Positions 1 through 64,000 of a stretch of DNA of 64,000 nt are shown here, piece after piece. The stretch spans positions 124,001 through 188,000 of the forward strand of contig NZ_JARXNQ010000001.1 in assembly GCF_029872055.1 (NCBI RefSeq), written 5' to 3'. How positions within the stretch are numbered: position 1 is the stretch's first letter; each line of letters begins with the position of its first letter. The translations under genes and the position numbers were made by a program. The notes below the pieces were generated by a model. The model was not told the origin of the DNA and did no database searches. It saw nothing but the letters and a program-made list of their open reading frames with translations. This stretch comes from Sulfurimonas sp. C5. GTDB taxonomy: Bacteria > Campylobacterota > Campylobacteria > Campylobacterales > Sulfurimonadaceae.

Positions 1-235
1 TTACAATTTCTGCTTTATCAAGTTTTGCAGCCATCTCTTTTAGTGTTGCGATCTCAGCAGCTTCTTCAGCAGCTAGTCTTTTTTGTTCAGCATCGTGCTC
101 AGCTAACACTTCAGGAGTTGCAGGTTTAGCAAAACCTTTCCCGATAAGGAAGTTTTTACCGTAACCATCTTTAACTTCTTTAATTTCACCAGCTTTGCCT
201 AAACTTTTTACGTCCTTGATAAGTAATACTTTCAT
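1..235 (-). CDS. rplI: 50S ribosomal protein L9, partial
   Basis: This is the 5' part of the L9 gene (first 78 codons); the C-terminal half lies beyond the left edge. L9 binds 23S rRNA near the base of the L1 stalk. The N-terminus begins [18 protein letters not shown] and continues with the conserved lysine- and glycine-rich segment around KDGYGKNFL, which is the L9 N-domain signature. An Ala/Glu-rich stretch follows, the start of the long linker helix. The ATG sits 4 nt after the stop of the upstream rhodanese fusion gene, so the two are probably co-transcribed and coupled. Identification is secure; only length and C-terminus are unknown. Confidence 0.95.
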
Positions 236-239
236 TCGA

Positions 240-971
240 CTATCTTTCAATCTCACCAGGGTAAGAAACAATACCATGAGTTAAATTAGAGATTTTTGTA
301 TAACCCATATCTGCTAAAATTCTAGCAACGTGAGCAGAACGGCTTCCAACATGACAATATACTAAGATGTTTTCATCTTTTGCAAGTCCTGCTTGGTCTA
401 AAGTTTGGAAAAAGCTACTTGTAGGCACTAATTTGTCTGCACCTTTAATGTGACCCATTTGCCATTCCATATGCTCACGAACATCAACAATTGTAAAATC
501 TACCATACCAAGAGAACGAGCTTCTAAAAGAGCTACCAGTTCATCACCATCTAATTCACTTTTGTTTACTAATGCTTCACACTCTTCTTGTGTCAAGCCT
601 CTTGAATGTGTGTGGGCAGCTTCCTCCATACCCATTTCAATTCTTTGTTGTGCTGCAAATTCTGGCGTACAGAAAATTCCACAGTGACATTTCCCTTCAT
701 CTGGGATTTCATGCTCAATTGCAGGTTTACATGGACAGATTCTGTCATCAACACTTCTTGCTTTTCCGTCTACTTCTTCAACCATAAAACAAGGACAGAA
801 TCTTTTTCCGTACATCATTTTATTACGTGCAAGACCCATTTGCACACCTTCGTTTACTTCCTCTTGAGGGTTGTAAACCCAACCAAATTGAGCATTTACT
901 TTATCTGTAAATTTAACTGTTTTCTCCATCTCAGCAATAAATTCAGGAGAATTCATATCGATTTTAATCAT
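240..971 (-). CDS. Ferredoxin-thioredoxin reductase catalytic-chain domain fused to rhodanese
   Basis: This 243-residue protein has two domains. Residues about 10-105 resemble the catalytic beta chain of ferredoxin:thioredoxin reductase, with the CPC...CPC...CHC pattern at C59/C61, C79/C81 and C95-H96-C97. In that family these residues hold a [4Fe-4S] cluster next to a redox disulfide. The spacing (17 and 13 residues between motifs) is longer than in the plant enzyme. Residues about 138-240 are a single rhodanese domain with the active-site loop CHVGSRS (C206), which carries persulfide sulfur in the family. No signal peptide is seen, so it is probably cytoplasmic. It lies between argG and rplI on one strand with short gaps. 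A role in thiol or persulfide redox is inference; no FTR alpha chain is visible nearby. Confidence 0.85.
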
Positions 972-990
972 AACTTTCCTTTTTTAAGTT

Positions 991-2220
991 TTATCTAGCT
1001 TTACCAGCAATCATAAAGCGAAGTGCATTCAGACGAATGAAACCTTCCGCATCTTTTTGGTTATAAACATTGTCTGCTTCAAACGTTGAATGTGCTTCTG
1101 AGAATAAAGTTTTTGGAGAAGTTCTTCCAACAACCATTACATTCCCTTTGTAAAGTTTCAATCTTACCGTACCTTCAACGTGTTGTTGTGTATTGTCGAT
1201 TAATGCTTGTAGTGCTTCACGCTCTGGAGAGAACCACATACCGTTGTAGATCAGTTTTGCGTATTTAGGCATAATCTCGTCTTTCAGGTGTGCAGCTTCA
1301 CGATCTACTGTAATAGATTCGATAGCACGGTGAGCTTTTAACATGATTGTTCCACCCGGAGTTTCATAACATCCACGAGCTTTCATACCAACATATCTGT
1401 TTTCAACAATATCGATACGTCCGATACCGTGCTTGTTTCCATAATCATTTAATTTTTTAAGAAGTGTAGCAGGAGACATCTCTTCACCGTTTACTGAAAT
1501 AGGATCACCGTTTTTATATCCGATAGTGATGTATTCTGGCTCATCTGGTGCATTTACAGGATCTGTAGTCCATAGCCACATTGAATCTTCAGGCTCTGCG
1601 TTTGGATCTTCAAGGTGAAGACCTTCATAAGAGATGTGAAGTAAATTTGCATCCATTGAATATGGACTGATTTTTGGATTTCCATTTTCATCAACGTGTT
1701 TTTGAGAAATTTCAATACCATGTTCTTTTGCATATGCTAAAAGTTTTTCACGAGAGTTTAGATCCCATTCTCTCCAAGGAGCGATTACAGTGATGTCAGG
1801 ATTAAGTCCTAAATAACCAAGCTCAAAACGTACTTGATCGTTTCCTTTTCCTGTTGCACCATGGCTAACTGCATCAGCACCCATCTTCTCTGCAATTTCA
1901 ATTTGTTTTTTTGCGATAAGAGGTCTTGCGATTGAAGTTCCTAAAAGATATTCACCTTCATAGATTGTATTTGCTCTGAACATCGGGAATACGAAGTCTT
2001 TTACAAATTCTTCTTTAATGTCTAGAATGAAAATATTTTCAGGTTTAATACCCATTTTAAGTGCTTTTTCACGAGCTGGTTCTACCTCTTCGCCTTGTCC
2101 AAGATCAGCTGTAAAAGTAATAACTTCTGCATTGTATTCATCTTGAAGCCATTTTAAAATAATACTTGTATCAAGCCCACCAGAGTAAGCTAAAACAACC
2201 TTGTTAACACTTTTTTTCAT
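991..2220 (-). CDS. argG: Argininosuccinate synthase
   Basis: The enzyme ligates citrulline and aspartate with ATP to give argininosuccinate, the penultimate step of arginine synthesis. The 409-residue protein starts [19 protein letters not shown], and the SGGLDTS P-loop of N-type ATP pyrophosphatases is intact. Later hallmarks include the GATGKGNDQ loop and the [12 protein letters not shown] segment. An in-frame ATG 156 nt further upstream exists, but that extension crosses the promoter and overlaps the flaG end, and the family normally starts here. A TACAAT -10-like element lies 37-42 nt upstream. Another arginine gene, argB, is elsewhere in the window, so the pathway genes are dispersed. 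Confidence 0.96.
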
Positions 2221-2256
2221 GTAAAAAACCTTTTTGGTGATAAAATAATTACGCAG

Positions 2257-2262
2257 ATTGTA
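2257..2262 (-). promoter_or_regulatory. Candidate -10 element for argG
   Basis: On the minus strand the hexamer TACAAT is followed by a short leader containing an AAAGG-like ribosome site before the argG ATG. No convincing -35 box is present, which is common for housekeeping promoters in this phylum. Single-hexamer evidence only. Confidence 0.4.
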
Positions 2263-2347
2263 TCGAATTGTAAGTGAGAATTTGCTTATAGCAAAAAAAT
2301 ATATGGAAAGGTTTAAGAAAATGCGAGGAGCAGGGGGAGAATAGTTT

Positions 2348-2713
2348 TCACCCCTTAGAGTCGAATAGAACCCCACTCACTTCTTGCATTTTTGGTAATA
2401 ATTGTTGTGCTTTATCAGCTGGAAATCTTCTGATCATTTTATTTGTTTCAGATTCAATAACTGAAACATAAAAAATATCCTGTGAATCAACTCCAAATTT
2501 AATGTTTGTGCTAATTGGTCCCATCGCTTTATTTAGTTCTTGAACCAATTCTTGCATATCTTCTTTAGAAGTAATTCTCTTTACTGCCTGTGCTTGAGAA
2601 GTTTGTGCAGCTGTTTGTTGTAACTGAGTGTGTTGACTTTGTTCAACACTTCTTCCTTGAAAATCACCTACATGAGACTGTTGCTGTTTTGCAACATTAG
2701 CTATGCCATCCAT
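2348..2713 (-). CDS. flaG: FlaG family flagellar protein
   Basis: This 121-residue protein has a Gln/Ser/Thr-rich N-terminal half (residues 10-45) and a C-terminal FlaG domain (about 50-120) with the pattern [20 protein letters not shown] followed by a short helix. FlaG proteins affect flagellar filament length in Campylobacter and relatives. The ATG is preceded by a good AAGGAG site. A near-consensus sigma-28 promoter lies about 40 nt upstream, matching the late, filament-stage class of flagellar genes. It stands alone, without fliD or fliS beside it, and the next gene downstream is argG. Confidence 0.88.
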
Positions 2714-2750
2714 GACCTACTCCTTGTGTTTACTAAAATAATTATCAATT

Positions 2751-2777
2751 ATATCGACCATGAGAAAAAAATCTTTA
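2751..2777 (-). promoter_or_regulatory. Sigma-28 (FliA) promoter of flaG
   Basis: On the minus strand TAAAGATT is separated by exactly 11 nt from GTCGATAT. The enterobacterial sigma-28 consensus is TAAAGTTT-N11-GCCGATAA, so both boxes fit with few mismatches and the spacing is exact. The distance to the flaG ATG is about 38 nt. The combination of motif, spacing and flagellar target makes this the best-supported promoter in the window. Confidence 0.72.
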
Positions 2778-2821
2778 ATAAAATACAAAAAAATTTAACT
2801 ATATTATGATAACCTTCGCTT

Positions 2822-4030
2822 ATGAAACGATATTTACAACTTTTAAAACATGAGCCTCTTTTACGTCGTCTTTCATCCATTCAATTAATTTCTTACTTCG
2901 GCGCTTGGTTTAGTAATGTTGCTATTTATACCTTGCTGATTAAGATGGAAGTTGGTGCTGAAATTGTGTCGTTTGTGGCAATGCTTCACTTTTTAGCAGG
3001 TGTTGTTCAAGCACCTTTTTCAGGTGCACTTATAGATAAGCTGCAACCAAAAAAATTGATGTTAACATTAATTGTTGCAGAAATTATAGCGACTGCATGT
3101 TTGGTGTTTATTTCAACACATGATGATCTTTTATATTTATATCTATTAATATTTGTGAAAATGGCATCGGCATCATTTTACTTTACAACAGAGATGTCTT
3201 TACTGCCAAAAATTTTAGATCCAAAAGTATTACAAAAGGCAAACGAACTCCATTCAATCATTTGGTCATTTTCCTATACACTTGGAATGGCAGTAAGTGG
3301 TTATGTCGTATATATTTTTGGTATAAAAATAGCATTTTTACTTGATGCAGGACTATTCATTATCGCATTTTTTCTACTTTATACACTTAAACTAGATGTA
3401 GCTCCTATAGTAACTCAGGAAAAGCTTTTGGAGATGATGCAAGATACTTTCAGGTATATTAAAAAAACACCAAAAGCACTTCATTTGATGATAGTTCATG
3501 CTTTTGTGGGACTTACTGCTTTTGATGCACTTGTAGCATTAATGGTGGATAAATACTATGCTGGCATAATTGCGACTTCACTTGCTCTTGGACTGTTACA
3601 TTCTGCCCGTGCAGTAGGCTTGGTTATAGGACCGGTGTTTTTAGGCAAGCTTTTAAATAATAAACGGCTTGTTTATATATTTTTTGCTCAGGCACTAGGT
3701 GTATTTTTATGGGCATATGTTATGCAGAATTTTTATTTGAGTTTGGCGGCAAGTGTTGTTGTCGGCTTTTTCACGACGACGCTCTGGTCTTATAGCTATA
3801 CATTATTGCAGAAAAATATTGAAGAGAAATACTATGGTAGAATAGTGGCATATAACGATATGTTGTTTTTAAGTTCTGCTGCATTTACCTCTTATATGAT
3901 TGGGTATTTAGCTGTTGCAGATTTTTCACTTGAAAAGATAACTACTATTATGGGAATAGGTTTTCTGATAGGCGGAGTGTATTATATGTTTGTTTTACGG
4001 ACACAAAAAATTAAAGAGATTTCGCAATGA
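2822..4030 (+). CDS. MFS-type transporter
   Basis: This 402-residue polytopic membrane protein has about 12 hydrophobic segments and the MFS-like SGALIDKLQPKKLM loop between helices 2 and 3. The overall pattern resembles the MFS_3/EntS-like branch of permeases. The substrate cannot be read from sequence. It heads a tightly packed cluster: its stop overlaps the next ATG as ATGA. Downstream members are two tiny genes and a MATE exporter, so an export role is plausible. There is almost no leader between a TATTAT-like -10 region and the ATG and no clear ribosome site, so a very short or leaderless transcript is possible. Confidence 0.8.
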   Translation: MKRYLQLLKHEPLLRRLSSIQLISYFGAWFSNVAIYTLLIKMEVGAEIVSFVAMLHFLAGVVQAPFSGALIDKLQPKKLMLTLIVAEIIATACLVFISTHDDLLYLYLLIFVKMASASFYFTTEMSLLPKILDPKVLQKANELHSIIWSFSYTLGMAVSGYVVYIFGIKIAFLLDAGLFIIAFFLLYTLKLDVAPIVTQEKLLEMMQDTFRYIKKTPKALHLMIVHAFVGLTAFDALVALMVDKYYAGIIATSLALGLLHSARAVGLVIGPVFLGKLLNNKRLVYIFFAQALGVFLWAYVMQNFYLSLAASVVVGFFTTTLWSYSYTLLQKNIEEKYYGRIVAYNDMLFLSSAAFTSYMIGYLAVADFSLEKITTIMGIGFLIGGVYYMFVLRTQKIKEISQ

Positions 4031-4272
4031 GTTTTGCAGTCCTTGGAGGAATTTTTCTCAACATCGGAGCATTCCTGACATTTCAAGGCAAAATTTTTCA
4101 AGCAGTTATAGTGTATCTATTTGCTGATCTTTGCTGGGTAATTATGGCTTATGAAAGAGATGATTTTTGGGGAATTGTCTCTATTACGATCGGAGTTGTT
4201 TTTGGACTTTTAGCATTTTACAAAATGAAAATAGGCGTACTCAAAAAAACATTAAAGAAGGAAGACAATTGA
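4027..4272 (+). CDS. Small membrane protein, unknown function
   Basis: This 81-residue protein is almost entirely hydrophobic, with roughly three membrane segments (about residues 4-22, 24-42 and 47-67) and a charged, lysine-rich C-terminus. I do not recognise a named family. The gene overlaps the upstream transporter by 4 nt (ATGA) and the downstream 89-codon gene by 4 nt (TTGA), which implies translational coupling. It could be an accessory subunit of one of the flanking transporters, but that is inference from position alone. Confidence 0.72.
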   Translation: MSFAVLGGIFLNIGAFLTFQGKIFQAVIVYLFADLCWVIMAYERDDFWGIVSITIGVVFGLLAFYKMKIGVLKKTLKKEDN

Positions 4273-4538
4273 TATACAAATCAAAAGAGGGTGATATAGA
4301 TTTAACCAACTTGGTAAGACTTTATCCTGCAGTTGTTGTAGATATGCAAGGTGAAGTTGCCGAGATGAGTTTGGAATGGATAGAACTCTATAGTGACAAA
4401 GTCAAAATCGTACACTATGTACTTGTATTTGATTCAACTCAAAGAGGTGATGAAGAAAAAACAAGAGTAGTTTTGACATATGAAACAAAAGAAGAATTGA
4501 TGCAAGAGATGCAAGAGGTAGCAAAATTATTCAATTAA
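4269..4538 (+). CDS. Small conserved-looking soluble protein, unknown function
   Basis: The supported start is the TTG that overlaps the preceding TGA. It gives an 89-residue protein beginning MIYKSKEGDIDL, and an AAGGAAG ribosome site lies just upstream. An in-frame ATG 102 nt earlier would read through the end of the previous gene in a frame with no sensible protein, so I rejected it. The product is acidic, with alternating strands (VVVDMQGEVAEMSLEW, VKIVHYVLVF) and a C-terminal helix, suggesting a small alpha/beta fold. No signal peptide or family is recognised. The downstream MATE gene begins inside its last codons. Confidence 0.68.
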   Translation: MIYKSKEGDIDLTNLVRLYPAVVVDMQGEVAEMSLEWIELYSDKVKIVHYVLVFDSTQRGDEEKTRVVLTYETKEELMQEMQEVAKLFN

Positions 4539-5851
4539 TTTCACAAGATACAAGAAAAGTTTTCGCTCTTGCTATCCCTGCAGCACTCAAACATCTTGTA
4601 GATATATTACAAATTCTCATTGATATGCTTATGGTGGGTGTACTAAGTACTGCAGCACTTGCAGCTGTTGGTATCAGTTTTCAGTTTATGATGATCATCA
4701 ACGTATTGATGACTTTGTATGTTGTCGGCGGTAATGCTCTTATTTCCCGTTTTATTGGAAGCGGGAGAAAAAACAGGGCATCGTCACTGCTGTATTCTTT
4801 AGTGATTTTAGCAATCATTTTTGGCATATTTATCACTATTGTAGGTTATGCAGGTAGTGAATGGTTTTATGCTTTAATGGGAGCAACGCCTGATGTTGTA
4901 AGTGAAGGTGGAGCATATTTTCGCATAATATCTCTAGGAATTATTCTTATATTTTTGGATAATCTTCTTTACAATGCACTCTCAGCTGCAGGTGATACGA
5001 AAAGTTCTTTGTACATAAAACTCTTCTCAGCAGCACTCAATGCATTCTTAAACTATGTACTTATTTTTGGAAACTTCGGAGCTCCAGAGATGGGGATCGA
5101 AGGTGCAGCCGTTGCAACCGTAATTGCATACTTTTTTAATGTAGTAGCCTACTATGTACTAATTAAAAAAATGAATGCAAAACTCGATTTTCTTCCAATA
5201 GTGAGAAAAGTGGACGTGGTTCGAGCAATAAAAGTAGGCTATTCTGCATTTTTAGATCGGGGAATATCAAGCCTCAGTTTCCTAATCTTTGTCGGAATTA
5301 TTACCGCTTACGGTACGGCAGAATTAGCAGGCTATCAAGTAGGGCTTAGAATTGAAGGGATAGCCTTTATGCCTGGTTTTGGCTTCTCAATTGCCGCAAT
5401 GGCACTTGTCGGGCAAAATTTGGGAGCACGTGACCTTGATAAAGCCTATAATATGGGAATCATTTCAGGGCGGATTGCTTATGTATTTATGGGAACTGTT
5501 GGAGTGTTTATGATCCTGTTTCCAGAATATTTAGTTTCATTTTTTACCAAAGATATTGCTACAATCGTTGTAGCTTCACAGTATCTAATTTTGGTAGGTC
5601 TTGCACAAATTCCATTGGCATTGATGTTTGTCTACTCTTCGGCACTTCGTGGAGCAGGGGCTACAAAAACAACTTTGTACATTAACGTTGGTTCACTCTG
5701 GTTTTTTAGAGTAATTCCTTCATATATCGCTTACAAAATGGGTTTTGGAATTGTGGCTATTTTTATAATTATGAATATTGAGACTCTGATCAAAGGTGTT
5801 ATCTATTGGTACATCTATTCTAGAAGAACATGGTTGCATACAAAAGTGTAA
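4529..5851 (+). CDS. MATE family efflux transporter, probable ATT start
   Basis: The MATE family exports drugs and metabolites using Na+ or H+ gradients. Homology-like sequence (LAIPAALKHLVDILQILIDM, the first membrane helix) begins about 30 codons before the first ATG at 4625. The frame is open back to 4484 without any ATG, GTG or TTG. I therefore place the start at an ATT at 4529, which has AGAGGT 9 nt upstream and gives about 440 residues, normal for MATE. A start at 4625 would delete helix 1. The start overlaps the end of the 89-codon gene by 10 nt. The transporter call is firm; the exact start is inference. Confidence 0.82.
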   Translation: MQLISQDTRKVFALAIPAALKHLVDILQILIDMLMVGVLSTAALAAVGISFQFMMIINVLMTLYVVGGNALISRFIGSGRKNRASSLLYSLVILAIIFGIFITIVGYAGSEWFYALMGATPDVVSEGGAYFRIISLGIILIFLDNLLYNALSAAGDTKSSLYIKLFSAALNAFLNYVLIFGNFGAPEMGIEGAAVATVIAYFFNVVAYYVLIKKMNAKLDFLPIVRKVDVVRAIKVGYSAFLDRGISSLSFLIFVGIITAYGTAELAGYQVGLRIEGIAFMPGFGFSIAAMALVGQNLGARDLDKAYNMGIISGRIAYVFMGTVGVFMILFPEYLVSFFTKDIATIVVASQYLILVGLAQIPLALMFVYSSALRGAGATKTTLYINVGSLWFFRVIPSYIAYKMGFGIVAIFIIMNIETLIKGVIYWYIYSRRTWLHTKV

Positions 5852-5872
5852 AACTTTAGCTTCTTTTGATAA

Positions 5873-8506
<2,634 letters not shown>

Positions 8507-8535
<29 letters not shown>

Positions 8536-9346
8536 TACAAGCATCGCTATCGGTGGATTTGACGGGATGCACATTGGGCATCAGGAACTTTTTCACCATT
8601 TAGATCAAAACGGTGTGATAGTTGTGATCAATACTGGATATGCAAACCTGACACCAAATCATTTTAGAGAAAAACATACAGAACATTTGATCCATTACTA
8701 TGATTTAGATGATATTCGTCATTTAGACGGTGCAGGTTTTGTGTCACTATTAAAAGATGATTTTCCAAAGCTACAAAAAATAGTGGTCGGATACGACTTT
8801 CATTTTGGAAAAGACAGAAGATATTCGTATGAAGATTTAAAAGAGCTGTTTGACGGAGAAGTACTTGTAGTTGATGAGGTACAACACCATAACGATTCGG
8901 TACATTCACATAAGATTCGTCATAAACTCTCAATAGGCGATATTAAAGGTGCCAATGAGTTTTTAGGGCATAACTATACAATATGCGGTAAAAAAATTAC
9001 GGGACAAGGGATCGGTGCAAAAGAACTGGTAGCTACGATTAACATCGAGGCTAAAGAGTTTTTAGTCCCTAAAGAGGGTGTGTATGTAACAACTACACGT
9101 ATAGATGATGAGGAACATTTTCATCCATCTGTGAGTTTTGTCGGGCACCGTGTAAGTACTGATGGAAGCTTTGCGATTGAATCACATATACTGGATGGAA
9201 AGGTACTCTGTGAAGAGAAAGCTGAGATCAGTTTTATAGCTTACATTAGAGAGAACAAAAAGTTTGAAAGTATCGATGAGCTACGAGATGCAATCAAAAA
9301 AGATATTGCAATAGCAAACAGAGAACTTCAACGTTTAGAATTATAA
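8507..9346 (+). CDS. ribF: Bifunctional riboflavin kinase / FAD synthetase
   Basis: RibF converts riboflavin to FMN and then FAD. The N-terminal nucleotidyltransferase domain is shown by GGFDGMHIGHQEL (residues 17-29), a (H/T)xGH-type motif. The C-terminal flavokinase domain (about 150-279) is divergent: the usual PTAN segment appears as ATIN. The TTG start lies inside the end of tlyA, immediately before the conserved N-terminus, so the long overlap looks real. Total length (279) is slightly short for RibF. A weak hairpin follows the stop. Confidence 0.9.
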
Positions 9347-9374
9347 AAAAGGAGTAGCAGAGTAAACCTTTTTT
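9345..9374 (+). terminator. Weak terminator-like hairpin after ribF
   Basis: AAAAAAGG and CCTTTTTT form an 8-bp, mostly A-U stem around a 14-nt loop, and the descending arm itself supplies the U tract. The stem overlaps the ribF stop region. Low GC content makes the structure weak, so it may only attenuate. Confidence 0.35.
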
Positions 9375-9433
9375 CTTTCCGGCTAAACATTAAAATGTTT
9401 GCTCATCAAGAAGGTTTTCACTGTAAAATAAAA

Positions 9434-10441
9434 ATGCAAAGAGAATATTTAGAAGATAAAGAGACACTTTATTTTAAGTTTGAACAAAACAAAGATGACT
9501 TTATAGTTGATGAGATAGGAGTTGACTTTAAAGGTAAAGGAAACTTTTTAATTTTAAAAATCAAAAAAGTAGAAATTACAACATGGGATATGATTGCGGC
9601 TTTTGCCGAGTTTTTAGGAATAGAAGCCCAAAAAATAGGGTATGCCGGTCTGAAAGACAAACATGCAACAACAACGCAGTATATTTCAGTTGAGGCAAAA
9701 TATGAAAAAGCCCTCAAAAAGTTTAAACATTCAAACATAAAGGTAGTGGGTAAAACATACCATACACATTCGATCCGTATGGGAGATTTAAAAGGAAACA
9801 GTTTTACGATTAATCTCTTCGAAGTTGATCAAATCATGGCAGGACAGATCGAAAAAAGAGCTATGAAAATTATAAAAAACGGACTACCTAACTATTTTGG
9901 ATATCAGCGTTTTGGACGTGATCAGGATTCAATTGAACAAGCAAAAGAGATGATATCTGGGGAACTACACATTAGTGATGCAAAAGTAAAAAACTTTTTG
10001 ATTTCTGTTTATCAAAGTCAGTTTTTTAATGACTGGTTGGTTGATAGAGTAGTTTTCAGCCGTGAAAACAATAACGGTGAGTTTGCACTTTTAGAAGGTG
10101 ATATTTATATGGATGTAAAAGGAAAACTCTTTACGCCGAAAACAACACAGGAAAAAGATTTTAAAGAGCACAAGGTAGTGCCTACGGGATTACTTTGCGG
10201 AAGAGATGTATTTCGTGCACGTGACAAAGCAAGAGTAGTAGAGAGAAAGTATGATGATGAATTTTTATATGAAAAAGGGTATCGTCGTGAAGCGATTATT
10301 TTCCCTGAGAACTTAAAGTTAGACTATAAAAATAATTTTGATATTTTAACGATCAGCTTCTCACTTCCTAAAGGCTCGTATGCAACCGTATTTTTAGAAG
10401 CAATTGCAAACAGAAACTATAAAGCGAAGAAGCTAAAGTAG
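9434..10441 (+). CDS. truD: tRNA pseudouridine(13) synthase
   Basis: TruD makes pseudouridine at position 13 of tRNAGlu. The catalytic aspartate lies in GYAGLKDKHATTTQ (D75), preceded by NFLILKIKK. The TRUD insertion-domain motif NYFGYQRFGRD follows, as in the family. I chose the ATG at 9434 (MQREYLEDKE). An in-frame ATG 39 nt upstream would add a non-conserved leader and overlaps the hairpin region; neither start has a strong ribosome site. Length is about 335 residues, on the short side but complete. It converges with the CDF exporter gene two bases beyond its stop. Confidence 0.92.
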   Translation: MQREYLEDKETLYFKFEQNKDDFIVDEIGVDFKGKGNFLILKIKKVEITTWDMIAAFAEFLGIEAQKIGYAGLKDKHATTTQYISVEAKYEKALKKFKHSNIKVVGKTYHTHSIRMGDLKGNSFTINLFEVDQIMAGQIEKRAMKIIKNGLPNYFGYQRFGRDQDSIEQAKEMISGELHISDAKVKNFLISVYQSQFFNDWLVDRVVFSRENNNGEFALLEGDIYMDVKGKLFTPKTTQEKDFKEHKVVPTGLLCGRDVFRARDKARVVERKYDDEFLYEKGYRREAIIFPENLKLDYKNNFDILTISFSLPKGSYATVFLEAIANRNYKAKKLK

Positions 10442-10443
10442 TT

Positions 10444-11337
10444 TTACCACTGTTCCTCTTCCTCATTTATATCTGAATCGTCATACGGATCCATATGTGT
10501 GAGGATATGTACTTTTTTATCCGGAAAGAGAGCATGTATTTTTGCTTCTACCTTATCGGCTACAAGGTGAGCATCGTATAAAGAGATGCTTACGTTAAAG
10601 ACTGCATGGTAAGAGATGAAAATATGGGAACCCGATTCTCTAGTTTGAAGAAAATGGAAGTCTGACATCGCCATTTCGCTTCTGATCGCTTTTTCAATTC
10701 TTTTAATATCTTCAGCAGGTAATGCAGCATCTAAGAGCATCAAAATTCCCTCTTTAATGATAGGGAACGTTGAATACACCATATAAATTGCTATAGCTAT
10801 ACCTAAAATAGGATCTATCAACTCTTCACCCGTGTAAGCTACGGCACCTAATGCAAATAAAATTGTTCCGTTTGAAAAAATATCTGTTTTATAGTGCAGT
10901 GCATCTGCGCGGATAACCATATTGTTCGTTTTCTTTGCAACATAAACTAAAAAGCCTACAAGTAGAGTAGTAATGATGAGAGATACTACCATAACACCTA
11001 TAGATTCGTTCATATACTCCATAGGGCGCGGGTGAATGATCTTTTGTAATGCTTCATAAAAGATGAAAAAAGCGGAAAACGAGATTACAGTTCCTTCAAT
11101 TACAGCAGCAAGAGGTTCTATCTTGCTTCTTCCGAAATGGAAAGTGTCATCGGGATTTTTTTCTGCATTGTGGAGGGCAAAATAGTTAAATAATGATACT
11201 GTGAGGTCCAACATACTGTCAATTGCTGAAGCAAGAACGGCAATCGAACCGCTTAAAATCCCTACCGTCATTTTAAGTAGTACAAGTACTCCTGCAACAG
11301 AAGTTGAAATAACGGTAGCTTTTTTCTCTAAAGTCAT
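10444..11337 (-). CDS. Cation diffusion facilitator, FieF/YiiP-like
   Basis: CDF proteins export divalent metals against H+. The 297-residue protein has six predicted membrane helices. The metal site is of the YiiP type: DSMLD in helix 2 (D40, D44) and HYKTD in helix 5 (H148, D152). A cytoplasmic domain follows with the HALFPDKKVHILTHMDP segment, where YiiP has further zinc ligands. That favours Zn, Fe or Cd as substrates. The start at 11337 (MTLEKKATVI) has an AAGGA site upstream; the 25-codon extension upstream is not conserved-looking. It is divergent from cmoB, with about 63 nt between start codons. Confidence 0.9.
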   Translation of the reverse strand: MTLEKKATVISTSVAGVLVLLKMTVGILSGSIAVLASAIDSMLDLTVSLFNYFALHNAEKNPDDTFHFGRSKIEPLAAVIEGTVISFSAFFIFYEALQKIIHPRPMEYMNESIGVMVVSLIITTLLVGFLVYVAKKTNNMVIRADALHYKTDIFSNGTILFALGAVAYTGEELIDPILGIAIAIYMVYSTFPIIKEGILMLLDAALPAEDIKRIEKAIRSEMAMSDFHFLQTRESGSHIFISYHAVFNVSISLYDAHLVADKVEAKIHALFPDKKVHILTHMDPYDDSDINEEEEQW

Positions 11338-11368
11338 AACTATAAAATCCTTATAAAATTTAGCTACA

Positions 11369-11374
11369 ATTATA
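11369..11374 (-). promoter_or_regulatory. Candidate -10 element of the CDF gene
   Basis: The minus strand reads TATAAT about 32 nt before the CDF ATG, inside the short divergent region shared with cmoB. A TATAAA on the plus strand overlaps it and could serve cmoB. Confidence 0.35.
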
Positions 11375-11400
11375 TAAAAAATTTGGACGTTACAGCTTAA

Positions 11401-12294
11401 ATGGATATACAAAAGATCAAAGAAGAACGTAAAAAGTGGATGACATGGAAAAATATTGCTCCACTCAGAGATGCTTTAGAAAAACTACCTGATGTAGAGA
11501 GTGAAGTTGAATACGCTGACACAGTAAAAGTAAATGGCAAATTCGATGAAGAACTCATCTATAATACTGCAAAGATGTTGATGCCGTGGAGAAAAGGGCC
11601 GTTTGCTATTGGAGAACTTTTCATAGATACGGAATGGAAAAGCAACATCAAGTACAATCTGATTCGAAAACATTTTAATTTAAAAGATAAGAAAGTTGCC
11701 GATATAGGGTGTAACAATGGGTATTATATGTTTCGAATGCAGGAGGATAAACCTAAACTTTTAGTTGGTTTTGATCCTTCGCCGCTTTATAAAACACAGT
11801 TTGATTTTATAAATCACTTTGCAAAAACAGATATTGTGTATGAGCTTTTAGGCGTTGAACATTTAGAGTTCTATGAAGAGAAGTTTGATACGATTTTCTG
11901 TTTAGGTGTTTTATATCATCGTAGTGATCCTGTTGCTATGCTTAAGTCCTTATATCGTGGATTAGAAAAAGAGGGCGAAGTGATCCTGGATACTTTCTAT
12001 ATAGATGGTGAAGATGCGATCGCTTTATGTCCGGAATCTAGTTATTCAAAGATTCCGAACATCTATTTTGTTCCGACGATTAATGCACTGAAAAACTGGT
12101 GCTTACGTGCAGGTTTTGATGAATTTGAAGTTTTGGAGACTTCAATTACCGATGCCGGAGAACAAAGAAAAACAGAGTGGATTGAAGGACAGTCTTTGGA
12201 AGATTTTTTAGATCCAAATGATAAAACTAAAACGGTAGAAGGGTATCCTGCACCGCAAAGAGTATACGTAAGATTAGTAAAGGATAAAAAGTAA
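11401..12294 (+). CDS. cmoB: tRNA U34 carboxymethyltransferase
   Basis: CmoB transfers the carboxymethyl group of carboxy-SAM to 5-hydroxyuridine at wobble U34 of tRNA, giving cmo5U. The 297-residue protein has the CmoB layout: an N-terminal [15 protein letters not shown] region, WRKGPF, the Rossmann motif [15 protein letters not shown] near residue 100, and [10 protein letters not shown]. The last is characteristic of CmoB. The partner CmoA is not in the window. The stop overlaps the start of the downstream thioesterase by one base, so the two are co-transcribed. Confidence 0.93.
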
Positions 12295-12815
12295 TGGCTG
12301 AAGATATTTTAGAAGAATTAGAACAAGAAGAAGATTTAGAATTAGAAGAATACTCAGAAAATGAGCAGGTTTTAATAAAAACACATGAAAAAATCAATCA
12401 TGATCTAAGTGGTGAGGTGATTACCCTTGAAGATGGTTATGTTGAAGTGAGACTAACTACGAGTCCTGAGATGCTGGCTGATAATGTAGGTTTGATTCAC
12501 GGTGGTTTTATTTTTTCAGCTGCTGATTATGCTGCTATGTTAGCAGTTAATGAAAAAAATGTTGTATTAGTAGGATCTGATTGTCAGTTCTTATCTCCGG
12601 TAAAACTACATGATGAGGTAAAAGTCATAGCGCGTGTCAGACATAAAGAGGGTCGTAAAAGAAATGTACATGTAATTGCATATGTACTAGATGTAAAAGT
12701 TTTTGAAGGAGAGTTTAAAACAGTTATCACTGAAAAGCATGTCTTAAAATTAAAACTTTTACAAGACAAAGAAGCATTAAATAGCGGTAGTGCTGCAAAG
12801 GAAAAGGAGAAGTAA
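12294..12815 (+). CDS. Hotdog-fold (PaaI-like) thioesterase
   Basis: This 173-residue protein carries a hotdog domain (about 40-150) with the signature GLIHGGFIFSAADYA (HGG at 69-71), followed by the strand pattern VGSDCQFLSPVKLHDEVKVIARV. Such proteins hydrolyse acyl-CoA or acyl-ACP thioesters; the substrate is not predictable here. The first 27 residues are strikingly acidic (about half Asp/Glu), an extension not needed for the fold. It is translationally linked to cmoB by a one-base overlap. The 3' end nearly touches the convergent methyltransferase gene. Confidence 0.82.
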   Translation: MAEDILEELEQEEDLELEEYSENEQVLIKTHEKINHDLSGEVITLEDGYVEVRLTTSPEMLADNVGLIHGGFIFSAADYAAMLAVNEKNVVLVGSDCQFLSPVKLHDEVKVIARVRHKEGRKRNVHVIAYVLDVKVFEGEFKTVITEKHVLKLKLLQDKEALNSGSAAKEKEK

Positions 12816-12820
12816 TTGTA

Positions 12821-13414
12821 CTAAGCTTCTGCACTTAGTAAAAATACTCCGAATTCACGGTGCGGTTTTTTAATTGTATTGATATTTTCAAAAGATACAT
12901 TTTTAAAACCGCAGTTTTCTACAATTTTACAAAGTTCCTCTTTATCAAATCCAAAGTGATGCACACCTTCATTATCTGAATGGAATGTTCCATCCTCGCT
13001 TTCTAGATCGGCAATAGCTAAAAACCCGTTTTTATTGAGGTTGTTTTTGATTGTAGTAAAAAACTTTTCAAGGTTTTCTACATGGTGTAGTGTCATTGAA
13101 CTGATAAGTCCGTCAAACTTCATATCAAGCGGAGTTGCTACAATATCTTGATGAATAGCTTCGATATTTAGTTCTGGAGTATTTTTCTCTTTGAGTTTTT
13201 CAAGCATTCCGCGTGAAGTGTCTACACCGTAAACTTTTTGTACTTTTTTTGCGATTTCAAATCCAAGTAGTCCAGTACCTACACCGAAATCCATCAGTAC
13301 CATGTCATCTGACAATTCAAAATTTTTTTCTATCGCTTCGGCAATTGTTTTGGCACCCTGAACTTGGATGTCACCTTTATCCCAATCTTTTGCTTTTTTA
13401 TCAAATGTACTCAT
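12821..13414 (-). CDS. Class I SAM-dependent methyltransferase
   Basis: This 197-residue protein has the Rossmann motif LMDFGVGTGLLGFEIA, the acidic ribose-binding turn YGVDTSRGML, and MTLHHVEN, which are typical of the Methyltransf_11/25 families. The substrate is unknown. The start at 13414 makes an ATGA overlap with the upstream hydrolase stop. A TTG 15 nt further upstream is possible but not needed. It is distinct from CmoA, although cmoB lies nearby. It probably forms a two-gene operon with the metallo-beta-lactamase-fold gene. Confidence 0.84.
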   Translation of the reverse strand: MSTFDKKAKDWDKGDIQVQGAKTIAEAIEKNFELSDDMVLMDFGVGTGLLGFEIAKKVQKVYGVDTSRGMLEKLKEKNTPELNIEAIHQDIVATPLDMKFDGLISSMTLHHVENLEKFFTTIKNNLNKNGFLAIADLESEDGTFHSDNEGVHHFGFDKEELCKIVENCGFKNVSFENINTIKKPHREFGVFLLSAEA

Positions 13415-14004
13415 AGTGTGCTTATCCAATAATCTGAATTTTGTTGTTCTTGTTTTATGGTTGTTGTACCGCCGTGACCAGGATAAACTGTTTTATCGTA
13501 GTCGAGTTCTTTGAACTTTTGAAGAGATTTTCTCATATCTTCAGGTGATGAATAGGGAAAATCGGTTCTTCCGATACTTCTCTCAAAAATAAAATCACCG
13601 CTAAACATAGCATCCCCTATCTCGATAGTACTGCATCCCGGACAATGTCCCGGAAAGTGGCGGAACTTGACTTTAACGCCGCCAAAGTCAAATTCTTGAT
13701 CGCCCACAACTTCTACATCAGGTGTTGAAGGGGGAAGATCAGGCATCCAGTTACTCCCTTGTAGTAGCATAACATCACCTTGGGGCGTGTAAAGTTTAAT
13801 ACCAAGCTCTTTTTGCAGCTCTGCATTGCTCCACACATGATCAAAATGTCCATGTGTATTTAAAATTGCAACGGGATTTGTAATATTTGCTTTTACCCAC
13901 TCTGTAGCACCTACACCGGGATCTATTATAAAATCTTTTCCATCTATTGTTACGATATAGCAGTTCGTTTGATATGGTCCCATAGGTTGCATTTTTATCG
14001 TCAT
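13411..14004 (-). CDS. MBL-fold hydrolase, glyoxalase II-like
   Basis: This 197-residue metallo-beta-lactamase-fold protein has the metal motif THGHFDH (H51, H53, D55, H56). Further ligands lie in HFPGHCPGC, the bridging Asp in SGDFIFE and a last His in YPGHGG. The compact size without the C-terminal glutathione-binding helices of GloB suggests the YcbL or ETHE1-like branch, which acts on thioesters or persulfides. The start at 14004 has a TGGAGC ribosome site. An upstream ATG at 14088 adds a basic, unlikely extension. Confidence 0.86.
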   Translation of the reverse strand: MTIKMQPMGPYQTNCYIVTIDGKDFIIDPGVGATEWVKANITNPVAILNTHGHFDHVWSNAELQKELGIKLYTPQGDVMLLQGSNWMPDLPPSTPDVEVVGDQEFDFGGVKVKFRHFPGHCPGCSTIEIGDAMFSGDFIFERSIGRTDFPYSSPEDMRKSLQKFKELDYDKTVYPGHGGTTTIKQEQQNSDYWISTL

Positions 14005-14132
14005 ATTTGCTCCATTTGAGAATATAAATAATGGTGTAACTATTTTTCTCTTTATATTAAAGAATTGTATAGTATTGATACTAATCAAACTCTTAATTTC
14101 TTTACCTTAACACAAACGTAAGATATAAAAAG

Positions 14133-14138
14133 TATAAT
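14133..14138 (+). promoter_or_regulatory. -10 element of the 29-residue miniprotein gene
   Basis: A perfect TATAAT lies 35 nt before the miniprotein ATG in a non-coding gap, in an AT-rich context. No canonical -35 is present; TTAACA lies 20 nt upstream. It gives the small gene its own transcript. Confidence 0.5.
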
Positions 14139-14172
14139 CACGCTTTTTAAATAATAAATACGGAGAAATGAT

Positions 14173-14262
14173 ATGGAACTTATGGCAATTGTTTACGGTG
14201 CTGTTTTAGTAGTTGGTGCAGGAATGTACTTCTATTTCAATACAGGTGATCGTGCTCACTAA
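14173..14262 (+). CDS. 29-residue single-pass membrane miniprotein, unknown
   Basis: A 29-codon open frame begins MELMAIVYGAVLVVG and ends in TGDRAH. Residues 4-22 form one convincing transmembrane helix. The C-terminus is short, polar and charged. Support for translation: a GGAG ribosome site 7 nt upstream, a perfect TATAAT promoter element, and a hairpin just after the stop. The size and shape recall small oxidase subunits such as CydX or CcoQ, but I see no sequence identity I would trust and no oxidase genes nearby. Neighbours are an MBL hydrolase (divergent) and a DUF455 gene. Confidence 0.62.
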   Translation: MELMAIVYGAVLVVGAGMYFYFNTGDRAH

Positions 14263-14271
14263 GTAAAATCA

Positions 14272-14295
14272 GGTATGATACTTTCGTATCATGCT
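14272..14295 (+). terminator. Stable hairpin after the miniprotein gene
   Basis: A stem of about 9 bp (one G-U pair) closes on a TTTC tetraloop, starting 10 nt after the miniprotein stop. There is no T tract, so it may be an mRNA-stabilising 3' hairpin rather than a classic intrinsic terminator. Confidence 0.4.
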
Positions 14296-14390
14296 CTACA
14301 AGCAAATAAACTATTTACTCCTACTCCCACCTACTATTTATTTACAAAACACATTCGCTTTTTTAAGAAAAGTTATACCATTATTCCTTT

Positions 14391-15206
14391 ATGGATTTTT
14401 ACAAAGAATTAGAACAAATTTTGGAATTAAAAACTCCCAAAGAAAAGCTGAAACAATTTAGAACTTTTTATAAAAAATTTCAAAAAGAGGAAATAGACTT
14501 TGTTTCACAAGAAAAAGCAAAACTTTTTAGTGAACCTGCATATGAGGGGTTTTGTCAAGTTGTAGCTCCTCAAAAAGTACCAAAACGCTCAAACTTAACT
14601 ACAAAAGAGGGGCAGATTAATTTACTTCATGCAGTGACACATATTGAGTATTCTGCAATCGATCTTGCTCTTGATGCTGCATATAGATTTCGTGGACTTC
14701 CTAGAAAATTTTACGAAGATTGGCTGGAAGTTGCCGATGATGAAGTGCGCCATTTTGAGATGCTCGAAGAGCTTTTAAATAAACTGGGATCTGCTTATGG
14801 AAAAATAGAGGTACATAATTCATTGTTTGAAGCAAGTTATAAAACACAGACTTTGATCGAGAGAATGGCTGTTGTACCGAGATATTTGGAAGCAAACGGG
14901 CTTGATGCAACACCGATGATTTTAGAAAAATTAAAAAATTATCCTAAAAACGATATGTTAGAAAAAATCAAATCAGCACTCACTATAATCCTGCAAGAAG
15001 AGATAGACCATGTTAAAAAAGGGGATGTCTGGTTCTCTTACGCCTGTGATTTAGAAAAAAAAGATACAAGTATATTTTTTGATATTATCCAAAAATATTA
15101 CCCTCGCAGTTTTTTGCGTCCAGATGATCTCAATATTGAGGCAAGAAAAGAAGCTGGATTTAGCTGTAATGAGCTCAAGCGTATGGCGAATAAAGAAGTT
15201 TGTTAA
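14391..15206 (+). CDS. DUF455 family ferritin-like protein
   Basis: This 271-residue, largely helical protein matches the DUF455 pattern, a ferritin-like group related to the tRNA hydroxylase MiaE. Likely di-iron ligands lie in HIEYSAIDLALD, DDEVRHFEMLEE and LQEEIDHVKKGD, spaced as two E/ExxH helix pairs. The ending FNxEARKEAGFSCNE-type segment is also typical. The biochemical role is unknown. It is transcribed with nadE downstream, 56 nt away. No signal peptide. Confidence 0.83.
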   Translation: MDFYKELEQILELKTPKEKLKQFRTFYKKFQKEEIDFVSQEKAKLFSEPAYEGFCQVVAPQKVPKRSNLTTKEGQINLLHAVTHIEYSAIDLALDAAYRFRGLPRKFYEDWLEVADDEVRHFEMLEELLNKLGSAYGKIEVHNSLFEASYKTQTLIERMAVVPRYLEANGLDATPMILEKLKNYPKNDMLEKIKSALTIILQEEIDHVKKGDVWFSYACDLEKKDTSIFFDIIQKYYPRSFLRPDDLNIEARKEAGFSCNELKRMANKEVC

Positions 15207-15262
15207 TTTTAAAAAGATATAATTTAAAAAGTTAATATTTTTTAAAGGTTTAGTGTATAATT

Positions 15263-16069
15263 ATGAGTAAGTATTCACAAATAACTGATTATCTCGTAAG
15301 TTTTTTAGAAAATGAAGTGGGAAAAACAGGGATTAAAAAAGTGGTCGTGGGTCTTAGTGGCGGATTGGATTCTGCCGTTGTCGCCGTACTTGCTCACAAA
15401 GCATTCGGTGATGATCTTTTATGTGTTAAAATGCCGTCACATTACTCATCTCAAAATTCACTTGACGATGCAGATGCACTTTGTCAGGATTTTGGTCTGA
15501 GAAATGAAACAGCCTCTATTGAACCGATGCTAAAAGCATTTGAAGAGATGCATCCTAATCTTGATAACTTGAGAAAAGGAAACTTCTCAGCACGTATGCG
15601 TATGTCTACTTTGTTTGATATCTCAGCACGTGAAAGGGCTTTAGTCCTTGGAACAAGTAATAAAAGCGAGTTGATGCTTGGATACGGAACGCTTTATGGA
15701 GATCTGGCAAGTGCCATTAACCCAATAGGCGATCTTTATAAGAGTGAAGTGTTTGAACTGGCTCGTTATCTAGGTGTTACTCAAAGTATTATAGATAAGC
15801 CGCCTTCTGCCGATTTATGGGCAGGGCAAAGTGATGAAGCTGATCTGGGATATACGTATGAACAGCTTGATGGTGCAATGAAACTCTATGTAGATCAAAG
15901 ACTTACAAAAGAGGAAGTTATTGCAAAAGGTGTGGATGCCAAAATGCTTGAGATGATTATCAAACGTATTTTCGGCAACCATTTTAAGCGTAAGATGCCG
16001 GTTATTGCAAAACTGACATCTCGGACACTAAACCATGATTTTAATTATCCTAGAGATATAACTTTATAA
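15263..16069 (+). CDS. nadE: NH3-dependent NAD+ synthetase
   Basis: NadE amidates deamido-NAD+ in the last step of NAD synthesis. The 268-residue protein has the PP-loop SGGLDS at residues 32-37, LGTSNKSE and the adenine-binding KPPSADLWAGQSDE segment. There is no glutaminase domain, so ammonia is the expected donor. AAAGG lies upstream of the ATG; a TATAAT immediately before the ATG is probably coincidental. It is followed 10 nt later by the DegT aminotransferase. Confidence 0.95.
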   Translation: MSKYSQITDYLVSFLENEVGKTGIKKVVVGLSGGLDSAVVAVLAHKAFGDDLLCVKMPSHYSSQNSLDDADALCQDFGLRNETASIEPMLKAFEEMHPNLDNLRKGNFSARMRMSTLFDISARERALVLGTSNKSELMLGYGTLYGDLASAINPIGDLYKSEVFELARYLGVTQSIIDKPPSADLWAGQSDEADLGYTYEQLDGAMKLYVDQRLTKEEVIAKGVDAKMLEMIIKRIFGNHFKRKMPVIAKLTSRTLNHDFNYPRDITL

Positions 16070-16079
16070 AGGACATAGT

Positions 16080-17201
16080 ATGGAAATACCATTTAACAAG
16101 TATGAAAGTTCTCGTGAAGCACATTCAAATGTTAGTGATGCCTTAGATGGTGAAGCAATCAATCAAGTTGAAGAATTAGAAAATGAATTTGCTTCATATG
16201 TCGGTGCGGAATATGCTCTTGCAACTTCTCATGGTACATCAGCTCTTCATTTAGCAATGTTGGCACTTGATTTAAAACGCGGGGATAAAGTCGTATGTTC
16301 TGTAAATGCACATCCAAGTGTTCCTGAAGTTGTACGTCATTTCGATGCAGAACCTGTATTTATTGATATTTACGCAGATAACTACAATATGGACCTAGAT
16401 AAACTAGAAAACTATTTAGAAGACAATAAATCGAAAAAGTTAAAAGCCGTTATCGTAACACATATTGCTGGTGCCACAGTTGATCTCGAACGTGTGTACT
16501 CTATGGGGAAAATTTACAATGTAAAAATTGTTGAAGATGCCTGTGATGCTCTTGGTGCTACTTACAAAGGGCAAAAAATAGGTTCGACTGGTGCTGATAT
16601 TGTGTGTTTTAATTTCTCTCCGCACTTAAGAAAAAATATTTGTAACGGCGGAATGCTTGTAACAAATGATGATGAGATAATTGAACGTGCAAGATTGCTT
16701 GCTAATCATGCAATTGTACGTGATGAAGATGCACTAGAATATATTTATGATGTTGTAGATATTGGGAATGATTATTCATTAAGTCAGCTCAATGCTGCAT
16801 ATATAAGAGCACAGATTGAAGAGCAAGATAAGAATATTGCTAGACAGCAAGAAATTGCTAACTTATATAGCAAAAAACTTGAGAGTGTTGACCATGTTAC
16901 TATTCCTGATATGAGTAACGATGAACATCCGTTTAGTTTATATATCATCAAGATTGACAAAAACCGTGACTCTTTTGCAGTAGAGCTAAGAGAAGAAGGT
17001 ATAGCGACAGGATTGCATTATATTCCACTGCATCTACTCTCTTACTATAAGTCAAAATATTCGTTAAGAGTAAACGACTTTCCAGTTGCACTAAGATCGT
17101 ATCAACAAGTTTTATCACTTCCTATTTACGCTCATATGAGTGATGAAGATGTTGAAAAGGTAATTGCTACTGTTAAAAAAATAGCAAAAACAAGAGTTTA
17201 A
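16080..17201 (+). CDS. DegT/DnrJ/EryC1/StrS sugar aminotransferase family protein
   Basis: This 373-residue PLP enzyme has the family order: TSHGTSALHLAML for cofactor phosphate, VEDACDALGA (aspartate to the pyridine N), and the Schiff-base lysine in SPHLRKNICNGG (K185). These enzymes usually aminate keto-sugars for surface polysaccharides. It stands alone between nadE and lpxK with no visible sugar nucleotide enzymes, so the substrate is open. Beside lpxK, a link to lipopolysaccharide or glycan amination is a reasonable guess. The GGAC-rich gap before the ATG is only 10 nt. Confidence 0.88.
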   Translation: MEIPFNKYESSREAHSNVSDALDGEAINQVEELENEFASYVGAEYALATSHGTSALHLAMLALDLKRGDKVVCSVNAHPSVPEVVRHFDAEPVFIDIYADNYNMDLDKLENYLEDNKSKKLKAVIVTHIAGATVDLERVYSMGKIYNVKIVEDACDALGATYKGQKIGSTGADIVCFNFSPHLRKNICNGGMLVTNDDEIIERARLLANHAIVRDEDALEYIYDVVDIGNDYSLSQLNAAYIRAQIEEQDKNIARQQEIANLYSKKLESVDHVTIPDMSNDEHPFSLYIIKIDKNRDSFAVELREEGIATGLHYIPLHLLSYYKSKYSLRVNDFPVALRSYQQVLSLPIYAHMSDEDVEKVIATVKKIAKTRV

Positions 17202-17206
17202 TACAC

Positions 17207-18094
17207 TTGAAAAAATCTTTCGTATTTTGGGTTGAAGAGTATCTCTACAACCCGAAGTTTTTCCAAAAAATTCTCTCTTTTTTACTTTATCCTTTATCAC
17301 TTTTATATTGTTTTATTATGTGGATTCGCTTTAAATATACGACGCCTGAAGACTTTGGTATAGAGATTATCAGTGTCGGAAATTTAGTTGTTGGTGGAAG
17401 TGGTAAAACTCCTTTTGTAACAGCTCTTGCTCATAATCAAAAAAATATTGCAGTGGTTTTACGCGGCTACGGAAGAAAATCCAAAGGTTTGGTAATTGTA
17501 AAAGATAAAGAGAATATTTTGGTAGATGTGGAACAAAGCGGTGACGAAGCTATGATCTATGCCAAAAAACTTCCAAATGCGGTCGTAATTGTAAGTGAAG
17601 ATCGTAAAGTTGCAATAAATAAGGCAAAAGAGATGGGTATTGAGAAAATATTTCTCGATGATGCTTATTCAAAACATGATATTAAAAAGCTTGATATTTT
17701 ACTTGATGTCCCTACTAAAAACAATTTTTGTCTACCAAGTGGTCCTTACAGAGAAAGACTTTGGAAAGGTAAGTTTGCCATGGTATTACAAGAGGATAAA
17801 GACTTCAAAAGGGTAACAACACTAAAAGATGAAACATCTAAGATGTCTTTAGTAACGGCAATTGCCAGACCGCAAAGGCTTGATTCTTATTTGCCTGAGG
17901 TTGTTGCAAAGCATTATTTTGAGGATCATCATAACTTTACAAAAGAGGAACTTGAAGCAATTTTACGCAAGGATAAAAGTGAAAGTTTATTGGTAACTTT
18001 TAAAGATTTTGTGAAAATTGAAAAGTTTGGTTTGCCTTTGTCGTTATTAGACTTGGAGTTGGAACTAAAATACGGTAAAATTTCAGAATTATAA
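17207..18094 (+). CDS. lpxK: Tetraacyldisaccharide 4'-kinase
   Basis: LpxK phosphorylates lipid A precursor at the 4' position on the inner membrane. The 295-residue protein has an N-terminal hydrophobic anchor (about residues 22-40) and the variant Walker A VGNLVVGGSGKTP (58-69), followed by VVLRGYGRKSKG, as in LpxK. Later motifs QSGDEAMIYAK and FLDDAYSKHDI correspond to conserved family segments, although the Asp-Asp-Gly-Phe motif reads DDAYS. The start is a TTG 6 nt after the upstream stop. It is somewhat shorter than the enterobacterial enzyme. Confidence 0.93.
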   Translation: MKKSFVFWVEEYLYNPKFFQKILSFLLYPLSLLYCFIMWIRFKYTTPEDFGIEIISVGNLVVGGSGKTPFVTALAHNQKNIAVVLRGYGRKSKGLVIVKDKENILVDVEQSGDEAMIYAKKLPNAVVIVSEDRKVAINKAKEMGIEKIFLDDAYSKHDIKKLDILLDVPTKNNFCLPSGPYRERLWKGKFAMVLQEDKDFKRVTTLKDETSKMSLVTAIARPQRLDSYLPEVVAKHYFEDHHNFTKEELEAILRKDKSESLLVTFKDFVKIEKFGLPLSLLDLELELKYGKISEL

Positions 18095-18110
18095 CTTTAG
18101 GAAAAATAGA

Positions 18111-18977
18111 GTGAAAACTAAAATAGAAACAGTAAAAACACTTCTTGACGCACTTCCGTTTATCAGGGAGTTTCGTAAAAAGATCGTTGTTATAAAATAT
18201 GGTGGTTCTGCACAAACATCACCGGAATTAAAAGAGAAATTTGCAGAAGATATTTTACTTATGTATTTAGTGGGTATCAAACCTGTAATTATCCACGGCG
18301 GTGGTAAAAAAATCACGGATATGCTTGCAGCTTTAAATATCGGTACAGAATTTATTGAAGGGCAGCGTGTAACTACTCCGGATGTTATGCGTATTGTTGA
18401 GATGATTTTAAGTGGTGAAATTAATAAAGAGATAGTTTCACTTTTAAACTCTCACGGTGCTAAAGCTATTGGAGTAAGCGGTAAAGATGCTCATTTCATT
18501 AAAGCAAAACCGAAAAATTATGAGAAATGGGGACTGACGGGAAATATCACAGATGTTGATGCCTCAGTTATTCAAAATCTTATTGCTGAGAACTTTATCC
18601 CTGTAATTGCACCAATTGCTGCTGATGATGAGATGGGTCACCCTGGATATAACATCAATGCAGACCTTTGTGCATCACAAGTTGCTAAAGCAATCGGGGC
18701 AAATAAAATTATCTTTTTAACAGACACTGCGGGTGTCTTAGACAAAGATATGAACCTAATATCTAGCTTAACAAAAGCGGATGTTGAAAATTTAAAAGCA
18801 GATGGTACGATACATGGTGGTATGGTTCCAAAAGTTGATGCTTGTTTAGAAGCTATAGACGGTGGTGTACACAAAGCACACATTATTGACGGAAGGTTAG
18901 AGCACTCTATGATTTTAGAGTTGTTTACTTCAGAGGGTGTAGGTACACAAATTATTGAAAAAAAGGAAGAAAACTAA
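18111..18977 (+). CDS. argB: Acetylglutamate kinase
   Basis: ArgB phosphorylates N-acetylglutamate in arginine synthesis. The 288-residue protein shows VVIKYGGSAQTS, the IHGGGKKITDML loop and PVIAPI...YNINAD, all standard. It starts at a GTG preceded by an AGGAAAAA stretch. The C-terminal segment HSMILELFTSEGVGTQI is typical of arginine-feedback-regulated types, and the N-terminal helix about 1-18 may support hexamerisation; both points are inference from family. The last A of its TAA is the first base of the following ATG (TAATG). Confidence 0.96.
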   Translation: MKTKIETVKTLLDALPFIREFRKKIVVIKYGGSAQTSPELKEKFAEDILLMYLVGIKPVIIHGGGKKITDMLAALNIGTEFIEGQRVTTPDVMRIVEMILSGEINKEIVSLLNSHGAKAIGVSGKDAHFIKAKPKNYEKWGLTGNITDVDASVIQNLIAENFIPVIAPIAADDEMGHPGYNINADLCASQVAKAIGANKIIFLTDTAGVLDKDMNLISSLTKADVENLKADGTIHGGMVPKVDACLEAIDGGVHKAHIIDGRLEHSMILELFTSEGVGTQIIEKKEEN

Positions 18978-19267
18978 TGAATTATGAAGCATTATTTGAA
19001 GATGAAGAGAGTGTATTTAACGGTTCTCCAAAATCAAAATTTCTAGATGTTGTATTTACTGCAAACAACGATGTTGTAAGATACGACCTTGAACTGCTTA
19101 TTCAAAAAATGGCAGCTATGGAGTTATTGTTAGAGAAACATCTTGGACATGATGATATCGAAGGTGCAATCAAGCAGTTTGAATTTGAAAACGGTGGAGA
19201 TTGTGACATCAAAGCAAAATCTTTATATATCGAGTTAACAGGTTCTATCGTTTCAAAAAGCGAATAA
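18977..19267 (+). CDS. DUF2018 family protein (HP0242-like)
   Basis: This 96-residue, acidic, helical protein with an N-terminal FNGSPKSKFLDVVF segment matches the DUF2018 family, whose known member is Helicobacter pylori HP0242 (FEGNPLDKW...). HP0242 forms an intertwined helical dimer; its function is unknown. The family appears confined to Campylobacterota, which supports the taxonomic placement. It overlaps argB by one base and precedes a secreted unknown protein. Confidence 0.78.
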   Translation: MNYEALFEDEESVFNGSPKSKFLDVVFTANNDVVRYDLELLIQKMAAMELLLEKHLGHDDIEGAIKQFEFENGGDCDIKAKSLYIELTGSIVSKSE

Positions 19268-19271
19268 ACAA

Positions 19272-19688
19272 TTGCGAGTATTTTTACAAGGCTTTATCAC
19301 ACTAATATTACTTTTTAGTGTAGCTTCTGCTGATCAGTACAAGGAAATGAGAAAAATTTCTTTACAAAAGGATCAGCAAAAGAAAATTCTTGTAAAATAC
19401 GAAAATAAAATAAAACTCTTTACATTTAGATGGACTCTATATGTAAACGGCGGCTTAGTAGTTCTGCGATCGTACGATAAACAAGTAGCGCAAAACGTAT
19501 TGGAACTAAACCATAAGAACCAAAGCTTTCGAGTAGCTGTAAAGCCTCGGGGAGCGACTAATTTTAATGTGCCGTACATTCTAGTTAAATTTAAAGAGTT
19601 TGATTACGAAAAAAACGAAGCTATTTTTGAACTATACAATTTTAATAACAAAGTTCAAGTGACTTTAGAAGATTTGAAAAACAATTAA
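19272..19688 (+). CDS. Secreted protein of unknown function
   Basis: This 138-residue protein starts at a TTG and has a clear signal peptide (about residues 1-20, ending SVASA). The mature part is basic and beta-rich: repeated hydrophobic-polar strands (FTFRWTLYVNGGLVVL, FRVAVKPRG, NVPYILVKFKEF), a pattern of a small periplasmic beta fold. No cysteine, lipobox or known motif is present. Flanking genes are DUF2018 and a polyprenyl synthase, all nearly abutting. I recognise no family name. Confidence 0.72.
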   Translation: MRVFLQGFITLILLFSVASADQYKEMRKISLQKDQQKKILVKYENKIKLFTFRWTLYVNGGLVVLRSYDKQVAQNVLELNHKNQSFRVAVKPRGATNFNVPYILVKFKEFDYEKNEAIFELYNFNNKVQVTLEDLKNN

Positions 19689-19699
19689 AGACGAGAGTG

Positions 19700-20587
19700 A
19701 TGCAAAGAGTAGAAGAGCAGATCAAAAGACTGATTGATGAGATAAATTATGAAGAAGTAAGCCGTTTATTTGCAACGTTAAGCGGCGGTAAAAGACTTCG
19801 TGCTAAATTGATTTTAAAAATTGCCAAAGATCATGAAGATGCTCCGCTTTTAGCTGCAATTGTAGAACTGATTCATGCCGCATCTCTGTTACACGATGAT
19901 GTAATTGATGAAGCGATGACTCGTCGCGGTAAAGCATCTGTAAATGCAACAGACGGTAGTAAAACAGCTGTAATGCTTGGAGATATTCTTTACTCTAAAG
20001 CGTTTACGGAATTAGTAGTGTTTGATAAACTTGTTGCGCAAACTATTGCTGCTTCGGTAACAGCCCTCTCCAAAGGTGAGATGATGGATGTTAAGATGGC
20101 AGAATCATTTAACTCTGATGAGCATCTTTATCTTGACATGCTTTATCTGAAAACGGCTACTTTGATCGAAGCAGCGGCTAAAGCAAGTGCACTGCTAGCT
20201 GGAAAAAATGCAGCTTCACATGCCCTATATGGTAAAAATCTTGGTCTTTCATTCCAGATTATTGATGATATTTTAGATATTACTTCTGATGCAGCGACAC
20301 TCGGTAAACCTGCTATGAATGATTTTGTAGAGGGTAAATGTACATTGCCGTATATCTATTTGTATCATGCTATGGATGAACAAGACAAACACCGTCTTGT
20401 ATCTCTTCATACCAAAGAGCTCTCAAGCGAAGATGCAGAGTGGATTAAAGCAAATATGAAACATTATCAAACAATTGAAAAATCGTTTGCACTTGCACAA
20501 AAACTATCAAACGAAGCTCAAGAAGCAATGAAAGATGATGAAGAATTAGTTGCAATTTTAGAAACTATGATAAAGAGAAGTTATTAA
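19700..20587 (+). CDS. Polyprenyl diphosphate synthase (octaprenyl-type)
   Basis: A trans-prenyltransferase that elongates allylic diphosphates. The 295-residue protein has the first aspartate-rich motif DDVID (66-70) after SLLHD, GGKRLRAK, and the second motif in FQIIDDILDI. The absence of an extra two-residue insert in the first motif fits long-chain IspB-type enzymes supplying quinone side chains, here presumably menaquinone. Bulky residues were not analysed, so chain length is uncertain. I use the ATG at 19700; a GTG immediately before it is an alternative. hemA follows 2 nt later. Confidence 0.88.
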   Translation: MQRVEEQIKRLIDEINYEEVSRLFATLSGGKRLRAKLILKIAKDHEDAPLLAAIVELIHAASLLHDDVIDEAMTRRGKASVNATDGSKTAVMLGDILYSKAFTELVVFDKLVAQTIAASVTALSKGEMMDVKMAESFNSDEHLYLDMLYLKTATLIEAAAKASALLAGKNAASHALYGKNLGLSFQIIDDILDITSDAATLGKPAMNDFVEGKCTLPYIYLYHAMDEQDKHRLVSLHTKELSSEDAEWIKANMKHYQTIEKSFALAQKLSNEAQEAMKDDEELVAILETMIKRSY

Positions 20588-20589
20588 CG

Positions 20590-21870
20590 ATGCATTATTT
20601 AATAGTAAGTCTTTCACATAAAAATAGCGATGTTGCACTAAGAGAAAAATTCACATATACGGATGAACAAAAAGAGACTTGTTTAGAGAATCTTTTAAAA
20701 TGTGACGTAATCAGTGAGGCTATGATACTTGCTACTTGTAACCGCGTTGAGCTTTATGGTTGTTGTAGTGATATAGAGGGTGCACTTGAACATATGCTTT
20801 ATCTTCTAACTTCTAAGTCGGGTCTGACAAAAGAGTTCATTAAAGAGACAGCAGAGATTGTAGATGATTCTAGTGCAATTCATCATCTTTTTGCAGTTGC
20901 AAGTTCGATCGATTCTATGGTTGTAGGTGAGACACAAATTGCAGGGCAGTTAAAAGATGCTTTCAAATTTGCTCAAGAGAAAGGCTATTGTGAACAAAAG
21001 ATGTCTAGAGCAGTTGAACATGCTTTTAAAACTGCTGCAAAAGTAAGAAATTTTACGGAGATCTCTTCTAAACCTGTTTCGGTTGCATCTGTAGCTATTG
21101 CACAGGTAAAAGAAAAAGTAGCAAATCTTTCTGAGAAAAAAGCACTTGTAATTGGTGTTGGTGAGATGAGTGAAATTTGTGCAAAACATCTGATCTCATA
21201 CGGTGTAGAAACATACATAACAAACAGAACAAAAGAGAAAGCTATTCAGCTTGCAGATATGTGTGCTGCAAATGTTTATGAATTTGGTGATTTGGACAAA
21301 GCAGTAAATGAGTTTGATATCATTTTTACTGCTACAAGTGCACAATATCCTATTATCACAAGTGAACTTATCGAAGATGTTGATTTTGAGCGTTTTTGGT
21401 TTGACCTGGCTATCCCTCGCGATATTGAAATAGGATGTAAAAAGGGAATCTACCTTTTTAGCATCGATGATATTAAAGATGTAGTAAATGCTAATAAAGC
21501 GCAACGTGAGCAAGATGTAAGAAAAGCACACGGTATTGTGGGAAGAAGTGTAGTTGCTTTTTATGAATGGCTTGATGCTTTAAATGTTGAACCAATGATC
21601 AAAGAGATCTATATAAAAGCACAAAAAGCAGTAGAAACAGAGATGGCCAGAGCACTCAAAAAAGGTTTTATTCCAGAGGAATGCGCAACAGAAGCTGAAA
21701 AAATGGCAAATCAAGCGATTAAAAGATTTTTACACGATATGACAAAAAAGATGAGAGAAGTATCTACTGAGGCAAAAAGTGACAGCACAACAGGTGCAAT
21801 GCAGTATATGCTAAATAGCCAGAATGACAACATTCCGGACAAATATAAACATTATATGAAAAAGGATTAA
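20590..21870 (+). CDS. hemA: Glutamyl-tRNA reductase
   Basis: HemA reduces glutamyl-tRNA to glutamate-1-semialdehyde, the first committed step of C5 tetrapyrrole synthesis. The catalytic Cys is in ATCNRVELYG (C50). MVVGETQIAGQLKDAF and the NADPH domain VIGVGEMSEICAKHL follow, then a C-terminal dimerisation helix region. The length of 426 is normal. hemC lies about 3 kb downstream on the same strand, so haem genes cluster here with proS between them. Confidence 0.96.
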   Translation: MHYLIVSLSHKNSDVALREKFTYTDEQKETCLENLLKCDVISEAMILATCNRVELYGCCSDIEGALEHMLYLLTSKSGLTKEFIKETAEIVDDSSAIHHLFAVASSIDSMVVGETQIAGQLKDAFKFAQEKGYCEQKMSRAVEHAFKTAAKVRNFTEISSKPVSVASVAIAQVKEKVANLSEKKALVIGVGEMSEICAKHLISYGVETYITNRTKEKAIQLADMCAANVYEFGDLDKAVNEFDIIFTATSAQYPIITSELIEDVDFERFWFDLAIPRDIEIGCKKGIYLFSIDDIKDVVNANKAQREQDVRKAHGIVGRSVVAFYEWLDALNVEPMIKEIYIKAQKAVETEMARALKKGFIPEECATEAEKMANQAIKRFLHDMTKKMREVSTEAKSDSTTGAMQYMLNSQNDNIPDKYKHYMKKD

Positions 21871-21873
21871 TTT

Positions 21874-23577
21874 TTGAGAAGAAGTAAAGCGTTTATACCT
21901 ACATCGAAAGAAGTGCCAAACGAGGCGACACTTCCGAGCCATATATTTTTATCTCGTGCAGGTTTTATTTCTCAAGTAGCAGCAGGTCTTTACAACTATA
22001 TGCCTCTTGCAAAAAAAGTAATCAAAAAGATTGAAAACGTAATCAATGAAGAGATGGAAGCAATCTCGGCACAAGAGGTAGAACTTAGTTTTGTAACACC
22101 GGCTGACCTTTGGGCTGAGAGTGGAAGAATTGAAAAATTTGGAAAAGAGCTTTTACGTTTTCGCGATCGCAAAGAAAACCTTTTTGTTTTAGGTCCGACA
22201 CATGAAGAGATGATGGTTGATTTAGTTCGTAACCGTGTAACATCATATAAAAACTTACCTTTAAACCTTTACCAAATAAAAACAAAATTCCGTGATGAAG
22301 CAAGACCAAGATTTGGTCTTATGCGCGGACGTGAATTTATTATGAAAGACGGATACAGCTTTCATAGTTCTTATGAAGACCTTGACCGTGAATTTGATGC
22401 TGTTGAAGCGGCATATAAAAAGATTCTTACACGTTTAGGATTAGATTTCAGAGTTGTTGAAGCAGATAGCGGTGCAATCGGTGGAAGCGGTTCAAAAGAG
22501 TTAATGGTACTTGCTGACAGCGGTGAAGATACAATTGCTGTATGTTCAAAATGTGAGTACGGTGCAAATATAGAAGCTGCAAAAAGAAGTGCTAGAAAAA
22601 CAATTCCTGAAGCTCCTGAAGCTACATTTAACAAATTTCAAACACCAGATACAAAAACTATCGAGGATTTGGCAGAGTTCTTTAAAGTTGATCCGTATTA
22701 CACTATCAAATGTGTAGCTAAACGTGTGATTTACGAGGACTCTAGTGAGATAGTTTTATTCTTTGTAAGAGGATGCGATAATCTACAAGAGGTAAAAGCG
22801 GTAAATGCTACAGATGCCCTTGATATTGTAGATGTCACTGAAGAAGAACTGCAAGAGATTGGACTAGTACCTGGTTTTATCGGGCCATTAGATCAAGATA
22901 AAGCAAAACATGTAATCGATGTAGATCTAAAAGATGCTGCAAATATGATTTGTGGAGCGAACGAGAGTGATTACCATTTTGTCGGAGTTGATTTAAGTGT
23001 TATTAGCGAAGTAGCTTATTTTGCTGAAATTGCCGAAGTAAATGAGGGTGATACATGTCCATATTGTGATGGTGAACTTTCGTTCACTAAAGGGATCGAA
23101 GTAGGGCATATCTTCAAGCTTGGTACTACATACTCTGCACCGCTTAAAGCTGAATTCTTAGATGAAAATGGTAAAGCACAGCCGTTTATTATGGGAACTT
23201 ACGGTATGGGAGTTTCACGTTTAGTTGCTGCCGTTGTTGAACAGCATCACGATGAAAACGGATGTATCTGGACAAAAGAGACAGCCCCGTATATGGTTAA
23301 TATTATGATAAGTAACATTAAAGATGAAGCTCAGGTTACTTTAGGTGAAGAGCTGTATTCTAAGCTTCAAGAAGCAAAAATTGAAGTTATTTTAGATGAC
23401 CGTAAAGACAGATTCGGCTTTAAGATGAAAGATGCAGAACTTATCGGTTTTCCTTATACTGTTATTATCGGTAAAGAGCTTGAAAACGGCAACGTACAAA
23501 TCTATGATAGAGCAACTACTGAAAAGATGGAGGTAAAAGCCGATGCAATTTTTGAGAAGATTATGGAAATGATCTAA
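21874..23577 (+). CDS. proS: Prolyl-tRNA synthetase, bacterial type
   Basis: A class II aminoacyl-tRNA synthetase charging tRNAPro. The 567-residue protein has motif 2 ([17 protein letters not shown]), motif 3 ([10 protein letters not shown]) and an inserted YbaK-like editing domain (about 225-380), so it is the bacterial type with cis-editing. The start is a TTG 3 nt after hemA ([15 protein letters not shown]), which matches the family start. Its stop overlaps the next ATG by one base. Confidence 0.96.
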
Positions 23578-24011
23578 TGGTATATTTTTTAATATATCTT
23601 TTTTTTGAGGTATTGATTTCGGTTAATATCTCATCTGCAATCGGTGGACTTACAACATTTTTAGAAATTCTAGCAAGTGCTTTTGTCGGTATTATGATAC
23701 TTGTAAACTTCCGCAATACTATTTTCGAAAATATGAAAGCAGTTTCTTATAACTGTATAGACTTACAAGAATTTCAAAGATTAAACCTTTTTACACTTTT
23801 TGGAGCAATATTACTTATTCTACCAGGATTTTTAACAGATATTATTGGTGTATTATTACAGTTTAGTGCTATTACGAGTATGATTGTTAACCGTTATAAT
23901 GTAAAATCAAAACACTGTAATACTTCAGTTTTTGAAGATGAATCAAATTTAAAAAAGGATACCGATGTTATTGATGTTGAGATTATTGAGCATAACTCTT
24001 CTTCTAAGTAG
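23577..24011 (+). CDS. FxsA family membrane protein
   Basis: This 144-residue protein has about three membrane helices, with the FxsA features LYLFFEVLISVNISSAIGG at the N-terminus, the ILASAFVGIMIL helix and FGAILLILPGFLTDIIG. FxsA proteins are associated with phage F exclusion in E. coli when overproduced; the normal role is unclear. The C-terminal tail is polar and acidic. The last 47 nt overlap the start of the DsbC-like gene. Confidence 0.85.
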   Translation: MVYFLIYLFFEVLISVNISSAIGGLTTFLEILASAFVGIMILVNFRNTIFENMKAVSYNCIDLQEFQRLNLFTLFGAILLILPGFLTDIIGVLLQFSAITSMIVNRYNVKSKHCNTSVFEDESNLKKDTDVIDVEIIEHNSSSK

Positions 24012-24798
24012 TTCACTTTCGGCCAATAGTGCTAATGAAAAACTTGAAGAGTTTTTAACAGATAAATTTGAAGAAAATACTAGAATAGAATCAATTAGTG
24101 TTAAAGTGCAAGAGAGTATTCCACTTAAAGAATTAAAAGGTTGGAACGGCTACATTGTTGAAGTTGAAGCACATTTAAAAGATAAACCGGAACAATTAGT
24201 GAAACAAAGAATGATCTGGTTTTCTAACGGAGTTGTTGTAACAAAAGAGCTTACAGATCTAGAAAGTGGTCAAAGTCTCGTAGAAAAAATAAAACCTAAA
24301 TTTCAAAATAAATTTTATAAATCAGAGAATTTAATTTATGGTAATAAAAGTTCAAGACACAAAGTAGTCCTTTTCTCAGATCCTTTATGTCCGTTTTGTA
24401 AAGGTTTCATCCCAGGTGCAATCAAAGATATGAAAAAAGATCCAAAGAAGTTTGCAATTTACTATTACCATTTACCGCTTGAAAGAATTCATCCGGCATC
24501 TGTGCATATAGTAAAAATGGCGACTGCTGCTGAGATGCAAGGTGTAAAAGACGTCACTCTTAAAATGTATGATATTAAAGTTAACCCAAGAGAAACTAAC
24601 GTAAAAAAGATTTTAGAAGCATTTAACAAAGCTGTTGGAACGAATTTGACGGAAAAAGATATTAATACACCTGCTGTTTTAAAACATGTAAACGATGATT
24701 TTGATGTTGCAAATGAATTAATGGTATCTGGGACACCGACAGTGTATATCGACGGAAAACTTGATGAGAAGAAAAAAGGGTATAAGACGGTTAAGTAA
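23965..24798 (+). CDS. Periplasmic DsbC/DsbG-like thiol:disulfide protein
   Basis: A signal peptide (about 1-20) is followed by a domain of roughly 90 residues that resembles a DsbC-type dimerisation region. A thioredoxin fold follows with the active site CPFC (C142, C145) in FSDPLCPFCKGF and the cis-proline loop SGTPTVYIDG. This is the layout of periplasmic disulfide isomerases. It could serve cytochrome c or hydrogenase maturation, but that is inference. The start lies inside fxsA; an alternative ATG three codons later would equally keep the signal. The stop abuts hemC. Confidence 0.84.
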   Translation: MLLMLRLLSITLLLSSSLSANSANEKLEEFLTDKFEENTRIESISVKVQESIPLKELKGWNGYIVEVEAHLKDKPEQLVKQRMIWFSNGVVVTKELTDLESGQSLVEKIKPKFQNKFYKSENLIYGNKSSRHKVVLFSDPLCPFCKGFIPGAIKDMKKDPKKFAIYYYHLPLERIHPASVHIVKMATAAEMQGVKDVTLKMYDIKVNPRETNVKKILEAFNKAVGTNLTEKDINTPAVLKHVNDDFDVANELMVSGTPTVYIDGKLDEKKKGYKTVK

Positions 24799-25757
24799 TG
24801 GAAAAATTAGTAATAGCAACAAGAGTATCAGATCTAGCACTATGGCAGGCGTATCATATTAAAGAGAGAGTAGAAAAAGCATATCCCGAGATTGAAGTAG
24901 AGTTAAACAAGATTGTAAGTAACGGAGATAAGGTGTTAGATAAACCACTGGCACTTATTGGTGGAAAAGGACATTTTACAAAAGAGCTTGAAGACCAAAT
25001 GCTGGCAGGTAATGCACATATGGCAGTTCATAGTTTAAAAGATGTTCCAACTTACATTCCTGAAGGTTTGGAACTTGTTGCTGTAACTGAGCGTCAAGAT
25101 CAAAGTGATGTATTCTTATCTCATAAATACAGTTCTTTAGATCAATTACCAGAAGGTGCAGTAGTTGGGACTACAAGTTTAAGACGTCGTATGCAACTGC
25201 TTTCTAAAAGACCGGATTTAAAAGTAAAAGATTTACGCGGTAATGTAAATACGCGTCTAAGAAAACTTGCTGAAGGGCAATATGATGCTATTATCCTTGC
25301 GTTTATCGGTTTAAACAGATTAGACTTACTAAAAGATATCCCTCATGTTGAAAAATTATCACTTGATATGATGATCCCACCTATGGGACAGGCTGCCCTT
25401 GGTATTGAGATCGTGTGTGGTAATGAAAAAGTACGTGAAATAGCTGAATCTTTAAAAGATATAAATACATTTATATGTACAGAGATTGAGCGTGACTTTA
25501 TCTCTAAAATAGGGGCTGGTTGTTCTGCACCTGTTGCATGTAATGCTGTAATTGACGGTGATGATGTTGTGTTCCGTACTATGATCGGTTTTAGCGATGG
25601 TACAAATATTATGCAAGAGAAAATGATCAAGAATATTTCTGATAGTCAAAATATGGGACTAGAGATGGCTGAACTAATGATCAATAACGGTGCACTGGAA
25701 CTTCTTAAACGTGCAGAAGCAGTGGCTTTTAAAGATGAGATGCCACAAAGACTCTAA
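24798..25757 (+). CDS. hemC: Porphobilinogen deaminase (hydroxymethylbilane synthase)
   Basis: HemC polymerises four porphobilinogens. The dipyrromethane cofactor cysteine is in GAGCSAPV (C242). Other hallmarks are MAVHSLKDVPT, TSLRRRMQLL and LRGNVNTRLRKL. The length of 319 is normal. The ATG overlaps the upstream TAA by one base. Together with hemA this gives two early haem enzymes on one strand. Confidence 0.97.
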   Translation: MEKLVIATRVSDLALWQAYHIKERVEKAYPEIEVELNKIVSNGDKVLDKPLALIGGKGHFTKELEDQMLAGNAHMAVHSLKDVPTYIPEGLELVAVTERQDQSDVFLSHKYSSLDQLPEGAVVGTTSLRRRMQLLSKRPDLKVKDLRGNVNTRLRKLAEGQYDAIILAFIGLNRLDLLKDIPHVEKLSLDMMIPPMGQAALGIEIVCGNEKVREIAESLKDINTFICTEIERDFISKIGAGCSAPVACNAVIDGDDVVFRTMIGFSDGTNIMQEKMIKNISDSQNMGLEMAELMINNGALELLKRAEAVAFKDEMPQRL

Positions 25758-25760
25758 GAG

Positions 25761-26441
25761 ATGTCATTAGAAGCAAAAATAACAAATAAAAACTGGAGAG
25801 ATGTTTTAGCTGCAGAGCTGACAAAGCCTTATTTAAAAGAGCTAAAACATACTCTGATTCAAGAACAACTCCAACATACTATATATCCTCAAGATATAGA
25901 TATTTTCAATGCATATAACACTACCGATTTTAATGATATAAAAGTCGTAATTCTTGGACAAGATCCCTATCACGGTCCAAATCAAGCACACGGTTTGGCA
26001 TTTTCGGTTTTAAACGGAGTAAAACATCCCCCTTCGCTTGTTAATATTTTTAAAGAATTAAGTGACGATATCGGATGTCCTTATCCGCGTACGAGTGAGC
26101 TTACTAAATGGGCGGAGCAGGGGGTATTTCTACTCAATGCCGTTTTAACTGTTCGTGAGGCGAATGCGGCTTCTCACAAAGACTTGGGCTGGGAACATTT
26201 TACAGATGCTACAATCAAAGCGATCAGCGACAATAAAGAAAATGTTGTATTTATTTTGTGGGGAAAACCTGCACAGATGAAAGAGAAGCTTATTGATACA
26301 AGTAAGCACTATATTTTAAAAGCACCACATCCATCACCTCTCTCTTCTTATAGAGGTTTTTTTGGTTCAAAGCCGTTTTCCAAAACGAATCAATATCTTA
26401 TGGAAAACGGTAAATCACCTATTGATTGGTGCCTAGAGTAA
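25761..26441 (+). CDS. ung: Uracil-DNA glycosylase
   Basis: Ung removes uracil from DNA. The 226-residue protein has the family-1 motif GQDPYHGP (catalytic D68), the uracil pocket [17 protein letters not shown] and the C-terminal [13 protein letters not shown] loop with its catalytic His. The gene starts 3 nt after hemC. Its 3' end overlaps the convergent nuclease gene by 23 nt. Confidence 0.97.
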
Positions 26442-27432
26442 ATTCTGCGATAACAGCCAAGTGATCAGAGTATCCTTGGGCTTTATGTTTTTTCACTTTA
26501 CCACGGCTCATTTGCCATCTGTAAATACTTTTCCCTTTAAAAAGATATTTCGGGGCAAAGTTGCTAAGAGAGTCTTTTTTATAGTCTATTCCTTTGTGAT
26601 CTAACAGAGATGATGAAATCAGAATATTATCCAATGCTTCTTTTTTACCTCTATAGATGTAGCTGTAACGCTCATTTTCTTCTATGTCATACCAAAGGTT
26701 ATATAACTCATTATATTTTATATTTTGAGTAGCAGAACTCTTTTTTTGATAGTTTATTGTTCCTAATATATGATTTATTCCAGTAATACCGTCGGTATCG
26801 TTGAGTTTTCTCTTTCTTTTGAAACTTTTGTACTCTTCATAGTGGGAATTAAAGTCACCCAAAGCGATAATATTTTTATTTCCAAGCTCCTGTATCCTTT
26901 TTTTAAGGGTTTTTGCATAAGAAATTCTTTGAGATTCAGGTCCTGCTTTTGATTTCCAGTGATTTACAAAGATATAGAGGTCTTCATTATTAACTTTTAA
27001 TTTCACTTCCAAAATATTTCTAAATGAGTGGGCATATCCCACTACCAACTCTTTTGTATACACAAAAGGGAACTTTGAAAGTATTGCAACTTTGATCGTA
27101 GTGTTTTTTGCATTGGCAATTTTTGCATATTGATAATACAAACCGTCACGTTTGAGCTGAAATTTTAGATCATCTAAAGCCTGCTTAGACTCAATCTCCT
27201 CCAAAGCAATTATATCTGCATCGATATCTTTGATTACTCTAGAGAGATTTTTTAGTTTCGTTTTATAGTTACGATTATCCCAGTTTGATTGGGAAAAAGG
27301 GATATACTCTTTATATTCATGCCCGCTTTTTTGCAGATCAAAAAGATTCTCTACATTGTATGTTGCGATCTTCAAAGTATCACCTCCAAAAGCGAGTATA
27401 AATAAAGAGACTAAAAGTAAAAAGACTCTCAA
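26419..27432 (-). CDS. Secreted endonuclease/exonuclease/phosphatase family protein
   Basis: This 337-residue protein has a signal peptide (about 1-17, [16 protein letters not shown]) and an EEP domain: [10 protein letters not shown] near the N-terminus, the metal-binding Glu in ALEEIES, the central NHWKSK and LGDFNSHY, and the terminal [11 protein letters not shown] with the catalytic His. These indicate a metal-dependent extracytoplasmic nuclease or phosphodiesterase; the substrate is unknown. The ATG overlaps the upstream M3 peptidase stop by 4 nt. The 3' ends of this gene and ung interlock. Confidence 0.87.
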
Positions 27433-29381
27433 GCATTAATTCCATTTAGTCGTAGTAATTGGTTTGTATCTGCTTCTCTGCCCATAAGCTCTACATAAAG
27501 TTCCTGCATAGACTTCGCACCGCCGCCATGTAAAATTACATCACGATATTTTAGTGCTGTTTTTGAGTCAAAAATACCTTCATCAACTACGGCATAAAAA
27601 CAATCGGCACTGAGAACTTCAGCCCATTTATAAGAGTAATAACCGGCAGCATATCCACCTACAAAAATATGTGAGAAACCATTTTGGAATTTATTGTATG
27701 ACGGTGTCTTGATAAGTGCTGTTTTCTCTCTAATTGTATCAAGTAAATTTTGTACTTCTTCCCCTTGATAAAGTTTCGTATGAAGTTCAAAATCAAAAAG
27801 TGAAAACTCTAATTGGCGTAGCATTCCCATAGCAGAAAGGAAGTTCTTTGCACGTACAAGTTTTTCAATCATTTCATCACTTAAAATTTCACCCGTTTCA
27901 TGATGTTTTGCAAACATTTTTAAAACATGCGGCTCATATGCAAAGTTCTCTAAAAACTGTGAAGGAAACTCTACTGCATCCCATTCAACACCGTTAACAC
28001 CGCTTACTTCATTCTCATTTACGTTTGAAAGCAGGTGATGGATGGCATGTCCCATCTCATGGAATAGTGTTACAACGTCATCGTGGCGTAAAAGTGAATG
28101 GTTCTTCTCACTTGAAGGTGGGAAGTTACATACGATAAATGCTGACGCTAATTGTTCTTCACCTTTTTCATCCGTGTAATGAGCCTGCCAGTTATTCATC
28201 CAAGCACCGCCGCGTTTAGAATCTCTTGCTTCTAGATCGAAGTAGATCTTTGATTTGAGTTTATCGTTTTCATAGATGTGGTATGAATAGGCTTTTTCAT
28301 GCCATAACTCTTCATGTTGAAGCTCAAATTTGATTGAAAATAGTTTTTCAAGAAAACTCATCATCCCATTTACAACACTTTTTTGCTCAAAGTAAGGGCG
28401 GTATTCCTCTTCATCAATTTCGTATTGCTCTTTTTTAAGAATCTCACCGTAATAAGCAGTATCAAAACTATCCAGTTTTTGCGGTGCAATTTTTTGAAGC
28501 GTTTTGAGTTCCTCTTTTGCTTGATGCTGTGAGTTATCCAAAAGAGATTCTAAAAACTCAACTACCTTTTCTGTAGTCGTTGCCATTTTAGTTGCGAGTG
28601 AATATTCAGCGTAGTTTTTAAAACCTAAAAGTTCACTCATCTCTTGGCGAAGAGCTAAAAGCTCATCTATGATTGCTCCATTTTGAGGTGCGCGAGATAC
28701 ATATGCTTCATAAAGCTTTTGTCTGATCTCTCTGTTTGGACCGTATGTCATGTAAGCAATATATGAAGGCATTTGCAAAGTAAATTTGTATTTAGTTTTG
28801 CCATCTTCTTCAAATTTTGCATGTTCTAAATCACTTGCAGGAATTCCTTCAACATCTGCTTTATTCTCAATAATATAAGTAAATGCATTTGTAGCATCTA
28901 AAACATTTTGAGAGAAATCGTTTGAAAGTTCACTTTTACGAATATTAATCTCTTGCAGGCGTGCTTTCGTTTTTTCATCTAGATGTGCACCACTGAGTTC
29001 AAAGTGTTGAATGTTAAGCTCTAAAACCCTTTTTTGTTCATAATTAAGAGTATCACTTTCATTTGTTTGAATCTTTTTATATGCTTTATAAATATTTATG
29101 TTTTGAGAAATTTTTGTCGAATACTCTGTAATGATAGGGAGTGATTTTGTATAAACTTCTTGAGTTTTTTCAGAGTTATTAACACTGTTTAAATGAGAAA
29201 GAGGAGTAAAGAAATGCTCTAACTCCTCTTCCATCATCTGTAGTGGTTTTACAAAGTTTTTGTATGTTTTATTCTCTTCTTCTAAAAGAATTTCAATCGC
29301 TTTGTTATTCTGCTTTAATTTTTCTTGTAGATCTTTTATAAAATTTTCTAAGTCACAAGTAAAAGTCAAAAATTTTGACAT
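27429..29381 (-). CDS. M3 family oligopeptidase (oligopeptidase A-like)
   Basis: A cytoplasmic zinc metallopeptidase of 650 residues with HEMGH at 441-445 and the downstream Glu in FPSQFLENFAYEP, as in thimet-type M3 peptidases (PrlC/OpdA). Family members degrade short peptides, including cleaved signal peptides. The N-terminal 300 residues are helical with coiled-coil character. No signal peptide is present. It shares an operon with the secreted nuclease. The promoter region faces the degenerate GGDEF gene. Confidence 0.92.
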   Translation of the reverse strand: MSKFLTFTCDLENFIKDLQEKLKQNNKAIEILLEEENKTYKNFVKPLQMMEEELEHFFTPLSHLNSVNNSEKTQEVYTKSLPIITEYSTKISQNINIYKAYKKIQTNESDTLNYEQKRVLELNIQHFELSGAHLDEKTKARLQEINIRKSELSNDFSQNVLDATNAFTYIIENKADVEGIPASDLEHAKFEEDGKTKYKFTLQMPSYIAYMTYGPNREIRQKLYEAYVSRAPQNGAIIDELLALRQEMSELLGFKNYAEYSLATKMATTTEKVVEFLESLLDNSQHQAKEELKTLQKIAPQKLDSFDTAYYGEILKKEQYEIDEEEYRPYFEQKSVVNGMMSFLEKLFSIKFELQHEELWHEKAYSYHIYENDKLKSKIYFDLEARDSKRGGAWMNNWQAHYTDEKGEEQLASAFIVCNFPPSSEKNHSLLRHDDVVTLFHEMGHAIHHLLSNVNENEVSGVNGVEWDAVEFPSQFLENFAYEPHVLKMFAKHHETGEILSDEMIEKLVRAKNFLSAMGMLRQLEFSLFDFELHTKLYQGEEVQNLLDTIREKTALIKTPSYNKFQNGFSHIFVGGYAAGYYSYKWAEVLSADCFYAVVDEGIFDSKTALKYRDVILHGGGAKSMQELYVELMGREADTNQLLRLNGINA

Positions 29382-29405
29382 ATAAACACCTTTACTTTTT
29401 AGCGT

Positions 29406-29411
29406 ATTATA
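29406..29411 (-). promoter_or_regulatory. -10 element of the M3 peptidase operon
   Basis: TATAAT on the minus strand, preceded by TGT (extended -10-like), lies about 25 nt before the peptidase ATG. The distance fits a short leader. Confidence 0.48.
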
Positions 29412-29501
29412 ACAAATAACTTAGGGAACACTCAGATTTATAGTCAAGTTATTGAACTTACCATAAAATTAATTAGTAGATGTAATTATAAAAAATTATG
29501 T

Positions 29502-29507
29502 TACAAT
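29502..29507 (+). promoter_or_regulatory. Candidate -10 element of the GGDEF-like gene
   Basis: TACAAT lies 30 nt before the ATG at 29538, and an AGGGTGGA ribosome site lies between them. It is on the other side of the divergent region from the M3 peptidase promoter. Confidence 0.36.
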
Positions 29508-29537
29508 AGTTACAAGCTTATTTTTAGGGTGGAAATA

Positions 29538-30122
29538 ATGGAAAATCTATATCAATTGGGCATCTTAGTTTGTTTAATACTTATTGTTGGACTTATCTAT
29601 TATATTATCAGATTGAAGGGAAGGCTTGCCGATATCAAATCGCGTAAGGAAGCACTTGTAAAAGAAGCTTATTTCAATCCGGTTACCAATTTACCTAATA
29701 AAAAAAATATTCAGTATGTTTTTGATGAACAAATCGGTAGAACATTAAGACATGATAAAACTTTTACTGTATTAGCTATTAAAATTAATAATTACGAACA
29801 AGTAAAAAAAACATCATTAGAACTTGCAAATCAATTTATGTATGAAGCAAGCAACATTATTATTCAATCTACTAGAGATGAAGATTTGTCGGCACATATT
29901 GAAGAAGACACTTTCATAATTCTTTTTAATGAGTATTTAGAAGGTGATCTGTATCAAATCGTTATCGATAGATTAAAGAAAAATTTCTATAAAAATACAC
30001 CTCAAGATATTAAGATTTCATATGATGTCTCTATGGGAGTCAGTATTTATCCTGTTGACGGTACAGATAGTGAAATATTATTAGAAAAAGCAATTAAAGA
30101 AGCTAAGTCAAAGCAATTTTAA
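29538..30122 (+). CDS. Membrane-anchored degenerate GGDEF-domain protein
   Basis: This 194-residue protein has one N-terminal membrane helix (about 4-23) and a GGDEF-like domain starting at AYFNPVTNLPNKKN. The diguanylate cyclase signature is lost: the GGDEF position reads EEDTF, and the RxGGDEF loop is absent. It is therefore unlikely to make cyclic di-GMP. The later SMGVSIYP strand is conserved. I use the ATG at 29538 because AGGGTGGA lies just upstream; a GTG 9 nt earlier is within that site. pyrH follows. Confidence 0.78.
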   Translation: MENLYQLGILVCLILIVGLIYYIIRLKGRLADIKSRKEALVKEAYFNPVTNLPNKKNIQYVFDEQIGRTLRHDKTFTVLAIKINNYEQVKKTSLELANQFMYEASNIIIQSTRDEDLSAHIEEDTFIILFNEYLEGDLYQIVIDRLKKNFYKNTPQDIKISYDVSMGVSIYPVDGTDSEILLEKAIKEAKSKQF

Positions 30123-30135
30123 AGAGAGTTTTTTA

Positions 30136-30141
30136 TATAAT
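30136..30141 (+). promoter_or_regulatory. -10 element of pyrH
   Basis: TATAAT lies 29 nt upstream of the pyrH ATG, with GAAGG between as ribosome site. It gives the pyrH-rpoZ-spoT-tyrS run a likely promoter after the GGDEF-like gene. Confidence 0.48.
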
Positions 30142-30160
30142 ACGCAGATTTTATAAATGA

Positions 30161-30883
<723 letters not shown>

Positions 30884-30894
30884 AGGATACATAG

Positions 30895-31116
30895 ATGAAA
30901 ATTGAAGAATTAACAGCAAAAGTTTTAAATGACAATCCAAGTATGGACCGTTATAAGTTGGCAATTGCAGTTGCTAAAAGATCTGAAGAACTTGAAAACG
31001 GTGCAACAAGTAAATTAAGCGTAAGCAGTGCAAATATCAAGTCTACTGACTTAGCACTTATGGAAATTGCAGAAGGCCTTATTACTGTAAAAGGCTTCAA
31101 CGACTCTAAAAACTAA
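30895..31116 (+). CDS. rpoZ: RNA polymerase omega subunit
   Basis: Omega helps assemble RNA polymerase by folding around the beta-prime C-terminus. This 73-residue protein has the core NPSMDRYKLAIAVAKRSEEL, matching the omega signature after MKIEELTA. The position directly before spoT, as in many bacteria, supports the call. The ribosome site AAGGA lies 8 nt upstream of the ATG. Confidence 0.94.
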   Translation: MKIEELTAKVLNDNPSMDRYKLAIAVAKRSEELENGATSKLSVSSANIKSTDLALMEIAEGLITVKGFNDSKN

Positions 31117-31128
31117 GAGAGTTTTGCC

Positions 31129-33282
31129 TTGTCCTTAAGTCCAGTTAATATCGAGAAAGTAAAACATCTCCATGATATTGACTCGGCTATTGCTTACCTT
31201 TTCTCCCACATAATCCCTACAGATAAATTAAAAGAAGCTCTTGCATTTGCTACAGAAGCACATAAAACACAGTTTAGAAAAAGCGGTGAACCATATATTA
31301 TTCATCCTATTTTAGTTGCTGCTATTGTTGCATCGATTACGAATGATGAAGCTATGGCAATAGCGGCGCTTTTACACGATGTAGTGGAAGATACGGCAAT
31401 TACTCTTGAAGAAGTTGAAGAGAGTTACGGCAAAGATGTAGCCCACTTGGTTTCGGGTCTTACAAAGATCGATTCCATTCGTGATAAAGAGTTAATACCT
31501 TCTAGTTCAAATGAAAAACTTATAGTATCTGCTCTTTCATTTAGAAAAATGCTTTTGGCAAGTATTGAAGATGTTCGTGTATTAGTTGTAAAACTTTGTG
31601 ATCGTCTTCACAATATGCTTACTTTAGACGCTTTACCTAAACATAAACAAAAGCGTATTTCGGAAGAGACTTTAGTTGTATATTCCCCAATTGCACACCG
31701 TTTAGGGATTAGTTTCTTAAAAAATATGTTGGAAGATCTTAGCTTTTCATATCTTTTTGCCGAAGAAAAACACTTTATTGATAATTATCTAGATACAAAT
31801 TATCATGCTATAGAGATGCGTTTAAATGAGTTTAAACAGCATATGTCTAATATCCTTATACAACATGGATTTTGTGAAGATGACTTTGAGATCCTATCAC
31901 GTATTAAGCACAGATACTCGATCTATCTAAAAATGCAAAGAAAAGGTGTGAGTATTGATGAAGTACTTGACCTTCTGGCAATCAGAATTATAGTTAAGGA
32001 CCCACTGAAATGTTACGATGCTTTAGGTCTGGTACATCTAAATTTCAGACCGCTTGCATCACGTTTTAAAGATTATATTGCCGTACCTAAAGACAACGGT
32101 TATCAGACAATACATACAAGTGTATTTTATAAAACTGCAATTTTTGAAGTGCAAATCAGAACATACGATATGCATAAAACTGCAGAGCTTGGAGTTGCGG
32201 CTCATTGGAAGTACAAATCCGGCGGTAATAATATCAAACTTGACTGGCTTGATAATTTGCAGTATCAAAATGAATCGGTTGAAGATTTTTATGAACTTAT
32301 TAAAACAGATCTCTATTCAGAAGATATTTCGGTATTTTCACCTACGGGAGATGCATTTACGCTTCCACGCGGTGCCGTAGTACTTGACTTTGCTTATGCT
32401 GTACATACCGATATCGGTAATAAAGCGGTCTCTGCAATGGTGAATAAAACAAAAACATCTCTACTGACTGAACTCAATAACGGCGATATTGTCAAAGTAG
32501 TCATAGGTGATGAAATAGAGACAAGATGTTCATGGATCGATGCTGTTAAAACTTCAAGGGCACAGACAAATATGAAGCTAAATTGTAATGCAAGGCTTCG
32601 TGAAATTAATGCTAAAACTGCTGTTAATATAATTGCAACAATTATGGGACTAAAACATTCACGTGTTGAAGAGTGGTTACAGCAAAATAAATGTGAAAAC
32701 CTTTCTCATATACCGACAGATATAGAACATCTTAAGAATGTAATTCATAATTATATTAGTGATATTGGAAAAAACAGCCGTTTTCAAAGATTTATCTCTC
32801 GTCACAGATTTAAAGTAAAAAAATATGAGATATCGAGCTTAGAGCTATACTCAAACAGCAGTATCAGTGATGTTGTATTTGATTATTGCTGTCACCCGAA
32901 ATATGGTGATGAGGTGATGGCATTTTTAGATAAATCAAAAGCACATGTGCATCATAAAATGTGTCAAAACGCTACAAAAAAATCAGAAAACAATGAACCG
33001 ATGGTTTTTGTAAAATGGGCAAAAGAGAGAATATTTAAATATAAACTGATAGCATCTCTTCCAAATGAAAAAGGTGCATTAGCAGATTTCCTGGCCTTTT
33101 TAGCAAAACAAAACATAGACCTTGTATCTATTGAATTAGGAAAAGATAATTTGGACTATATTCATTATACAGATATAGTTTTTCAGTCTGAAGAAGCTGA
33201 TATTAATACACTTCGTGCTAAAATAGAGTCAAAAATAAAAGTCGTTGATCTCATACGTAGCGATGATGCATACAGAAATTAA
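31129..33282 (+). CDS. spoT: Bifunctional (p)ppGpp synthetase/hydrolase (RelA/SpoT)
   Basis: The single long RSH protein that makes and degrades (p)ppGpp. The 717-residue order is: hydrolase HD domain (KSGEPYIIHP, LLHDVVEDT with H83-D84), synthetase domain (KHRYSIYLKMQRKG, VPKDNGYQTIHTS, QIRTYDMHKTAELGVAAHWKYK), TGS (VFSPTGDAFTLPRGAVVLDFAYAVH), a helical and zinc-finger-like region, and a C-terminal ACT domain from about 645. Both catalytic centres look intact. The start is TTG, 12 nt after rpoZ. Confidence 0.96.
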   Translation: MSLSPVNIEKVKHLHDIDSAIAYLFSHIIPTDKLKEALAFATEAHKTQFRKSGEPYIIHPILVAAIVASITNDEAMAIAALLHDVVEDTAITLEEVEESYGKDVAHLVSGLTKIDSIRDKELIPSSSNEKLIVSALSFRKMLLASIEDVRVLVVKLCDRLHNMLTLDALPKHKQKRISEETLVVYSPIAHRLGISFLKNMLEDLSFSYLFAEEKHFIDNYLDTNYHAIEMRLNEFKQHMSNILIQHGFCEDDFEILSRIKHRYSIYLKMQRKGVSIDEVLDLLAIRIIVKDPLKCYDALGLVHLNFRPLASRFKDYIAVPKDNGYQTIHTSVFYKTAIFEVQIRTYDMHKTAELGVAAHWKYKSGGNNIKLDWLDNLQYQNESVEDFYELIKTDLYSEDISVFSPTGDAFTLPRGAVVLDFAYAVHTDIGNKAVSAMVNKTKTSLLTELNNGDIVKVVIGDEIETRCSWIDAVKTSRAQTNMKLNCNARLREINAKTAVNIIATIMGLKHSRVEEWLQQNKCENLSHIPTDIEHLKNVIHNYISDIGKNSRFQRFISRHRFKVKKYEISSLELYSNSSISDVVFDYCCHPKYGDEVMAFLDKSKAHVHHKMCQNATKKSENNEPMVFVKWAKERIFKYKLIASLPNEKGALADFLAFLAKQNIDLVSIELGKDNLDYIHYTDIVFQSEEADINTLRAKIESKIKVVDLIRSDDAYRN

Positions 33283-33305
33283 CAAAAGAAAGTGAAAAGT
33301 AATAA

Positions 33306-34508
33306 ATGATAGAAGAAGCTTTAAGAGAAATAAGCCGTGGAACAGCGGAAATTATTGATATTGAAAGAATTGAAAAACTTTTAAAAGCTTATTTTGAAGA
33401 GGGAAAAACATATACTGTAAAAGCCGGTTTCGATCCAACTGCACCAGATTTGCACTTAGGACATACGGTACTTTTACATAAGCTGGCAACATTCCAAAAA
33501 TATGGTGCTAGAATTCAGTTTTTGATTGGAAGTTTTACAGCAACTATCGGTGATCCGACAGGTAAAAATGTTACTAGAAAAATTTTAACAAAGCAAGAGA
33601 TTATACATAATATTGAAAGTTATACAACGCAGGCGTTTAAAATTTTAGATGAATCAAAAACAGACATCGTGTATAACGATGACTGGTTAGGAAATATGAG
33701 TGCTGCAGAGATGATTTCTTTGGCGTCACATTTAACGGTTGCAAGAATGCTGGAGCGTGATGACTTTTCAAAAAGATATGCTTCAAATACGCCGATAGCA
33801 CTGAGTGAATTTATGTATCCTCTTTTACAAGGATATGACAGTGTATATCTAAAGTCTGATATCGAGTTAGGCGGGACGGATCAGAAGTTTAATCTTTTAA
33901 TGGGAAGACAACTGCAAAAAGCTTATGAAGTGAAAAAACAGCAAGCTGTACTTATGATGCCAATTTTAGAAGGTCTTGACGGTGTACAAAAGATGTCAAA
34001 ATCTTTAGGAAACTACATTGGTGTAAGTGATGACGCTAAGGATATGTTTGGAAAAACTTTAAGTATCTCCGATGAATTGATGTGGAGATATTATGAACTT
34101 CTTTCATCAAAATCTTTAGATGAGATAGCAGCACTTAAAGCTGGTGTTGAAGATGGTTCACTGCATCCTAAAAAAGTGAAAGAAGAACTAGCTTTAGAGA
34201 TTACTGCAAGATTCCATAGTGAAGAAGCAGCTAAAGAAGCAAAAGAAGAATTTGAAAAAGTACATGCACAGAACCAAATTCCTACAGATATTGAAGAGTT
34301 CACATCAAATGAAGGTGAGATCTGGATTGCCCAAGCCTTAGTTGATTGTAAGCTTGAACCATCTACTTCACAAGCAAGACGTGATATTAAGCAAGGTGGT
34401 GTTAAAATCAACCAAGAAAAAGTATCAGATATGAATCTGCAACTGACAGCAGGGGAGTATTTACTTCAAGTTGGTAAAAGAAAATTTGCAAAGCTAAAGG
34501 TTAATTAA
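33306..34508 (+). CDS. tyrS: Tyrosyl-tRNA synthetase
   Basis: A class I synthetase charging tRNATyr. The HIGH motif is HLGH (50-53) in PTAPDLHLGHTVLLHK, and the KMSKS motif is intact in VQKMSKSLGN. A C-terminal S4 RNA-binding domain covers about 335-400. The motif layout (TAPDLHLGH) is that of the TyrZ/TyrRS type 2 branch. It overlaps the following gene by one base. Confidence 0.96.
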   Translation: MIEEALREISRGTAEIIDIERIEKLLKAYFEEGKTYTVKAGFDPTAPDLHLGHTVLLHKLATFQKYGARIQFLIGSFTATIGDPTGKNVTRKILTKQEIIHNIESYTTQAFKILDESKTDIVYNDDWLGNMSAAEMISLASHLTVARMLERDDFSKRYASNTPIALSEFMYPLLQGYDSVYLKSDIELGGTDQKFNLLMGRQLQKAYEVKKQQAVLMMPILEGLDGVQKMSKSLGNYIGVSDDAKDMFGKTLSISDELMWRYYELLSSKSLDEIAALKAGVEDGSLHPKKVKEELALEITARFHSEEAAKEAKEEFEKVHAQNQIPTDIEEFTSNEGEIWIAQALVDCKLEPSTSQARRDIKQGGVKINQEKVSDMNLQLTAGEYLLQVGKRKFAKLKVN

Positions 34509-35599
34509 TGAGTTTTGAATCTATAAAGATCGGAAAGTATACAATAGAAAAACCTATAGTTCAAGGTGGTATGGGTGTTGGAATTAGTTGGGATCAGCTT
34601 GCCGGCAGTGTTTCAAAAGAGGGAGGACTCGGTGTTATTTCTGCTGTTGGAACAGGATACTATCAAAATAAAGAGTTTGCCAAAAAATTAGTTGCGGACA
34701 GACCTTTAAGTGAAGCAAACTTTTATTCAAAAGAAGGGCTTGAAGCACTGGTTAAAAATGCAAGAAAAATTTGTGGAGATAAACCTCTTGCTGCAAATAT
34801 CCTTTATGCAATCAATGATTATGGAAGAGTAGTAAAAGATGCTTGTGAAGCAGGTATCGATATTATCATTACAGGTGCAGGTCTTCCTACAAATATGCCT
34901 GAGTTTACTGAAGGCTATCCTGATGTAGCACTTGTCCCAATCGTATCTTCTGCTAAAGCTTTAAAACTGATCTGCCGTAGATGGGAAAAACGTTACAACC
35001 GTTTACCTGATGCCGTAATTTTAGAAGGGCCAAAATCTGGCGGTCACCAAGGTTTTACTTACGAGCAATGTCTTATGGAAGAGTATCAGCTTGAAAATCT
35101 TGTAGCTCCTGTTGTTGAAGAAGCGAAAAACTGGGGTGACATGCCGGTAATTGCTGCAGGCGGTATCTGGGATAAAAAAGATATTGAAGAGATGATGGCT
35201 TTAGGTGCTAAAGGTGTTCAAATGGGGACACGTTTTATCGGTACGTATGAGTGTGACGCACATGCTAACTTCAAAAAAGTTCTTTTAGATTCTACAGAAG
35301 ACAGTATTAAACTGATGAGTTCACCTGTAGGTTATCCTGCACGCGGTGTAGTAACGAATTTGACTCACTTAGTAGAGAAGCGTGAAGGTCCAGATATTAA
35401 ATGTATCTCTAACTGTGTTGCACCTTGTAATAGAGGGGAAGAAGCAAAAGTTGTTGGTTTTTGTATAGCCGACAGATTAAGTGATGCTTATGAAGGAAAT
35501 CTTGAAACGGGTCTTTTCTTCTCAGGTACAAATGGTTATAAACTTGATAAGATAATATCGGTTAAAGAACTAATGGACAAACTTACAGAGGGTGAATAA
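34508..35599 (+). CDS. Nitronate monooxygenase family FMN enzyme
   Basis: A 363-residue TIM-barrel flavoprotein. Family motifs are PIVQGGMGVGISWDQLAG at the N-terminus, ITGAGLPTNMPEF, EGPKSGGHQGFT, AAGGIWDKKDIEEMMALGAKGVQMGTRF and a C-terminal FFSGTNGYK. These are typical of class II-type nitronate monooxygenases, often misnamed as 2-nitropropane dioxygenase. A cysteine-rich segment (CISNCVAPCNRG) near residues 298-308 is notable. The physiological substrate is unknown. Confidence 0.88.
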   Translation: MSFESIKIGKYTIEKPIVQGGMGVGISWDQLAGSVSKEGGLGVISAVGTGYYQNKEFAKKLVADRPLSEANFYSKEGLEALVKNARKICGDKPLAANILYAINDYGRVVKDACEAGIDIIITGAGLPTNMPEFTEGYPDVALVPIVSSAKALKLICRRWEKRYNRLPDAVILEGPKSGGHQGFTYEQCLMEEYQLENLVAPVVEEAKNWGDMPVIAAGGIWDKKDIEEMMALGAKGVQMGTRFIGTYECDAHANFKKVLLDSTEDSIKLMSSPVGYPARGVVTNLTHLVEKREGPDIKCISNCVAPCNRGEEAKVVGFCIADRLSDAYEGNLETGLFFSGTNGYKLDKIISVKELMDKLTEGE

Positions 35600-35606
35600 A
35601 AGTTAG

Positions 35607-37004
35607 ATGATTCGCTTCTTTGTAACGTTTTTTCTATTTTTTTTGATTACTCTGAGCGGTGCTGATGATTTCGAGCTCCTAAAACGGGCTGATAAGTATG
35701 CTTCTTCATCAACAAAAGCAAATCAGTTCCGTGCTTATAATGATTACAAAAACATATATCTTCGTGCACTTATGAATGAAGATCAAAAACTGAAAGTATG
35801 TGCACTTGAAGGTATAGTGAAATGCGGTACAAAACTTCATATAGACATTTCTCAATATTCAGAAGAACTGGAAAAATTTCAAGAAAAAAAATCTGTTACC
35901 ACCCACAAAAGCTTCACCAAACAAACTAATGATATTAGGGTTTCTTCTTCACATAAACTACAATCTATCAGATGGAAAGATGGACGTTTAGTTCTGAATT
36001 TTGATAGAAAGCTTTTAAACAATCAAATTAATTATTTTCAATTGTATGATCCAAAAACATCTACTTATAAGTATGTTTTTGATGTACATGCATCGATGTT
36101 GACTAAATCACAAACTTTAAAGAAACAAGATATAGAAAAAATAAAACTAGCCCAGTTTAATCCAACTACATTGCGTTTAGTAATTCAAAACTCATCTAAA
36201 GTTGCAATATCGTTTAAAAAAGACAAGACCCAGCTTATTATTAAAATGGTTCCGAAGAAGAGTTCAACACCTTTACAAACACCTAAACAGGTTCCTCATA
36301 GAACAATAACACCATCACGTTTAGATAGAAACAAAGTAATTGTAATTGATGCGGGACATGGTGGAAAAGACCCGGGTGCAATCGGATACAGAGGTTATAG
36401 GGAAAAAGTAGTTGTATTGCAAATAGCACAAGAACTAAATACGATTTTAAAGTCTCGTGGATTTAAAGTATATATGACAAGAAGCAATGACCGTTTTATT
36501 AGACTAAGGGATAGAACAAAATATGCAAACCGTAAAAAAGCAGATCTTTTTATTAGCATTCATGCAAATGCCGTAAGTAAAAAACAGGCAAAACAAGCAT
36601 ATGGAATAGAATGTTATTTTCTAGACAAATCGCGTTCTAGCCGTGCAAAAAAGGTGGCAGCTCAGGAAAACTCGGCAGATATGAGTGAAATGGATTATTA
36701 CGGAAAACAAAGTTTCTTATCGACTCTTAGTTCTCATAATATTGTTGCCTCAAATAAATTGGCAATTGATCTGCAAAGAGGTGCACTTGGCTCTTTGAGA
36801 AAAAGTTATAAAGATGTAAAAGATGCAGGAGTCAGACCTGCACCGTTTTGGGTACTTGTAGGGGCACAAATGCCTTCTGTACTTGTAGAAGTGGGTTTTA
36901 TATCAAACCCAAAAGAAGCCAAAAGATTAGTTAATAGTCAATACCAAAAGAAAATGGCATACGGTCTTGCTAATGGTATTGAAAGATATTTTGTAAATAA
37001 TTAA
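35607..37004 (+). CDS. amiC: N-acetylmuramoyl-L-alanine amidase with AMIN domain
   Basis: This periplasmic zinc amidase cleaves peptidoglycan cross-bridges during cell separation. The 465-residue protein has a signal peptide (about 1-19), an AMIN-like beta domain (about 115-215) and a C-terminal Amidase_3 domain (about 245-462). Zinc ligands are in DAGHGGKDPGA, YREK, SIHANA, and the catalytic Glu in LVEVGFISN. An insertion around YYGKQSFLSTLSSHN likely forms the autoinhibitory helix. It abuts the convergent response-regulator gene. Confidence 0.93.
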   Translation: MIRFFVTFFLFFLITLSGADDFELLKRADKYASSSTKANQFRAYNDYKNIYLRALMNEDQKLKVCALEGIVKCGTKLHIDISQYSEELEKFQEKKSVTTHKSFTKQTNDIRVSSSHKLQSIRWKDGRLVLNFDRKLLNNQINYFQLYDPKTSTYKYVFDVHASMLTKSQTLKKQDIEKIKLAQFNPTTLRLVIQNSSKVAISFKKDKTQLIIKMVPKKSSTPLQTPKQVPHRTITPSRLDRNKVIVIDAGHGGKDPGAIGYRGYREKVVVLQIAQELNTILKSRGFKVYMTRSNDRFIRLRDRTKYANRKKADLFISIHANAVSKKQAKQAYGIECYFLDKSRSSRAKKVAAQENSADMSEMDYYGKQSFLSTLSSHNIVASNKLAIDLQRGALGSLRKSYKDVKDAGVRPAPFWVLVGAQMPSVLVEVGFISNPKEAKRLVNSQYQKKMAYGLANGIERYFVNN

Positions 37005-37008
37005 TTTT

Positions 37009-38277
37009 TTAAAGAAGTTCAAACTCATTTAAAAGAGTTGCTTCTATATCTGTTATCTCTTCATCAGAAACTTTAACAAGTTTCTGTAATATATTTAATG
37101 AAAAATCCGTAGCCGAACTGAAATGATTTTGAGACAGATCTACATTTGAAATTCTTAAGTCTCTCAAAGAGTTCATAAGTTTTTGTATATTTTTGAGATC
37201 ACTTTGATCAGGAATGATAACCAGTTGATTTTGTTCAAAATAGCCAATAAAGTATTTTATATCTACTTTTTTTGTAGATTTTTGTACTAAATTGGAAAAT
37301 TCAACTTCTACATGTTTTGCTTCTTTTACCCCATACCACTTTTCAATATTTTGAAAATTTTTTACGGTTAGCAATATCATATAGAGGCTAGAATTACTTT
37401 TACGTAATAAATCTATTTTTTCGATCAGAAAGTTTTTATTAGGAATGTGTGTATAAGAATGAGTATAAAGAGCATTATGGATAGCTGTAATGTCTGTAAA
37501 AGTGAGTACATAGCCATTTTCGCCTTCAAGTTCCGAAATAGTGACTTTATACTCTTTAGTATTTAGATCGTTAAGGATCCTTACTTGTTTTTTGTTTTCT
37601 GGGAATGTAAGCATTTGATGAATGAATTCTTCATTTGTTTGTGCATTGATACACTCTTGGGCATCATCAAAAAGCATTCCTATATCAGGCATCTCTATTT
37701 GTAAGGTTTCAAAGGAATCAAATCCTCCGATCTCTAAAAATGCTTTATTTACCATTTGCACTTCATTATTTTGAATTGTAACGATTCCGATAGGTGTTGC
37801 ATCTATAATGATTTGAGCATTTTTAGATAAGTTTTCGAGTTCATCTTGTAGAATTTTTTTCTGTTTAAAACTATAAATAGATTTGGAAACTCTATAGAGA
37901 ACGAAAAGAAATTGTTTGTTTTTGAAGGGTTTTTCAACAAATTTATCAATGTTTAAATTAACAAGTTTCATAAGAATTTCACTGTCAACATAGGCAGAAG
38001 TTACTACGACATGCTGTTCATTGTTTTTTTCTTTTATAAAGCTAATTAACTCTAGTCCGTCAATTTGCGGTAAAAAAAGATCCGTAATAATGATGTCGTA
38101 GTCTCTGCTTTTATACTTTTCAAGTGCATCTTCACCGTCTTGTGCTACAACGATATCGTTAAAAAATTTTTTTAGAAAAGTTTCTGTTTTTTCTCGGGTA
38201 TACTTATCGTCTTCAACATAAAGAACACTACATAAAGAAGCGTACTTTTTTAATTTGACTAAGTTTATCTCACCCAT
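37009..38277 (-). CDS. Response regulator: REC, PAS and GGDEF-like domains
   Basis: This 422-residue protein has an N-terminal receiver domain (about 12-130) with the acidic pocket YVEDD, the phosphoacceptor Asp in IIITDLF, the switch Thr/Ser in VVTSAY and the Lys in VEKPF. A PAS domain follows (about 150-265), then a GGDEF-like domain (about 270-400) that begins YTHIPNKNFLIEKID but lacks a GGDEF/GGEEF signature, so it is probably not a cyclase. No partner kinase is adjacent. It could act by protein interaction. Confidence 0.83.
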   Translation of the reverse strand: MGEINLVKLKKYASLCSVLYVEDDKYTREKTETFLKKFFNDIVVAQDGEDALEKYKSRDYDIIITDLFLPQIDGLELISFIKEKNNEQHVVVTSAYVDSEILMKLVNLNIDKFVEKPFKNKQFLFVLYRVSKSIYSFKQKKILQDELENLSKNAQIIIDATPIGIVTIQNNEVQMVNKAFLEIGGFDSFETLQIEMPDIGMLFDDAQECINAQTNEEFIHQMLTFPENKKQVRILNDLNTKEYKVTISELEGENGYVLTFTDITAIHNALYTHSYTHIPNKNFLIEKIDLLRKSNSSLYMILLTVKNFQNIEKWYGVKEAKHVEVEFSNLVQKSTKKVDIKYFIGYFEQNQLVIIPDQSDLKNIQKLMNSLRDLRISNVDLSQNHFSSATDFSLNILQKLVKVSDEEITDIEATLLNEFELL

Positions 38278-38304
38278 TACGATGCCTTTTCCTCTCGCAA
38301 GAAA

Positions 38305-39381
38305 TTAGATCTTTTTGTACTCTAATTCTCCGGCAACAGATTCCTTTTTAGCAATAATTGACTCCAATTGTATTTTAACTTTATCATAACGGAACTGTTC
38401 TTTAAAACCTTGAATCCTTCCACCTGCAGCATTAGGGTGTCCACCACCATCTACCCATTCTTTGGAAATTTGAGCTACACTTACATTGTTATTAGCTCGT
38501 AAACTCATTGTCCCTCTGTAACTTATATCGACAATAAAATCATATTCTGGAAACTTTGTTAAAAAACCGTTTCCGATAATAGAAGTGTTCCCCACGCCGT
38601 AAGAAAGATATCCTTTATAGCCTTTATAATAGATTGTCTTTTCAGCTTTTGCATTACCTAGTAAATCAACTATATATTCAGTAGCTAGATTATCTAAAGT
38701 ATTGTCATTTTCTTTTTTAAAGAATTCCTTTTTTAGTGAATGGATTTTTTCATCTAAAATAATAGGAGCATTTTCTTCATCTATGTATTTTACCGCTTCA
38801 TGTAAAAGAGCAAGTTTGTATTCTGTATCTTCTATAGGGAACATTACACGGTTGAGCTCTCTTGTTTCAGTAACAAGGCGCATACAAACTTTTCCATATT
38901 CAAAGTTTTCTTCTTCCTCTTGTTTCCAAAGATCTACAGCATTTACAATGTTAACAAACTTTTCCATCCAACTAGGTTCATCAAATGAAAAGTTTTCTTT
39001 CACATAGTCATATACTATTTTTGTAGCACATCTTGTAGTATCCAGAAAATACCAGTCATATTTTTTAGCACTCTCTTCACCGCTTCCATGGTGATCAAGA
39101 AGTTGTACTTTAACATCTTTTTTATTCTCATTAAGTTTTTTAACTTCGTGATCCAGCCATTTAGACTCATCGGCAGTAAGATTCAGATCGGAGATAAGTA
39201 TAAAAGCACTTTCGTTAGATTTTTGTATTTTTTCCAAAATTTCTTCAAGTTTTGCTTTTACTTCTGCTCCATAGTTGGCATTGTAGTTATATTTTGTATA
39301 GGGTGTATATCTCATTACAAGCTGGCAACTATAACCATCCAAATCAACATGTGATAAATGGTGGACTATTCTATTTTGCAT
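38305..39381 (-). CDS. DHH family phosphoesterase (NrnA/NrnB-like)
   Basis: This 358-residue protein has the DHH-superfamily motifs HLSHVDLDGYSC (motif I), DLNLTADES (II) and LLDHHGSGEES (III, with DHH), and a C-terminal DHHA1 domain with GGGHPNAAGGRIQG. Such enzymes degrade nano-RNA or pAp, or hydrolyse cyclic dinucleotides. Lack of a transmembrane or PAS region argues against GdpP. NrnB-like oligoribonuclease activity is my preferred guess. It lies between flhA and the response regulator. Confidence 0.88.
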   Translation of the reverse strand: MQNRIVHHLSHVDLDGYSCQLVMRYTPYTKYNYNANYGAEVKAKLEEILEKIQKSNESAFILISDLNLTADESKWLDHEVKKLNENKKDVKVQLLDHHGSGEESAKKYDWYFLDTTRCATKIVYDYVKENFSFDEPSWMEKFVNIVNAVDLWKQEEEENFEYGKVCMRLVTETRELNRVMFPIEDTEYKLALLHEAVKYIDEENAPIILDEKIHSLKKEFFKKENDNTLDNLATEYIVDLLGNAKAEKTIYYKGYKGYLSYGVGNTSIIGNGFLTKFPEYDFIVDISYRGTMSLRANNNVSVAQISKEWVDGGGHPNAAGGRIQGFKEQFRYDKVKIQLESIIAKKESVAGELEYKKI

Positions 39382-39392
39382 TTTTTTCCTTA

Positions 39393-41570
39393 TTAATTGT
39401 TTTGTTCCATTGAAATTGAACCGAGTACTTCAAAACTTGCACTTGAATCTATCTCTGCATGAGAAAGTGTTACTATATCGAGTGAAAATTTTTCAAAAAT
39501 TTCTGCAACACCACGACGTATTTGCGGGTCTACAATTACGATAACAGGTGAAATATTCTTTTGTAATACTTCAGCCGCTTTCGTACTGACGGCTTGAATC
39601 AGTGCATTTATTTCACCGACATTGAGCATAATGTTTCTTACACCGTCTTGCTCTTGAGATTTTTGTAAAAGCATCTGCTCAGTCTGCGTATCAAAGGTTA
39701 AAAGACGAATAACACCGTCATCACCTGAATACATTTGTGTAATTACACGAGAGAGCTTAGCTCTTACTTGTTCAGTAATGAGTTCAACATTTTTTGTATA
39801 CTCAGCAATATCTGCTATAGTCTCTAAAATATTCAGCATATCTTTGAGAGGAATTTTCTCATGTAGAAGCGCTTTAAGTACACGTTGAATAAGACCTATA
39901 TTGGCAACTTTAAGCACATCATCAATAATAACAGGATAATCATCTTTAATTTTATCAATAAGCGATTGGACCTCTTGACGAGTAAGAAGCTCTTCGGCAT
40001 TACGTTTGATAAGTTCACTCATGTGTGTCGAGATAACTGTTGCAGGGTCTACAACCGTATAACCGTTCATAATTGCATCTTCTTTATCTGACGGTGAAAT
40101 CCATAGGGCATCTAAACCAAAAGCAGGCTCTTTAGTAGCTTTACCTTGTATACCACCCGTAGCCATACCGCTATCCATTGCTAAAAAGTTGTCAGGCATA
40201 ATTTCACCTTCACCGATTACAACACCTTTTAAAAGTACTTGGTACTGTGTAGGCTGAAGATGCAAATTATCCCGAATACGTACTTGAGGCATTAAAAAAC
40301 CGTAATCACTTGCAATTTTTCGTCTCATAGAACGGATACGTTCTAAGAGATCCCCGCCTTGAGAAGAGTCTGCTAGTTTAATAAGTTGGTAACCGAGTGT
40401 AAGTTCCAACATCTCCACTTTTAAAATGTCCTGTAGGGCACTTTCTTCCTCTTGACGGATCTCATCTTGAGACTTTTTCGGTTTGAGTTTTTCCTGATCC
40501 TCTTGAGCCTGTCTCTCTTTAGACGTTAAAATATTTTCAACATCTAAGATGGAGAGTTCACCTTTTTCGTATTTATAAATTGACCAGCCAAGAAGTGCAA
40601 ATAAGATACCGATAAGTCCCATTGATGCAGTAGGCAGTCCAGGTACAAGAGCAAAAAGAACCATAATTCCGCCTACAATCATAAGGATCTTGGCATTACC
40701 CACCATTTGATTAATAGTACCTTCGGCAAAATTATCACCGTCACTTGATGAACGAGTAATCATAATACCTGTAGCAGTTGAAACAATAAGTGCTGGAATT
40801 TGTCCCACTAAACCATCACCGATAGTAAGTAGTGTAAATGTTGAAGCTGAATCGCTTACACTCATATCATATTGAAATACACCGATTAAAAATCCACCGA
40901 TAATATTGATAAGTGTAATGATGATTCCGGCAACGGCATCACCTTTAACAAACTTTGAAGAACCGTCCATTGCCCCATAAAAGTTTGCATCTTGAAGAAT
41001 TTCTGCACGTCTTCTTTTTGCTTCTGCGTCATCAATCAGACCGGCATTAAGATCCGCATCAACTGCCATCTGTTTTCCAGGCATTGAATCAAGTACGAAA
41101 CGAGCAGCAACCTCTGCAACCCTTGTAGAACCTTTGGTAACAACCATAAAGTTGATAATTACCAAAATAGCAAAAACAATAATACCGATTACATAGTTCC
41201 CGCCTACTACAAAGTTACCGAAGCTGGTGATAATATCACTCACAGCTTCTGGACCTTCATAACCGTGACTTAAAATCATTCTGGTTGTTGCAATGTTAAG
41301 TGCAAGCCTAAATAGAGTTAGAATGAGAATTAGTGTCGGGAAAGTTGTCAGATCTGTCGGTTTTGGAATATAAAGCGATATCAGTAGTATTAAAACCGCC
41401 ATAGCCATAGAGACTGTAAGTAACAGATCAAGTACTGATGATGGAAGCGGTACGATAATAATTGCCAAAATAGCCATTACAAAGACAACAACACTTAAGT
41501 CACGTTGTCCGAGTAAAAAGTTAAGGCTGGTACCGATTTGTTGTTTTACAGTTAATTTCTTTTTCGCCAA
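39393..41570 (-). CDS. flhA: Flagellar biosynthesis protein FlhA
   Basis: FlhA is the inner-membrane export gate of the flagellar type III system. The 725-residue protein has about eight membrane helices in the first 330 residues (FxxIPLPSSVLDLLL-like start, the FHIPEP motif region with RFVLDSMPGKQMAVDADLNAG) and a large cytoplasmic domain. The start is TTG. It follows the Rrf2 regulator on the same strand by 18 nt, so the two may be co-transcribed. No other export gene is adjacent, as in Helicobacter and Campylobacter where flagellar genes are scattered. Confidence 0.97.
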   Translation of the reverse strand: MAKKKLTVKQQIGTSLNFLLGQRDLSVVVFVMAILAIIIVPLPSSVLDLLLTVSMAMAVLILLISLYIPKPTDLTTFPTLILILTLFRLALNIATTRMILSHGYEGPEAVSDIITSFGNFVVGGNYVIGIIVFAILVIINFMVVTKGSTRVAEVAARFVLDSMPGKQMAVDADLNAGLIDDAEAKRRRAEILQDANFYGAMDGSSKFVKGDAVAGIIITLINIIGGFLIGVFQYDMSVSDSASTFTLLTIGDGLVGQIPALIVSTATGIMITRSSSDGDNFAEGTINQMVGNAKILMIVGGIMVLFALVPGLPTASMGLIGILFALLGWSIYKYEKGELSILDVENILTSKERQAQEDQEKLKPKKSQDEIRQEEESALQDILKVEMLELTLGYQLIKLADSSQGGDLLERIRSMRRKIASDYGFLMPQVRIRDNLHLQPTQYQVLLKGVVIGEGEIMPDNFLAMDSGMATGGIQGKATKEPAFGLDALWISPSDKEDAIMNGYTVVDPATVISTHMSELIKRNAEELLTRQEVQSLIDKIKDDYPVIIDDVLKVANIGLIQRVLKALLHEKIPLKDMLNILETIADIAEYTKNVELITEQVRAKLSRVITQMYSGDDGVIRLLTFDTQTEQMLLQKSQEQDGVRNIMLNVGEINALIQAVSTKAAEVLQKNISPVIVIVDPQIRRGVAEIFEKFSLDIVTLSHAEIDSSASFEVLGSISMEQNN

Positions 41571-41588
41571 TGTATCTATCTCGTCAAT

Positions 41589-41993
41589 CTAATCTTTTAA
41601 TATATCTGCTAATGTAAGTTCTTTAAGAAAATCATCTATTTTGTTTTGCAGTTTATTTAAAAACGGCCAAATAGAACACATATTTGCTCGATCAGATGGA
41701 CAATCTTTTTCTGAGGGGGAACAGTCAAAAACTGCAGGTGCTTTGCTCTCAACATGAGACAATACGTCAAGCATTGTAATCTCTTTAGGATCTTTGTTGA
41801 GTGCAAACCCGCCCTTGACACCTTTATATGATTTTAATATCTCGGCTTTTGCAAGTGATTGAAGAATTTTTGCTAAAAAACTTTTAGAAATTGCCAATTC
41901 TCTTGATAAAGATTCGCTATCCATAGGCTCTTTTGCGGATGATAAAACTATTAATGAAAGTATTGCATATTCACTTGCTTTTGTAATTAACAT
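41589..41993 (-). CDS. Rrf2 family transcriptional regulator, probable Fe-S sensor
   Basis: This 134-residue protein has the Rrf2 winged helix at the N-terminus (TKASEYAILSLIVL, then LSRELAISKSFLAKILQSLAKAEILKSYKGVKGGFAL). A cysteine triad near the C-terminus (FDC, KDC, NMC, spaced C-x6-C-x7-C) follows where IscR and NsrR bind an Fe-S cluster. Spacing differs from the x5/x5 of IscR, so cluster type is uncertain. It is upstream of flhA and divergent from rpsO. Targets cannot be read from sequence. Confidence 0.88.
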   Translation of the reverse strand: MLITKASEYAILSLIVLSSAKEPMDSESLSRELAISKSFLAKILQSLAKAEILKSYKGVKGGFALNKDPKEITMLDVLSHVESKAPAVFDCSPSEKDCPSDRANMCSIWPFLNKLQNKIDDFLKELTLADILKD

Positions 41994-42027
41994 CTTTATA
42001 TTCTTTAATAACTATATTTTGATGATT

Positions 42028-42033
42028 ATTATA
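42028..42033 (-). promoter_or_regulatory. Candidate -10 element of rrf2-flhA
   Basis: TATAAT on the minus strand lies 35 nt before the Rrf2 ATG, in the 157-nt divergent gap shared with rpsO. It supports a joint rrf2-flhA transcript. Confidence 0.4.
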
Positions 42034-42082
42034 GCTAAAAAGCCTTAAATATGTATATAAATAAATTTAAAGAAAAATTTGG

Positions 42083-42088
42083 TATAAT
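42083..42088 (+). promoter_or_regulatory. -10 element of rpsO
   Basis: A perfect TATAAT with TTTGG just before it lies 62 nt upstream of the S15 ATG. The resulting leader of roughly 55 nt is longer than for most genes here and could hold an S15 autoregulatory fold, as known for rpsO elsewhere. Confidence 0.55.
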
Positions 42089-42150
42089 TGCGCTTCAACT
42101 TTTCTGCAATTGCATTGGAGTTAGATTATTATACCTATCAGGAGGCTATT

Positions 42151-42426
42151 ATGGCTTTAGATTCGGCTAAAAAAACAGAGATTATTGCAAAATATGGTCG
42201 CAACGAAAACGACACTGGTTCAAGTGAAGTTCAAATTGCACTTTTAACACATAGAATTGCAGAGTTAACAGAACACTTAAAAGTGTTTAAAAAAGATCAC
42301 GCATCACGTCTTGGACTACTTAAATTAGTTGGTCAACGTCGTCGTCTTATGAAATATTTCAAAAGAACTAACAAAGATGGTTACCAAGCTCTTGTAAGCT
42401 CTTTAGGAATTCGTGATAACATCTAA
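42151..42426 (+). CDS. rpsO: 30S ribosomal protein S15
   Basis: S15 binds 16S rRNA early in 30S assembly. The 91-residue protein starts [12 protein letters not shown] and has the S15 core [40 protein letters not shown] and RTNKDGYQ. The ATG at 42151 is chosen because a perfect AGGAGG lies at 42140-42145. An in-frame ATG 63 nt upstream falls in the leader. A perfect terminator follows. Confidence 0.97.
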
Positions 42427-42442
42427 TTACACTCCTTCTAAG

Positions 42443-42478
42443 TTTATCCATCTCTTTTTTTGAGATGGATAAATTTTT
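42443..42478 (+). terminator. Intrinsic terminator of rpsO
   Basis: A perfect 12-bp stem (TTTATCCATCTC with GAGATGGATAAA) closes a 7-T loop and is followed by five T residues, 16 nt after the rpsO stop. The strongest terminator on the left of the window. Confidence 0.88.
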
Positions 42479-42589
42479 CTTTCTTTAAAACATTTCAATT
42501 ACTCTTTAAAAATTTTCCTTTGTACCGCTTTTAGCATATTTATATTTTTACTTTATTTATTGTGTTATTCGTTTGTTAAGATTATATGC

Positions 42590-42595
42590 TATATT
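42590..42595 (+). promoter_or_regulatory. Candidate -10 element of the alcohol dehydrogenase gene
   Basis: TATATT lies 28 nt before the ATG, and a GAGGAAG ribosome site lies between. It follows the rpsO terminator, so a new promoter is needed here. Confidence 0.38.
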
Positions 42596-42623
42596 ATTTC
42601 TCATAAAAAGATGAGGAAGTATT

Positions 42624-43769
42624 ATGAATGATTTTACATATTATAATCCTACTAAAATAGAGTTTGGTAAGGGTAAAGAAAAAAATATAGGTACCTATAT
42701 AAAAGAGGCTGGATATGACAGTGTATTGTTAGTTTACGGTACAGGAAGTATAAAAAAAAGCAGTTTGTATGATGATACTATTGCCTCTCTTAAAAAAGCA
42801 GGTCTTGAATTTGAAGAACTTAGCGGAATTGTCAGTAATCCATCATTAGATAAAGTGTACGAGGGTATACAAATAGCTAAAGATAAAAAGATTCAGGCTG
42901 TCCTTGGTGTAGGAGGCGGTTCTGTTGCAGATTCTGTTAAAGCTATTGCTGCAGGTGCAAAATATGATGGAGATGTCTGGGACTTTTTTATCCAAAAAGC
43001 ACAGATTACAGAAGCACTTCCGGTATTTACCGTAATGACACTTGCTGCAACTGCCAGTGAGATGAACGGAAATTCAGTTATTACCAAGGAAGATACAAAA
43101 CAAAAATATTCAATCTCATCTGTGCTTGTAAATCCAATAGTCTCTGTTATCAATCCCGAGTTAATGGCAACAGTAAGTAAAGATTATCTTGCATATTCGG
43201 CAGTTGATGCAATTGCACACACTATAGAAGTTTATTTTACTGCCACGTCACATCCAAATTTCAATTCGAGAATCGTAGAAGCTATTATAAAAACTATAAT
43301 GGAAACGACAGAGAACTTGATAGAAAATCCAGATAATTATGATGCAAGAGGTGAGTTTGCATGGGCAGCTACACAAGCACTCAATGGTCTTACTCCTTCA
43401 GGAACTTTTGGCGGAAATTTTCCAAATCATATGATTGAGCATGCATTGTCTGCACTTTACAATGTACCTCATGGTGCAGGACTTTCAGTTGTAATTCCTG
43501 CATGGATGAAGTGGTATAAGGAAAAAAATCTTCCTCAGTTTGAACGTTTTGCAAAAGAAGTGTTTAATCTTCAAGGTGCAGAAGCAGGAATTAGAGCACT
43601 TGAAGCATGGTTTGAAAAGATAGGCTCACCTGTTTCACTAGAACAAGCAGATATTCCTAGAGAGGATATAGGGGAGATTGCTAAAAATGCAGCAGGATTA
43701 GCTATACTTTGGGGTATGGGAGATATTTATAGTCAAGAAACAATTGTAGATATTCTAAAAAAAGCATAG
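42624..43769 (+). CDS. Iron-containing alcohol dehydrogenase (YqhD/Bdh-like)
   Basis: This 381-residue NAD(P)-dependent group III alcohol dehydrogenase has the phosphate loop GVGGGSVADSVKAIA and metal ligands in AVDAIAHTIE (Asp, His) and FPNHMIEHALSALYNVPHGAGLS (two His). The YNPTKIEFGKGKEKNIG start fits the YqhD/butanol dehydrogenase branch, which reduces aldehydes with NADPH. The following gene encodes an MdaB-like quinone reductase. The pair, 9 nt apart and preceded by its own promoter, suggests a response to reactive aldehydes or quinones; this is inference. Confidence 0.91.
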   Translation: MNDFTYYNPTKIEFGKGKEKNIGTYIKEAGYDSVLLVYGTGSIKKSSLYDDTIASLKKAGLEFEELSGIVSNPSLDKVYEGIQIAKDKKIQAVLGVGGGSVADSVKAIAAGAKYDGDVWDFFIQKAQITEALPVFTVMTLAATASEMNGNSVITKEDTKQKYSISSVLVNPIVSVINPELMATVSKDYLAYSAVDAIAHTIEVYFTATSHPNFNSRIVEAIIKTIMETTENLIENPDNYDARGEFAWAATQALNGLTPSGTFGGNFPNHMIEHALSALYNVPHGAGLSVVIPAWMKWYKEKNLPQFERFAKEVFNLQGAEAGIRALEAWFEKIGSPVSLEQADIPREDIGEIAKNAAGLAILWGMGDIYSQETIVDILKKA

Positions 43770-43778
43770 GAGAATGTT

Positions 43779-44369
43779 ATGGCAAATGTGCTAATAATAA
43801 ACGGACATCAAAGATACGATAATATAGCCGAAGGAAAATTAACACAAACCTTTATCGATGCACAAAATGAATTTTGTTTAAAGAATGGATTTGAGGTAAA
43901 AAACAGCATAGTTGAAAGTGATTATGATGTTCAAGAAGAGATTGAAAAGTTTGCCTGGGCAGATTACATAATATTACAATATCCTGTATTTTGGATGGGT
44001 GTACCTTGGATCACAAAAAAATATATAGATGAGGTATTCTCTGGAGGTGCGGGGAGAGTCACTTATATGAATGACGGTAGAAGCCAAGATGATTCTTCTA
44101 AAAAGTACGGTTCAGGCGGGCTTATGAAAGAGAAAAAATATATGTTAAGTTTGACATATAACTGTCCGGCATCAGAGTTTGATAACAAAGAAGGTTTTTT
44201 TGATGGGCTTACTCTTGATGAAGCTAATGTTGCAGTCCATAAGACTTTTCAGTTTTGTGGTGCAAAGCCGTTACAAACTTATTCTGTACATGATATCTTT
44301 AAAGGTGATATGGATATTGATAGTGAGGTTGAAAAGCTTAAGACAATATTGTCTCAAAACTTCCTATAA
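43779..44369 (+). CDS. MdaB-like NAD(P)H quinone reductase
   Basis: This 196-residue flavodoxin-like protein belongs to the NQO/MdaB family: VLIINGHQRY at the N-terminus, ADYIILQYPVFWMGVPWITKKYIDEVF, then GGLMKEKKYMLSLTYN. MdaB reduces quinones by two electrons and protects Helicobacter from oxidative stress. It shares a short operon with the alcohol dehydrogenase and ends at a bidirectional hairpin. Confidence 0.88.
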   Translation: MANVLIINGHQRYDNIAEGKLTQTFIDAQNEFCLKNGFEVKNSIVESDYDVQEEIEKFAWADYIILQYPVFWMGVPWITKKYIDEVFSGGAGRVTYMNDGRSQDDSSKKYGSGGLMKEKKYMLSLTYNCPASEFDNKEGFFDGLTLDEANVAVHKTFQFCGAKPLQTYSVHDIFKGDMDIDSEVEKLKTILSQNFL

Positions 44370-44372
44370 ATA

Positions 44373-44395
44373 ACAAGTGGTGCAATCCCACTTGT
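44373..44395. terminator. Bidirectional hairpin between mdaB-like and kdsB
   Basis: A perfect 8-bp stem (ACAAGTGG with CCACTTGT) and 7-nt loop fill the 30-nt gap between convergent genes. AT-rich tails follow on both strands, though neither is a pure T tract. Confidence 0.5.
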
Positions 44396-44399
44396 AAAA

Positions 44400-45119
44400 T
44401 TATTTTAAAAATATCTCTATAGCTCTTGCAAGATCTTCTTTCGTATCGATTCCAAAACCTGTTGACGCTACTTTTACCATAGCTATTTTTTTCTCATGAT
44501 AGATGGCACGCAGTTGTTCCAGCTTTTCAATATCTTCGATTGGAGCATCTCCAAGATTACAAAACTCTTGCAGACTTTTTTTAGAAAATCCATAGATTCC
44601 AATGTGTCCGAAATATTTTGCTCCGCCACCTGCATTATGAGGAATTTTTGCTCTTGAAAAATATATAGCATTGCCATTTGTATTTAAAACTACTTTAACA
44701 AGATTTGGATCTTCTGCAGCTTCGGCATTAATAGCGTTATAACAGCTACCCATAATGAACTCTTCGTTCTCTTCTTGTAGTTTTTTTAGTTTTGTTTGTA
44801 AAGATTTTACAACTTCCGGTTCAATAAAAGGTTCATCTGCCTGTACGTTGATAATGAGTTCATCATTAGGCAGATTAAGAAGAGTTGCACATTCGTGAAT
44901 TCTGTCAGTTCCACTTTTATGGGTAGTAGACGTTAACATGGCTTTTACACCGTGAGCTTCACAAATTTCAACTATTTTTTCATCATCTGCAGCAACTACA
45001 ACGTTATCTAAATGCTCAACACGTTTTGCAGTCCTTACAACCATAGGTAAACCGCCGATATCGGCTATTACTTTTTCTGGAAATCTTGTTGAAGCAAGTC
45101 TTGCTGGAATAATTATCAT
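44400..45119 (-). CDS. kdsB: CMP-KDO synthetase
   Basis: KdsB activates KDO with CTP for lipopolysaccharide inner core. The 239-residue protein has the nucleotidyltransferase motif IIPARLASTRFPEKVIADIGG, INVQADEPFI and the KIPHNAGGGAKYFGHIGIYGF segment. It converges with the mdaB-like gene and diverges from trmN6. lpxK elsewhere in the window is another LPS gene. Confidence 0.96.
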   Translation of the reverse strand: MIIIPARLASTRFPEKVIADIGGLPMVVRTAKRVEHLDNVVVAADDEKIVEICEAHGVKAMLTSTTHKSGTDRIHECATLLNLPNDELIINVQADEPFIEPEVVKSLQTKLKKLQEENEEFIMGSCYNAINAEAAEDPNLVKVVLNTNGNAIYFSRAKIPHNAGGGAKYFGHIGIYGFSKKSLQEFCNLGDAPIEDIEKLEQLRAIYHEKKIAMVKVASTGFGIDTKEDLARAIEIFLK

Positions 45120-45140
45120 TTTGTTTTAAATCCCTTTTGA

Positions 45141-45158
45141 TATAATGTCACAATTATA
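45141..45158. promoter_or_regulatory. Overlapping divergent promoters for kdsB and trmN6-like gene
   Basis: TATAAT on the plus strand and ATTATA (TATAAT on minus) face outward, 6 nt apart, in the 63-nt gap between the two divergent genes. Each lies a suitable distance from its start codon, and the two polymerases would compete. The plus-strand gene has an AAGGGG ribosome site. Confidence 0.5.
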
Positions 45159-45182
45159 TCATAGTGCACTTTAAGGGGTTTA

Positions 45183-45878
45183 ATGATCTTACACCAGCCT
45201 GATGAAGGATATTGTTACAACAGCGATTCTCTTTTCTTATATGATTTTATAAATCAGTTCAATCCAAAAGGAAGAGTTTTGGATGTTGGTGCCGGATGTG
45301 GTGTAGTTGGACTTTTAGTTGCAAGAGATAATAAAAAAGTTAGTTTAGAAGCTGTTGAAAAACAAGAAGCTTTTGTTCAGTATGCCGAGAAAAATGCGAA
45401 GGAAAACTCAATTGAGTATAAGGTGTATCATACAGATTTCACCTCTTTGGAAGTTGATGAAAAATATGATTACATTATTTCAAATCCTCCATTTTATCCT
45501 TCAGGTGCACAAAGAAGCGATAATGAGATGCTGTTTCATGCACGTTATGATGTAAATCTACCGATGGAGCAGTTTTTTAAAAAAGTTTCACAGCTTTTAA
45601 AACCGAAATCTCATTTTATTTTTTGTTATGATGCAACACAGTTTGGACTTGTATGTGCAGAACTTGCAAAAGTAAAAATGAGAGTTGTAGATGTACGTTT
45701 TGTTCATCCTAAAGTTGATCGCGCGGCATCCATAGTGATGGTGCATGCAAGAAACGGCTCAAACGCTTTAATGAAGGTATGGCCTCCTTTTGTCAGTTTT
45801 ATAGGAAATGAACAAAGCGATGAATCAAAAGAGATATATAAAAAAGCAAATACACAGAGTATAAAATGTCAGATTTAA
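45183..45878 (+). CDS. TrmN6-like adenine N6-methyltransferase
   Basis: This 231-residue protein has the motif order of tRNA1Val (m6A37) methyltransferase YfiC/TrmN6: QPDEGYCYNSDSLFLYDFI at the start, SAM motif VLDVGAGCGVVGLLVA, and the NPPFY catalytic motif of N6-adenine methyltransferases. The substrate, tRNA1Val A37, is inferred from the family. The 3' end overlaps the next gene by 13 nt. Confidence 0.88.
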   Translation: MILHQPDEGYCYNSDSLFLYDFINQFNPKGRVLDVGAGCGVVGLLVARDNKKVSLEAVEKQEAFVQYAEKNAKENSIEYKVYHTDFTSLEVDEKYDYIISNPPFYPSGAQRSDNEMLFHARYDVNLPMEQFFKKVSQLLKPKSHFIFCYDATQFGLVCAELAKVKMRVVDVRFVHPKVDRAASIVMVHARNGSNALMKVWPPFVSFIGNEQSDESKEIYKKANTQSIKCQI

Positions 45879-46246
45879 TGAAACAAGAGGGCTTTCCGTA
45901 CGCATTTAATCCTTCCGCATGTGAAACTTGTGAAGGAAGATGTTGCACAGGGGAGAGCGGATATATTTATGTCACAAAAGATGAGATCTTTGCCATTGCA
46001 GATCTATTAGAGATGGATGTTAATGATTTTGCGATAAAATATCTCTTCAAAACAGGGTACAAATACTCTATTAAAGAGAATCAAATCGGAGACTCTTACG
46101 AGTGTGTTTTTTATGATCGAGAAACCAATGGATGTAAGATTTATGAAGCACGTCCAACTCAATGTAGAACTTTTCCGTTTTGGGACTATTTTAAAACAAG
46201 GGTACAAGAAGTAAAAGATGAGTGCCCAGGGATAGTTGATGTATAA
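45866..46246 (+). CDS. YkgJ family cysteine-cluster protein
   Basis: This 126-residue protein has eight cysteines in a YkgJ/UPF0153 pattern: CETCEGRCC near residue 15, then CVFYDRETNGCKIYEARPTQCRTFPFWD. The family is thought to bind zinc or an Fe-S cluster; the role is unknown. It is coupled to the methyltransferase (13-nt overlap) and to the lipoprotein gene that starts within its last codons. Confidence 0.86.
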   Translation: MSDLMKQEGFPYAFNPSACETCEGRCCTGESGYIYVTKDEIFAIADLLEMDVNDFAIKYLFKTGYKYSIKENQIGDSYECVFYDRETNGCKIYEARPTQCRTFPFWDYFKTRVQEVKDECPGIVDV

Positions 46247-47534
46247 AATTTTTCTAATTTTCTTTGTTACTGTTCTCTTTACGGCTTGTTCAACAATGCA
46301 GCAACAAGCACCTGCATCAAATAAAAAAGTATTTGCTCAGGAAGATGCGTATATTATGTTCGCTCTTCGTGCCGAGCAGGTAAAAAGCTATAAAACAGCA
46401 GCAGAACTATTTGAAAAACTTTATCAAAAATCTCAAAAAGAAGAGTATCTTATACGCTCTTTAGAAAATAGATATTTGGCTAAAGATTATGAAGATGTTG
46501 TAACTCTTGTTAACAAGTATTTAGAAGAAACTTTAAAAGATAAGCGTCAGCTTCTCAGATATAAAATTGCATCCTTGGCAGAATTGCAGAAGATTCCAGA
46601 AGCCAAAAGTTTGGCACTGGCATTGGCGAAGAAGACACAAAAAAGTGAAGATTATATTTTAACTGCAGATGTATATATCAAAAATCATGAATATGAAGAT
46701 GCTCTTAAATATCTTGAAAGTGCTTATGCAAAAGAATATGATGAAAAAATTCTTGATAAGATGGCGATTATTTTATACATTAATCTTTCAAGAAAAAAAG
46801 ATGCTATAGCAGAATTAGAAACTCATACAAGGGTGCATGGCTGTTCAGAACTCATATGTAACAGACTTATAGGTATATATAGCAATGAAAATAATATTGA
46901 AGGTTTACTGAGTGTTTATAAACGTAAATATGCTTTGACAAAAGATAGTGAAATAGCAAAAAAAATCATTCAAATTTACGGATACAATAGAGACTACATA
47001 AAGTTGATGAACTTTTTAGAAGAGAGCGGTGAAGATGATGCATTGTTATTACAGCTATATCTCTCAGCAAGAGATTTTCAAAAAGCATTTATTCTAGCAG
47101 ATAAGCTTTATAAAAATGACGGTTCACTTGAATATCTTGGACAAAGTGCTATTTATGAGTATGAAGCAAATAAAAAAGATCTTAACAAAAAAGTTTTAGA
47201 CAGTGTTATTGACAAACTTACAAAAGTTGTGAAACAAAACAGTGACAGTCTTTATAAAAATTATTTAGGATATATCCTGATTGATCATGAGATAGACGTA
47301 AAACTGGGGATGAAATATATCAAAGAGGTATTAAAAGTAAAACCCGATTCAGGATACTATTTAGATTCACTAGCTTGGGGCTATTATAAACTCGGACAAT
47401 GCAAAAAGGCAAAAAAACTGATGCTTAAGGTCAAAAAACTCGAAGGTGGCGATGACCCGGAAGTGGATATGCATATGAAAAAAATTAACCAGTGTTTAAA
47501 AAATAAAATTCAAAGAGGAAAAAGTAATAAATGA
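46239..47534 (+). CDS. TPR-repeat lipoprotein
   Basis: This 431-residue protein begins [18 protein letters not shown]: a signal peptide with a lipobox-like FTAC and lipidation Cys at 17. The rest is helical with TPR-like repeats (for example [41 protein letters not shown]). It is probably a periplasmic scaffold on the outer or inner membrane. The ATG at 46239 is preferred; a TTG sits directly before it. Overlap with trpC is 4 nt. Confidence 0.82.
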
Positions 47535-48328
47535 TTTTAGATGATATTATCAAGAAAACAAAAGAAGACTTAGCAAAAAGAGAAGCAGAATATTCTATGG
47601 ATTGGCTTGGGCGTTCACTCGCTTTTAATGCAAGACAACCGCGTGATGTATTTCCATATCTTACTGCAACTGAAGAAGATCCGTATAGAATTATTTCTGA
47701 GGTAAAAAAGGCTTCTCCATCAAAGGGTGTTATTCGTGAAAACTTCGATCCCCTTGCAATTGCTCAAAGTTATGAAAGAGGTGGGGCGAGTGCAATATCT
47801 GTTTTAACAGAGCCTCATTTTTTCCAAGGAAGTTTAGATTATTTAGCTGGTATTAGAAGATATGTGGGTATTCCGTTACTAAGAAAAGATTTTATCGTTT
47901 CAAAATATCAAATTTTAGAAGCACTTGTGTATGGTGCAGACTTTATTTTACTTATTGCCGCAGCACTTTCAAAGGGTGAATTAAAAGAACTTTTAGCATA
48001 TACAAGACACTTGGGTATGGAAGCTTTGGTTGAGGTTCATGACAAATCTGACCTTGTAAAAGCTATATATGCGGGAAGTGATATTATTGGTATTAATCAT
48101 AGAAATCTTCAAACGTTTGAGATGGATATGGAACTGTCGTATAAATTAATTCCGCTTATTCCAAACGGAAAAGTGATTGTAGCGGAGAGCGGTATCTATG
48201 AGCATGGACAACTTGAAGATTTAAGCAAAGCTGGTGTTGATGCTTTCCTTGTAGGTGAGTCATTAATGCGTCAAGATGATGAAGAAGCAGCTCTGAGAAC
48301 ATTAAAATATGGAAACGCAGGAAACTAG
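47531..48328 (+). CDS. trpC: Indole-3-glycerol phosphate synthase
   Basis: TrpC closes the indole ring in tryptophan synthesis. The 265-residue barrel has [14 protein letters not shown] (catalytic Lys), [40 protein letters not shown] and VAESGI, all conserved. No other trp genes are nearby. The ATGA overlap with the lipoprotein gene and the 2-nt gap to dapE make this an unrelated-function operon, common in this phylum. Confidence 0.97.
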
Positions 48329-48330
48329 TT

Positions 48331-49431
48331 TTGCAGATTATAGAACTCTTTAAATACATGATTAACTCTAAAAGTGAAACACCCGATGATGGTGGCTTAC
48401 TTCTTTTTATTGAAGATTATCTACCGGGATTCACAGCACTAAGAGTTGATGTTGAAGATGTAAAGAACCTCTTTATCTATAAGAAATACGGTGAAGGTGA
48501 TCATCTTTGTTTTGCGGGACATGTTGATGTAGTTCCTGCCGGAAAAGGATGGGATACAGATCCATATCAGGCGGTAGAAAAAGACGGCTATATTTATGGT
48601 CGCGGTACACAAGATATGAAAAGCGGTGTAGCATCATTTACTCAGGCAGTTCGCGATACAACGGACTTTAAAGGGACGCTTTCTTTACTTTTAACATCCG
48701 ATGAAGAGGGTGATGCGATCAACGGTACGGTAAAGGTTTTAGAATCTCTTAGAGAGAAAAAAATGTTACCTGATTTTTGTGTTGTAGCTGAACCTACTTG
48801 TGAAGAGAATTTCGGAGATGCTATTAAAGTAGGGCGCCGTGGTTCTATTAACGGTTATTTAACTATTAAAGGAAAGCAGGGACACGCTGCATATCCTGAA
48901 AAAGCGATCAATCCAATCCATCAGCTTTCAAAAGTTCTTGGTGAAATGGCAGGTGTTGATCTTGATAACGGTGATGAACATTTCGCACCGTCAAAATTTG
49001 TAGTCACTGATATCCGTGCAGGTATGCAGGTGACAAATGTAACACCGAATGAGCTTAAAATGATGTTTAACGTACGTAACAATACAAAAACGACACAAGC
49101 TGAGATCAGAGCATTTGTAGATAAATATCTTGGCGAACTTGAATACGAACTTGAACTTACACAAGGATCGTATCCTTTCAAAACGGATACAAATACGAAG
49201 ATTGTTCAAAAAATTGATGAAGCAATCAAAAAAGTTACAAACATAAAACCGAAACACTCTACTGCCGGTGGAACAAGTGATGCACGTTTCATTTCAGCAT
49301 TTGGTGTAGATGTGGTAGAATTTGGCGTGAAAAATGACACTATTCACTCCGTAAATGAGAGAACTTCTAAAAAAGAGGTTGAAGAACTGTGTCAAGTGTT
49401 TAAAACACTGATTGAGATTTGGGATAAGTAA
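48331..49431 (+). CDS. dapE: Succinyl-diaminopimelate desuccinylase
   Basis: DapE hydrolyses N-succinyl-LL-DAP in lysine and peptidoglycan synthesis. The 366-residue M20 metallopeptidase has the metal-site motifs CFAGHVDVVPAG, GRGTQDMKSG, LLTSDEEGDAING and the distal STAGGTSDARF. Length and motifs are standard. It starts at a TTG (MQIIELFKYMI) 2 nt after trpC. Confidence 0.95.
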   Translation: MQIIELFKYMINSKSETPDDGGLLLFIEDYLPGFTALRVDVEDVKNLFIYKKYGEGDHLCFAGHVDVVPAGKGWDTDPYQAVEKDGYIYGRGTQDMKSGVASFTQAVRDTTDFKGTLSLLLTSDEEGDAINGTVKVLESLREKKMLPDFCVVAEPTCEENFGDAIKVGRRGSINGYLTIKGKQGHAAYPEKAINPIHQLSKVLGEMAGVDLDNGDEHFAPSKFVVTDIRAGMQVTNVTPNELKMMFNVRNNTKTTQAEIRAFVDKYLGELEYELELTQGSYPFKTDTNTKIVQKIDEAIKKVTNIKPKHSTAGGTSDARFISAFGVDVVEFGVKNDTIHSVNERTSKKEVEELCQVFKTLIEIWDK

Positions 49432-49432
49432 A

Positions 49433-49840
49433 ATGAAAAAAATTATTTTGATTTGTCTATTTGCTTTATCGTTATTTGGTTCAGGGATTGACTGGCCACA
49501 TGATTATAAAAAAGCTTTAGCACAAGCAAAACAAGAGCATAAAATTTTATATGTACTTTTAACGTCTGATAATTGTAGATGGTGTAGAAAATTTGAAAAT
49601 ACGACTTTACAAGAGGATGTTATCAAAGAAAAGTTAGCAAAGAATTTTATAGTAGTACATATCTCAAGAGATAGAGATTTTGTACCTAAGTATTTTGAAA
49701 CAACACCTGTCCCTAGACACTACTTTGTAGAGGGGAACGGAAAAATAGTATTTGAATCTTTAGGGCATAGAGGTGTTGAATGTTTTGAGACATTTATGGA
49801 TACTGCACTTGAAGAACATGAAGATAAAGTTAGTAAATAA
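49433..49840 (+). CDS. Secreted thioredoxin-like protein
   Basis: This 135-residue protein has a signal peptide (about 1-17, MKKIILICLFALSLFG) and a thioredoxin-like domain of the thioredoxin_7/DUF255 type. It has the redox pair CRWC in LLTSDNCRWCRKFE and the cis-Pro in TTPVPRHYF. A single short domain suggests a periplasmic reductant or thiol carrier. The start at 49433 is chosen for the signal peptide; 21 nt of upstream frame lie inside dapE. Confidence 0.85.
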   Translation: MKKIILICLFALSLFGSGIDWPHDYKKALAQAKQEHKILYVLLTSDNCRWCRKFENTTLQEDVIKEKLAKNFIVVHISRDRDFVPKYFETTPVPRHYFVEGNGKIVFESLGHRGVECFETFMDTALEEHEDKVSK

Positions 49841-49852
49841 GGAGAAAAATAG

Positions 49853-50233
49853 ATGAAATTCGTACAAACAAACAACGCACCTTCGGCAATCGGACCATAC
49901 TCACAAGCAGTAGTAGCAAACGGAATGGTTTACACATCTGGGCAAATTGCTTTAAAGCCAGACGGAAGCGATGACTTACTAAATGAAGATGTAGTCGTAC
50001 AAGCTGTACAGGTACTGAGAAATTTAGAGGCTGTATTAACTGAAGCAGGCAGTGCTATGGACAAAGTAATTAAAACAACTATATTTTTAGCAGATATGAA
50101 TGATTTTGCAACGGTAAATGAAGTATATGCTGAAGCTTTCGGTACTCACAAACCGGCTCGCTCAACTGTAGCAGTAAAGACTTTACCTAAAAATGCACTT
50201 GTGGAGATAGACGCAATAGCACTTAGCAACTAG
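49853..50233 (+). CDS. ridA: RidA family enamine/imine deaminase
   Basis: RidA hydrolyses reactive 2-aminoacrylate and other imines. The 126-residue protein has APSAIGPYSQAVVANGMVYTSGQIAL, the ETNFAD-like LNEDVVVQAVQVLRNLEAVL, and the active-site Arg in KPARSTVAV with VEIDAIA at the end. It follows the thioredoxin-like gene by 12 nt, with a GGAG ribosome site. Confidence 0.94.
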   Translation: MKFVQTNNAPSAIGPYSQAVVANGMVYTSGQIALKPDGSDDLLNEDVVVQAVQVLRNLEAVLTEAGSAMDKVIKTTIFLADMNDFATVNEVYAEAFGTHKPARSTVAVKTLPKNALVEIDAIALSN

Positions 50234-50248
50234 CAAGTAAGATAGTGT

Positions 50249-50254
50249 TATAAT
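50249..50254 (+). promoter_or_regulatory. -10 element of the TetR gene, possibly leaderless
   Basis: TATAAT ends 7 nt before the TetR ATG, so transcription could begin at or next to the ATG. No ribosome site is seen between ridA and the ATG. Confidence 0.4.
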
Positions 50255-50261
50255 TCGCTTT

Positions 50262-50870
50262 ATGACAGAACTAAGTGAATTAACTCCAAGAAAACGACAA
50301 AAAAAAGAGCAGATAATGCAAAAGGCATTAGAGCTCTTTGCCAGCAAAGGGTTTTATACTACTACAATACCTGATATTGCCACATCATTAAAGATGAGTG
50401 TCGGCAATCTGTACAACTACTTTAAATCAAAAGATATTTTAGCCAAAGAGATTATCAAATATATCTCTAGATACTTAGGACAAAAAATACGGGTCATAAA
50501 CAGAGAAAAGATCTCTACAAAAGAAAAAACAAAAAAAATTGTCCAAGTCTATTTTGAAACAGCTATCTCAGAACCTGCAATGATAGATTATTTTTTACGT
50601 ATATATCTTTCAACACGTGAAGTTTTTAAAGACAATTGTGAAGGGATGATGTGCGTAGACGATTTTGTAACCGAATTTATGATCTATTTTGAAGATGGAA
50701 TAAACTGCGGGGATCTTAGAGATCAGGATTTTTACAGTGCCTTTGGTCTTTTCATGGGATATCTTGGAGGTATGGTTTTTTTAAGAGGAGAAAAGGTTCT
50801 TCCAAAAAAACTTGAATCATATGTGGATGAAATAGCAGAAAACATTTATAGGGCATTACGCAAAGAGTAA
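50262..50870 (+). CDS. TetR family transcriptional regulator
   Basis: This 202-residue regulator has the N-terminal TetR helix-turn-helix (about 35-56: TTIPDIATSLKMSVGNLYNYFKSKD) after a basic arm (TPRKRQKKEQIM). The C-terminal domain is of the TetR_C type with an unknown ligand. It is convergent with the sulfide:quinone oxidoreductase gene and separated from hydABC only by that gene. A pseudo-palindrome typical of TetR operators occurs in the sqr/hydA gap and before hupE, making it the likely local regulator; that link is inference. Confidence 0.9.
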   Translation: MTELSELTPRKRQKKEQIMQKALELFASKGFYTTTIPDIATSLKMSVGNLYNYFKSKDILAKEIIKYISRYLGQKIRVINREKISTKEKTKKIVQVYFETAISEPAMIDYFLRIYLSTREVFKDNCEGMMCVDDFVTEFMIYFEDGINCGDLRDQDFYSAFGLFMGYLGGMVFLRGEKVLPKKLESYVDEIAENIYRALRKE

Positions 50871-50884
50871 GTCTACCATGTTTA

Positions 50885-50905
50885 GGGGTATTTTAAAAAT
50901 ACCCC
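50885..50905. terminator. Hairpin between convergent TetR and sqr genes
   Basis: GGGGTATT and AATACCCC form an 8-bp stem around a 5-nt AT loop; the structure overlaps the sqr stop codon. There is no T tract on either side, so it may be a weak bidirectional terminator or a 3' stabiliser. Confidence 0.4.
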
Positions 50906-52266
50906 GGTAACATAAGATGTTTATACATAGGCTTCAACATATAAAGGTCAAATGCCCACCACATCCATCTCGGTTTCTCTATATCTAAAAACGGAATAGT
51001 CGGTTTAGGACCTTCATAATTAAACTCCGCCATTATAATCTTTCCGTATTGAGTTTTTAACGGACATACTGTATAACCGTCAAATTTTTCTTTAGGTGCT
51101 TTTCCTTTCATAACTGAAATAAGATTATCAGTTAATATTGGACCGTGATGTCTTGCACTTCCGCCTGTTTTTCCCATAGGGATACCACAAACATCACCTA
51201 TACCGAAAATATTGTTATATTTTTTGTGTTGTAATGAATATTGGTCAACATCAAGCCAACCCATACCGTTTATAAGGTCTGATTTCAATACAGCCTCAGG
51301 AGGACTCATAGGAGGGACAACATGTATGAAGTCATACGTTACTTTAACCTCTTCAGAAACACTCTCTTTTGTATATTCGTCAAAATCTTCGTCATATACC
51401 TCTTTTTCATATGCATGTACAAAGGTAGCTGTTTTAGCTTTGACATCTATAGATTGTAAAAAATGGGAAAATTTTGTTTCTATCGTATCGTAACGGTGTT
51501 GTACTTCTGTCAGAGACTCCGCAACTTTCGGTAAATGAAAGAGAGTTTTTAAACCAGTATAAAATTGATAATTTGCGCCGATTCCAGCTTCTTTAAGGTA
51601 GTCGGCACTTAAATAAAGCATCTTTTGCGGAGCCCCTCCACATTTAATAGGACTGTCAGGTTGTGTATAGACTACAGTCGGTCTTTTTGTTTTGGCAACT
51701 TCTTTTAAGTCGTTAAACCAGTTCCACATTTCAGATGCTCCTCTGGCTGTTCCTTTTTCTAAATCATTGAGGTAAACACAAGAAATACCGTTTGTACCTA
51801 TATCCTCTTTTGTTAATCCTTCAATTTTGTCAAAACGATTTACTATACCTGTCGCAACGACCATATAGTCGTATTTTACTTCTTTACCTGCACGGGTAGT
51901 TACACTGTTGTTTTTCGGATTAAAAGCAGCCACTTCATCTTTAATCCACTCAACGTCTTTAGGAATATAATCATTGTTGCTTAAGAAGATATCATCATAA
52001 TCCATCTCTCCTGCAGCAACAAATACTTGCCCAGGCTGATAGATATGTATCTCATTTGGTGCGATGATAGTTATATCAGGATTTTTGATAGCACGATGGA
52101 GACGTGAAAGTGCCATGATTGCACCTGAACCACCACCTACTATTAGAATCTTTCCATTGACATCTTCACTTGCATTCATGTCAGTCGGTTTGCTTGAAAA
52201 TAAAACTGCAGCAGCAACCGGTGATAAACCTATAACTTTGAGGGCATCTCTTCTTGATAAACTCAT
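50893..52266 (-). CDS. sqr: Tat-exported sulfide:quinone oxidoreductase, type II-like
   Basis: This 457-residue FAD protein starts with a twin-arginine signal (MSLSRRDALKVIGL, residues 1-22), then the FAD motif ILIVGGGSGAIMALSRL. Segments SPIKCGGAPQKMLYLS, VVPPMSPPEAVLKSD, GWLDVDQYSLQHKKYNNIFGIGDVC and YDGYT-like FDGYTVCPL match mitochondrial/type II SQR closely. Cysteines in KCGGAPQ and GDVCG are the likely redox pair. It should oxidise sulfide in the periplasm or at the outer face of the inner membrane and feed quinone. It is divergent from hydABC across 197 nt. Flavocytochrome c-like function is the alternative. Confidence 0.87.
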   Translation of the reverse strand: MSLSRRDALKVIGLSPVAAAVLFSSKPTDMNASEDVNGKILIVGGGSGAIMALSRLHRAIKNPDITIIAPNEIHIYQPGQVFVAAGEMDYDDIFLSNNDYIPKDVEWIKDEVAAFNPKNNSVTTRAGKEVKYDYMVVATGIVNRFDKIEGLTKEDIGTNGISCVYLNDLEKGTARGASEMWNWFNDLKEVAKTKRPTVVYTQPDSPIKCGGAPQKMLYLSADYLKEAGIGANYQFYTGLKTLFHLPKVAESLTEVQHRYDTIETKFSHFLQSIDVKAKTATFVHAYEKEVYDEDFDEYTKESVSEEVKVTYDFIHVVPPMSPPEAVLKSDLINGMGWLDVDQYSLQHKKYNNIFGIGDVCGIPMGKTGGSARHHGPILTDNLISVMKGKAPKEKFDGYTVCPLKTQYGKIIMAEFNYEGPKPTIPFLDIEKPRWMWWAFDLYMLKPMYKHLMLPGYF

Positions 52267-52293
52267 GGTACACCTTTTCTATGAATTATCCTC

Positions 52294-52299
52294 ATTGTA
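52294..52299 (-). promoter_or_regulatory. Candidate -10 element of sqr
   Basis: TACAAT on the minus strand lies about 28 nt before the sqr ATG, with AAAAGG between as ribosome site. The upstream operator-like palindrome would lie just beyond the -35 region. Confidence 0.38.
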
Positions 52300-52322
52300 C
52301 AAAGCTAATTCTTAGTAAAAAC

Positions 52323-52337
52323 TGAATCATTGTTCAT
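52323..52337. promoter_or_regulatory. Operator-like palindrome, site 1 (sqr side)
   Basis: TGAATCATTGTTCAT fits the pseudo-palindrome TGAATnAnTnTTCAT shared with the two sites before hydA and hupE. The flanks also match site 2 (AC before it, TT shortly after). It lies upstream of the probable sqr promoter. Weakest of the three. Confidence 0.45.
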
Positions 52338-52405
52338 GTTATTTCCTATTAGATAATATTTTATTAACTTTATAGATTATAAGTAATATTAAAGCTTCAT
52401 TCACA

Positions 52406-52411
52406 TACAAT
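52406..52411 (+). promoter_or_regulatory. Candidate -10 element of hydABC
   Basis: TACAAT lies 52-57 nt before the hydA ATG and puts the transcription start at about 52418, directly before operator-like site 2. Confidence 0.4.
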
Positions 52412-52420
52412 TGAAATTAC

Positions 52421-52439
52421 TGAATGAGTATTCATTTTT
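52421..52439. promoter_or_regulatory. Operator-like palindrome, site 2 (hydA)
   Basis: TGAATGAGTATTCATTTTT is 17/19 identical to the element before hupE. The TGAATGAnTA-nTCATT form resembles TetR-family operators such as the Bacillus FadR box. It would cover the first transcribed bases of hydABC, a repressor position. Confidence 0.55.
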
Positions 52440-52463
52440 AAAATCTTGCAGAGGTGGTGTATT

Positions 52464-53690
52464 ATGGTAGAACAAAGAGAGTCATTAGCAAAGATGTTCA
52501 GTGCTAAAAGTTCACGTGTCAATACGAACCGTGGAGAAGCTTATTACAACTCTTTAATGGAGTTAATGACTAAGCGTTTGGAAGAACTTGAAAAAAGCGA
52601 AGTTGCTTCTCGTACATCGGTACTTTCAGTTTTAGAAACTGAAGGTGTTTCGAGGCGTGATTTTATGAAGTGGGCAAGTGCTGCTTGTGCTGCTTTGATG
52701 CTACCGGCTAGTTTTACCCCTCTGGTTGCAAAAGCAACAGAGTTAATGAATCGTATACCGATTATATGGTTAGAACTTCAAGATTGTGCAGGAAATTCTG
52801 AAGCAATATTAAGAACTGATTCCCCGACGATTGATGAACTAGTTCTTGAAACAATCTCATTAGAGTTCCATGAAACACTTATGGCGGCAGCAGGTCATCA
52901 AGCCGAAGGACAGCTGGAAGAAGCTATGGAAACTTTCAAAGGAAAGTATCTGTGTGTAGTAGAGGGTTCTATCCCTGTAGGAGCAGGACGTGAGTGGTGT
53001 ACAATTGGTGCAAAAGGTGAAACTTTTGAAGACCATTTAAAACGTGTATCTGCAAACAGTGCAGCAGTTGTCGCAGTGGGAACTTGTGCGACATTTGGCG
53101 GTATTCCAGCAGCATCACCAAATCCGACAGGTGCAGTTGGTGTTCAGGATGTAGTTCGCGGTAAGGCAATTATCAATATTCCTGCATGTCCTGCAAACCC
53201 AGCAAATATCACAGGAACTATCTTACATTTTGTCTTAACTGGGCAAGTACCTGAATTAGATCATCTGAATCGTCCGAAATTTGCGTTTGGGTATAGAATT
53301 CATGATAACTGTGAAAGACGTGCTCACTTTGACGCAGGTGAGTTTGTAGAGGAGTGGGGTGACGTTGGTGCTCAAAATAACTTCTGTCTATATAAAATGG
53401 GTTGTAAAGGACCTATGACATTCAATAACTGTTCAATAGTTCGTTATAACAGCGGAACAAACTGGCCTATTGGTGTAGGTCATGGTTGTATCGGTTGTTC
53501 TGAGCCGCAATTCTGGGATAAATATGCTCAAGAGCGTCCTATGGCAGATACACATTTTAAAGCTCCAACAGGAGGAGTTGAAAAAACGGTTGATCAATTT
53601 GGTTTGGGATTGTTAACGGCAGCAGGTATAGGTATTGGTATTCATGCAGCAATAAGTGCAGCAGCTGGAAAAAAAGAAGGAGATGAATAA
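52464..53690 (+). CDS. hydA: [NiFe] hydrogenase small subunit, variant proximal cluster site
   Basis: The small subunit carries three Fe-S clusters from the active site to cytochrome b. The 408-residue precursor has a long N-terminal arm, a Tat motif SRRDFMKWA (R64-R65) and a C-terminal membrane helix (about 378-400), as in Helicobacter and Wolinella. Distal ligands H280, C283, C308, C314 and medial C323, C342, C345 are present. Of the proximal ligands, C108, C208 and C242 are present, but the second Cys of the usual CxxC is Asn111 (DCAGNSE). The ATG at 52464 follows an AGAGGTGG site. It is periplasmic-facing and first in hydABC. Confidence 0.95.
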   Translation: MVEQRESLAKMFSAKSSRVNTNRGEAYYNSLMELMTKRLEELEKSEVASRTSVLSVLETEGVSRRDFMKWASAACAALMLPASFTPLVAKATELMNRIPIIWLELQDCAGNSEAILRTDSPTIDELVLETISLEFHETLMAAAGHQAEGQLEEAMETFKGKYLCVVEGSIPVGAGREWCTIGAKGETFEDHLKRVSANSAAVVAVGTCATFGGIPAASPNPTGAVGVQDVVRGKAIINIPACPANPANITGTILHFVLTGQVPELDHLNRPKFAFGYRIHDNCERRAHFDAGEFVEEWGDVGAQNNFCLYKMGCKGPMTFNNCSIVRYNSGTNWPIGVGHGCIGCSEPQFWDKYAQERPMADTHFKAPTGGVEKTVDQFGLGLLTAAGIGIGIHAAISAAAGKKEGDE

Positions 53691-55438
53691 TGAGTAAGCA
53701 TATTATAGTTGACCCGATAACAAGAATAGAGGGACACCTAAGAATAGAAGCCGTAATTGGGGATGATGGTGTTGTAAAAGATGCATACTCAAGTTCAGGA
53801 ATGTTCCGTGGTATTGAGACAATCCTAAAAGGACGGGATCCTAGAGATGCAGGTTTGCTTGCAATGCGTATATGCGGTGTGTGTACAGGAACGCATTATC
53901 AAAGAAGTATAGAAGCTGTTGAGCATGCATTCGGTCTTAAAATTCCTAAAAATGCAAGAATCGTACGTAATCTCATTCAAGGTGCATTATATGTGCATGA
54001 CCATGTTGTTCACTTCTATCATTTACATGCGCTTGACTGGGTAGATATTACTTCTGCATTAAAAGCTGATCCTGCGTTAGCTGCTCAAGAAGCACTGAAA
54101 TGGACTGATACTCCATATGGTGCGGGAGAAGGTGATTTAAGAGCTATTCAAGAGCGTGTAGGTAAATTTGTTGCACAAGGAAGACTTGGCATTTTTGCAA
54201 ATGCGTACTGGGGGAATAAACACTATAAACTCTCACCTGAACAAAACTTAATTGCTGTAGCACATTATTTGCAAGCATTGGATATGCAAAGAGATGCAGC
54301 AAAAATGATGGCAATTTTCGGTGGGAAAATGCCTCATCCTCAATCACTGGTAGTTGGTGGTGTGACATGTGTGCAAGATATTCAAAATCCTAAGCGTATA
54401 GCAGAGTTCAAATCGTTATTAACGAAATTTAGAAACTTTATCAAAACAGCATATTTACCGGATGTTTTAATGGCTGGTACCGTATATGCGGATGAAGCAC
54501 TGGATGGAACAGGTGCCGGACTTAAAAACTATATGAGTTACGGTGACTTTAGACTTGATGATACAGGTTTTTACACTTCCTCATTACTTTTCCCTAAAGG
54601 GGTGGTTTTAAACGGTGATCTAAGTACTCTTCATCCGTTAGAACAAGAGAAGATCACAGAAGATGTATCACACTCTTGGTACACAGGTGGGGGTGATAAA
54701 GGTCTGCATCCGTTTAACGGAGTTACAAATCCTAACTATACAGGGATGGAGAAAAAAGCAGACGGGAATGCTTATCTCAAAACAAACGAGAAGTATTCTT
54801 GGATTAAATCACCTCTTTATGATGATACAAGAGTTGAAGTTGGACCGTTGGCGCGTATAGTTGTTGGTCTTGCTGCAAAAGATCCAAATATCACAAAATA
54901 TGCTACGGACTTTTTAGCAAAACTTGGTAAAACTCTTGGTCTTGGTAAAGCTGCACCTGCATCGGTGATTTTCTCAACTGTCGGTCGTACAGCTGCACGT
55001 GCAATTGAAACAAACTTGATGGCAGACGTAATGATGGGTTGGGCAGATGAACTTGCGGCAAATGTTGCAGCAGGTGATATAAGTACTTGGACTGAATTTG
55101 ATTTTGATGAAGTCAGTAAAGATGCAAAAGGCTTTGGAATGGCTGAAGCACCTCGTGGAGGTTTAGGTCACTGGGTAGTTATTAAAGACGGCAAGATTGA
55201 AAACTATCAAGCAGTAGTACCTTCAACATGGAATGCTGCACCTAGAGATTATAAAAACAGAATGGGAGCTTATGAAGCTGCACTTATCGGTACGAAAGTG
55301 GCAGATCCTGAGCAACCGTTAGAGATTTTAAGAACTATCCATAGTTTCGACCCATGTATAGCATGTGCCGTTCATATTGTCGATACAAAAGGGAAAGAGC
55401 TTGCTCAATTTAAAGTTGGAACAAGCTGCGCCGTATAG
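53690..55438 (+). CDS. hydB: [NiFe] hydrogenase large subunit
   Basis: HydB holds the NiFe(CN)2CO active site. The 582-residue precursor has N-terminal ligands in RICGVC (C62, C65) and C-terminal DPCIACAVH (C556, C559, H562). The last 20 residues after H562 would be removed by the HydD protease. Early segments DPITRIEGHLRIE and SGMFRGIETIL are standard for group 1 uptake enzymes. All active-site cysteines are intact, in contrast to the altered small subunit. It overlaps hydA by one base. Confidence 0.97.
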   Translation: MSKHIIVDPITRIEGHLRIEAVIGDDGVVKDAYSSSGMFRGIETILKGRDPRDAGLLAMRICGVCTGTHYQRSIEAVEHAFGLKIPKNARIVRNLIQGALYVHDHVVHFYHLHALDWVDITSALKADPALAAQEALKWTDTPYGAGEGDLRAIQERVGKFVAQGRLGIFANAYWGNKHYKLSPEQNLIAVAHYLQALDMQRDAAKMMAIFGGKMPHPQSLVVGGVTCVQDIQNPKRIAEFKSLLTKFRNFIKTAYLPDVLMAGTVYADEALDGTGAGLKNYMSYGDFRLDDTGFYTSSLLFPKGVVLNGDLSTLHPLEQEKITEDVSHSWYTGGGDKGLHPFNGVTNPNYTGMEKKADGNAYLKTNEKYSWIKSPLYDDTRVEVGPLARIVVGLAAKDPNITKYATDFLAKLGKTLGLGKAAPASVIFSTVGRTAARAIETNLMADVMMGWADELAANVAAGDISTWTEFDFDEVSKDAKGFGMAEAPRGGLGHWVVIKDGKIENYQAVVPSTWNAAPRDYKNRMGAYEAALIGTKVADPEQPLEILRTIHSFDPCIACAVHIVDTKGKELAQFKVGTSCAV

Positions 55439-55450
55439 AAGGAGTCTGTG

Positions 55451-56152
55451 ATGAGTCGTAAAAAAGTACAAAGAATGACGGCAGCCATGAGAATCAACCA
55501 CTGGGTGGTTGCTCTTTCTATGGTTGTTGCAGTAGTCACAGGATTATATATCGGGCATCCTTATTACCAGAGTTTTATTGCAGACCCGGCAGCAGATAAA
55601 TATGTGATGGCATACAATAGATTAGCTCACTTCATCGTAGCAATTATTTTTGATGTGAGCAGTGTGGTTGTAGCTTATCTGTATTTTTGTTCGAGATTTG
55701 AAAAAGCATATAAAAAGTTGCTTCCAACACCCAAAAACATTATGGAGTTTTTAGCAGTAGCATTGAATCTTATAACGTTTAACCGTGTGAAAAAGTTTGA
55801 TTCTTCACATAGTGACAGTTTTAATGCCGTATTCTTTTTCATTTTCCATTTACTCCTTGTGTGGATGTTATTAACAGGTTTGCAACTTTATGTTCACGGA
55901 CTTGAAAGTGGTGAAAGTTCTATCGGTTCTTGGTGGCCGGCATTATTGCATCTGGCGACTGACTGGACTGTACCAGTTACAGGTGGAACATTTATGGATG
56001 TAAGAATTTCACACCATTACACAATGTATTTTATTTTAGCTTGGGTAATGTTTCATATCTATTATCAAATCTGGAGAACTATCTTCTGGCAAGAAGGGGA
56101 TATTGCAATCGTTGTTGGTGGAAGTAAATTTGTTGAAGATAAAACAAATTAA
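55451..56152 (+). CDS. hydC: Hydrogenase cytochrome b subunit
   Basis: This di-haem membrane subunit passes electrons from HydA to menaquinone. The 234-residue protein has four membrane segments with candidate haem histidines in MRINHWVVAL (H17), RLAHFIVA, FFIFHLLLVW and the last helix region SHHYTMYFILAWVMFHIYYQ. This matches the HydC/cytochrome b561 family. An ATG at 55451 follows GGAG; a GTG precedes it directly. A strong terminator follows the stop. Confidence 0.94.
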   Translation: MSRKKVQRMTAAMRINHWVVALSMVVAVVTGLYIGHPYYQSFIADPAADKYVMAYNRLAHFIVAIIFDVSSVVVAYLYFCSRFEKAYKKLLPTPKNIMEFLAVALNLITFNRVKKFDSSHSDSFNAVFFFIFHLLLVWMLLTGLQLYVHGLESGESSIGSWWPALLHLATDWTVPVTGGTFMDVRISHHYTMYFILAWVMFHIYYQIWRTIFWQEGDIAIVVGGSKFVEDKTN

Positions 56153-56181
56153 GATATACTAATATTATCACTGTTTTTTAT

Positions 56182-56214
56182 GCCAAAAAAGTTTCGGCTT
56201 TTTTGGCTTTTTTT
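56182..56214 (+). terminator. Strong intrinsic terminator after hydABC
   Basis: A perfect 10-bp stem (GCCAAAAAAG with CTTTTTTGGC), a 6-nt loop (TTTCGG) and seven T residues lie 30 nt after hydC. It separates the structural genes from hydD and the maturation genes. Confidence 0.88.
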
Positions 56215-56228
56215 ATTTAAGAGGTGTT

Positions 56229-56768
56229 ATGAAAACAGCTATTATAGGCGCGGGAACAATTATTTTTCAGGATGAAGGGGTTGGCGTATATGCCAGTAAA
56301 TATATAGAACAAAATTATACATTTCTTGATGATGTGACATTAGTCGATGGCGGAGTATTAGGTTTTGGGTTAATGCCATACTATCAAGAGTACGATAAAG
56401 TGATTATTTTAGATACTCTGACTATAGATGACAGTGTGGGTTCTATTTATAATCTTCCTTCAGAAGAGTTACTGGGGCTTGGAAGTTACAAACAAACTGC
56501 ACATGAAGTTGAGATCGTAGAGATGCTGGAAATTTGTTCTCTTTTAGAAAAGATGGCAGATGTAAATATCATTGGAATAGTTCCAAAAGATATCATTACA
56601 GTCGGCGTTGGATTAACAGATGAGCTAAAAGAAAAGTTCGATGCATTTATAAGTGCAGCTATGGATGAAGTAGAAAGAAACGGGATATCGTATAGAAAAA
56701 ATGATACACTTGTTTCACTAGAAACAATTTTAGAAAATTATGCAAATCCAAAAAGTGAACAGATATGA
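56229..56768 (+). CDS. hydD: Hydrogenase maturation protease
   Basis: HydD cleaves the C-terminal tail of HydB after nickel insertion. The 179-residue protein has the protease motifs GAGTIIFQDEGVGVYA (nickel-contacting Glu in DEG), ILDTLTIDD (Asp) and QTAHEVE (His). The family usually has GxGN at the first motif; here it is GAGT. The protein is about 15-20 residues longer than E. coli HybD-type proteases. A GAGGTG ribosome site precedes the ATG. It overlaps hydE by 4 nt. Confidence 0.92.
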   Translation: MKTAIIGAGTIIFQDEGVGVYASKYIEQNYTFLDDVTLVDGGVLGFGLMPYYQEYDKVIILDTLTIDDSVGSIYNLPSEELLGLGSYKQTAHEVEIVEMLEICSLLEKMADVNIIGIVPKDIITVGVGLTDELKEKFDAFISAAMDEVERNGISYRKNDTLVSLETILENYANPKSEQI

Positions 56769-58168
56769 TAAAACAACTCATAAAATATAATAGCAATACA
56801 ACATATTTTGCAGGTTTTTTACAAAGCTTGATAGAAGAAAGTGGTATAAGCGGTAGTGTTTCTCAAGATGAGCACTATATTACATTGAAATTAGATGCTA
56901 CACAGCAAAATGAGGCAGAGAGATTTGACAGACTATGTGCAAAATATCTGCCGCATTCTATTTTTCTAGATGAGATCGAAACAAAGCCGTTGGAGTTTGA
57001 GATTACACCATCAGGCTTTATAGCTAAAAACTTTGAGATAGCTCCATGTCCTAAATGTTTGGAACTGCTGACAAATCCTTCTAGTGAGTTATACTTAGAT
57101 GATAATATAGTGTGTAATCATTATAGTAATGAAGGTCTTAAAGTAGATGACTACACAACTTATACACCCCATTATACAGACCAAAATACACTCTTAGTCG
57201 TTGATTCTTCAAAAATTAATGAGCTTTTCTATATTACACAAAAAGAGCAAGAAGTCCTTTTTAGTATAGAAAAACCGACTATTAAAGTAACGATCAAAGA
57301 TGAAGTTCTCAAAGAGTTAACTGGAAAAAACTTTATTAACATCAAAGCACCTTATAGTTTAAAAAGCACATTGGTAGCATTAAATGCAAAAGAGAGTGAT
57401 GTCGGGTATCTGTTTTTTGATGAACAGAAACCTTTAAGAGCAGTTATTGTGCAAGATAATGTAACTATCATTCAAGATGCCAAAGGTGTAACGAAAAGTC
57501 TAGAAACATTAGATGAAGAGAGTGTAATCAACAGATTTTTAAACATTAAAAAAGAAGCAGGTTTTACTAAAGCTGCTATCGGGGCTAATCTCTCAACACA
57601 TGGAATCTCTTTTTTAGTCTCAAATGAATTGGGAGCTAAAAAGGTATTATCTCTTGGAAAGTTCGATCTTCAAAAAACCTTGCTAAAGATGAAAGAAGAT
57701 CCAAAGCGTGTAAAACTGCTTGAGAATTTTGCAAATCAAAAAGAAAATTATGCAGCTTTTGAACAGATGCATTCAACAGATCTATTTGCAGTATTATGTG
57801 TGATTTTAGAGTTAAGAGAACATAGTTTTGAGGCACTAAGTGACAAAGCATTAGAATTTAGAGGCAACGGCGGACTGAAAATTGATATGTTCTTTAACGA
57901 GCAAGGTTTTGATTACGAATCATTTTTAGGTTCCGTTATAAGTTTTTATCTGGCTGAAACAGATGTGCACTATCTTGCTTATTCTATTTTTGAAGCGTTT
58001 GCAGATATGGCTATAAGCACACTTACACAACTGCAAAAAAAATTTCATATAGATAATTTTGTGATGATGGGAGATATGTTTGCAAACAGTGTCCTTTATA
58101 GTCGCATGCTCTCAAAGTTTCAGATGCAAAAACCTTACTTTTCAAAAGCAATAGCATTAGATGAATAA
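56765..58168 (+). CDS. hydE: HydE accessory protein of Wolinella/Helicobacter type, HypF-like
   Basis: This 467-residue protein occupies the hydE position of the hydABCDE order in Wolinella and Helicobacter. HydE is required for active hydrogenase there, with unknown chemistry (recalled from the family). A CPKCLELL motif near residue 97 resembles a HypF zinc-finger half. The C-terminal 200 residues resemble the carbamoyltransferase region of HypF in places: GNGGLKID, then MMGDMFANSVLYSRML against HypF SGGVFQNRTLLELV. A divergent HypF paralogue is my inference. It has no signal peptide. hypF follows 44 nt later. Confidence 0.78.
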   Translation: MIKQLIKYNSNTTYFAGFLQSLIEESGISGSVSQDEHYITLKLDATQQNEAERFDRLCAKYLPHSIFLDEIETKPLEFEITPSGFIAKNFEIAPCPKCLELLTNPSSELYLDDNIVCNHYSNEGLKVDDYTTYTPHYTDQNTLLVVDSSKINELFYITQKEQEVLFSIEKPTIKVTIKDEVLKELTGKNFINIKAPYSLKSTLVALNAKESDVGYLFFDEQKPLRAVIVQDNVTIIQDAKGVTKSLETLDEESVINRFLNIKKEAGFTKAAIGANLSTHGISFLVSNELGAKKVLSLGKFDLQKTLLKMKEDPKRVKLLENFANQKENYAAFEQMHSTDLFAVLCVILELREHSFEALSDKALEFRGNGGLKIDMFFNEQGFDYESFLGSVISFYLAETDVHYLAYSIFEAFADMAISTLTQLQKKFHIDNFVMMGDMFANSVLYSRMLSKFQMQKPYFSKAIALDE

Positions 58169-58212
58169 TTGATGCTCATCAGAATCAAGAAATTGTTTAA
58201 CAAAGGAAAAGA

Positions 58213-60393
58213 GTGGAGATTCGCAAAGCTTTATTTGTAAAGGGTGTAGTGCAAGGGGTTGGTTTTCGTCCGTTTGTATATAAAACTGCACTTGTAAATA
58301 AGTTAAGCGGTTATGTAAGAAATGATGCTGATGGCGTTACAATTGAACTGCAAGGGAAAAAGCAGGATGTTGATGCTTTTTGGAAACAACTCCATAGAGA
58401 ACTTCCCCCTTTAGCTCATATTGACTCCATTGAAACAAACATTATTGACTTAAACGATGAACAAGGTTTTGTGATTCTTCAAAGCGATGACTCACATACA
58501 AAAATGACTCTTATATCTCCTGATATTGCAGTATGTAAAGAGTGTTTGGAAGACCTAAAAACAAAACAAAAGTATCATAACTACTTTGCAGTAAATTGTA
58601 CAAACTGCGGGCCTAGATATTCCATTATAAAAACACTGCCATATGATCGAGTCAATACATCAATGGCTGCATTTGAGATGTGTGCATCATGTTCCTCGGA
58701 TTATAACGATCCGACAAGTAGACGTTATCATGCACAGCCGATATCATGCAACAGCTGCGGTCCCAAACTTGATGGAGAGATAGAAACATTTGCTCGCTAT
58801 ATAAAAGAGGGGAAAATAGTTGCCATCAAAGGAGTAGGTGGATTTCATATTGTATGTGATGCAACAAACAATACGGTAATTCAAAAGCTAAGAGAGTACA
58901 AAAAACGCCCTACTAAACCGTTTGCACTTATGTGTAAAGATATTGAACAGGTAAAAACTGTTGCAGAGGTAGATTCAAAAGAGAAAGAGTTGTTAAACTC
59001 AAAAGAAGCACCTATTGTTATAGTGAGAAAAAAAACGGATGCAAAGCTCTCAGAGCTTATAGCTCCAAATATAGATAGAATAGGATGTATGCTGACATAC
59101 ACACCGTTACATCATCTTTTATTTGAATGTTTAGAAAATCCCATCGTTGCTACAAGTGCTAATTTAGGTGAAGAACCGATAATTACAACAAAAGAAGAGA
59201 TAGAGAAAAAACTCCCTTTTATTGAGCATATCTTAGATTTTGACCGAGAGATTGTAAATGCGATCGATGATTCACTTGTACAAGTAGTAGACTCTAAAAT
59301 GCAAGTGCTAAGATTGGGTCGCGGGTACGCACCGAAAGTAGTAAAATTACCCCATAAATCAGACAAAAATATTTTAGCCGTAGGAGCGAATGCAAAAAGT
59401 TCCATAGCCTTAGTAATGGAAGATAACATTATTCTCTCACCCCATATAGGTGATTTGGACTCTTTAGAAGCATTTACTTATTTTGAGAGAACCTATGAGA
59501 GTTTTAAAGGATTCTACGATTTTAAACCGCAGCAAATTATCTGTGACAAACATCCTAATTATTTAAGTACAAAATGGGCAAATTCTCAAAACCTGCCACT
59601 ACAAACAATGCAACACCACTTAGCACATATCTATGCAACAAAAGCTGAGTTTGCTCTTGTAGATGATTATTTAGGATTCAGTTTTGACGGAACAGGTTTT
59701 GGAGATGACGGTACTTTATGGGGCGGGGAGATTTTTGTAGGAGATGAGCGAAAATACCACTTTAAACCTCTTAAACTTTTAGGCGGCGTAAAAGCTATAA
59801 AGGAACCAAGACGTATAGCGTTGAGCTTGTTGTTTGAAAAGTTGAATTTTGATGAGGTCTGTAAGCTTAATCTTGAATGTGTGAAAAGTTTTTCAACAAC
59901 CGAGTTAAAGATGTTATGCCAAAGTTATGAAAAAAATCTCAATGCTCCTCTAAGCTCTTCTGTTGGACGTCTTTTTGATTTAGTTGCATCATTTGCAGGT
60001 TTGGCTCAGCAAATAAGTTATGAGGGTGAAAGTGGGCTTTTATGTGAGAGTATTTATGATGTTAATTTAACAGAAGTATTAGAATATAGTCTTCAAAACG
60101 GTGTGATCGAGATAGATTTTTTCAAGTACATATCCGATCAAGATGCAGAGATAAAAAAGTTTCCAACGCTTTTCATTAATACATTAGCTGATATAATTGT
60201 TACAATAGCTTTGCAAGAGCATATGGAAGTGATTTTAAGCGGTGGGGTTTTTCAAAATAGAACACTTTTAGAACTGGTAACATCAAAGTTGAAAAAAGCA
60301 GGAGTAAAATACTTTTTTCAGCAAACAACTCCCATCAATGACGGGGGAATTGCTCTGGGGCAGGCATATTATTATTTTGATAAACAAAAATAA
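58213..60393 (+). CDS. hypF: Carbamoyltransferase HypF
   Basis: HypF transfers carbamoyl from carbamoyl phosphate to HypE for cyanide ligand synthesis. The 726-residue order is: acylphosphatase domain (KGVVQGVGFRPFVYK), two C4 zinc fingers (CKEC...CTNC, CASC...CNSC), YrdC-like domain (GVGGFHIVCDATN), and the Kae1-like carbamoyltransferase domain (HHLAHIYATKAE, GFSFDGTGFGDDGT, SGGVFQNR). All domains are complete. The start is GTG with AAAGGAAAAG upstream. Confidence 0.96.
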   Translation: MEIRKALFVKGVVQGVGFRPFVYKTALVNKLSGYVRNDADGVTIELQGKKQDVDAFWKQLHRELPPLAHIDSIETNIIDLNDEQGFVILQSDDSHTKMTLISPDIAVCKECLEDLKTKQKYHNYFAVNCTNCGPRYSIIKTLPYDRVNTSMAAFEMCASCSSDYNDPTSRRYHAQPISCNSCGPKLDGEIETFARYIKEGKIVAIKGVGGFHIVCDATNNTVIQKLREYKKRPTKPFALMCKDIEQVKTVAEVDSKEKELLNSKEAPIVIVRKKTDAKLSELIAPNIDRIGCMLTYTPLHHLLFECLENPIVATSANLGEEPIITTKEEIEKKLPFIEHILDFDREIVNAIDDSLVQVVDSKMQVLRLGRGYAPKVVKLPHKSDKNILAVGANAKSSIALVMEDNIILSPHIGDLDSLEAFTYFERTYESFKGFYDFKPQQIICDKHPNYLSTKWANSQNLPLQTMQHHLAHIYATKAEFALVDDYLGFSFDGTGFGDDGTLWGGEIFVGDERKYHFKPLKLLGGVKAIKEPRRIALSLLFEKLNFDEVCKLNLECVKSFSTTELKMLCQSYEKNLNAPLSSSVGRLFDLVASFAGLAQQISYEGESGLLCESIYDVNLTEVLEYSLQNGVIEIDFFKYISDQDAEIKKFPTLFINTLADIIVTIALQEHMEVILSGGVFQNRTLLELVTSKLKKAGVKYFFQQTTPINDGGIALGQAYYYFDKQK

Positions 60394-60433
60394 TCAAAAA
60401 AGAGCAAAATTAATTTTCTTTTTACTTTAAAAA

Positions 60434-60441
60434 TATAGAAT
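60434..60441 (+). promoter_or_regulatory. Candidate -10 element of hupE-like gene
   Basis: TATAGAAT (readable as TATAGA or TAGAAT) lies just upstream of operator-like site 3, mirroring the hydA arrangement. Confidence 0.35.
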
Positions 60442-60443
60442 AA

Positions 60444-60462
60444 TGAATAACTATTCATTTTT
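60444..60462. promoter_or_regulatory. Operator-like palindrome, site 3 (hupE)
   Basis: TGAATAACTATTCATTTTT differs from the hydA element in only two bases. It also lies in a perfect 8-bp inverted repeat with 2-nt spacer (AATGAATA..TATTCATT). It sits in the 101-nt gap before hupE, downstream of a -10-like element. It could double as a weak terminator of hypF because T residues follow. Confidence 0.55.
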
Positions 60463-60494
60463 TGAGTAGAAGTTCATCTTTAAGGAAACGCATT

Positions 60495-61010
60495 ATGAAA
60501 ATCTTATTGGCATTGATGGCTCTTTCAGCTATGGCATTTGGACACACAACAACTCTAGAGAGTGGTGGTTTTAGCAGTGGTTTTTTACACCCGATTAGTG
60601 GGCTTGATCATATCTTGGCAATGGTTGGTGTAGGTATGCTTGCATATGCATCGGCTAGAAAAGGTGCTGTACTTTTAGTTGCTTTTATGGGAGCGATGGT
60701 TGTAGCTGCTACTTTAGGTTTTGCAGGTGTTGAATTCGCATATACTGAAGAGGGGATTTTACTCTCTATAGCAGTTGTTTTCGCACTTATCGGTTTTGCT
60801 AAAAAGATCTCTATGGGTGCAATCGTTGCAATTATTGCGTTTTTCGGAATGTTTCATGGATTTGCTCATGGTGCAGAGTTCCAAAGCGGAAGCTTTTTAG
60901 CATATATGGCAGGTTTTTCTACTTCGACACTTCTTTTACACATCAGCGGTATTGCTCTAGCATATGCATATGCTAAAACTGCGATGAAAAAACAAACACA
61001 GTTAGCATAA
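60495..61010 (+). CDS. hupE: HupE/UreJ-like membrane protein
   Basis: This 171-residue protein has a cleavable-looking N-terminal signal (about 1-15, ending in AMAFGH) and about six membrane segments. The family motif HPISGLDHILAMVGVGMLA is present. HupE and UreJ are thought to take up nickel or cobalt; nickel supply for the hydrogenase is the likely role. The ATG at 60495 has AAGGAA upstream; an in-frame ATG 33 nt before it adds a basic leader and overlaps that site. It is 2 nt from hypB. Confidence 0.9.
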   Translation: MKILLALMALSAMAFGHTTTLESGGFSSGFLHPISGLDHILAMVGVGMLAYASARKGAVLLVAFMGAMVVAATLGFAGVEFAYTEEGILLSIAVVFALIGFAKKISMGAIVAIIAFFGMFHGFAHGAEFQSGSFLAYMAGFSTSTLLLHISGIALAYAYAKTAMKKQTQLA

Positions 61011-61012
61011 AT

Positions 61013-61834
61013 ATGTGTCAAGATTGCGGCTGTAGTATAACAACTGATGTTCATGAACATACTCATGAACATCACCATCACGATCATGGACATCATCATC
61101 ATGACCATGGTCATCATCATCACGGAAGTAGTGAAGAACATCAAAAAGCGCATGCACATATTCACGATAATCCTCAACTCAATGACCCAAAAACAATCTC
61201 GGTAATCTCAAAGATACTTGATAAAAACGATCATGAAGCAGCACACAACAGAGAGCATTTAAACTCTCATAAGGTGCTCGGAATAAATCTCATGAGTAGT
61301 CCGGGAAGTGGAAAAACCACTTTACTAGAACATCTTGCAGACGTAGCTGATTTTAAGTTCAGTGTAGTTGAGGGTGATCTTGAAACAAGCCGTGATGCTG
61401 AAAGATTACAAAGCAAAGGGATAACGGCACATCAAATACAGACAGGTTCGGCATGTCATTTAGATGCATTTATGGTGCATAAGGCATTACATCATATAGA
61501 TTTAGATGCTGTTGATGTTTGTTTTGTCGAGAATGTTGGAAATCTGGTTTGTCCTGCAAGTTATGATGTAGGTACACATTTAAATATTGTACTTGTATCT
61601 GTACCTGAAGGGGAAGACAAGATCGCAAAATATCCTGTGATGTTTCGTCAAGCAGATTTAATCCTTTTCACGAAAACAGATCTTTTGCCTTATTTTGATT
61701 ACAATATTGAAAAAGAGAAAGAGATGGCTCGAAAGCTCAAACCAAATGTAGATATTTTAGAAGTGAGCACAAAAGATGAAGAGAGCTTGAAAAAAGTGGC
61801 TTCTTGGATAAAGTTTAAAATGGAGATGCGTTAA
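61013..61834 (+). CDS. hypB: Hydrogenase nickel incorporation GTPase HypB
   Basis: HypB delivers nickel with GTP hydrolysis. The 273-residue protein begins MCQDCGC, the N-terminal high-affinity nickel-site type (CxxCGC). It continues with a histidine-rich stretch (21 His between residues 14 and 51) likely used for nickel storage. The G domain follows: P-loop SSPGSGKTT (95-103), the metal-binding CH in GSACHLDA, and FTKTD. The DNA encodes the His stretch with a CAT/CAC repeat. It overlaps hypC by one base. Confidence 0.96.
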   Translation: MCQDCGCSITTDVHEHTHEHHHHDHGHHHHDHGHHHHGSSEEHQKAHAHIHDNPQLNDPKTISVISKILDKNDHEAAHNREHLNSHKVLGINLMSSPGSGKTTLLEHLADVADFKFSVVEGDLETSRDAERLQSKGITAHQIQTGSACHLDAFMVHKALHHIDLDAVDVCFVENVGNLVCPASYDVGTHLNIVLVSVPEGEDKIAKYPVMFRQADLILFTKTDLLPYFDYNIEKEKEMARKLKPNVDILEVSTKDEESLKKVASWIKFKMEMR

Positions 61835-62118
61835 TGTGTCTTTCTATTCCGTCTAAAGTCGTTCAGATTGATGAACAAACAAATATTGCAACCGTAGATA
61901 CTATGGGTGTTCAACGTGAAGCAAGTTTGGATCTGATGGCTGAAGGTGATGTAGCGATTGGTGATTATGTACTGATTCATATAGGTTTTATTATGAATAA
62001 AATAGATGAAGAAGACGCACTTGCTTCCTTGGAGACTTATAAAGAGATACTTACAGCTATGGATGAGGAGGAGAGGCAAAACGCCATATTAGAGGCTGAT
62101 AGATGTGAAGGAAGCTGA
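61834..62118 (+). CDS. hypC: Hydrogenase assembly chaperone HypC
   Basis: HypC binds HypD and carries the Fe(CN)2CO unit to the large subunit through its N-terminal Cys. The 94-residue protein starts MCLSIPSKV with C2 in place, then VDTMGVQREASLDLM and GDYVLIHIGFIMNKID, as expected. The acidic, helical C-terminus is slightly longer than average. It overlaps hypB and hypD by one base each. Confidence 0.96.
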   Translation: MCLSIPSKVVQIDEQTNIATVDTMGVQREASLDLMAEGDVAIGDYVLIHIGFIMNKIDEEDALASLETYKEILTAMDEEERQNAILEADRCEGS

Positions 62119-63239
62119 TGGGTTTAGAATTAAAAAATCTTTATAATGATTTCCGTGATGCAAAAACTATCAAAGCTTATGCAAAACTCATAGCACAAGA
62201 TGCAAAAAAACTGCCCCGTCCCATAAACATTATGGAGGTGTGCGGCGGTCATACCCATACTATTATGAAGTATGGAATACTACAACTTTTACCACCCAAC
62301 ATAAAATTTATTCACGGGCCCGGATGTCCCGTATGTGTCATGCCTAAAGAGAGAGTAGACCATGCTTATGCATTAGCTATGCAAAAAGATGTGATCCTCG
62401 TGACGCTTGGAGATATGATCAAAGTACCAGGAAGTAACGGGAGCCTACAAGATGCTCGTGCAAAAGGTGCCGATGTACGTTTTGTGTACTCACCTATGGA
62501 GTGTCTAAAAATTTCAAAAGAAAATCCAACAAAGAGAATTATCTTTTTTGCCATAGGATTTGAAACAACGACACCGATGACAGCGGCACTGCTTGAGCAA
62601 GTTATAAAACAAGATATACATAATATTTTGGTTCATATAAATCATGTTACCGTTCCCGAACCGATGCGTGTACTGCTTAGTGATGATGAGTGTAATATAG
62701 ATGCCTTTTTGGGACCCTCACACGTAAGCGTAATCAGCGGTAGTAAAATTTATGAAGAGTTTCCTAAAAAATGGGGCAAGCCTGTTGTTGTGAGTGGATT
62801 CGAGCCTGTTGATGTAATGGAATCTATCAGTATGGTAGTAAAACAGTTTGTAGAGTCTCGCTGTGAGCTTGAAGTACAATATAAACGTGCCGTTACATAT
62901 GATGGAAATCTAAATGCACAAAAGTTGATCGCAAAGTATTTTGAAAAAGCACCACATTTTCGTTTTCGAGGACTTGGAGATATTCCCGAGGGTGGCTTGA
63001 AACTGAAAAAAGAATACGATAAATACAATGCAGAGGTGATATACGATGCAATACTCCCTAAAGAGGAGATAGATGATCACAAACTTTGTAAGTGTGGAGA
63101 GATATTAAAAGGAAAAGCGACTCCACCGGAGTGCAGCATCTTTGGAACTGCCTGTAAACCAAATACTCCGATCGGCAGTTGTATGGTAAGCAGTGAAGGT
63201 GCATGTGCCGCTTATTATAAATATGGTAACCTTTTATAG
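62118..63239 (+). CDS. hypD: Hydrogenase maturation protein HypD
   Basis: HypD is the [4Fe-4S] scaffold on which Fe(CN)2CO is built. The 373-residue protein has the motifs EVCGGHTHTIMKYG, HGPGCPVCVMP, and a C-terminal Cys-rich region (CKCGEILKGKATPPECSIFG, then ACKPNTPIGSCMVSSEGACAAYY) that holds the cluster. All key cysteines appear present. It follows hypC directly and precedes hypE by 23 nt. Confidence 0.97.
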   Translation: MGLELKNLYNDFRDAKTIKAYAKLIAQDAKKLPRPINIMEVCGGHTHTIMKYGILQLLPPNIKFIHGPGCPVCVMPKERVDHAYALAMQKDVILVTLGDMIKVPGSNGSLQDARAKGADVRFVYSPMECLKISKENPTKRIIFFAIGFETTTPMTAALLEQVIKQDIHNILVHINHVTVPEPMRVLLSDDECNIDAFLGPSHVSVISGSKIYEEFPKKWGKPVVVSGFEPVDVMESISMVVKQFVESRCELEVQYKRAVTYDGNLNAQKLIAKYFEKAPHFRFRGLGDIPEGGLKLKKEYDKYNAEVIYDAILPKEEIDDHKLCKCGEILKGKATPPECSIFGTACKPNTPIGSCMVSSEGACAAYYKYGNLL

Positions 63240-63262
63240 AATATAAAGTAGGAAAATTTTTA

Positions 63263-64000
63263 ATGACAAATACAATAACTCTAGCACAAGGTAACGGCGG
63301 AGAAGAAAATAACGAACTTATCTCTAACGTATTTTATAGAGCATTTGAAAATGAGATACTTGCAAAAAGTGAAGATGCCGCTGTTATAGAATCGGGAAAA
63401 CTGGCTATGAGTACGGACAGTTTTACTGTATCGCCATTATTTTTTAATGGTGGAGACATTGGAAAGCTTGCGGTTTGCGGTACATGTAACGATCTAGCTA
63501 TGATGGGTGCAAAACCTAAATACCTTACTTGCAGTGTTATCATGGAAGAGGGCTTTGAGCTTAATCAACTTAAAAGCATTGTTGAGAGTATGAAAAGCGA
63601 ACTTGCAAAAAACGGTGCTGTAGTTGTCAGCGGCGATACGAAAGTGGTGCAAAAGGGGAGTGTAGATAAAATATTTATCAACACGACTGGTATAGGGGAA
63701 GTACTGCAAGAAGGGATCAGCTCAAATAACATAAGTGAAGATGATTTGATTTTAGTGAGTCGTGATATTGGTGCCCACGGTGCCGCTATTTTTGCAGCCC
63801 GTGAGGGGATAGAACTCGAAACGGAATTACAAAGTGATTGTGAAAGTTTGTTTTCAACCGTAGAAGCTTTAATAACTAACGGTATACAAATAACAGCAAT
63901 GCGTGATGCAACCCGTGGAGGATTAGCTGCAGTTTTAAACGAATGGGCAAAACAATCAGATGTATGTATAGAGGTTGAAGAAGAAAAAATCCCTGTAAAT
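63263..64000 (+). CDS. hypE: Hydrogenase maturation protein HypE, partial
   Basis: HypE dehydrates its C-terminal thiocarboxamide with ATP to give a thiocyanate, the cyanide donor. The first 246 codons are in the window. It starts MTNTITLAQGNGGEENNE, with the PurM/AIR synthase-like ATP-binding segments MSTDSFTVSPLFFNGGDIGKLAVCGTCNDLAM and VVVSGDTKVV, and ends inside the second half (MRDATRGGLAA). The C-terminal PRIC motif lies beyond the edge. An AGGAAAA site precedes the ATG. Confidence 0.95.
   Translation, partial: MTNTITLAQGNGGEENNELISNVFYRAFENEILAKSEDAAVIESGKLAMSTDSFTVSPLFFNGGDIGKLAVCGTCNDLAMMGAKPKYLTCSVIMEEGFELNQLKSIVESMKSELAKNGAVVVSGDTKVVQKGSVDKIFINTTGIGEVLQEGISSNNISEDDLILVSRDIGAHGAAIFAAREGIELETELQSDCESLFSTVEALITNGIQITAMRDATRGGLAAVLNEWAKQSDVCIEVEEEKIPVN

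Follow-up and report, generated by a model that had tools for sequence, protein, structure and literature searches.

A gene of about 200 bases, which has its own promoter and transcription stop and is not annotated, lies in the spacer that separates an MBL-fold gene from a DUF455 gene in Sulfurimonas sp. C5, and the miniprotein encoded by it represents a hitherto undescribed membrane microprotein family of the Campylobacterales, missed by the family libraries used. The window, i.e. the whole analysed stretch of 64,000 nucleotides, comes from the genome designated below as G000.

A self-contained unit in an enlarged spacer

The initial annotation described this locus as a stand-alone single-gene unit for a 29-residue membrane protein, and both conservation and hydropathy support this reading for a protein with a single span. 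The TATAAT hexamer, the GGAG ribosome site, the 29-codon frame and the 3′ hairpin are all found in their places (Table 1), and the spacer, which was said to be otherwise empty and 390 nt long, measures 386 nt.

Table 1. Features of the miniprotein unit and its surroundings (positions in the window)
Feature	Position	Strand	Basis and remarks
MBL-fold gene	13411-14004	-	left, divergent neighbour of the spacer
Enlarged spacer MBL-fold/DUF455	14005..14390	.	386 nt
Imperfect 21-bp inverted repeat, left arm	14027..14047	+	at the edge of the insert
Conserved upstream element TATAGTATTGATACTAATCAAA	14068..14089	+	alignments; centred ~62 nt upstream of the expected start of transcription
Promoter block TTAACACAAACGTAAGATATAAAAAGTATAAT	14107..14138	+	common with Sulfurovum-like copies (TTTAACGTAAATGTAATATATAAAAAAGTATAAT, closely similar)
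-10 box TATAAT	14133-14138	+	read directly in the window
Shine-Dalgarno GGAG	14162-14165	+	direct reading; CGGAG at 14161-14165, 7 bases 5′ of ATG
29-codon gene MELMAIVYGAVLVVGAGMYFYFNTGDRAH	14173..14262	+	ATG 14173, TAA 14260-14262; homologues, codon-position bias, hydropathy
Terminator-like hairpin GGTATGATAC-TTTC-GTATCATGCT	14272..14295	+	fold; stem recurs in 9 copies, loop varies
Imperfect 21-bp inverted repeat, right arm	14365-14385	.	at the edge of the insert
DUF455 gene	14391-15206	+	right neighbour of the spacer

The promoter block has no −35 box, and a generic promoter scan of the region gave promoter-like sites at a level not above chance. Eight frames of at least 20 aa overlap positions 13900-14500, and a 29-codon frame alone is cheap in such an AT-rich spacer. 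The unit nevertheless stands above chance, because promoter, ribosome site, frame and hairpin are kept together in its relatives, and because the wider family shows codon-position bias. A purine-rich ribosome site is retained in all copies of the gene.

The hairpin has a stem of 10 bp and a loop of 4 nt (−11.8 kcal/mol), and none of 200 shuffled sequences folded equally stably (z −4.5). Since a U-run is missing on its 3′ side, the window hairpin alone is not a textbook terminator. Such a run is present in the related genome G070 and in most Sulfurovum-like copies (TTTTTCT in relatives); it is lost in the window, where the stem is still common with the Sulfurovum-like ones. The proposal that all parts of a complete single-gene transcript are present therefore holds as far as the inventory and the relatives' stem, which is a terminator, are concerned, but not for the U-run of the window stem.

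The conserved element upstream of the promoter suggests that the miniprotein gene is regulated. Read against the consensus motifs of FNR and Fur/PerR, it holds a perfect FNR-type TTGAT-N4-ATCAA, which has one exact match in the window with 0.35 expected, while its counterpart in some Sulfurovum-like copies looks Fur/PerR-like (TTATAATGATTATAA in G617). Across the genome the FNR-type pattern was found 15 times, mostly within genes, versus 8 for the reversed pattern. Since the Sulfurovum-like counterpart resembles another type of site, assignment to a particular regulator was set aside. The same TTGAT-N4-ATCAA pattern was also registered at G000:C3:208813-208826 (L129), where it is flanked by the gene of a CRP/FNR-type regulator and by a divergently oriented gene, hemerythrin-like by reading.

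Homologues and selection on the frame

A single-sequence search in 60 relatives gave one full-length homologue, in G031, located at the same locus and having 66% identity. With a two-row profile applied to 135 genomes of the genus three carriers were found (G000, G031 and G070), i.e. two of 134 genus mates if the window genome itself is left out. The other matches of this search were weak ones inside longer frames or were due to chance. Conservation in close relatives, by which the initial annotation suggested judging the frame, thus fails as a general rule, though the frame is kept in the wider family: the gene is absent from 132 of 134 genus mates, because the unit most likely entered the ancestor of a three-species clade.

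The same profile, applied to 399 genomes of the order, detected a stand-alone short frame in G420, which belongs to another family (E 5.7e-16), and the gene in all four genomes sampled from a second genus within the window's own family (E 1e-9 to 3.5e-8); G031 and G070, both seed members, score E 2e-21. Weaker matches in a further, more distant family (E 0.001-0.02) are not significant from that search alone, because 399 genomes were scanned. Later searches, seeded with members of this distant family, find the gene in about 19 of its genomes, which is circular with respect to homology; these copies probably belong to the miniprotein family. In all homologues the frame is stand-alone and comprises 29-31 codons. 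Five of 78 genomes of the genus of G420 carry the gene. We call this genus Sulfurovum-like, inferring the name from the hisIE/purF locus and from the peptide common with Sulfurovum mangrovi, which is 83% identical over 29 aa to that of G420. The S. mangrovi copy corresponds to no annotated feature in its record, the gene table of which is incomplete by its own description. The record NZ_CP087125.1 (395 kb, labelled as a Sulfurovum mangrovi plasmid) contains hisIE and dapB and could be a chromosomal fragment. Nothing was found when genome and viral contigs were scanned for exact patterns, nor in a phage search. Matches to the first transmembrane segment of Na+/solute symporters and to a transmembrane segment of M23 peptidases (E 0.007-0.06) were rejected as fusions and taken as generic helix similarity.

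The frame is conserved as a protein across the family. For Sulfurovum-like copies pN/pS averages 0.12, and the differences are distributed over codon positions as 18/25/86, so that third positions account for 86 of 129 pairwise differences, the pairs not being independent. In the second genus, G486 and G384 are separated by 10 synonymous changes and 1 replacement, and in the distant family third positions also hold most differences (e.g. 14/20, 13/21, 14/23). The codon-position bias, absence of which had been put forward as a ground for refutation, is therefore evident in the wider family but weak within the three-species clade: the window compared with G031 and G070 alone gives pN/pS of 0.63-0.82 and an identity no better than under the neutral null. 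Since the codon signal of the nearest relatives is weak, the case for a gene rests on the wider family, where the frame is conserved, short and under protein-level selection, as is characteristic of stand-alone genes for small membrane proteins (<50 aa). Taken together these data leave almost no doubt that the miniprotein frame is a real gene.

Unrelated loci and a probable movement of the unit

The neighbours of the gene differ from lineage to lineage. These are MBL-fold and DUF455 genes in the window clade, mutS and infC in G420, hisIE and purF in other Sulfurovum-like genomes and in S. mangrovi, a lipoprotein-like gene and CYTH in the second genus, and prfB in the distant family, several of the names coming from reading of protein sequences rather than from family searches. 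In total five or more unrelated loci hold the gene, and the neighbours are often oriented divergently or convergently to it.

In about 21-22 compared genus mates only 39-51 nt separate the MBL-fold gene from the DUF455 gene (empty site), which points to an insertion in the ancestor of the three-species clade; in the three carriers the gap is 386-409 nt, and about 345 nt are inserted in the window. From this comparison a single arrival of the unit in that ancestor appears most likely. A spacer of 385 nt is present also in G072 (L048), where it seems to be filled by a different, unrelated coding stretch; this spot may therefore have taken more than one insert.

An alignment of nine sequences revealed that the promoter block and the terminator stem are common to both families, the stem being nearly invariant and the loops variable. 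Sulfurovum-like copies contain the promoter block, the ribosome site and a stem of the type GGTATGATAC-loop-GTATCATAC, mostly with the U-run. When the whole units of G031 and G420 were compared at the DNA level, the score was 126, whereas shuffled sequences reached at most 35; this similarity is largely due to the coding part. That of the flanks by themselves was borderline for this pair and came out more clearly when nine sequences were aligned. We consider it probable that the unit moved between lineages as a whole, and in the window clade it would have entered horizontally between the MBL-fold and DUF455 genes. Terminal inverted repeats were considered as a signature of a mobile element and rejected: the 21-bp repeat at the insert edges is a weak signal (p 0.005 in the window and 0.016 in G070), it is not seen in G031 and has no counterpart at other loci, and its right arm looks like the former promoter of the DUF455 gene. 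Since neither mobility machinery nor consistent terminal repeats were found at the loci examined, loss in most lineages combined with relocation may have produced the same distribution; horizontal transfer, inferred from the compared loci, is the simplest reading.

The product and its possible partner

One transmembrane helix is predicted at residues ~3-21, with the best 19-aa hydropathy ranging from 1.46 to 2.14 across the copies. A single hydrophobic helix, evident from hydropathy, is another feature of the small membrane protein class, and the product is very probably a single-span membrane protein. Because basic residues stand at the C-terminus of the peptide, this end is probably cytoplasmic, the span being placed in the inner membrane. 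No significant match to the peptide was found in Pfam, and Rfam gave none for the region. NCBIfam also gave none for the window peptide, while two distant members of the family were weakly similar to PsbY (photosystem II protein Y, best E 0.012). No PDB chain matched significantly; the best one was again PsbY (E 0.57), in a PDB copy that may hold no CcoM chain.

By analogy with CydX, CioY and CcoM, the single helix would be an accessory or stabilising subunit that packs against some larger complex of integral membrane proteins, and since the gene has no constant neighbour, the miniprotein would act in trans. Analogy thus leans towards docking on a larger membrane protein as the way in which this helix works. 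CioY, a 34-aa component of the bd-type oxidase CioAB of C. jejuni (PMC11955535), shares with the miniprotein and CydX the architecture of a small one-helix membrane protein and also comes from Campylobacterota, but its gene lies downstream of those for its oxidase, whereas the miniprotein gene stands alone in a genome without CydA. CcoM, a 36-aa subunit from Pseudomonas stutzeri (PMC10433244), belongs to the same size class, and its type of oxidase, cbb3, is present in all miniprotein carriers tested.

The likeness to small regulators of oxidases or transporters, noted in the initial annotation, is thus one of size only, and two specific roles are excluded. Neither G000 nor five other carriers contain CydA (PF01654), and KdpA (PF03814) is missing from all 32 genomes tested, carriers among them, which eliminates CydX/CioY-like and KdpF-like functions, respectively. 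KdpF resembles the miniprotein in its length of 29 aa and single helix; the difference lies in the absence of KdpA. The cbb3 oxidase is encoded in 32 of 32 genomes tested, CcoN being found in all carriers among them, and CcoN is the sole COX1-family protein of G000. Of terminal oxidases of the COX1-family and CydA kinds, this genome thus seems to have cbb3 only. A haem-copper or bd oxidase serving as the partner would therefore have to be cbb3 (CcoNOQP), since no other was found in the genome. This enzyme should work without the miniprotein in most species, because it is present in all 32 genomes and the miniprotein is patchy. As a docking partner cbb3 is accordingly the leading candidate by analogy, but a doubtful one. 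A loop of CcoN was considered as a mark of partnership and rejected: an insertion of 5-6 residues after NNMEIPT occurs in the five non-carriers that were compared within the window's family, but neither in the clade of the window nor in the second genus with the gene (L162-L168 versus L172-L174, L178, L179). The compared Sulfurovum-like non-carriers are also devoid of it, and the loop therefore marks no partner.

Service to another membrane system, either a transporter or a different respiratory complex, of which the miniprotein would be a small regulator or subunit, is an unlikely but serious alternative. It agrees with the size class and with a stand-alone gene having its own conserved upstream element, and at two loci of the distant family (L110/L111 in G207 and G233) the gene lies upstream of, and on the same strand as, genes that by reading are hemerythrin-, DUF2249- and NnrS-like. 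A constant neighbour is lacking, however, KdpA is missing throughout the genomes tested, and the window genome contains no second COX1-family enzyme and thus no NO reductase of this superfamily.

A type I toxin, i.e. a small hydrophobic membrane peptide silenced by antisense RNA, like TisB or AapA, would have a similar appearance. TisB-type toxins consist of 29 aa (PMC11449926), and the miniprotein resembles them in length, single membrane helix, stand-alone locus, patchy distribution and stable hairpin, and folding predicts that the ribosome site is partly paired within its mRNA (mean unpaired 0.19-0.49). It differs from them in being under strong purifying selection, and neither the promoter scan nor Rfam gave a sign of antisense RNA. 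In the distant family its locus is mostly fixed. The net charge of the peptide is near neutral. Type I toxins are usually cationic, and this interpretation is, on the whole, improbable.

A leader peptide or a small RNA, in which the frame regulates the neighbour or is incidental, would agree with the shortness of the transcript and the strength of its 3′ hairpin, but the neighbours vary and are often divergent or convergent, replacement changes are suppressed and the unit has its own terminator in relatives, all of which makes such an origin very improbable. Short frames abound in an AT-rich spacer, and the closest pair shows a codon signal that is weak, which might testify to a chance frame; its probability is practically negligible, since homologues with the same architecture occur outside the genus and also in another family (E as low as 1e-16 per genome).

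Returning to the docking helix, one can imagine a micro-gene, complete from promoter to terminator and about 200 bp in length, that is transferred horizontally as a unit among Campylobacterales and whose product would serve as an optional plug-in helix in a core respiratory complex encoded elsewhere, most likely cbb3; as a complete scheme this is a speculative and rather improbable combination. For Campylobacterales the finding itself adds a family of membrane microproteins that is not recognised by the family libraries used and is not annotated in the S. mangrovi record. Since different lineages hold the unit at unrelated loci and most close relatives lack it, its patchy presence provides natural pairs of genomes with and without the gene, from which it may be learned what such a helix does.
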